Of a stretch of 34,293 bases of DNA, positions 1 to 34,293 are shown piece after piece (position 1 is the stretch's first letter; every line of letters starts with the position of its first letter). Source of the stretch: Draconibacterium orientale (GTDB taxonomy: Bacteria > Bacteroidota > Bacteroidia > Bacteroidales > FEN-979). The notes under the pieces are model-generated. The model worked only from the letters and a program-made list of their open reading frames with translations. It made no database searches and was not told the DNA's origin. Both the position numbers and the translations under genes were made by a program. The stretch lies in the NCBI GenBank assembly GCA_020719165.1, contig DYQT01000010.1:1-34293 (forward strand). Direction: 5' to 3'.

Positions 1-483
1 GGTACCTGTTACCATTTTATAAGCGGCAATGCTCATTGCTGCCGGGAATGTATCGTTGGAGGATTGCGATTTGTTCACGTCATCGTTGGGATGGATCACG
101 GTTTTACCTTCCCCGCCCAGTATGCCGCCATGGAGCACATGCGCCCTGTTGGCGATCACCTCATTGAGGTTCATGTTTGTTTGCGTTCCTGAACCGGTTT
201 GCCAGATTACCAATGGAAACTGGTCATCGAGTTTACCTTCCAGAATTTCGTCGCATGCCATCACGATCAAATCTTTTTTCTCCGGCGAAAGCACCCCCAA
301 ATCGGCATTGACCATGGCTGCAGCTTTTTTCAACACAGCCATGCCCCTGATCATCTCTTTGGGCATAGAGCCGGGCTCCCCGATTTTAAAATTTGTCAAC
401 GACCGTTGCGTCTGGGCGCCCCAGTATTTGTCCATGGCAACCTCAATGGGGCCCATGGTGTCTTTTTCGATACGTGTTTTCAT
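1..483 (-). CDS. fumC: Class II fumarate hydratase, N-terminal part (gene runs off the left window edge)
   Basis: Reverse-strand reading from ATG at 483: [59 protein letters not shown]...[23 protein letters not shown]..., typical of class II fumarase; open to position 1. Confidence 0.93.
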
Positions 484-513
484 GGCAGGTTATTTATGGT
501 TAAAAGTTGGAGA

Positions 514-858
514 TCATTTCAACAAGGGTGTAATATTTTCAACCGGATCGCCGATCACTGCTTTATATTTGCTTTCCACAACAGGCCGTTTCAGCAACTT
601 TGGGTTTTGAATAATCAACTTCACCAACTCATGATCTTCAAATTTTTTCCCAATCAGGTTTTGCTTGTAATATGCCTCCTGCTTCCGAATCACCTCTTCG
701 GGTTTAAGGTTGAGCTTTACCAGTAATTTTTCAAGTTCCTGCTCTTTCAAAGGGTTTTTAAGATACTCCACCACTTCAAAATCACATCCTGATTGCTGCA
801 GATACTGCAGACCGGCCCGGGATTTTTTACAGGATGGGTTGTGGTAGATTCGAAACAT
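514..858 (-). CDS. ArsC/Spx-family arsenate reductase-like protein
   Basis: 114 aa, MFRIYHNPSCKKSRAGLQYLQQSG...; CxxS motif and ArsC-like fold signature (RPVV...). Confidence 0.85.
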   Translation of the reverse strand: MFRIYHNPSCKKSRAGLQYLQQSGCDFEVVEYLKNPLKEQELEKLLVKLNLKPEEVIRKQEAYYKQNLIGKKFEDHELVKLIIQNPKLLKRPVVESKYKAVIGDPVENITPLLK

Positions 859-891
859 ATTTACGATTTACGATTTACGATTTACGATTTA
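859..891. repeat. Heptanucleotide tandem repeat (ATTTACG)x4.7
   Basis: Direct reading: ATTTACG ATTTACG ATTTACG ATTTACG ATTTA fills the gap between the ArsC-like start codon and the prfB stop codon. Confidence 0.95.
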
Positions 892-1981
892 GCCTGCATT
901 TCCGTATTCCATCAGATAGGCTTTGATAAAGTCAGTGAGGTCACCATCGAGAACTGCCTGCGTGTCGGATGTTTCATGGCTTGTACGAAGGTCTTTGACC
1001 ATTTTGTAAGGATGCAGCACATAACTGCGGATTTGGCTGCCCCACTCGATTTTTTTCTTGCCACTTTCGATAACATTAATCTTTTCACGCTGTTTTCGCA
1101 GTTCAATTTCGTACAATTGTGACTTCAGGAGTTTCAGCGCTTTTTCGCGGTTCTGACCTTGAGAGCGGGTCTCCTGACATTCAATCACAATACCGGAGGG
1201 TTCATGTTTGAGCCTGACAGCAGTTTCAACTTTATTCACATTTTGACCTCCGGGGCCGCTGCTACGGAAGGTGTCCCAGCTGATGTCGGACGGGTTGATT
1301 TCGATGATGATGTCGTCGTTGATGATCGGGTAGGCATACACCGATGCAAAAGAGGTGTGGCGCTTGTGGTTGGAGTCGAAGGGAGAAAGCCTCACCAGCC
1401 GGTGAACACCATTTTCGCCTTTGAGATAACCGTAAGCATAATCACCATCAAATTCAAGGGTTACCGATTTGATTCCGGCTACATCACCCTCCTGATAATC
1501 GACTTCGGTAATTTTAAACTTGCTTCGTTCGGCATACCGGATGTACATGCGCATCAGCATTTCGGCCCAATCCTGCGATTCGGTGCCACCGGCACCCGAA
1601 TTGATCTGCACGATGGCGCCGAGTTTATCCTCTTCTCCACTCAGCATATTCCTGAATTCGAGATCTTCAACCAGGTACAGCGTGTCGCGATAATTGGTCT
1701 CGAGCTCCTGTTCGGTTCCTTCTCCCTGGATGTAAAAATCCCACATGACCATCAGGTCGTCGCGGCTTGCAAGGGCCTTCAGATATGCATCGGTCCATAG
1801 TTTTTTATCACGGATGGCCCGCAACGCCAATTCTGCCGTTTTGGGATTGTTCCAGAAATCTGCTGCTTGCGAGAGCTGTTCTTCTTCAGCTATTTGAGAA
1901 AGTTTTTTATCGATGTCAAAGGTACCTCCTCAAGACATCAAGTCTTGTCTGAAGGTCCTTCAATTGGTCTTGTGATACCAT
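889..1981 (-). CDS. prfB: Peptide chain release factor 2, expressed through a +1 programmed frameshift
   Basis: Main ORF contains GGQNVNK (GGQ) and RF2-like sequence. Upstream zero-frame [24 protein letters not shown] ends in an in-frame UGA within AGGAGGTACCTTTGAC; the +1 frame continues [41 protein letters not shown].... Confidence 0.95.
1915..1930 (-). promoter_or_regulatory. RF2 programmed frameshift site: internal SD-like AGGAGG, then CUU UGA C
   Basis: Reverse complement of 1915-1930 is AGGAGGTACCTTTGAC, matching the layout of the classical prfB frameshift site. Confidence 0.95.
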
Positions 1982-1982
1982 G

Positions 1983-2495
1983 TCAGATTTTAAGTTCTTT
2001 AATTACTTTTGAGATCAGGTCAAATTCAAATCCCTTGCCAGAGACAAAAGTGAGAATTTTTTCGCGGACATTCAAATTTTTCCCGGTATTTATCTCAAAT
2101 TTTTTTTTGAGAACCAATTCCCGGATGGTTCTCAGGTAGTCATCATCTCCAATCTCCTCCATCGATTTTTGCACGAATTGCTCGGGGATATGCCGGCTTT
2201 TTAACTCATACCGGATTTTTGTCCGGCCCCATTTGTTGATATGAAATTTTCCGCGTACAAAAATGCGCGCAAACCTCTCTTCATCGATATATCCCTCCTC
2301 CTTTAACAGCGCAATGATACGGGTGATTCTGGAAGAAGAAACTTTCCATTGCAATAATTTTTTATCCACGTCGAAGGTGCATCGCTCCTGATAAGCACAA
2401 TAATGGTGAATCCTTGCAAGGATTACATCCTGTTCATGTTTCACTGAATTGTTTGTTTCTTTCTCTGACATGCAAAAAACATCAGCCAATTTCAA
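1983..2495 (-). CDS. recX: RecX-family regulatory protein
   Basis: 170 aa, ARIHHYCAYQERCTFDVDKKLLQWKVSSSRITRIIALLKEEGYIDEERFARIFVRGKFHINKWGRTKIRYELKSRHI; RecX-like helical repeats. Real start may be Met at 2471. Stop is separated from the prfB ATG by 1 nt (TGA-C-ATG). Confidence 0.85.
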   Translation of the reverse strand: MKLADVFCMSEKETNNSVKHEQDVILARIHHYCAYQERCTFDVDKKLLQWKVSSSRITRIIALLKEEGYIDEERFARIFVRGKFHINKWGRTKIRYELKSRHIPEQFVQKSMEEIGDDDYLRTIRELVLKKKFEINTGKNLNVREKILTFVSGKGFEFDLISKVIKELKI

Positions 2496-2537
2496 ATTTT
2501 ACGATTATCTTGGCCCATTGATTAAGCGGATGAGGGC

Positions 2538-2558
2538 AAAATTGATATTGTCAATTTT
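2538..2558. repeat. Perfect 8-bp inverted repeat AAAATTGA-TATTG-TCAATTTT in a divergent intergenic region
   Basis: Direct reading; lies between recX (-) and the DUF4838 gene (+). Confidence 0.7.
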
Positions 2559-2603
2559 AACATGTAAAGGTAAGGCTAAAACATAAAAAAAACCACTTCT
2601 GAC

Positions 2604-2795
2604 ATGAAATATTTTATTATCATTTTTCTGACATTCATTTTTAAGACGATTTTGGCTTCAGAGCCGACATTCATAATCGGGGGGCAAGCATTTCCGGTTT
2701 CTGGTTTTCAAATAGTTATTTCAACACAACCCGGAGAGGTGGAATTGAAAGCTGCCGTTGAATTTCAGAAGTACCTCGGCTTAGTACGGGGATAA
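2604..2795 (+). pseudogene. N-terminal fragment (signal peptide and start) of the DUF4838 protein, separated from the rest by an apparent 1-nt frameshift near 2785
   Basis: MKYFIIIFLTFIFKTILASEPTFII...ELKAAVEFQKYLGLV then RG*; the frame that continues into ORF 2870-4861 reads TGITLPISDAFSDKFPYSVIITSAKQILVSAVAKTPGPDGYVIQIHPGSILIAGG. Confidence 0.7.
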
Positions 2796-2869
2796 CACTG
2801 CCCATTTCAGATGCATTTTCTGATAAGTTTCCATATTCTGTTATCATTACTTCGGCCAAACAAATACTG

Positions 2870-4861
2870 GTGTCTGCAGTAGCTAAAACTCCTGGCCCGG
2901 ATGGCTATGTCATCCAGATTCATCCTGGCAGCATCCTGATTGCCGGAGGTTCGCATAAGGGGACGCTTTACGGTGTTTATGAATTTTTGGAGAATTATTT
3001 GGGATGCCGGTTCTGGGCGCCAAACGCCGAATTTATCCCAAAGAAGGCTGAGATTATACTTCCGGTTGCAGATGTTGTTGACAATCCGGCATTTGGATGG
3101 CGTGAGGTGTACTATGCCGGAATGGATAACCAGGACTTTGCCGACAAGATGCGTACCGACCGTCATGCATGGAACGGAGGTGAGAACTGGGGTTTGTGGG
3201 TTCATACCATGTTTACCCTTGTCCCTCCTGAAGTGTACTTTGATGCACACCCGGAGTATTATGCGCTGATGGATGGAAAAAGGGCTAAAACACAACTTTG
3301 TCTCACCAATCCTGATGTACTCCAGATCGTTATCGATGCATTGAACGCAAAAATGAAAGAAAAACCTGAGGCAAAATACTGGTCGGTATCACAAATGGAC
3401 ACCTTTGGCGGTTGTGAATGTGATGGCTGTAAATATCTGAATGAACGCGAAGGATCAGCCTCCGGCTCTATGATCAGTTTTGTAAACCAGGTTGCGGCAG
3501 CCTTTCCCCAAAAGATAATTTCCACACTTGCCTATCAATATACCCGTAAGGCACCGGAATATATCAAACCGGCTTCCAACGTGAACATCATGCTTTGTAC
3601 CATTGAATGCGACCGGAGTAAACCCCTGGAAAGCGATACGACTCCTGGTTCTTTTACCGAAGATTTGCGAAACTGGTCGGCTATTGCCAACGACATCCTG
3701 GTGTGGGATTATGTAATCCAGTTTACCAACATGATCGGCCCGTTTCCGAATCTTCCGGTGTTGCAACCAAATATTCAACTATTTAAAAAATACCAGGTCG
3801 GCTCGGTATTTGAGCAGGGCTGTCGTGGCACTTACAGTGAAAACCAGGAGTTGCGGCAATACCTGCTCGCAAAATTGTTATGGAACCCCGGGCTGAATGT
3901 TGATTCGCTCACAAACCTGTTTCTTGAAGGTTATTATGGAAATGCAGGTTCAGCAATCGGGGAATATTTGCACAGCATGACGGATGCCCTGAAAAAATCG
4001 GGCAAAACCTTGTGGATTTATGGCAGCCCGATGCAGGAAACCGATGCCTTTCTGAGTCCGGAGGAGATCAGAAATTATACATTGCTGTTCAATAAGGCAG
4101 AACTTTCCGTAGCAGGCGATTCTACCTTGCAAGCCAGGGTGCGCAAGGCCAGGTTACCGCTTGATTATGCCATGATCGAAATATCAAAAAAGAACATTAC
4201 CGGCCCCGATGGGTTCATCGAACCTGCGGGAACAGGGTGGAAGGTTATGCCTGGCATGATTAACAGGGTGAATGAGTTTGTTGTACAAGCCGGCAAATCG
4301 GGTGTGAAAACAGTTCATGAACGGTTTTTACCTCCCGATGTTTATGGTCAGCAAACCATCGATTTTTTCAACAAAGCCTACACGCGGCATCTGGCAAAGG
4401 ACAAACCATATGCCCTCACTGCGCAGCCAGCAGCAAAATACAGCGCCGGAGGAGCCGGATCGCTTACCGACGGCAAACGTGGGTCGTCGAATTATTATGT
4501 TCTCTGGCAGGGCTTTGAGGAAAATGATTTTACAGCATTGGTTGACATGGAAAAACCTACGGAGATAAATTATGTGGGGGCGGAATTTTTGCAGGACCTT
4601 GCTTCCTGGATCTTTTATCCAGTGGAGGTGGTAATAAGTGTTTCAGATGACGGAATTAAATTCACAGAGGTGGCAGCCTTTGATTCGCTAGCGTGCCAGG
4701 ATCCGCTGTTGATAAGAGAAGTTGGCAAAATGATAAACCCGGTGACAGTCCGGTTTGTAAAATTTTATGCGCGCAATGCCGGAAAATGTCCCTCATGGCA
4801 TATCGGCCATGGTGGCAAGGCATGGCTGTTTGCCGATGAACTGATTGTTGACAGAAGATAG
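2870..4861 (+). CDS. DUF4838 domain-containing protein with C-terminal discoidin (F5/8 type C)-like region; likely secreted carbohydrate-active protein
   Basis: GGSHKGTLYGVYEFLENYLGCRFWAPNAEFIPK...SVSQMDTFGGCECDGCKYLNEREG... is DUF4838-like; C-terminus resembles a carbohydrate-binding beta-sandwich. The coding frame extends upstream to about 2786. Confidence 0.8.
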   Translation: MSAVAKTPGPDGYVIQIHPGSILIAGGSHKGTLYGVYEFLENYLGCRFWAPNAEFIPKKAEIILPVADVVDNPAFGWREVYYAGMDNQDFADKMRTDRHAWNGGENWGLWVHTMFTLVPPEVYFDAHPEYYALMDGKRAKTQLCLTNPDVLQIVIDALNAKMKEKPEAKYWSVSQMDTFGGCECDGCKYLNEREGSASGSMISFVNQVAAAFPQKIISTLAYQYTRKAPEYIKPASNVNIMLCTIECDRSKPLESDTTPGSFTEDLRNWSAIANDILVWDYVIQFTNMIGPFPNLPVLQPNIQLFKKYQVGSVFEQGCRGTYSENQELRQYLLAKLLWNPGLNVDSLTNLFLEGYYGNAGSAIGEYLHSMTDALKKSGKTLWIYGSPMQETDAFLSPEEIRNYTLLFNKAELSVAGDSTLQARVRKARLPLDYAMIEISKKNITGPDGFIEPAGTGWKVMPGMINRVNEFVVQAGKSGVKTVHERFLPPDVYGQQTIDFFNKAYTRHLAKDKPYALTAQPAAKYSAGGAGSLTDGKRGSSNYYVLWQGFEENDFTALVDMEKPTEINYVGAEFLQDLASWIFYPVEVVISVSDDGIKFTEVAAFDSLACQDPLLIREVGKMINPVTVRFVKFYARNAGKCPSWHIGHGGKAWLFADELIVDRR

Positions 4862-4875
4862 GATCTCTTTAACCT

Positions 4876-7800
4876 TTATTTTTGTTTTTCGAAAACATCA
4901 ACCTCCCTGAAATAGTAAGGCCCGTGGGCTGTGTTTTCACTTACCCACAGCAGGTAACGGTATTGTTTCGATTTTTCGGGCAACGGAATGATGGTATATA
5001 CTGCTTTACTGTCGCCCCAGATATCCTCAGGGGGAGCGATGGCAATGAAATTCCATCCTGATGTTGCGGGATCACCCACAACCGCGGGTTTTTTTTCGCC
5101 GGATGCGCCCCACAGCGAAAAGGATTGTCCGCCGCGCCGGGTGCTTTTCTCGGTGAAAATATGCATGCTGTCGAGTTCAATCTCCTGCTGCAGATCCAGT
5201 AAGATACGGCCCTCGCCTTTGTACGACCATTTGTCGTTGATGGAGTCGCCGGGCAGCAGGTCGTACATTCCGTCGTTGATCGAGGGAACATTCATCCCGC
5301 TGGCATATCCTGCCAAAGCAGAATCTGAATCGGTGAAATAATAGGATGCCGTAACACCATTGGGTTGATGCATGTCAGCATAGTCTTTCATGGTAAGCCG
5401 GGCAGGCAGCCGGGTCAGGTTACGATTGCTGTAAGCGGTTATTTTTGCTGCCTGAACCTGGTTGTCATCCACATAACTTTTTGCGAGGGTGAGCGTCATC
5501 TCCGGGCGCCCTGTGAAATCATCGTATAGGGGACTTACCGGTTGAACCTGATCGAAGGAGTTGTCGGCGACAGTGATCGCGAATATCTTAATGCTTTCAT
5601 TGTCTGGGAGTTGCAGGGTTTCGCTCGCCATGCCGGCTTCGAGTTTGTATTTGAACAGGTATGCATATTGGTAAGCAAGTGTTGTGGTATCGCGATGCAG
5701 ATGGGTTGCAAACCAGGCAACTTCATCACGTTTGATAAACCCTTTTTGCATTCCCGTCAAACGTCCGAATTTATCCCATATGCGGTTGTCAAATTGTCCG
5801 ATGTTGCCGCGATAGGCTCCAACCCGCAAGGTTGACTTGATATTCCCCACTTTGAATGTGCCGGATGTGTCGGTGAGCGCTGCGGCCAGGATATAAACGC
5901 TGTTGTAGTTTCCTGTTTTTGGCAGGCGTATTTTTTGACCCTTGCAGGCAATCACATTGTTTTTTCCATCCGCTTTCGGACCTAAATTGAATTGAATTCC
6001 ATCTACAGTGAGTGTTTCCGGAAACAGGGCGGCAGGAATACTGATGCCTTGCTGATCGAACTGTCCGTCTTTCCTGTTTTTGGCAAAGGTTACCACATCC
6101 TGATCATATACCAGAGGCAACTCGATGGAGGAGGGCGCTGATTGTTTTTCTGCAGGAGGTTCCAATTGGAGCGCAAAACTGCGCATGGTGAATCTCTTCA
6201 TATCGGTGAGCAACTTGCCGTTTTTGATGATAGCTTCCCCGATCAGCCGCTCCTGTCCATCCACCTCCCATGCTTTAATAATCTTGGATGCCAACGAAAC
6301 TTCAACATTCTGAATATCTTTCCCGATGAGTTCCTGCAGGCGGATCACCACCTCCTTACCGTTCTCTGCTTTTTTGATGGTGCGGATATCAACCTGAGGA
6401 GAGGATACACGGGCAAAGGAATAAACTTTTCCGAGGAAACCCGGATGCTGTGATGTCTGGAAAATCCTGAATGGTTGATTCAAGCCTCTTCCCTGCCATT
6501 CAGAAAGAGCGGTGCGCCAATCTCCTTTGTGGCTGTAAATGCCAAAGGTAACCTCGTGGATTCCCCAATCCTGGGTAGCCTGATCGTGGAAGAAATTGGT
6601 GGTGGGGGTAAATAGCAGTGTAAGCCGTATGGTTTTATCGTTTGGCTTGTCGGAACCGAATTTGCAGTCTTCAAAAATAGTGACCCCGTAATTGCCCGAT
6701 TTATCGGTGAGATCGATCCATTCGCGTGAAGGAACTTCATACTTTTTTTCATTGTTATTGCCCCGCTCGATCGTTCCAAAACCGAGATTATAGGTTGCCA
6801 TTTCATTGGCGGCAGTCAGCGGAAACGAAGCTTTCAGGCATACTCCGCTCGATTGCCAGTTGATGGTATTGCGAACGATCAGATTCTCTTTCCCGGCAAC
6901 AAGTTGAATATACTGGGTAAACACAGAATTCATTGCGTTGCGTTCAATTTTAACTGTCGCACGTACCGGCCCGTTTTCGAGAACAGTAATTTTTGCAGGT
7001 CCTTTGACGTATGCGAAGGGTGGTTTTTTGCGATCGTTCCAATCCATATTCCAGGCTGGCCAGTATTCCGGATGCTCTTTTTGGAATTCAAGCCGCATCG
7101 GACCAGAAAGCAACTCTTTGCCCAGTTTTTTATCGATGATGCTTGAAATGTCGCCTGAGGTGTTGATGGTAACCTTCAGGAATTCATTGTCAATGATATT
7201 GTTGGAGGCCGAAAGGGTTGATTTTCTCGGTGTTGATTTTTCGGTTGGACGAACATCGTAACAGGCCAGTCCAAACGAGGGAACGGTGCAGAGAAACAGG
7301 ATCCGGATTCTTTCTTTCGAGATGCGTAAAACCTGAACCGGCAGCTCAGTTTCGGATGAATCAAATACCTGCACTGCATCCGGCGCGCCCCCGGGAAAAG
7401 AAATTTCAGCTTCTGCTATATCTTTTCGGCTGATAGCCAGAGGATTGTAAACTACCAGGGTTATTCCTTTTCCCCGTGTATCCATCGCGCGGATAACTGC
7501 CCCGGCTGAACTTTCAAGACCTGCCGCGAACTTGTTAAGAGCCAGCACTTCATCATTCCACGCATATTCATAGGCTTTTGGGATCGACGTTCCGGGAAGA
7601 ATGTCGTGCATCTGGCTGCCCAGAACAAGCCACCAGGCTTCATGGAGCGAGCGGTGCTGGTATTTGATTCCACCGAGCCAATCGGCCATCACGGCTAATG
7701 GTTCGGCGGCTAAGGCAAGCTGCTCGTTTTTTCGATTCCAGCGTTTCATATAGGCCTGTGAGGTAAGTGACCCTGATGAGTGTTCTGTAAGAAGGAGGTC

Positions 7801-8772
7801 TCCAGAGTACGATGGCAGACGATTTTTTTGCTCCGTGGTGAGGTCGCGGAACAGCTGGTCTGATGAGCTTAGATAGACATTGATTTTTCTGTCGGGCTGG
7901 TCAATACTGCCAACAGCGTTTTTAACATCCTCCTCGCGCGGTGCTCCGCCTACATCACCTACTCCATAATACCGGTAGTCGGCGAAAACACCATACTTCT
8001 TGCCATTTTCCATTACCCGGTTAACCCAATAGGTTGTGGTGTCAAGTCTTTTTTTTATCTCACCGCCATAATCTGTGGCATTCAAGGCGGAGATGATGCC
8101 AATGCCGTCGGGTCCGATCCAGTTGCCAATGTTGAACGGAATACCTGCAGCTGATCCCCAGGAGAGCTTTTGGGTGGAAAAACCTTTTAATCCCGCGTGG
8201 GCCAATACCGAAGGAATATGTGCCTGGAATCCAAAACAGTCGGGCAGCAGAAAATCGACACTCTCTTTGCCGAATTCAGATCTGAAATAGCCATTGCCAT
8301 AAAGCACCTGACGCATTATCGCCTCCGGGGCCGGGATATTGGCATCGCATTCATCCACCGACGAACCTCCCACATTCCACCTTCCCTGGGATACATATTT
8401 TTTTAGTTTCTCAAACTTTTCAGGATAGTATTCCTTCATCATCTTATACCTGCGTGCCCCCGAGAAGGTAAAAATATAGGGTTGATATTTTTCTAACCGC
8501 TGAAAATTGTCATCCATGGTGTTTTTCAGGAATTCATTGATCGTTGTTTCATAGTCCCACCGCCATTCGGTATCCAGATGTGCATAACCAACCGTGTAAA
8601 GCACCGGGTCTTTCGAAAGATCATATTTCGGGATTGCCGGTAAAGTTGCATCCTGCTGTGCATTTGCAACATTCATGAACAGGACGAACAGCAGCGCAGC
8701 TGAAAGGGAACAAATTCGCATCATGACAATTGTTTTTTCCATGTAAAAGTAGAGATTTATTTTGTTTCGCAA
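4876..8772 (-). CDS. Glycoside hydrolase family 38 (alpha-mannosidase-like), secreted
   Basis: 1298 aa; signal peptide (MMRICSLSAALLFVLFMNVANA); GH38 motifs YAHLDTEWRW and LLPDCFGFQAHIPSVLAHAGLKGF. Likely start is Met at 8742 or 8724. Confidence 0.88.
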   Translation of the reverse strand: MRNKINLYFYMEKTIVMMRICSLSAALLFVLFMNVANAQQDATLPAIPKYDLSKDPVLYTVGYAHLDTEWRWDYETTINEFLKNTMDDNFQRLEKYQPYIFTFSGARRYKMMKEYYPEKFEKLKKYVSQGRWNVGGSSVDECDANIPAPEAIMRQVLYGNGYFRSEFGKESVDFLLPDCFGFQAHIPSVLAHAGLKGFSTQKLSWGSAAGIPFNIGNWIGPDGIGIISALNATDYGGEIKKRLDTTTYWVNRVMENGKKYGVFADYRYYGVGDVGGAPREEDVKNAVGSIDQPDRKINVYLSSSDQLFRDLTTEQKNRLPSYSGDLLLTEHSSGSLTSQAYMKRWNRKNEQLALAAEPLAVMADWLGGIKYQHRSLHEAWWLVLGSQMHDILPGTSIPKAYEYAWNDEVLALNKFAAGLESSAGAVIRAMDTRGKGITLVVYNPLAISRKDIAEAEISFPGGAPDAVQVFDSSETELPVQVLRISKERIRILFLCTVPSFGLACYDVRPTEKSTPRKSTLSASNNIIDNEFLKVTINTSGDISSIIDKKLGKELLSGPMRLEFQKEHPEYWPAWNMDWNDRKKPPFAYVKGPAKITVLENGPVRATVKIERNAMNSVFTQYIQLVAGKENLIVRNTINWQSSGVCLKASFPLTAANEMATYNLGFGTIERGNNNEKKYEVPSREWIDLTDKSGNYGVTIFEDCKFGSDKPNDKTIRLTLLFTPTTNFFHDQATQDWGIHEVTFGIYSHKGDWRTALSEWQGRGLNQPFRIFQTSQHPGFLGKVYSFARVSSPQVDIRTIKKAENGKEVVIRLQELIGKDIQNVEVSLASKIIKAWEVDGQERLIGEAIIKNGKLLTDMKRFTMRSFALQLEPPAEKQSAPSSIELPLVYDQDVVTFAKNRKDGQFDQQGISIPAALFPETLTVDGIQFNLGPKADGKNNVIACKGQKIRLPKTGNYNSVYILAAALTDTSGTFKVGNIKSTLRVGAYRGNIGQFDNRIWDKFGRLTGMQKGFIKRDEVAWFATHLHRDTTTLAYQYAYLFKYKLEAGMASETLQLPDNESIKIFAITVADNSFDQVQPVSPLYDDFTGRPEMTLTLAKSYVDDNQVQAAKITAYSNRNLTRLPARLTMKDYADMHQPNGVTASYYFTDSDSALAGYASGMNVPSINDGMYDLLPGDSINDKWSYKGEGRILLDLQQEIELDSMHIFTEKSTRRGGQSFSLWGASGEKKPAVVGDPATSGWNFIAIAPPEDIWGDSKAVYTIIPLPEKSKQYRYLLWVSENTAHGPYYFREVDVFEKQK

Positions 8773-8817
8773 AAAGCGTTACTTTTGTACAAACAAACCT
8801 TAAAAGAAAAGTATTTT

Positions 8818-9945
8818 ATGAAAAGAATCCTCTTCATGTTGTGCGTCAGTGCAGTTCTTACATCCTGCATGTCTGGAAAAGATCAGTTTAAAATTACCGG
8901 TAGTGTGAAAGGAGTGGATACCGGCATGGTTTTTCTTCAGAAATATGAGGTGGATCAATGGGTTGATACCGACTCTGCCAGGTTGGACAAGGGTGAATTT
9001 GTGTTTGTCGGAAAGGTAAGTGTTCCCGAGTTGGTTCAAATCGTCATGAAAGCCAACGAGGTTCTTTTACCGGTTTTTGTGGACAATGAAGCGATTAACC
9101 TTCAAATTTTTCCTGACAGCCTTGAGAAATCAACCGTGAAAGGCTCTGCTAACCATGACATCTATCAGCAATATGTTGCCATGAGTGAGGCCATCAATAT
9201 CAGGATGGACAAGGTTTATGACGAATGGAAGAAGGCAAAAGTTGCCGGAGACACCGTTGGAATGGAACGAAACGACTCCATCTCAAACTGCCTGGATACG
9301 GAGGTGAAGCAGCAACTTCTGGATTTTGTCAAAACCAACAATAAAACTGTGGTTTCTCCTTACCTGATCATGCGAAATAGTTGGCAATTTGAATTACCTG
9401 AGCTGGAAGAAGTAGTGACTGCCATGGATACCAGCCTGAATCAGTCTCAGTACATGCAGGCCCTGCAGAAACGCATTGCTGTTCTTCGCAGCGTGGCTGT
9501 TGGCCAAATTGCCCCTGATTTTACCATGAATGACTCGACCGGTCAGCCAATTACGCTTTCATCACTGAAGGGAAAGGTGTTGCTGGTCGATTTCTGGGCA
9601 TCGTGGTGCAGCCCATGCAGGGCCGAAAACCCCAATGTAGTGAAGGCATACCGGGCTTTTGGAAAGAAAGGATTTGACGTTCTCGGATGTTCCTTCGATC
9701 AGAACCGGGAAAAATGGATGAAGGCGGTTAAGCAGGACGAACTTACCTGGACCCAGGTTTCGGATTTGAAAGGTTGGGCAAATGAGGCCGGAAAACTTTA
9801 TGGTGTTAACTCCATCCCGGCAAACGTTCTTCTTGACAAGGATCAGAAAATTATTGCCCGGAATCTCCGCGGGGAAGAGCTGATTCAGAAGATTGAGGAG
9901 ATACTGGGACCGGCGTTGCAGGAGAAGAAGGCGAAAAATAAATAA
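8818..9945 (+). CDS. TlpA-family thioredoxin-fold lipoprotein with DUF4369-like N-terminus
   Basis: MKRILFMLCVSAVLTSCMSGKDQFKITGSVKGVDTGMVFLQKY...; lipobox LTSC; VDFWASWCSPCRAENPNVVKAY. Confidence 0.88.
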   Translation: MKRILFMLCVSAVLTSCMSGKDQFKITGSVKGVDTGMVFLQKYEVDQWVDTDSARLDKGEFVFVGKVSVPELVQIVMKANEVLLPVFVDNEAINLQIFPDSLEKSTVKGSANHDIYQQYVAMSEAINIRMDKVYDEWKKAKVAGDTVGMERNDSISNCLDTEVKQQLLDFVKTNNKTVVSPYLIMRNSWQFELPELEEVVTAMDTSLNQSQYMQALQKRIAVLRSVAVGQIAPDFTMNDSTGQPITLSSLKGKVLLVDFWASWCSPCRAENPNVVKAYRAFGKKGFDVLGCSFDQNREKWMKAVKQDELTWTQVSDLKGWANEAGKLYGVNSIPANVLLDKDQKIIARNLRGEELIQKIEEILGPALQEKKAKNK

Positions 9946-9955
9946 TTATCGATTC

Positions 9956-11323
9956 ATGAGAGTCTTATTGATTGTAGGTTTGTTCATGGCTTCCTGCCTT
10001 GTTCAGGCTCAGAATACCATTGACGGCACCATTCTGAAGTATGACGGAAAAAGGATTTTCCTGATGAGTATCTACGGGGAAAAAACAAAAGCCATCGATT
10101 CAACCATGTCTGACAGTGCTGGCCATTTTGTTTTCACGCTCAGCAACCGTCTACCGGGGATGTACCGGGTGCAATGGGCAAAAGATGGCAATGTTGATCT
10201 GGTTTGGAATCAGGAAAATGTAAAATTCATCACCACCTCGAAAAACGCTGACGACAGCCTGCAGATCATAACCTCCATTGAAAACAAGATCAACCAGGCC
10301 TATTCGAGGCTTGACCGGATCAATCAGTCGAAATTACAGTTGCTTATGCCTGTTGTTGACTTTTATCCGGTAAAGGATGGCTTCTACTTATCGGCTTTCC
10401 GTGAATTGGAGTATACCCAAAAGTCGCAACAGCAATACCTTGATTCTCTGGTGAGATTATATCCGAATTCCTTTGCCGTTCGTGTGGCAAAAGTGTATCA
10501 AACGCCGTTTATCCCGGCAGGGCTTGGCAAAGATGAGCGAATTGTATTTTTGAAGCAGCATTATTTCGATCAGGTCGATTTTTCAGATACTGCACTCCTT
10601 CGCAGCATGGCATTTGTGAATAAGGCCATTGCATACTTGTCTATTTACAGTAACAACCGCATGCCTCAGAAACAACTGGAGGCAGAATTCATCAAGGCTG
10701 TTACCCTGATGCTCAGCGCTGCATCCGTAAGTCCGGTGATCTATAAATTCTGGCTTGATTACCTTGTGGGCGGTTTTGACAAATACCATTTCGACGAAGT
10801 TATTACCTACATAGCCGATAACTTCCAGGATCCCTCTTCGTGTGAGGATCAGGAGAGGAAATCGGCCTTGCAGAAAAAACTGGATACCTTTAAAAAAATT
10901 GCCATCGGAAAAATCGCGCCCGAACTCATTGTGCCCGATGCAAAAGGAGCCCCGGTAAAGTTGTCGGCAATCAATTCGGAGTATACCCTGCTGGTTTTTT
11001 ATGCCACCACCTGTCCGCATTGCACAGCCATGACGCCAAGACTCAAAGAACTTTACGACAAACAGCAGCCAAAGCGTTTTGAGGTGATGTCGGTTTCAAT
11101 CGATACCAGCCGGGCCGAATGGACAAAATTTATCAGGGAGGAGAAACTGACCTGGATAAACGTTTCTGACCTGAAAGGGTTTAATGGTAAGTCGGCCGAC
11201 GATTACAACATTTATGCTACTCCAACCATGTTCCTGCTCGACCGGGAAAAGAAAATCCTGTCCAAACCCATCTCCCTGATGGAGCTTGAACAGGCTTTTC
11301 GTGATCATAACCTGATTAATTAA
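9956..11323 (+). CDS. Thioredoxin-like/TlpA-family periplasmic protein (DUF4369-like N-terminus)
   Basis: MRVLLIVGLFMASCLVQAQNTIDGTILKYDGKRIFLMSIYGE...; YATTCPHCTAMTPRLKELYD; follows the upstream TlpA gene after ~10 nt. Confidence 0.85.
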   Translation: MRVLLIVGLFMASCLVQAQNTIDGTILKYDGKRIFLMSIYGEKTKAIDSTMSDSAGHFVFTLSNRLPGMYRVQWAKDGNVDLVWNQENVKFITTSKNADDSLQIITSIENKINQAYSRLDRINQSKLQLLMPVVDFYPVKDGFYLSAFRELEYTQKSQQQYLDSLVRLYPNSFAVRVAKVYQTPFIPAGLGKDERIVFLKQHYFDQVDFSDTALLRSMAFVNKAIAYLSIYSNNRMPQKQLEAEFIKAVTLMLSAASVSPVIYKFWLDYLVGGFDKYHFDEVITYIADNFQDPSSCEDQERKSALQKKLDTFKKIAIGKIAPELIVPDAKGAPVKLSAINSEYTLLVFYATTCPHCTAMTPRLKELYDKQQPKRFEVMSVSIDTSRAEWTKFIREEKLTWINVSDLKGFNGKSADDYNIYATPTMFLLDREKKILSKPISLMELEQAFRDHNLIN

Positions 11324-11351
11324 AATTACGAATTACGAATTACGAATTACG
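11324..11351. repeat. Heptanucleotide tandem repeat (AATTACG)x4
   Basis: Direct reading immediately after the TAA stop of the thioredoxin-like gene. Confidence 0.95.
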
Positions 11352-11377
11352 ATTTTCAAAAATAAGTTTCATCGTAA

Positions 11378-13561
11378 TTAATATTTTATGATTCTTGCTG
11401 TGCCGGAAGTTCCTTCCGATACCAGCCGGATGATGTAGATGCCATTTGGTTTTTCCTGAAGTGAAAATTCATGTTTCAGCTTCCCTTCAACCTGGCGGGT
11501 GGCCATCCTTTCACCACGCATGTCATAGATTTCAATATTGGCAGTTTGCAACACTTCCCTGCCTATAATTTCAATGGTAAAGGAGCCTGTAGTCGGGTTA
11601 GGGTAAACCCGGAAAAGGTTGCCTGATGCGGTTTGCGGCATCGGCTCAACTATCGGGCCGGCCAGGGATTCTTCCTTAAACGCCGCAGGTAAAGTATGGG
11701 GAACGGCATTGCAATAAAAACAATCGGATGAGATATACCCATGCAGGTAACCTCCCTGGGCCGTAGCCGCTCCCGGAAGAATTCTGATGGCTTTTCCTGC
11801 GATCAGTATTGCTGTTCCGCCGGTTTGCACAAGAAAACTATTGCCGCTTCCCGGCACAATCAGTGTATCTGTTGCATCTGAGCAGAGCGTCTGTCCTCCG
11901 GGTACCGTCACGCTTTCAAGAATTCGGTTTGAAGGAGGCAAGGCGTAAACCGTAACCGCTTGACCGATGGTATCGCTGCAGCCATTGGCATCGGTTACGG
12001 TTACCGTATAGTCTCCGCTGGCATTCACCGTGATTGCGGGAGAAGTTGCAGCATTGGACCAGCCGTAGCTTGTTCCGCCCGATGCTGTCAGGATGACTGA
12101 TTCTCCCTCGCAAATAGTCGTAGGGCCGCCTGCGGTGATCAGAGGCACGGGAAGTGGGTTCAATGTTACCAGAAAGGTGTTTTCTACCCCGCTGCCACAT
12201 GGATTTGTCCCTGATGCCGAGATAAAACCGGTTTCCGCGTTGAGCGCATAGTTAACCGTAATCGTGCGGCTGTTGGCACCAGACACGATGGTTGCACCTG
12301 CCGGGAGTGACCATGAATATCCCGTGGCATTGGTAATGGCCGGAATGGAATATACCACCCCTTTCGTTCCCTTGCAAAGCTGGTTGATTCCTGTGATGGC
12401 TCTGGCAGGATAAGGATGGCAGTTTGTTACCTCGACCGAATCGCTGACAATGCTGCTGAAATTGCCAAGGGTGTCCCGGAAGTCTACGTTCATCAGGTGT
12501 TTGCCCAGAGGCAGGTAGGGAAGTTCAAGCGAGTCAAGCAGGATCACATCACTTAAAGGCTGTGAAAGTGATATCACCCGCATGTTTGGCGGGTGGTTGT
12601 CGAACCAGAACCGGTATCCCGAAATGGCATTGTTTGCAATATTTGCTGTGCCGGTTTTGTAAAAATAGCTGGATGATACCACGCTGGAAAGGTCACTGCT
12701 CTGGAAACGCACGTGTGCTTTGTGAAGTCCGGGCTGGAGAGCTGCTGCATTAATATTGGCCACCACGTCGGCTGCAGGTTGATTTTCAACTGGTACAGTA
12801 ACTTTTCCGGCCGGGTTGTCGTCGAACCAATACTCATAGGATATCAGGTTATTTTGATTTCCGGAGCCATGTTTGTAAAACATGTCCGACTGCGTTGAAC
12901 ACCAGGTGCCGGTGGTGTTTTTGAACCGGATGTGAAAAGCGTGAAATCCCAGGGAGAGTGATGATGCTGTAATAACTTCTGAAAGATCAAGCATTTGAGT
13001 GTTAGCGACATTCACAGCAGTTTTGGCATCGTTGTCGTTGTCGAACCAATATTCGTATCCTGAAATCAGCATCTCGGGTACGATCACGAAATAGGCTGAA
13101 CTTGTGGAACTAAAAGTGCCTGTAACATCCCTGAACCGGATGTGAAACGTGTTCATTCCCGGGCTCAGTGCAGCGGTTGAGATGGCAGAACTCAGGTCAA
13201 GCAGGGTTGTACTGCTCACACCGACCGCGGTTTTGCCGGCATAATCGCTATTGAACCAGTATTCATATCCATTGATCAGGGTGGAGACCGGATAAAAGAA
13301 AAAGGAGGAACTTACCGGGCTATACCTGAGAGAGTCATCCTGAAAGCGGATGTTGAATCGGTGAAAACCAACGGGAAACGGGGACACATTTACCGATGTG
13401 TTCAGGTCCAGCGTTGTTGCCGGACTAACTGACTGGCTGATTCTCCCGGCATCATTGTCATCGAACCAATACTCGTATCCGATGATTTTTGGTGCCTGGG
13501 CTACAATAATTTGCAGCGGGATAACCAGGAGGCCTGTAATGAGGAGTAATATTTTTCTCAT
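11378..13561 (-). CDS. T9SS type A sorting domain-containing surface protein with five GYEYWFD repeats and PKD/Ig-like domains
   Basis: Signal peptide MRKILLLITGLLVIPLQIIVAQ; repeats beginning IGYEYWFDDN / NGYEYWFNSD / SGYEYWFDND / ISYEYWFDDN / SGYRFWFDNH; C-terminal FRVYPNPTTGSFTIEI...NGIYIIRLVSEGTSGTARIIKY is a T9SS type A CTD. Confidence 0.88.
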   Translation of the reverse strand: MRKILLLITGLLVIPLQIIVAQAPKIIGYEYWFDDNDAGRISQSVSPATTLDLNTSVNVSPFPVGFHRFNIRFQDDSLRYSPVSSSFFFYPVSTLINGYEYWFNSDYAGKTAVGVSSTTLLDLSSAISTAALSPGMNTFHIRFRDVTGTFSSTSSAYFVIVPEMLISGYEYWFDNDNDAKTAVNVANTQMLDLSEVITASSLSLGFHAFHIRFKNTTGTWCSTQSDMFYKHGSGNQNNLISYEYWFDDNPAGKVTVPVENQPAADVVANINAAALQPGLHKAHVRFQSSDLSSVVSSSYFYKTGTANIANNAISGYRFWFDNHPPNMRVISLSQPLSDVILLDSLELPYLPLGKHLMNVDFRDTLGNFSSIVSDSVEVTNCHPYPARAITGINQLCKGTKGVVYSIPAITNATGYSWSLPAGATIVSGANSRTITVNYALNAETGFISASGTNPCGSGVENTFLVTLNPLPVPLITAGGPTTICEGESVILTASGGTSYGWSNAATSPAITVNASGDYTVTVTDANGCSDTIGQAVTVYALPPSNRILESVTVPGGQTLCSDATDTLIVPGSGNSFLVQTGGTAILIAGKAIRILPGAATAQGGYLHGYISSDCFYCNAVPHTLPAAFKEESLAGPIVEPMPQTASGNLFRVYPNPTTGSFTIEIIGREVLQTANIEIYDMRGERMATRQVEGKLKHEFSLQEKPNGIYIIRLVSEGTSGTARIIKY
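12422..13492 (-). repeat. Five tandem ~71-aa protein repeats (coding-level)
   Basis: Manual alignment of [GYEYWFD-x(n)-LDLS-x(n)-G-x-H-x-F-H-I-R-F-x(n)-S-S-x-S] units at roughly aa 24-92, 93-163, 164-234, 235-305 and 306-380. Confidence 0.85.
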
Positions 13562-13567
13562 TGTGGA

Positions 13568-14638
13568 CTATTTTTCCTGGGCAGCAACCTTGAAATGGAT
13601 GTTGAGGGTGCCGTTTGGACTTGTCGAGCCCGACACATATTTGAACTGGATATGGGGGTTCACTGGCAGCATGCCATCTTTAAAAGGTTCGCCGCCGTAA
13701 ATTCCAACATCGGTTCCGTCACTGCCGCCATTGATGCCCGGGCTGCCTGCAATAAGATGGTAATTGTGATGAATATCATAAGTATTACCGCTCTGGCTGG
13801 TATAGATTTGCTCATTAGGCACATTTTCATGGTTCCCCGACAAGTTGCCAAAACCGTTCAGGTTTGCCACACAGTAGCCTAAATAATCGTAGTAAAATCC
13901 AATAGGTCCGTTGAAGAGATTATAATAATAATTGTTGTTAGTACAATAAATTGTATTCCAGCCATAATAGGCGACGCATGGATTTTTAAAAATGTTGTTG
14001 GAAAATGTTGAATTTTTTACATAAAAATTAAGCGTTCTATTGCTTCCCCACAAGAAGTCATTGTGCAAGAATGTGGCGCCGTAAAAGTAGTTCAGCTGGC
14101 CTTCCAGAATGTTATTCCTGAAACTGGCATTGGAATGACCGCCATAAACATGACCGCGAATGATGTTTTCACGGAAAAGGAAAGAGGATGTGGTGGTGTC
14201 ACTACCATTGAATGAAAGGCTGATGGTATTCAGATTACAGCGCGAAACAAAATAGGATGAAACATGCTGATCGGCATGGCTGGTGCCAAATGTGAGCGTT
14301 CCGGTGAGCATGAACCCCTGGAGGCTTCCGTTGTCGGCCCCCGACACGATGGTGATGTTCCCTGTGAGGAAGGTAGTTCCGGTGGCATAGCAGGAGTCGG
14401 GGTATATTCCGGCACCTATGATGTGAACCCCTTTGTCGATGATCAGGTTGCCGATGTCCATCAGCGCAGTTCCCGGCAGGTAGATATAATCACCATTTGC
14501 CGAATGAGCAACCGCTGAATCCAGCCGGGTAAAAAATTCACTTCCGCCTGATAAATGGTTAACGGCGATCAATTCCTGGGCGCTAAGGGAATTGATTCCC
14601 CAAAAGAAAATGGTTATGAATGTAATCAGTTTTTTCAT
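13568..14638 (-). CDS. Secreted right-handed beta-helix/pectin-lyase-fold-like protein
   Basis: Signal peptide MKKLITFITIFFWGINSLSAQ; SFLFRENIIRGHVYGGHSNASFRNNILEGQLNYFYGATFLHNDFLWG... beta-helix-like Asn-rich rungs; 6 nt upstream of the T9SS cargo gene. Confidence 0.7.
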   Translation of the reverse strand: MKKLITFITIFFWGINSLSAQELIAVNHLSGGSEFFTRLDSAVAHSANGDYIYLPGTALMDIGNLIIDKGVHIIGAGIYPDSCYATGTTFLTGNITIVSGADNGSLQGFMLTGTLTFGTSHADQHVSSYFVSRCNLNTISLSFNGSDTTTSSFLFRENIIRGHVYGGHSNASFRNNILEGQLNYFYGATFLHNDFLWGSNRTLNFYVKNSTFSNNIFKNPCVAYYGWNTIYCTNNNYYYNLFNGPIGFYYDYLGYCVANLNGFGNLSGNHENVPNEQIYTSQSGNTYDIHHNYHLIAGSPGINGGSDGTDVGIYGGEPFKDGMLPVNPHIQFKYVSGSTSPNGTLNIHFKVAAQEK

Positions 14639-14703
14639 GACAGGTTTGGTTTTAAGATTAATTTTATTCGGTAATGTAATACTTTAATGACGAAAATTTT
14701 GGA

Positions 14704-14732
14704 CAAAGATAGAACAGAAAATGAAAATACAA
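14704..14732 (-). promoter_or_regulatory. Bacteroidetes-type promoter TTTG-N17-TATCTTTG driving the beta-helix/T9SS cargo unit
   Basis: Reverse strand: TTTG (14732-14729), N17, TATCTTTG (14711-14704), matching the TTTG/TAnnTTTG consensus. Confidence 0.6.
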
Positions 14733-14793
14733 ATATTCAGGTATAAAAATTCTTAAATAAAGGTATGAATTGCGTAAAGCCGATGACAGGATT

Positions 14794-14822
14794 TTTGTAT
14801 TCCGGCGTTTTTTTTAACTTTG
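14794..14822 (+). promoter_or_regulatory. Bacteroidetes-type promoter TTTG-N17-TAACTTTG upstream of ruvA
   Basis: TTTG 14794-14797 and TAACTTTG 14815-14822; ruvA ATG at 14871. Confidence 0.6.
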
Positions 14823-14870
14823 CAGACTTAAAAGATAAACCGATTAAAGTTTTAAATTGCAGCAGCGCAC

Positions 14871-15455
14871 ATGTATGAGTATATCCAAGGTAAGCTGGTA
14901 GAAAGAAACCCTGCTTATGCGGTTGTTGATGTGAATGGAATCGGCTATTTGCTGAACATATCCATACACACCTATGCGCAGCTTCGCGACGACGAGAGGT
15001 GTATTTTGTACACCCATCTCGTAGTTCGGGAAGACGACATGCTGCTATACGGATTTGCAGATGTTGGAGAGCGGGAACTTTTTCGGCAACTTATCAGTGT
15101 TTCAGGGGTAGGAGTAAACACGGCACGCATCATTTTATCGTCTCTTTCCCCGATAGAGGTGGTAAGAGCCATTGCTGAAGGCAATGCCGGTTTGCTGCAG
15201 CAGATCAAGGGGATCGGGGCGAAAACAGCTCAACGCATCATCATTGACCTGAAAGATAAGGTATCGCGGGAGTTAATTCCCAACGAAAAATCAGGAATTT
15301 CACACAATACAAAGAAGGAAGAAGCGTTATCAGGATTGATCATTCTGGGCTTCCCAAAGATGCTTGCTGATAAGGCATTGAACAAAATCATCGAATCGGA
15401 AGGAACGGGCTTGACAGCGGAACAACTGATCAAACATGCGCTTAAGGTTTTATAG
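14871..15455 (+). CDS. ruvA: Holliday junction branch migration protein RuvA
   Basis: 194 aa, MYEYIQGKLVERNPAYAVVDVNGIGYLLNISIHTYAQL...SVSGVGVNTARIILSSLSP...IKGIGAKTAQRIIIDLKDK. Confidence 0.97.
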   Translation: MYEYIQGKLVERNPAYAVVDVNGIGYLLNISIHTYAQLRDDERCILYTHLVVREDDMLLYGFADVGERELFRQLISVSGVGVNTARIILSSLSPIEVVRAIAEGNAGLLQQIKGIGAKTAQRIIIDLKDKVSRELIPNEKSGISHNTKKEEALSGLIILGFPKMLADKALNKIIESEGTGLTAEQLIKHALKVL

Positions 15456-15476
15456 CGTGATGGTTCCAAAGTAATA

Positions 15477-18400
15477 ATGACCTTGCAGGACTTAGTGAAG
15501 AGAAACAATTTATACACCCTTATATGCCTGGCCGTCCTGGTTATTTGTCGTATCCCGGTTTTTTCCGGAGAATCGGCAGGTAATTACATGGTTTCCATGC
15601 CCGGGACATCTCCCCCCGACAGTTTGTACAGAGGTGATACCACACTTCGGTATCCGTTTGTTGATGAAACAGTTATGCCTGGATCAGGAAGCGAGAATCC
15701 AATTTATCTCAAAAATCCATCCAACATTAAAACGAATGTTGAATATGATCCGGTTACCCGCCAGTATTACTACAATTATAAAATAGGAGAAACGGTTTAC
15801 CGGATTCCAACAACCCTGTCGTTCGACGAATTTCAGAATCAGGACATGCAGTCGATGATCAACCAATACTGGAAGGAGCGATCGGAAGCGGCGACGATGG
15901 ACAATGCAACAGGGATCATTCCCAAGATCCGCATCCCCGGGAAGGTGTTTGAAACCATTTTTGGTAACAACACGGTTGATATTCGCCCGCAGGGATCGGC
16001 AGAGATCGACTTTGGCATCGTTTCCAACAGGCGCGACGATCCCATGCTCAGTACCCGTCAGCGCCGACAGACAAACTTCGACTTCAACGAGAAGATACAG
16101 ATGAATGTGGTGGCCAAAATCGGAGATAAAATCGAATTCAAAATTAATTACAACACCGAAGCCACATTCGATTTCGAAAACAAATTGAAGCTCAGGTACG
16201 AAGGCAAAGAAGACGATATTATTCAATTGATTGAAGCGGGCGACGTTAACCTGCCGCTCAGCACAAATCTGATCAGAGGAACCGAGAGCCTCTTTGGCGT
16301 CAAAACAAAATTGAGGTTTGGAAGGGTAACCGTTACCGCACTCTATTCCCAGCAAAAAAGCGAGACTAAAAACATTGTCGTGCAGGGCAATGCTCAAACC
16401 CAAAGATTCAGAATACGGGCCGATGAATATGAAGAGAACAAGCATTTCTTTATCGGACAAAACTTTCGCGACACTTACCGTGACGGTCTCAAGAAGCTGC
16501 CGGTAATCACCTCCAATGTGAATATTCTGAAAATTGAGGTCTGGGCAACCAATATCGGCGCGGCAGTGACGGAGAACCGAAATATTGTGGCGTTCATGGA
16601 TCTTGGTGAGTACAACCCTTACAACACACGATTGTTTACAGGGAACCCCGCGCGCAGATTTCCGTCGAACAACTCGAACGACTTGTTCCAGGTTCTCATG
16701 CCGAATGCCTATGATTCAGGACAGGTGCGCAGCATCAATACTGTGAGCGGTTACCTGAAGGGGGCTCCTTTTTATATGATTGCCGGCGAGGATTTTGAAA
16801 AGGTTGAAAGTGCCCGTAAATTGTTACCATCAGAATACAGTTTCAATCCGAAGCTGGGGTTTATCTCCTTGAACACCGCATTAAATTCCGATCAAATTCT
16901 GGCTGTGGCATACCAGTATCAGGTTGTAGGCGATACCACGGTTCATCAGGTGGGTGAATTTTCCGACCAGGGAATTGCCTCACCAAAAAGTCTGGTGGTG
17001 AAGTTGTTGAAGAGCACTTCGTTGAATACCAGAGTTCCTACATGGAAACTGATGATGAAAAATGTTTATGCACTGGGTGCATACCAGTTGCAGGGGAACG
17101 ATTTTACCATGAACATTTTATACTCTGGAAATGCCAACGGCGTGCCAACAGCTTATATTACAGAAGGAAGAATAAAGGGTGTTCCTCTTTTACGCGTGCT
17201 GAACCTGGATAATGTAAATCAGCAATTCAATCCTCCCGGCGATGGCATGTTCGACTTCATTGACAATGCCGTAACCCAGGGAGGAACCATCCAGGCATCG
17301 AATGGACGAATATTCTTTACGGTGCTCGAGCCGTTTGGCAAGGATCTGCGCGATTCAATTTACGACCCCGCCGACCCAAAAGGATCTCTGGAACTGGCTA
17401 ATAAATACTGTTTTGATTCGCTGTACACCATGACCAAGTCGAATGCAAGGCAGTATCCTGATAAAAATAAATTCGTTTTAGACGGTTTTTACAAATCCGC
17501 TGCCGGTGCAGAAATTTCGCTCAATGCACTGAATGTGCCGGCCGGTTCGGTCAGGGTAACAGCTGGTGGAATCCAATTGATGGAAAATCAGGATTATACC
17601 GTTGATTATACCCTTGGCCGGGTCAGAATCATCAATGAGGGAATCCTTAATTCGGGTACGGCGATCAACATTTCACTGGAGAGCAACGAAATGTTCAATG
17701 TTCAAACCAAGCGGTTGATGGGTGCGCACATCGATTACAAAATAAATAAGGATTTCGTTATCGGAGCCACTATTTTGAATCTGAATGAGCGTCCGTTGAC
17801 ACAAAAGGTAAACTATGGTGATGAACCGATGTCGAACACGATGTGGGGAATGAATCTTACCTATCGAACCCAATCGCGGCTGATAACCCGGTTTGTTGAT
17901 GCCCTTCCGCTCATTACAACCAAAGCCCCGTCGTCCATTGCCGTGGATGTGGAATTTGCCCAATTCATCCCCGGTCATTCCAAAGCAATCGGGCGTTCAG
18001 GAACAACTTATATCGATGATTTTGAAGGTGCTCAATCAACCATCGACATGAAATCGATGTCAAACTGGTATCTGGCAAGTACCCCGCAAGGACAAACAAC
18101 TCCAAACATGTTCCCCGAAGCTGCTCCGGGGCCTCCCACACTTTCTTATGGGTTTAACCGGTCAAAGCTCGGCTGGTACATCATCGATCCGTTGTTCTAT
18201 GATAAAAATACAAATCTTTTACCCCCCAATGTATCTAACCAGGAATTGGCAAATCATTATGTGCGGCAGGTATGGGAAACCGAGATCTTCCCAAACAAAC
18301 AGCCATTGAATGGTGTTCCTGTGAACCTGTCGGTACTTAATCTGGCCTATTATCCTTCGGAGCGGGGATCGTACAACTTCGATGTATCCCCAACCTCAGT

Positions 18401-21400
18401 GTCGAAGGGCTTGAACGCCGACGGAACCCTGGCCAATCCCGAAACCCGGTGGGGAGGCGTAATGCGCAAGATCGAATCAACAGATTTCGATGCCACCAAC
18501 ATTCAGTATATTGAATTCTGGATGATGGACCCTTTCATTTACGATACCTTGAACAGCGGCCAGCTCTATTTTAACCTTGGAGATATATCGGAGGATATTT
18601 TAAGGGATGGGCGAAAAAGTTTCGAAAACGGTTTACCAACCACTGCGCTTGTAACAGAGGTTGACACTACTATTTGGGGCCGTGTGCCACAATTGCAGGC
18701 ACTTGTGGATGCATTTGACAACACCCCTGCCACCCGGCCATTTCAGGATGTGGGATATGACGGATTGACGGATGTTGATGAAATATCTTTCTTTGACACA
18801 TCCTACGTCGCGAAGGTCAGAAACACCTTCGGCGCAAATTCGCAGGCATATATAAATGCATCTTCCGACCCCTCATCTGATGACTTTCATTACTTCAGAG
18901 GGACCGATTATGATGAAAATCCGAATTTCAGCAGTGTGTTGAACCGTTATAAAAAATACAACGGCCCTGAAGGAAACAGCCCAACCACCGAGCAAAGCGT
19001 TGAAACCTACCCGACCATTGCAACTACTCTTCCCAATATGGAAGATATTAACAAAGACAATACATTGAGTGAGGCTGAGCGGTATTACCAATATGTTGTC
19101 CAGTTGCGCCGCGACCAGATGAAGACAGGGTCGAACTACATCACCAATATCTACCATGCCACCGATATTCCCCTGGCCGATGGTACCCGAGGCAATGTTA
19201 ACTGGTATCAGTTTAAAATACCCATCCGCACCCCTGATCAGATTATCGGAACCATCAACGATTTCACCTCCATCCGTTTTATGAGGGTGTTTTTCAAGAA
19301 CTTTCAACGTCCGGTTGTTTGCCGTTTTGCTACACTTGAATTGTCGCGCGGCGAATGGCGGAAATATAACTACAGTCTGCTTTCTCCCGGCGAATATATT
19401 CCCAATGCCGAGCAGAATCAAACCCAGTTCGACATAGCAGCGGTGAGTCTTGAAGAAAACGGCAGCAAACAACCCATTCCATATGTTATGCCTCCGGGGA
19501 TTGAACGCGAAACCAACTGGGGTTCGACCAACATGCAAAAGCTCAATGAACAGTCGATGTCGTTCAAAGTATGCAACCTGGTTGACGGGGATGCCCGGGC
19601 AGCTTATAAAAATGCAGAATTTGATTTCCGTCAGTTTAAACGGCTCCAGATGTATGTTCATGCTGAACAATCTGTTCGCAACCAAAATTTAAAACCAGGC
19701 GATCTTACAATCATCATGCGCATTGGATCCGATTTTACAGAGAACTACTACGAATATGAAATCCCGCTGAACTTTACCGCCTGGGGAACTCAGGCCAACA
19801 ATCCTGACGCTATCTGGCCCGAAAGCAATGCATTCGACATTGACCTTGAACGGTTGGTCAGGGTGAAATATAACCGGCTGGTTGCCATGCGCGACAAGGG
19901 GATTGAACTGACCTCTTCAACACCCTATTCGGAGTTTGACGGGAAAAATAAAATTACCGTTGTGGGTTCTCCTACCATCAGCGATGTTCGCGCCATCATG
20001 GTCGGCGTGAGAAATCCCAAAAAAAGCACCCAAACATCCGATGACGATGGCCAATCGAAATGTGCCGAAATATGGGTGGATGAACTCAGGCTCTCGGAGT
20101 TCAATAAAAATGGAGGATTTGCCGCCACTGCCAGGGTGGCCGTTGAACTTGCCGATCTTGGCCGGATCCAGCTTACCGGAACATACAGCAGTTCGGGGTT
20201 TGGCACATTGGAACAGAAGCAAACCCAGCGTCCGATGGAGGCTGTGACGACTTTTGGATTCGATACCGATCTGGAACTGGGTAAATTTTTCCCGGCCAAA
20301 ACGGGAATTCGCATTCCGATGCACTTTGACTATGCCATGATGCTTACCAGTCCGAAATATGACCCGCTGAATCCGGACTTGTATTTATCTGATGTAATCG
20401 ATGCCTTTGATTCAAAACAACAGAAAGATTCGATCAAACAAATCACGCAGGGATATACCCAGACCAAAAACTTTAACCTGATGAATGTCAGGAAAGACAG
20501 AACCGGGACGAAAAAACCAAAAATATACGATATCGAGAACTTCAACGCAAGTTATGCCTATTCCGAAATTTTTCACCGGGATGTTGATGTCGCGTATGAT
20601 CTGAAGAAGAAATACACGGGCGGATTCGGTTATAACTATTCAACCCAGCCAAAAAACGTGGTACCGTTTCAGCGCGTCAAAGCATTAAATAAATCGAAGG
20701 CTTTTGCCTTAATCAAGGATTTTAATTTCTATTACCTGCCCAAAGCTTTTTCTTTTCGGACCGATATGAACCGTGAGTTCAATCAGCGGCAATTCAGAAA
20801 TAAAAGCAGGGCCATTGTGCCGATGGAAACTTTCTACATCAAACGGTGGGACTGGAGCAGGACGTTCGATTTGAAATATGATTTTGCGAAATCACTTCGG
20901 CTGACGCTTGTTGCCAACACCCAGGCGTTTGTGAACGAACCTCCCGGGCAAATCGACCGTTCAAACCGGGATCAGATATGGAGCGAGATACTCTCCTTCG
21001 GAACCAAAAACAATTATAACCAGGCGCTGAACGTTAGCTGGGATGTACCGATCGGTAAAATTCCGATGCTTGATTTCATCACCCTTCAGGCCGGATATCT
21101 GACAACCTACCGATGGATGGGTGCTCCCATCTCAATCCAGGAACAGTATGGAAATACAATTGAAAATGCCAATGTACAAACACTGAACGGTGGGTTTAAC
21201 TTGGTAACCCTTTACAACAAAATACCCTATCTGAAAAGAATAAACCAGGCATCAACCAACCAGCGTGGAAATAAGCCGGAACCACCGAAAAACAAAAACC
21301 TGGACAAGCAGGACAGCCTGAAACTTTTACCAAACCGACCGAAAATCGGCAAGATCTTGCTTGAAGGAACCGTTCGTTTTTTGATGGCTGTGCGGACTGC

Positions 21401-22730
21401 AAAATTTACCTACACACAGGGAAATGGGACCCTGTTGCCTGGTTTTAAACCAGAACCTGTTGCCTTGGGCAACAACTGGAATCTTAATGCGCCTGGTTTG
21501 GGCTTTGTATTTGGCAGCCAGAATGATATCCGGTATAAAGCTGCCGATAACGGATGGATCACCAATGACACCATGCTGAACACCCAAATGTTTACCAAGT
21601 TTACCGAGAACCTCAGTTTAGCCGTCAGTATTGAACCATTGAAAGATTTGCGTATTGAAGTAGTTGGCAGCCGGCAATACTCCAAATCTCATTCAGAGTA
21701 TTTTAAAGCAAATTCAGCCGGCGACTTTGCTCCCTATTCACCTTACAATCAGGGAAGTTTTACAACCTCCTACATCATTATAGCCACTTCATTTGCACAG
21801 GACGACGGAGCAGGAAAATCTCCTACTTTTGAAACAATGAAGCAGTACAGGTTGCAGATTGCACAACGGTATGCAGCCATGAACCCAAATTCACGTTCGA
21901 TCAACGATTCAACCGGGTTTCCCAATGGCTACGGGCCAACAGATCAGGAGGTGCTCACCTCGGCATTTCTGGCCGCATATGCAGGAAAAGATCCCGCAAA
22001 AATTAAGCTTACCGCTTTCCCAACCATTCCGCTTCCAAACTGGCGGCTAACATACGACGGACTTGCCAAACTCAAGATTTTTAAAACATGGCTCCGCACA
22101 TTCACAATTACCCATGCCTATTTGTCGACCTATAGCGTTGGTTCATTTAATTCCAATATTTATTTCAAAGAGGTAGATGGGATGCCCTCTGTTGTTGACG
22201 ATGCAGGCAATTTTATCCCGGAGGCTCAAACCACGATTGTCTCCATCACCGAGCAGTTTAACCCGTTGATCAAGTTTGACCTGGGCTTTATTAACAGTTT
22301 GCTTGCCAGCGCCGAAATGCGCCGATCGCGCAATATCTCCCTCAGCTTTGTAAACAACCAGCTTACCGAAATCACCAGCAACGAATTTATCGTTGGATTG
22401 GGCTACCGGTTAAAGGGGATCCGGTTCAATTTATCGGGGATGCTTGGCGGGGGAAAGAAAACCAAAACCAACAGCGACCTGAACCTGAAACTTGATTTTT
22501 CAATTCGGAAGAACAAAACAGTTTTGCGCAGGGTTGATCAGGATATCAATCAGATAAGCGTTGGTCAGCAGGTGATGACGCTGAATTTCTCGGCCGATTA
22601 CAATCTCAGTGCCCGGTTCAATGTGAGGTTCTATTTTGATAAGGTGATCAATACCCCGTATGTGTCAAATCAGTATCGTACCTCAAACACCAAAGGGGGT
22701 ATAGCATTACGGTTTACTCTGGGGAATTAG
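15477..22730 (+). CDS. sprA: SprA/Sov, type IX secretion outer-membrane translocon protein
   Basis: 2417 aa; SprA-characteristic sequence (PLRYPFVDET-like start, RIPGKVFETIFGNNTVDIRPQGSAEIDFG, YIDDFEGAQSTIDM, IWVDELRLSEF) and gene order ruvA-sprA-gcvH. Confidence 0.95.
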   Translation: MTLQDLVKRNNLYTLICLAVLVICRIPVFSGESAGNYMVSMPGTSPPDSLYRGDTTLRYPFVDETVMPGSGSENPIYLKNPSNIKTNVEYDPVTRQYYYNYKIGETVYRIPTTLSFDEFQNQDMQSMINQYWKERSEAATMDNATGIIPKIRIPGKVFETIFGNNTVDIRPQGSAEIDFGIVSNRRDDPMLSTRQRRQTNFDFNEKIQMNVVAKIGDKIEFKINYNTEATFDFENKLKLRYEGKEDDIIQLIEAGDVNLPLSTNLIRGTESLFGVKTKLRFGRVTVTALYSQQKSETKNIVVQGNAQTQRFRIRADEYEENKHFFIGQNFRDTYRDGLKKLPVITSNVNILKIEVWATNIGAAVTENRNIVAFMDLGEYNPYNTRLFTGNPARRFPSNNSNDLFQVLMPNAYDSGQVRSINTVSGYLKGAPFYMIAGEDFEKVESARKLLPSEYSFNPKLGFISLNTALNSDQILAVAYQYQVVGDTTVHQVGEFSDQGIASPKSLVVKLLKSTSLNTRVPTWKLMMKNVYALGAYQLQGNDFTMNILYSGNANGVPTAYITEGRIKGVPLLRVLNLDNVNQQFNPPGDGMFDFIDNAVTQGGTIQASNGRIFFTVLEPFGKDLRDSIYDPADPKGSLELANKYCFDSLYTMTKSNARQYPDKNKFVLDGFYKSAAGAEISLNALNVPAGSVRVTAGGIQLMENQDYTVDYTLGRVRIINEGILNSGTAINISLESNEMFNVQTKRLMGAHIDYKINKDFVIGATILNLNERPLTQKVNYGDEPMSNTMWGMNLTYRTQSRLITRFVDALPLITTKAPSSIAVDVEFAQFIPGHSKAIGRSGTTYIDDFEGAQSTIDMKSMSNWYLASTPQGQTTPNMFPEAAPGPPTLSYGFNRSKLGWYIIDPLFYDKNTNLLPPNVSNQELANHYVRQVWETEIFPNKQPLNGVPVNLSVLNLAYYPSERGSYNFDVSPTSVSKGLNADGTLANPETRWGGVMRKIESTDFDATNIQYIEFWMMDPFIYDTLNSGQLYFNLGDISEDILRDGRKSFENGLPTTALVTEVDTTIWGRVPQLQALVDAFDNTPATRPFQDVGYDGLTDVDEISFFDTSYVAKVRNTFGANSQAYINASSDPSSDDFHYFRGTDYDENPNFSSVLNRYKKYNGPEGNSPTTEQSVETYPTIATTLPNMEDINKDNTLSEAERYYQYVVQLRRDQMKTGSNYITNIYHATDIPLADGTRGNVNWYQFKIPIRTPDQIIGTINDFTSIRFMRVFFKNFQRPVVCRFATLELSRGEWRKYNYSLLSPGEYIPNAEQNQTQFDIAAVSLEENGSKQPIPYVMPPGIERETNWGSTNMQKLNEQSMSFKVCNLVDGDARAAYKNAEFDFRQFKRLQMYVHAEQSVRNQNLKPGDLTIIMRIGSDFTENYYEYEIPLNFTAWGTQANNPDAIWPESNAFDIDLERLVRVKYNRLVAMRDKGIELTSSTPYSEFDGKNKITVVGSPTISDVRAIMVGVRNPKKSTQTSDDDGQSKCAEIWVDELRLSEFNKNGGFAATARVAVELADLGRIQLTGTYSSSGFGTLEQKQTQRPMEAVTTFGFDTDLELGKFFPAKTGIRIPMHFDYAMMLTSPKYDPLNPDLYLSDVIDAFDSKQQKDSIKQITQGYTQTKNFNLMNVRKDRTGTKKPKIYDIENFNASYAYSEIFHRDVDVAYDLKKKYTGGFGYNYSTQPKNVVPFQRVKALNKSKAFALIKDFNFYYLPKAFSFRTDMNREFNQRQFRNKSRAIVPMETFYIKRWDWSRTFDLKYDFAKSLRLTLVANTQAFVNEPPGQIDRSNRDQIWSEILSFGTKNNYNQALNVSWDVPIGKIPMLDFITLQAGYLTTYRWMGAPISIQEQYGNTIENANVQTLNGGFNLVTLYNKIPYLKRINQASTNQRGNKPEPPKNKNLDKQDSLKLLPNRPKIGKILLEGTVRFLMAVRTAKFTYTQGNGTLLPGFKPEPVALGNNWNLNAPGLGFVFGSQNDIRYKAADNGWITNDTMLNTQMFTKFTENLSLAVSIEPLKDLRIEVVGSRQYSKSHSEYFKANSAGDFAPYSPYNQGSFTTSYIIIATSFAQDDGAGKSPTFETMKQYRLQIAQRYAAMNPNSRSINDSTGFPNGYGPTDQEVLTSAFLAAYAGKDPAKIKLTAFPTIPLPNWRLTYDGLAKLKIFKTWLRTFTITHAYLSTYSVGSFNSNIYFKEVDGMPSVVDDAGNFIPEAQTTIVSITEQFNPLIKFDLGFINSLLASAEMRRSRNISLSFVNNQLTEITSNEFIVGLGYRLKGIRFNLSGMLGGGKKTKTNSDLNLKLDFSIRKNKTVLRRVDQDINQISVGQQVMTLNFSADYNLSARFNVRFYFDKVINTPYVSNQYRTSNTKGGIALRFTLGN

Positions 22731-22733
22731 ATG

Positions 22734-22763
22734 TTGCAGGTGTTTGAAAAAAATGTAATTTTG
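22734..22763 (+). promoter_or_regulatory. Putative promoter TTG-N19-TAATTTTG upstream of gcvH
   Basis: TTG 22734-22736 and TAATTTTG 22756-22763, about 25 nt before the gcvH ATG. Confidence 0.5.
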
Positions 22764-22787
22764 AGCAAATCTATAAACATAATTATT

Positions 22788-23168
22788 ATGAACGTTCCAG
22801 CAAATCTCAAGTACACAAAAGACCACGAATGGCTTAAAGTTGATGGCGATTTCGCCTATATTGGCATCACCGACCATGCGCAGCATGAATTGGGAGATAT
22901 CGTTTTTATTGAAGTGGAAACTGTAGGGGAGACACTTGCCAAACACGAATCATTCGGTACCATCGAGGCTGTAAAGACCGTTTCAGACATGTTTATGCCT
23001 GTAACCGGTGAAGTACTGGAGTTCAATGAGGTGCTTACCACAAATCCTGAGATTATTAACCAGGACCCGTATGAAAAAGGTTGGGTGATTAAAATTGCAT
23101 TATCCGATGCAGCCGAGATTGGCGAACTGCTTGATGCGGCTCAATACAGTGCCCTGATTAGTGGCTGA
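22788..23168 (+). CDS. gcvH: Glycine cleavage system H protein
   Basis: [83 protein letters not shown]; lipoyl-lysine motif [14 protein letters not shown]. Start moved from 22731 to 22788. Confidence 0.97.
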
Positions 23169-23199
23169 CCTGGTTTCCCCCTTTATTATCTCACACTGA

Positions 23200-23607
23200 T
23201 TGATGCGATTTATTAAATACAACCGCCTGGGAATTCTGTGGGGCTGTATGATTATTATTATGACACTTCTCCCCGGGAGGGTATTTCCCCAAATACCCGC
23301 TTTTATCGACCTCTTCAAGCCGGATAAATTAATCCATCTTTTTGTATTCGGGATGTTTGCTTTTTTGCAACTCAGGGGTTTTACAATCCAGGATGTTTTT
23401 TTACAGGTGCGGAAAAATGCCATAATGCTGACCCTGCTCACCGGATTTCTATTGGGTGGGGTGACTGAGATTGTTCAGCATTACTTTATTCCGATGCGTA
23501 CCGGATCGATGGTCGATTTCATAGCCAATGCATTGGGGTGCCTGGCAGGCTTAGCATTTTTTCATTTCTGGCGAATCTGGTTTTATCATCAAAACCCGGG
23601 TGTGTAG
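23200..23607 (+). CDS. VanZ-family membrane protein
   Basis: IMTLLPGRVFPQIPAFIDLFKPDKLIHLFVFGMFAFLQLRGF...GGVTEIVQHYFIPMRTGSMVDFIANALGCLAGL; VanZ-like DK.HF and E..Q signature. Confidence 0.85.
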   Translation: MMRFIKYNRLGILWGCMIIIMTLLPGRVFPQIPAFIDLFKPDKLIHLFVFGMFAFLQLRGFTIQDVFLQVRKNAIMLTLLTGFLLGGVTEIVQHYFIPMRTGSMVDFIANALGCLAGLAFFHFWRIWFYHQNPGV

Positions 23608-23613
23608 AAATAT

Positions 23614-25443
23614 TTACCCTTCAGCCGTTTCTTTGTGAAAGTGGTTGTATACCATGCCTCCTTTCGCTTTCCCGATCACCTCCTGGATCTCCTCCAATGA
23701 CGCTAATTTAATATTTTTAACCGATTTGAATTTCCACAATAATTTCTGGTTGATATTGGTTCCAATTCCGGCAATTTCCATCAGTTGCGGCGCCATGGTG
23801 GCTTTTTCGCGACGGCGGCGGTGGTGTGTGATTCCGAATCGGTGTGCCTCATCGCGCATTTGCTGGATGATTCGGAGCGTTTCCGATTTTTTGTCGAGGT
23901 ACATCGGCAGCGAGTCATTCGGATAGTAGATCTCCTCCAATTTCTTCGCGATACCGATCACGGTCATCTTCCCCGACAAACCAAGGGTATGGAGGCTTTT
24001 CAGCGCAGCGCTCAACTGTCCCTTGCCGCCATCTACAATAATCAGTTGCGGCAGAGGCTTCTCTTCATCCATCAAACGTTTGTACCGGCGCATAATAATC
24101 TCCTCCATCGAGGCAAAATCGTTGGGCCCTTCAACCGTTTTAATGTTGAAATGACGATATTCGCTTTTATCGGGTTTCGCATTTTTAAAGCATACCATGG
24201 CTGCCACAGCACTATCGCCCTGGATGTTAGAATTGTCGAAGCATTCGATGTGGGAAGGTGGTTCAGTCATGCGCAGATCTTTCATCATGGTATCAAGGAT
24301 GCGGCGCGTTTTATGCTCCGGGTCAACCAGCTCCTTCTGCTTCTCTTTTTCAAGCTGGTAATATTTAACGTTTCGCTCCGAAAGATCGAGTAATTTCTTT
24401 TTATCGCCGATCTTCGGCACGGTGAAATTCAGTCCCGGAATCTCATAATCCATGATGAACGGTACGATGATCTCCGGAGAGACACTTTCAAACCGTTGTC
24501 TGATTTCGGTTATGGCAATGGATAGCAGCTCTTCGGGGCTTTCATCCAGTTTTTTTATCATCTCGATGGTATGCACCTGGATGATAGCGCCGTTCATCAC
24601 CTTCATGAAATTGACATAGGCATGCAAGCCCGCGCTGACAATTGAAAAAACATCTACATCGTGAATGGTCGGACTGACAACTGTCGACTTACTCTGGTAT
24701 TTGTCGAGTAAGGCCAGTTTTTCTTTCACATAATGGGCCTTTTCAAACTCCTGGGTTGCGGCGTAACTCATCATAAGCTCTCTGAGTTGCTTTGCAACGG
24801 TGGTGATGTTGCCCTTGATGATCTCTTTGATGGCGGCAATCGACCTGTCGTAATCTTCAACCGGCTGATGTTCTTCGCATGGTCCCTTGCAATTTCCGAT
24901 ATGAAATTCGAGGCAGACTTTAAACTTTTTGGCCCGGATGTTTTTATCGGTGAGTGCTAGGGAACAGTTGCGCAGCGGGTAAAGCTGGCGGCTAAGCTCG
25001 AGCAGGGTATGCATGAGCCTCACATTAGCGTAGGGACCGAAATAGGTTGATCCGTCGCGGACGACATACCGTGTAGGAAAAATACGCGGGAAGGGCTCGT
25101 TTTTGATGCAAATCCAGGGAAAGGTCTTATCATCTTTGAGGGCGACATTGTAATGCGGCTGGTATTTTTTGATGAGATTATTTTCGAGAAGCAGCGCATC
25201 CTGTTCAGTTTCCACAACAATGTATTTGATGTCGGCTATTTTGCGAACCAGCATCTGCACCTTGCCGCTGATGGAGTTGATTTTTGCAAAATAGGAACTA
25301 ACACGTTTCTTCAGATCTTTGGCCTTGCCAACATAAATGATTTTATTTTTTTCGTCGAAATACTGATAAACCCCCGGTTTATGCGGCAGGTTTTTCACAA
25401 TCGGTTCAAGCTGAGAAAAATATTTGTTCAGTGCGTTGGTCAT
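23614..25443 (-). CDS. uvrC: Excinuclease ABC subunit C
   Basis: MTNALNKYFSQLEPIVKNLPHKPGVYQYFDEKNKIIYVGKAKDLKKRVSSYF (GIY-YIG domain), CxxxHxGxCxGPC-like region and C-terminal HhH. ORF can extend to 25458. Confidence 0.97.
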   Translation of the reverse strand: MTNALNKYFSQLEPIVKNLPHKPGVYQYFDEKNKIIYVGKAKDLKKRVSSYFAKINSISGKVQMLVRKIADIKYIVVETEQDALLLENNLIKKYQPHYNVALKDDKTFPWICIKNEPFPRIFPTRYVVRDGSTYFGPYANVRLMHTLLELSRQLYPLRNCSLALTDKNIRAKKFKVCLEFHIGNCKGPCEEHQPVEDYDRSIAAIKEIIKGNITTVAKQLRELMMSYAATQEFEKAHYVKEKLALLDKYQSKSTVVSPTIHDVDVFSIVSAGLHAYVNFMKVMNGAIIQVHTIEMIKKLDESPEELLSIAITEIRQRFESVSPEIIVPFIMDYEIPGLNFTVPKIGDKKKLLDLSERNVKYYQLEKEKQKELVDPEHKTRRILDTMMKDLRMTEPPSHIECFDNSNIQGDSAVAAMVCFKNAKPDKSEYRHFNIKTVEGPNDFASMEEIIMRRYKRLMDEEKPLPQLIIVDGGKGQLSAALKSLHTLGLSGKMTVIGIAKKLEEIYYPNDSLPMYLDKKSETLRIIQQMRDEAHRFGITHHRRRREKATMAPQLMEIAGIGTNINQKLLWKFKSVKNIKLASLEEIQEVIGKAKGGMVYNHFHKETAEG

Positions 25444-25455
25444 TTTAGAAACCCA

Positions 25456-25499
25456 CACCCTTTCCCCTTCCTACTGGCAGGGAGGGGCATGGCAGGGTG
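25456..25499. repeat. GC-rich imperfect inverted repeat immediately upstream of uvrC
   Basis: CACCCT(25456-25461)/AGGGTG(25494-25499) outer arms and CCCCTTCCT(25464-25472)/AGGGAGGGG(25479-25487) inner arms with one mismatch. Confidence 0.7.
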
Positions 25500-25521
25500 C
25501 ACAAAGATAATTCAATACGGA

Positions 25522-27933
25522 TTACATCCCGTTGTCAAATTCGAACTTCGCCTCTTTCTGCTTCTTGCCGGTTGTGCCGAAGTTGAACACCAACCCGCCA
25601 TAGATAACCCGTGCATCGCGGCGCCTGATCGACTCCTGCACCAGAATGGGTGTGTTTACACTGCTCTTCCATGCCTGTGAGTTGAAGAGGTCGGAAACAG
25701 TGGCGATCAGCGACAGTTTTTTCTTAAAGAAATCCTGCCTGAACCCAAGGTTTACGACCCACGATGGCTTGCGGAATCCCTGCGGGGTGAGTACTTCCGA
25801 CCGGTATTGGCCATTTATCTGAAACAGGGTGGTTTTGGTAATGCTGATGGCTGCATTCAGTTTGGCATTCCACGAAAAGGTAGATTTGGCGTTGCTGTAG
25901 CCGATGTTTGAAGCATCAATCTGGCTGTAAAAACCCGAAGCGCTGAAATTCAGGTTGATGATCTTTGCAATCTGGGCTGTTCCACTCAGGTCGAGGCCGG
26001 CCGACTGATCCTTTGCCAGGTTTTCGAATGTGGTAACGAGCACCGAGTCGTTCAGATTGGTGGTTACCATGGTGAATCCATTGACCTTGATGCGGTAGAA
26101 GAGGGTAGGAACAAGATTTGCATTTTTGAACTTTACAGCATATCCAAGTTCCATGGAATGAATTTCTTCCGGTTTCAGGTTTGGGTTCCCCACGAAAATG
26201 TTGCGGGGATCGCGGTATTCGGGAACAGGGTTCATGTCTTCTCCATCGGGGCGGTTTACCCGCTTGCTGTAGTTGATTTGCCACTCATTTTTTCCCGATG
26301 CAACACTTAAATGCAGGGTAGGGTAGAGGGCAAAATAATTGGTGTTGGTGGTGGTGTCGAGGGTTTTAAAATCGAGGTATACCAAGGCTTCTTCGGCACG
26401 CAGACCGGCCATCACGCTGAATTTTTTCCAGGTATAACTCAATGTTGTGAACAGGGCATGCACGGTTTGATTGGCATGAAACAAATTGTTTTCTCCCTGG
26501 TATTCAATCCATTGGCCGGTGATGGGGTCAAGGTGGGAAACTTCCTGGTTCTGGTCTGTTAGCTGAATGTTGCCCTCGTATCCCAGCTCCATACTGGCAT
26601 TTTCCCACAACGGCCGGCTGTAATCGACCGTGATGTTGATCTCCTGCTCCTGGTTGGTTGCAAGGGTCTGGTCCGATGTGTCGGGCAACTCCGGGACGGA
26701 ATAACGGTTGGTATAGTAATCATTTTCAGACTCTTTATCGCCCTGGTATTCAAAACCGGCCCGCAACTGGTGCTCGCTTTCCTTGTCGAAAACGTGTTCG
26801 TAAAATGCAGTGAGCCCAATGCTGCTCTGGGTCTCCTTACCATCATGATAACGGGTAAATGCCTCTGTTGGTTGCAACAAATGATCCTGGTAAAGATTGG
26901 CTGCCGTATCGGTTCGGTTTACCTGACGGTAGTTGTATATTCCGGTAATGCCCATGGCATCTTTTTTACTCATATTCCAGTCAAATCCAAGCTGTGCCAG
27001 ATGGGAAACCGGGCGGGCATAGGCTATAGTATTCTGTGAAAACCAGGTCGATTGATTTGTAGTGGTGTCAATGGTTTGGGAACTGAGTTCACGGGTCATC
27101 AGCCGGTAATCATGCCGGAAGCCATAACTACCAAAAAGGTTGAAATTACCGGTATTCAGGTTGAGTTGCAGGTTGGTGTTGTAACGGTCGTTGTTCCCGA
27201 TATTTGCCCCGAGGATACCGTTGAATCCTGCCTTTCGTTCTTTTTTCAGGATGATGTTGATGATCCCGCCGGTACCGTCAGGTTTATATTTCGCCGATGG
27301 GTTGGTTATCACTTCTATCTTTTCGATCAGCGAAGCCGGCATCTGTTCAAGATTTGCCGCGCCACTCATCACCGAGGGCCGGCCATTGATGAGGATGGTA
27401 ACACTGCCCGATCCCCGGAGGCTCACATTCCCGTCCATATCTACAGACACAGATGGAATGGTTTGCAACATGTCGGTCACGGTGCCGGTTTGGGCCTGGA
27501 TATCCTTCTGAACATTGAACACCTTCCGGTCGATTTTGTTGATCATCATTGATTTTTCGGCTGTGATGGTCACTTCCTTCATGGAGATGGCCGAGGAACC
27601 AAGGCTCAGGGTTCCAAGGTCGACTATTGAATGTTTTTTACTGACAGTAAGGTAACCGGAGCGTTGCTTTTCATAGCCCACAAAAGTATATTCCAATATG
27701 TAGGAACCAAAGGGAACATTGGTGATCCGAAAAAAACCGTTGCTGTCGGACACCATGCCGTTGACCATTTTGCCCGTCAGGGAGTCCAGCAATACCATGT
27801 TGGCGTACTCAACGGGTTTCTGATTTTGCGCGTCTGTTACCCGGCCTGAAACAATGCCGGGGTTTTTGTTTTGGGAGAAAAGGTTAAAGGGTTGGGTGCA
27901 AAGAAGAAGAAAAAGAAAAACAAAACGACTCAT
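25522..27933 (-). CDS. TonB-dependent-receptor-like outer membrane beta-barrel protein with CarboxypepD_reg-like N-terminus
   Basis: 803 aa; NPGIVSGRVTDAQNQKPVEYANMVLLDSLTGKMVNGMVSDSNGFF..., plug-like TVTDMLQTIPSVSVDMDGNVSLRGSGSVTILINGRPSVMSG, terminal beta-barrel with C-terminal F-rich strand. Confidence 0.9.
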   Translation of the reverse strand: MSRFVFLFLLLCTQPFNLFSQNKNPGIVSGRVTDAQNQKPVEYANMVLLDSLTGKMVNGMVSDSNGFFRITNVPFGSYILEYTFVGYEKQRSGYLTVSKKHSIVDLGTLSLGSSAISMKEVTITAEKSMMINKIDRKVFNVQKDIQAQTGTVTDMLQTIPSVSVDMDGNVSLRGSGSVTILINGRPSVMSGAANLEQMPASLIEKIEVITNPSAKYKPDGTGGIINIILKKERKAGFNGILGANIGNNDRYNTNLQLNLNTGNFNLFGSYGFRHDYRLMTRELSSQTIDTTTNQSTWFSQNTIAYARPVSHLAQLGFDWNMSKKDAMGITGIYNYRQVNRTDTAANLYQDHLLQPTEAFTRYHDGKETQSSIGLTAFYEHVFDKESEHQLRAGFEYQGDKESENDYYTNRYSVPELPDTSDQTLATNQEQEINITVDYSRPLWENASMELGYEGNIQLTDQNQEVSHLDPITGQWIEYQGENNLFHANQTVHALFTTLSYTWKKFSVMAGLRAEEALVYLDFKTLDTTTNTNYFALYPTLHLSVASGKNEWQINYSKRVNRPDGEDMNPVPEYRDPRNIFVGNPNLKPEEIHSMELGYAVKFKNANLVPTLFYRIKVNGFTMVTTNLNDSVLVTTFENLAKDQSAGLDLSGTAQIAKIINLNFSASGFYSQIDASNIGYSNAKSTFSWNAKLNAAISITKTTLFQINGQYRSEVLTPQGFRKPSWVVNLGFRQDFFKKKLSLIATVSDLFNSQAWKSSVNTPILVQESIRRRDARVIYGGLVFNFGTTGKKQKEAKFEFDNGM

Positions 27934-27962
27934 ATGGGAATACTGGTAGAAAATTTAAAATG

Positions 27963-27994
27963 CAAAGTTACCGATTTAAGCCGGGGCATGGCAA
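27963..27994 (-). promoter_or_regulatory. Putative promoter TTG-N21-TAACTTTG for the TonB-dependent-receptor-like gene
   Basis: Plus-strand CAAAGTTA 27963-27970 and CAA 27992-27994. Confidence 0.4.
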
Positions 27995-28057
27995 CTATTA
28001 GACAGGATGACAGAATTTGCCTTTAGAAGTTAAATATCTGGATAAGTATGAGGAGGA

Positions 28058-29671
28058 TTACATGCAACATTTCTTATATTTCTTCCCACTTCCGCAGGGG
28101 CAGGGGGCATTGCGCCCTGGTGTTTTTTCTGCGATAACCGGTATCTGAGGTTCATAAAATGAAGATCGGGATGTTTTTTCATGGTTATCTCCATATAGCG
28201 GATAGTCCGGAATATCAGGTTCATCATCACCATCAATTTCGCTCTTGAAATATTCGTATTGCTCATAAACAGTCAGCATTGGGATGATATCATCATCTTC
28301 GATTGCACCCGATAAATCAGCTTTAACATCGTCAAACGGGCCGCAAAAGTCAATGGATACAAGATCATTTGCAAACAGAGTTCTGATAATCTCCTGCAAT
28401 TCAATGGCTTTTATCCAGGTACAGGAAATGACCATGGATCCAATCAAATTTGTGTCGATGAGCCGTTCATCTTCACGATGATCGATGAAATATTGAAAAA
28501 CTTCCTCAAACCACCGTAAAACCTCACCACGTCGTTCAGGTTGATGCATTGCAATACCTGAAACTGCATCAGATACAACATCACGGGCATATAGTGTAAG
28601 ATTGGGTTCAAACATCAATCTTTTCAGTTTGTCAAGCTGTTGATGACCCAGTTGATATATTGCCGGAATCAAACAATCTTCAAAACAATCTTCAAACCAG
28701 TCAAAGTAAAAAGTTTCATCTTCTTCAAGTAAGCCCAGAATTACCGGAAGACTCGCCTCGGCCTTGCATTCCGTCAGGAATAACACTGCATGGGACAGAA
28801 ACCTGGCACTCACCGGATTAGGAAATTCCTGATCATGCTCATTGTAGAAAAGATACTGATACCTTTGCCGTGCATCCATGATCATCCTTTCCAGATCGCG
28901 AATAAATATATCGCGTGGCAGGGTTAACAGGCTTGAAATTTCCTCAGGGGTAATTGTAAAGTCCCTGTCATATAGAATTTCAATTTCTGGCAGCTCAAAA
29001 ATTGGCACAGTTGTCAACTGCGGCAGACTTCGATCAGCGTATTCCACGGTCCTTCGCTTTGGGCGCCATTCTTCGAACAGTATGACATTTCGCTGTCGCC
29101 GCGCGGCTTCTATCGACTTTTCGGCCATTTCCATGAGAACATATTCCGGATTGCGTGCTTTCAATTTTTCCAGTCTTTTGGCAGCCGGGGCGATTTTCTC
29201 AACAGCAGCATAATAGAGTATCCCCATCATCAGGTAGTCATCCACCTCTGAAGTGAGGAATTCCGTTCGATCCGGAAAAAGTTCTTCAAGCTCAACGAAC
29301 CCGTTGAAAAGCTGGTATGCCTTTTCTATCTCATCCGATAACACGTAATGTAATCCCAAATAAAGCTTGCATGCCAGATAGCCAGGGTGTTCCCTGACAG
29401 CCCGCAGGGCTATTTCAAAAGATTTGCTACGTCGGCCCTGACGATCGTAAATCAGTAAAAGTAATGTTTTATACTCGGGAATATCCGGGTTTTTCGCGAC
29501 AAGTATCTCCAGTTCCGTCGCACTGATTTTTTTTCGTAAAATCCTGATTTCTGTTTCTAACAAAAGTTTCTGGAGTTCTATCGGATATTTGTCAAAATTG
29601 GCGGATTCAAATGAAAAATATTCTCCGGCTATCCTTACGACTGAATCCGCAATAACGTTATCTTTTTTCAT
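28058..29671 (-). CDS. DUF1186 / SEC-C metal-binding motif protein
   Basis: 537 aa; C-terminus GRNAPCPCGSGKKYKKCCM is a SEC-C motif; central ARFLSHAVLFLTECKAEASLPVILGLLEEDETFYFDWFEDCFEDCLIPAIYQLG... is DUF1186/HEAT-like. Confidence 0.8.
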   Translation of the reverse strand: MKKDNVIADSVVRIAGEYFSFESANFDKYPIELQKLLLETEIRILRKKISATELEILVAKNPDIPEYKTLLLLIYDRQGRRSKSFEIALRAVREHPGYLACKLYLGLHYVLSDEIEKAYQLFNGFVELEELFPDRTEFLTSEVDDYLMMGILYYAAVEKIAPAAKRLEKLKARNPEYVLMEMAEKSIEAARRQRNVILFEEWRPKRRTVEYADRSLPQLTTVPIFELPEIEILYDRDFTITPEEISSLLTLPRDIFIRDLERMIMDARQRYQYLFYNEHDQEFPNPVSARFLSHAVLFLTECKAEASLPVILGLLEEDETFYFDWFEDCFEDCLIPAIYQLGHQQLDKLKRLMFEPNLTLYARDVVSDAVSGIAMHQPERRGEVLRWFEEVFQYFIDHREDERLIDTNLIGSMVISCTWIKAIELQEIIRTLFANDLVSIDFCGPFDDVKADLSGAIEDDDIIPMLTVYEQYEYFKSEIDGDDEPDIPDYPLYGDNHEKTSRSSFYEPQIPVIAEKTPGRNAPCPCGSGKKYKKCCM

Positions 29672-29817
29672 GGGTTCAAAGATATTACTTTTGATTTGTT
29701 GATCTTATAACAGGAAAATCATCAAAATATCTGGCACAGGATAGTTTGTTATTACTTTTTTTCGCTCATCGGTTTTTTGATACAAGTTTGTTCATGCCAT
29801 TGAACCATGGGAAAAAA

Positions 29818-31536
29818 TTATTGAAGAATTATCAAACCTATCATATCTAATTTCTCAGTTATTTCTTTATCAACTTCTGAAGGATTCAATAGTCGTATCA
29901 ATTTATAATAATCACGTTTATAAAAATCCTGTGGAAACTTTAGCCGTTTATAAAACTCATTAAAAATAATATCAAGCCAATCATCCGATAATTTTGTTTT
30001 ATTCCACCATTCGTTCGTGGGATCATTCAAGTAGATTTTAGGAGTGACATCTTCAATTGCTTGTCTCATTACTTCCTGTATTCTTACACCACCAATATAA
30101 GGATATTGATTTCCCATCAGGGAGGCGTGCCTGATGAGCAATTCAGGTTTTGCAAAATAGTTTTCAAGTTCTCTTTTGCTCCAACACATGACGTTGAGTT
30201 TTGGATTAGCCTGAAGATTTGGCAGATAATCAAAAATTGCTAATCCTTTTAATTCCGGGAAAATCTCTGAGAGAGACACAAAGTTATTAATAGCAGTCCA
30301 GGGAACATTGTCCGACGTATATTGAACATTGGCAAATTTCAAATATGGCTCTACTTTGTGATTGATTTTTAATGCAAACTGTTTCAGCATTTCTAAATCA
30401 GTCGATCCCTCAAGATATAATATGTGTTTTTTTGATTTTGCCAAATAATATTTTTCCCATCCGATATCGGTTAATGATTTTCGGAAGTTTTTCAATTTTT
30501 GAGAAGAGTTTACACTATTTAACTCATGGACAGTATTTTCGATAATTGCTACGATTTTTGAGGCGTCAGCAGCTTCGTCCAGCACGACTTCGGAATGTGA
30601 GGCGATTAATACCTGTGAATTCATGTCGCTGGCAACTTCATTTATTATTTGGAACGCTTCTCTTTGCCTGATCACTTCAAGGTGGGCATCAGGTTCATCC
30701 AATAAAAGAATTACATTGGGATTCGCATACATATAGGAAAGCAGCAGTAACGTTTGTTGAAATCCTCTTCCAGCCGATGAAATATCATAGAGAATTTCAT
30801 TTTCCCTGTATTGCAACTGAATAATCCCGGTGGCTTTAATGAACTCTGGTTTTAATAAATCTGCGCCGAACATCGACTTGATCCCTTTGCACAATTTTTT
30901 CCACTTTTCTTCGGGATCATATCCCGTAGAATGGGGTGTGTCCGGGAATAGAATTTCATAACATATATTCCTTAAAACCTCTGCTGTCTTTCCCTCTCCT
31001 AATTTTCTGGAAATAGAGCCTTGTGTGAGTTTATCTTCATTTGTCGAAATTCCGGACATGGGTTGCAAAAATCCAAAGTGAATACCTTTATCCTTTTCAT
31101 AAAAAGACTTTACTTCTTTAAGACCACTGGTTATTCTACAGGAGAAAGACTCTGCATTTGAAAATTCAAACTCAGCATTGCAGGTCCAATCTTTCCCTTC
31201 CTCTTCACCTTTGAGTTCAACTTCAAGTTTAACATGTTTCGTCTGACCGGATTCACTTGTCTCAGTCACTTTTCGTTTTCGCCATAAGAATCTTGCATCT
31301 GCAATAGGACTGTTTAGCAGATCCCTGCGGTTAATTGTTACGGCACCACTTCTGTTGAGATCATTTTTAATGTTTGCCTGGATGAAATTTGTAACACCAA
31401 TTTCCCATAAGCACAAAGCTTGAAATATCGTTGATTTGCCCGAATTATTTGGACCAATGATTACCACTGATTGTGCTAAAGGAAAAGAAACCGTTTCCAG
31501 TTTTTTGAAGTTCTTAATACTGATGTGGGTTATCAT
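29818..31536 (-). CDS. OLD-family AAA ATPase/TOPRIM endonuclease-like protein
   Basis: ITHISIKNFKKLETVSFPLAQSVVIIGPNNSGKSTIFQAL (Walker A), VILLLDEPDAHLEVIRQREAFQII (Walker B), ILYLEGSTDLEMLKQFA...GLAIFDYLPN...CWSKRELENYF (TOPRIM-like). ORF can extend to 31569. Confidence 0.85.
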   Translation of the reverse strand: MITHISIKNFKKLETVSFPLAQSVVIIGPNNSGKSTIFQALCLWEIGVTNFIQANIKNDLNRSGAVTINRRDLLNSPIADARFLWRKRKVTETSESGQTKHVKLEVELKGEEEGKDWTCNAEFEFSNAESFSCRITSGLKEVKSFYEKDKGIHFGFLQPMSGISTNEDKLTQGSISRKLGEGKTAEVLRNICYEILFPDTPHSTGYDPEEKWKKLCKGIKSMFGADLLKPEFIKATGIIQLQYRENEILYDISSAGRGFQQTLLLLSYMYANPNVILLLDEPDAHLEVIRQREAFQIINEVASDMNSQVLIASHSEVVLDEAADASKIVAIIENTVHELNSVNSSQKLKNFRKSLTDIGWEKYYLAKSKKHILYLEGSTDLEMLKQFALKINHKVEPYLKFANVQYTSDNVPWTAINNFVSLSEIFPELKGLAIFDYLPNLQANPKLNVMCWSKRELENYFAKPELLIRHASLMGNQYPYIGGVRIQEVMRQAIEDVTPKIYLNDPTNEWWNKTKLSDDWLDIIFNEFYKRLKFPQDFYKRDYYKLIRLLNPSEVDKEITEKLDMIGLIILQ

Positions 31537-31559
31537 AATAGCAATTATTTTTTGGTTTT

Positions 31560-31759
31560 TTATTTCCATTTCTCCGGAATTTTAAGTTCAAATCCATCGG
31601 GCTTAACAATCGTGTCGATGAAATTGCCGCGGACAAATCGTTATCACCTGAGATGAGGATCGCGGTGTCAAATAAATAGTATCGGTTCCATCCCTTTGAC
31701 TTTAAGCCAAAATACAGATTGAATCCATCAATATACACCACTGTTCTTTTCATTTTCAA
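31560..31759 (-). pseudogene. Remnant of an NYN-domain (LabA/DUF88-like) ribonuclease gene with two apparent internal deletions
   Basis: KRTVVYIDGFNLYFGLKSKGWNRYY (NYN N-terminus) is fused directly to FDTAILISGDNDLSAAI (a motif normally ~100 aa later), then in another frame FIDTIVKPDGFELKIPEKWK* (typical C-terminus). Confidence 0.75.
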
Positions 31760-31813
31760 TACTTTTTTCTTGCAATCCGGTCATTTTTTATTATAGTTGC
31801 ATCATTAACCGAG

Positions 31814-31867
31814 CCGGAGATAGCATCTCCGGTTTGACGGCAAGGGCAACATTGCCGTTTCTTTTTT
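31814..31867 (+). terminator. Tandem hairpins CCGGAGAT-AGC-ATCTCCGG and ACGGCAA-N8-TTGCCGT followed by TTCTTTTTT
   Basis: Perfect 8-bp stem (31814-31832) and perfect 7-bp stem (31837-31858), then a T-tract. Terminator-like on the + strand although both flanking genes are on the - strand; could instead be a REP-like element. Confidence 0.6.
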
Positions 31868-31913
31868 ACATCCACGTCATCTTTCCCAACAAATCTAAGC
31901 AATAATCATTTCG

Positions 31914-33146
31914 CTATTTCACCTGATCCCCATTAATTATCCCCAGCCACCGCAGTACAGCCATCGTCACGGTCTTCCTTGCCACATTAAAATCATCCAC
32001 TTTTTCCTGGTTTTTAGGTTCCACCAGCGTTGCCAGAAAATAAACTTTGCCTTTCACTTCAATCCACCCAACGAACCACCCGTAATTGTTGCCATTTCGA
32101 ACAGCCCATCCGGTTTTCCCGTTCAGGGTATATTCGGGGGTGGTTTCATTCATCATGATGATTTTCACCTCCTGCATCACAGATTTCTTTAATGGAAGGT
32201 TTTCTTCATACAAGCGCCTCAGAAATCCAATCTGCTGCCTTGGTGTGATGCGTGAATTTCCTTCCAGCCAAAACAAATCGATGTTGTCGGTCCGCACATC
32301 CATCCCTGGATAGTTCATCATTGCAAGGAACGACTTCATACGGCCAGGTCCGATCTTGCGAGCCAGTTCCTGGTAACATGGAACACATGAAACCGCGAAC
32401 GCTTCCTTCAATGTCAGCTCTTTTTCCCATTGTGGGAGCCTGCGTTTCTCTCCCTGCCACCTGAAAATATAGTTTGTGTCGATCATGTCATTTTCAAGTC
32501 CGATTAGGGTGTTTGGTATCTTGAAGGTGGAGGCAGGGAGGTAGCCGCTGTCCCATCTGGCAGGATCATAACCAAAGAATCTGTTTGTTTCAGGGTCGAG
32601 GATCATGATGGTTCCCGTGAGACCATATTTATCGAATATACTTTTCAGCGCCAGCGCAGAGTCAGTGCCCGATTTCAACGCTGTAACCTGCTTCATAATG
32701 TCGTTGGGAATGGTTGCCGAGAGAACATATTGTGCAATCTTCCATGTTCCCTCCTTTTTTACCAGCACTCCCGATCCCCGGCATACTCCCATCTGAGTCG
32801 TCAGCAACTCGTCAAACCATGCCGTGCTGCCTTCACGACCCAGGTATAGGTTACGGTTGAAGGAATGAAAATCCCAGGTCTTCTTCCTGTCAAAATGGGG
32901 CTTGCACCAGACGCTGAATTCAGTCGTGGTCCAGTATTCCGAGGCATCGGTGCCGATGAATACTCCATCGGGCGTCATGGCGCCGATGTAGGCCGTGTGG
33001 TTGCCTTGGGCCGCATCGCGGTGCCACTTGTCCAATAATCGATTTAAATGGTTTTGTAAACTGTCATTTAACGAAAGTGCTTGCAGTGGCTGGCATGCAG
33101 TCACGGATACAATGATTAGCACAAGAAGAAAGGTGACATTTTTCAT
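31914..33146 (-). CDS. SnoaL-like (NTF2-fold) domain fused to class D (OXA-like) beta-lactamase, putative lipoprotein
   Basis: Lipobox-like MKNVTFLLVLIIVSVTAC; N-terminal LLDKWHRDAAQGNHTAYIGAMTPDGVFIGTDASEYW...STAWFDELLTT...GSGVLVKKEGTWKIAQYVLS (SnoaL/DUF4440-like); C-terminal PASTFKIPNTLIGLE (STFK), SCVPCYQELARKIG (SxV), FWLEG, NGKTGWAV (KTG). Confidence 0.88.
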   Translation of the reverse strand: MKNVTFLLVLIIVSVTACQPLQALSLNDSLQNHLNRLLDKWHRDAAQGNHTAYIGAMTPDGVFIGTDASEYWTTTEFSVWCKPHFDRKKTWDFHSFNRNLYLGREGSTAWFDELLTTQMGVCRGSGVLVKKEGTWKIAQYVLSATIPNDIMKQVTALKSGTDSALALKSIFDKYGLTGTIMILDPETNRFFGYDPARWDSGYLPASTFKIPNTLIGLENDMIDTNYIFRWQGEKRRLPQWEKELTLKEAFAVSCVPCYQELARKIGPGRMKSFLAMMNYPGMDVRTDNIDLFWLEGNSRITPRQQIGFLRRLYEENLPLKKSVMQEVKIIMMNETTPEYTLNGKTGWAVRNGNNYGWFVGWIEVKGKVYFLATLVEPKNQEKVDDFNVARKTVTMAVLRWLGIINGDQVK

Positions 33147-33220
33147 GGATTGCTTTGTTTTCTCAGATGGCAAAATTATGGAAGATAATGAAAGGGGCAG
33201 GTATTTGACTAAAAACATAT

Positions 33221-33251
33221 TTTGGAAAATAAATAAATTTGACTATTTTTG
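33221..33251 (+). promoter_or_regulatory. Putative promoter TTTG-N19-TATTTTTG for the HEPN/MNT module
   Basis: TTTG 33221-33224 and TATTTTTG 33244-33251; ATG at 33272. Confidence 0.55.
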
Positions 33252-33291
33252 TCAAAACAAATTTTGTCAAAATGTTAACTTTTGGTCAAAA
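33247..33291 (+). promoter_or_regulatory. Iterated operator candidate: TTTTGTCAAAA, TTTTGTCAAAA, TTTTGGTCAAAA
   Basis: Copies at 33247-33257, 33262-33272 and 33280-33291; each is a TTTTG...CAAAA palindrome. Copies overlap the -7 box, the start codon and the first codons of the XRE-MNT gene. Confidence 0.65.
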
Positions 33292-33862
33292 AATCAGAAC
33301 CTGCAGAATTGAGCGCAAATTACCCCTGCGGATTATTGCTGCAGAATTGGATGTTGATCAGGCCATCCTCAGTAAAATCGAACGTGGATTAAAACGGGCC
33401 ACACGCGAACATGTGCTGAAACTAGCAGCCTTTTTTTCTATCAATTTAAATGAACTCCTGTTAGCCTGGCTTTCCGATAACCTGGTTTATACGCTCCAGT
33501 CGGAGGAGTTTGCCATAGAGGCTTTGCAGGTTGCTGAAGAGAAAGTTGGCTATGCAAGGAAAGAAAAGTTAAACCGGATCACCCTAATCCAAAGATTACA
33601 GGATTTTTTCAGCAACGACGGACGAGTTTCAAAAGTATGGTTGTTTGGATCATACGCCAGAGGGCAGGAGCGGATAGGAAGTGACGTTGATCTGATGGTT
33701 TCATACTCAGAAAAGGCATCCGGAACATTATTTGACTACGCCGATATTAAATATCAGCTAGAACTGTTGCTCAATTTGAAAGTTGACATTGTTGAGGAGG
33801 GGTTCATTAACACCTTCGCACAGAATAATATAAATAGGGATAAAGTATTGATTTATGGATAA
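33272..33862 (+). CDS. XRE-family HTH fused to minimal nucleotidyltransferase (MntA-like antitoxin)
   Basis: MLTFGQKIRTCRIERKLPLRIIAAELDVDQAILSKIERGLKRATREHVLKLAAFF (HTH) plus VWLFGSYARGQERIGSDVDLMVSY (GSxARG...SDxDL MNT motif). Confidence 0.88.
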   Translation: MLTFGQKIRTCRIERKLPLRIIAAELDVDQAILSKIERGLKRATREHVLKLAAFFSINLNELLLAWLSDNLVYTLQSEEFAIEALQVAEEKVGYARKEKLNRITLIQRLQDFFSNDGRVSKVWLFGSYARGQERIGSDVDLMVSYSEKASGTLFDYADIKYQLELLLNLKVDIVEEGFINTFAQNNINRDKVLIYG

Positions 33863-34202
33863 TTTTGAGCCCTCATCTGTCGAAAGGCTTGTACATATCT
33901 CGACTGCGATAGAGCAGATTCTCAAATTCTGCGATGGGAAAACCGAAGCCGATTTCCTGAGTGATGATATGCTGAGCAGCAGTGTTTTGTATCAATTTAT
34001 CATCATTGGTGAGGCAATTCAATTTGTTGATCACGAAATTCTTAAGAAACATCCATATCCATGGCATTTACCACGTTCGTTTCGAAATTATATTGCGCAT
34101 GAGTATTTCGGAATGAATCTTAAGCAAGTATTTAAAACAGTTACAGATTTATTGCCTGATTTTAAGGTGTTGGTAGACAGAATGATTGAACAGGAACGAT
34201 AA
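33855..34202 (+). CDS. HEPN-domain (DUF86/HepT-like) toxin
   Basis: 115 aa; RSFRNYIAHEYFG contains the RX4HXY HEPN motif (RNYIAHEY); 8-nt overlap with the MNT gene. Confidence 0.88.
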   Translation: MDNFEPSSVERLVHISTAIEQILKFCDGKTEADFLSDDMLSSSVLYQFIIIGEAIQFVDHEILKKHPYPWHLPRSFRNYIAHEYFGMNLKQVFKTVTDLLPDFKVLVDRMIEQER

Positions 34203-34293
34203 TTTTGATCTGTTTCCATTGTCAAATCAATGCAGCTATTAATTTTTACTGCTTATCCCTTTCGGTCAAGTGATTTTTTAGTACATTTGGATA

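Follow-up and report, generated by a model that had tools for sequence, protein, structure and literature searches.

A SnoaL_3 (NTF2-fold) domain joined to a class D (OXA-type) beta-lactamase domain in a group of Bacteroidales

The window analysed here, a stretch of 34,293 nucleotides assigned to Draconibacterium orientale and taken from a draft assembly of 520 contigs, encodes a protein in which a small domain of the SnoaL_3 family precedes a class D beta-lactamase domain (Table 1). The frame from 33146 to 31914 (-) is open throughout, with no interruption, and a further in-frame ATG lies upstream of the start, at 33218. An initial annotation of the letters had placed both domains in one open reading frame, and this was confirmed, the frame being single and intact and the SnoaL_3 and class D profiles both scoring above their cut-offs.

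Table 1. The fusion gene and its features, in window positions.
Feature	Residues	Positions	Strand	Basis or remark
Fusion gene, 410 aa		31914..33146	(-)	Signal peptide, SnoaL_3/NTF2-fold domain, linker helix and class D (OXA-type) beta-lactamase domain
N-terminal signal sequence	1-24	33075..33146	(-)	VTAC (15-18) fits lipobox
SnoaL_3/NTF2-fold domain	35-147	32706..33044	(-)	Pfam, orthologue conservation, predicted fold
Interdomain linker	148-166	32649..32705	(-)	Inside predicted helix 149-173
Class D beta-lactamase domain	167-403	31938..32648	(-)	Profiles, fold
SxxK motif, STFK	206-209	32520..32531	(-)	S206 nucleophile, K209 presumed carbamylated lysine; invariant in 14 fusion proteins
SxV motif, SCV	253-255	32382..32390	(-)	Within SCVPC, common to related OXA domains without SnoaL
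FWLEG	292-296	32259..32273	(-)	Motif alignment; omega-loop Trp is W293
KTG motif	344-346	32109..32117	(-)	Motif alignment
R390	390	31977..31979	(-)	By alignment, position of OXA carboxylate-binding Arg

Several other genes of the window were recorded alongside. Adjoining the fusion gene and divergent from it (33239-34202, +) is a toxin-antitoxin module of the MntA/HepT type, made up of an HTH plus MNT-type nucleotidyltransferase (207 aa) and then a HepT-like protein (115 aa). At 29818-31569 (-), downstream of the fusion gene, an OLD/Gabija-like AAA ATPase is encoded that matches many PADLOC models in part (NsnB, mads_3, AriA, GajA); it is possibly a defence gene, with no recognised partner. 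A short ORF (31514-31759, -) has a weak match to NYN-domain proteins (E 0.036) and looks like a shortened one; it reads YIDGFNLYFGLK, followed shortly by ILISGDND, and may be a remnant that has undergone an internal deletion. A SEC-C/DUF1186 protein is encoded at 28058-29671 (-), and at another locus (L029) a homologue of it follows the fusion gene at a distance of about 0.5 kb; a very long ORF of 2417 aa occupies 15477-22730 (+).

The protein had been described as a putative lipoprotein. VTAC does fit a lipobox in the window protein, but the lipoprotein reading is weak, and the lipobox is not a conserved trait: across the 14 fusion homologues a lipobox match, even a weak one, was found in just one, and most carry an AQ-type, Sec/SPI-like signal end. 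A conserved lipoprotein was accordingly rejected. The fusion product is presumably exported via Sec to the periplasm.

The initial annotation recognised an NTF2-fold or SnoaL-like domain in the N-terminal half (about 33062-32694), and the Pfam profile, the orthologues and the predicted fold all bear this out. Residues 35-147 matched Pfam SnoaL_3 (PF13474) with 80.7 bits against a cut-off of 22 (E 1.4e-22), and the signature residues of this half are W41 H42, G65 T66 D67, E70, W72, W91, R98, W110, D112 E113, C122 R123 G124, Y140 and P147 N148. Modelled alone, the domain gave a pLDDT of 88.8 and a pTM of 0.80. Foldseek returned 295 PDB matches at E <= 0.001, the best of them NTF2-like with TM of about 0.6-0.7, and the fold matches include bacterial CaMKII-association-like proteins, DUF4783, SgcJ and CaMKII hub (oligomerisation) domains; a sequence search of the PDB with this half yielded nothing beyond one insignificant match. 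Sixteen positions are invariant in the fused and stand-alone forms (G65, T66, D67, E70, W72, F77, F85, W91, R98, E113, R123, G124, Y140, L142, P147 and N148), which argues that the fused copy retains its function.

In an even sample of 371 Bacteroidota genomes of good quality, 83 contain the SnoaL family, usually in one copy. Stand-alone relatives are mostly separate proteins of about 160-200 aa with a signal sequence, and these secreted proteins have the signature residues, the signal sequence and the C-terminal helix in common with the fusion half; those aligned share about 36-62% identity with the domain of the window protein. Unlike the fusion, they are not joined to a beta-lactamase, and no beta-lactamase frame was seen near their genes in the flanking stretches examined, many of which were short. 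Gene neighbourhood as a guide to a common functional partner was tried and abandoned, the neighbours being lineage-specific (epimerase-like, carboxypeptidase-like, amylase/MFS) and none of them shared. In three genomes of one genus (L149, L150, L152) the stand-alone gene is flanked by alpha-amylase-like and MFS-transporter-like genes on the same strand, a possible functional clue. Proteins of about 290-310 aa at L138, L139 and L141 carry the SnoaL family domain after an apparent second NTF2-like domain (Lumazine_bd_2/SnoaL_4-like in L138).

Assignment of the C-terminal half (about 32657-31944) to the class D beta-lactamases, also made in the initial annotation, agrees with two profiles, the orthologues and a predicted OXA fold. 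NCBIfam NF012161 (class D) matched residues 167-403 with 251.3 bits, barely above its cut-off of 250, and Pfam PF00905 (penicillin-binding/transpeptidase fold) matched residues 198-379 with 107.8 bits (E 7.7e-31). The STFK, SCV, FWLEG and KTG motifs lie in the sequence where they had been placed, and S206-K209, S253-V255, W293 and K344-G346 are invariant in the 14 fusion proteins; R390 takes, by alignment, the position of the carboxylate-binding arginine of OXA enzymes. The OXA region of the AlphaFold model has a pLDDT mostly above 90 and matched 6nhs in Foldseek with a TM of 0.93 by target length, other solved class D matches being OXA-48 and OXA-10. The nearest solved structure, 6nhs (YbxI-type, Nostoc), is 42% identical over the aligned region, and the nearest Bacteroidota plasmid forms, OXA-209 and OXA-347, which are annotated beta-lactamases, are 45-46% identical; both comparisons concern the OXA half only. 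This half has SxxK, SxV, the omega Trp, KTG and the fold in common with class D beta-lactamases, and in a tree it was placed within a Bacteroidota class D clade.

The YGN-like motif, which is characteristic of these enzymes though absent from some, is replaced by YPG, as had been noticed from the letters. The replacement is real but was discarded as a distinctive feature, since related OXA domains, whether they belong to the fusion clade or not, differ at this position (YPG, YGS, FGA, YGH, YGD, YGK). Because of this variation, and because the characteristic class D motifs named in PMC9045261 are SxxK, SxV, KTG and the omega-loop Trp, with no others, YPG was not taken to exclude class D membership. 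A YbxI-like enzyme of river-water origin increased the cefiderocol MICs of a laboratory E. coli (PMC12915585). In PMC9045261, however, a cluster with intact motifs has so far comprised only low-activity proteins, so that conservation of motifs is insufficient to guarantee activity.

In stand-alone SnoaL proteins the C-terminal tail is the homologue of the linker, which is kept in proteins lacking one or the other domain. Structure prediction, a check proposed in the initial annotation, was carried out with AlphaFold: the N-terminal part folds NTF2-like and the C-terminal part as an OXA enzyme, the two being connected by helix 149-173 (mean pLDDT 85.4, pTM 0.63 for the full protein). With this pTM and a stretch of low pLDDT at about residues 141-160, the packing of the domains is not confidently modelled. 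A BlaR1-type sensor, which has an M56 metallopeptidase and several membrane helices before an OXA-like domain, was set aside, since Pfam gives solely SnoaL_3 and PF00905 and the N-terminal half is predicted to be a soluble NTF2 fold. PBP2a (MecA) has an NTF2-like MecA_N domain ahead of its transpeptidase domain, and the likeness lies in an NTF2-like domain standing before a penicillin-interactive one. PBP2a is, however, not a class D enzyme and does not appear among the 50 best fold matches of the SnoaL half; its architecture was rejected here after a Pfam profile search in which PF05223 had no match at E <= 1.

The initial annotation also called for a census of the architecture. Among 19 genomes of the same genus, its own included, 14 carry the full-length fusion without stops, three carry the OXA part without the SnoaL domain and two have no match. 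The 13 other same-genus fusions are 60-73% identical to the window protein, and each of the 14 aligned members has a match to both Pfam families. When named genomes were scanned, 14 fusion loci besides the window emerged, all in metagenome-assembled genomes and most labelled Bacteroidales, and among them was a fifteenth fusion (L039). Other long class D frames were sought in an order sample of 393 genomes and a phylum sample of 396, which overlap, and none of the four longest full class D matches has SnoaL (a weak 666-aa match, G478, falls outside those four); one has a weak alpha/beta-hydrolase-like N-terminus, one has an N-terminal extension of about 150 aa, and the others are apparently over-long stop-to-stop frames. 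At L158 (G243:C4:185000-188500) a class D domain follows an N-terminal part of about 240 aa, making 489 aa from an in-frame ATG; this part has a weak alpha/beta-hydrolase match (E 0.0025, below cut-off), and the protein is possibly another OXA fusion. At L160 (G363:C1:4202000-4204500) a 381-aa class D protein has an extension of about 150 aa after its signal sequence, with no assigned family.

A literature search found no work pairing SnoaL with a class D beta-lactamase. In a survey of 24,916 OXA-domain proteins (PMC9045261), the main text gives, for beta-lactamase-like members longer than 350 residues, only fusions to class C enzymes, a single fusion to a crotonase and, in cluster 21, three N-terminal extensions that reach 423 aa and are left without explanation; the SnoaL/class D pairing is not named in that text. 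In LRA-13 and the other fusions of class C with class D (PMC5967600, PMC9045261), class D domains are naturally joined to a second domain in environmental bacteria; their partner, unlike SnoaL, is a second beta-lactamase, and in LRA-13 both domains are active on beta-lactams. An NTF2-fold N-terminal part and a hydrolase C-terminal part, as in the fusion, are also found in the DUF3828/DUF3887/DUF4878 survey (PMC3924330), whose NTF2 families differ from SnoaL_3 and whose available text leaves the kind of beta-lactamase unspecified. NTF2-like/beta-lactamase fusions and other OXA fusions are thus already known, and what appears to be new here is that an OXA domain has been joined to a secreted SnoaL_3 family, widespread in Bacteroidota, and that the fusion is passed on vertically.

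The history of the fusion was followed in trees of both halves. In the OXA tree the fusions and the SnoaL-less L041, L042 and L043 form one group and the SnoaL-less L046 is sister to the rest, with 100/98 for the whole; the forks holding all fusions together have modest support (90/57 and 95/64), and the tree requires four label changes, or two on the well-supported branches alone. Of the SnoaL helix, L041 still has the first part (LDKWHPDATAGN); L043 retains the SnoaL tail (SLMNKVTAMKSGTDSAL) and L042 has a divergent tail, and the different break points of these remnants strengthen the reading that SnoaL was lost. No second copy of the SnoaL family was found in the three SnoaL-less genomes (L041-L043), in which the OXA domain is conserved with all motifs intact. 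In another genus of the family, the protein L052 has no OXA domain and ends in KSKTDSLLILKSKF and a stop, matching the linker; in the SnoaL tree it falls inside the fusion group (90/56, weak, at the nearest fork and 98/94 for a larger set containing it). Tree topology and linker remnants suggest a single origin of the fusion in an ancestor of this Bacteroidales group, and, as far as draft assemblies go, loss of SnoaL in place at least twice and probably three times, with probably one loss of OXA (L052). Both halves are under equal purifying selection, with pN/pS of 0.280 for SnoaL, 0.279 for OXA and 0.366 for the linker (91 pairs), figures that are relative, synonymous sites being saturated in about half of the pairs.

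Taken together, the fusion product is probably a periplasmic class D serine beta-lactamase tethered to an independently working NTF2-fold protein; we infer its Sec-dependent export, its hydrolytic activity and the independence of its halves. In a single event, a mature class D enzyme would have been attached to a small secreted SnoaL_3 protein, at the C-terminal helix of the latter. A beta-lactam would acylate Ser206 of the OXA half, and carbamylated Lys209, held by Trp293, would activate the water that frees the acylated serine; conserved motifs and the annotated relatives OXA-209 and OXA-347 point to such beta-lactamase activity. Against it count the low-activity cluster with intact motifs, the YbxI-type title of the nearest solved structure, 6nhs, and the narrow margin of the NF012161 score. 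The SnoaL half would most likely retain the function of its stand-alone relatives, be it ligand binding or a reaction, in a pocket of its own, tethered to the OXA half yet not required by the enzyme. Strict dependence of the halves is argued against by the loss of each without loss of the other, and the suggestion in the initial annotation that SnoaL could alter substrate capture fared poorly for the same reason: in three same-genus proteins that lost SnoaL the OXA domain is conserved and has every motif, and L052 apparently lost OXA and kept SnoaL, so that the halves look separable.

That two adjacent genes were joined by a sequencing or assembly error has a negligible probability. The draft state of the assembly is all that favours it, and a chance frame or sequencing join is ruled out because 13 other same-genus genomes carry stop-free full-length homologues; with the identical architecture in 14 genus assemblies and in L039, the error is refuted, and the frameshift into two genes that the initial annotation had considered did not appear. 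It is possible, if unlikely, that the beta-lactamase is modulated by the SnoaL half, which, acting as an oligomerisation or ligand-sensing NTF2 domain, would make the OXA half dimerise, determine where it is located or tune it allosterically. Such a role has a precedent in PMC3924330, where NTF2-like domains before hydrolases, one of them a beta-lactamase, are proposed as regulators, and it is in keeping with the CaMKII hub domains among the fold matches; the equal constraint on the halves and the fact that most genomes of the genus have kept the fusion are also compatible with functional coupling. The three same-genus homologues that keep every OXA motif with neither a SnoaL domain nor a separate SnoaL copy speak against modulation, as does the low confidence of AlphaFold on domain packing.

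An unlikely further reading is that a ligand such as a cell-wall fragment or an antibiotic is sensed or processed by the SnoaL half, which would thereby control, localise or complement the OXA half; the protein would then serve in the periplasm as a beta-lactam response protein with two functions, and, were this true, the SnoaL-less homologues would be natural uncoupled variants. Very unlikely, in turn, is an OXA half that recognises penicillin or hydrolyses cell-wall peptides in a house-keeping pathway with the SnoaL protein, and is not a resistance enzyme. Fusion genes do lie among ordinary chromosomal neighbours common to several genomes (thiamine-phosphate kinase-like, threonine aldolase-like, TonB receptor, uvrC-like), BlaR/BlaI was not recognised among recurrent neighbours when their sequences were inspected by reading, and low-activity class D homologues are known (PMC9045261). 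Against a house-keeping role stand the intact catalytic motifs, the identity of about 45% to plasmid-borne OXA-209 and OXA-347, and the frequency of class D genes, which 101 of the 396 genomes sampled across the phylum carry.

In summary, the tethering of a class D enzyme to an independently working SnoaL_3 protein remains the preferred reading. No plasmid record covering at least 80% of the fusion protein was found, and, the full fusion being absent from the plasmid records searched, it is not shown to be a resistance threat; because either half can be lost, it looks like a stable joining of two partners, less like a new resistance machine. Fusion to a widespread secreted family of Bacteroidota is a clue to the SnoaL family itself, hinting that the stand-alone SnoaL protein shares a compartment with beta-lactamases, and the natural SnoaL-less members make the role of the partner directly testable.
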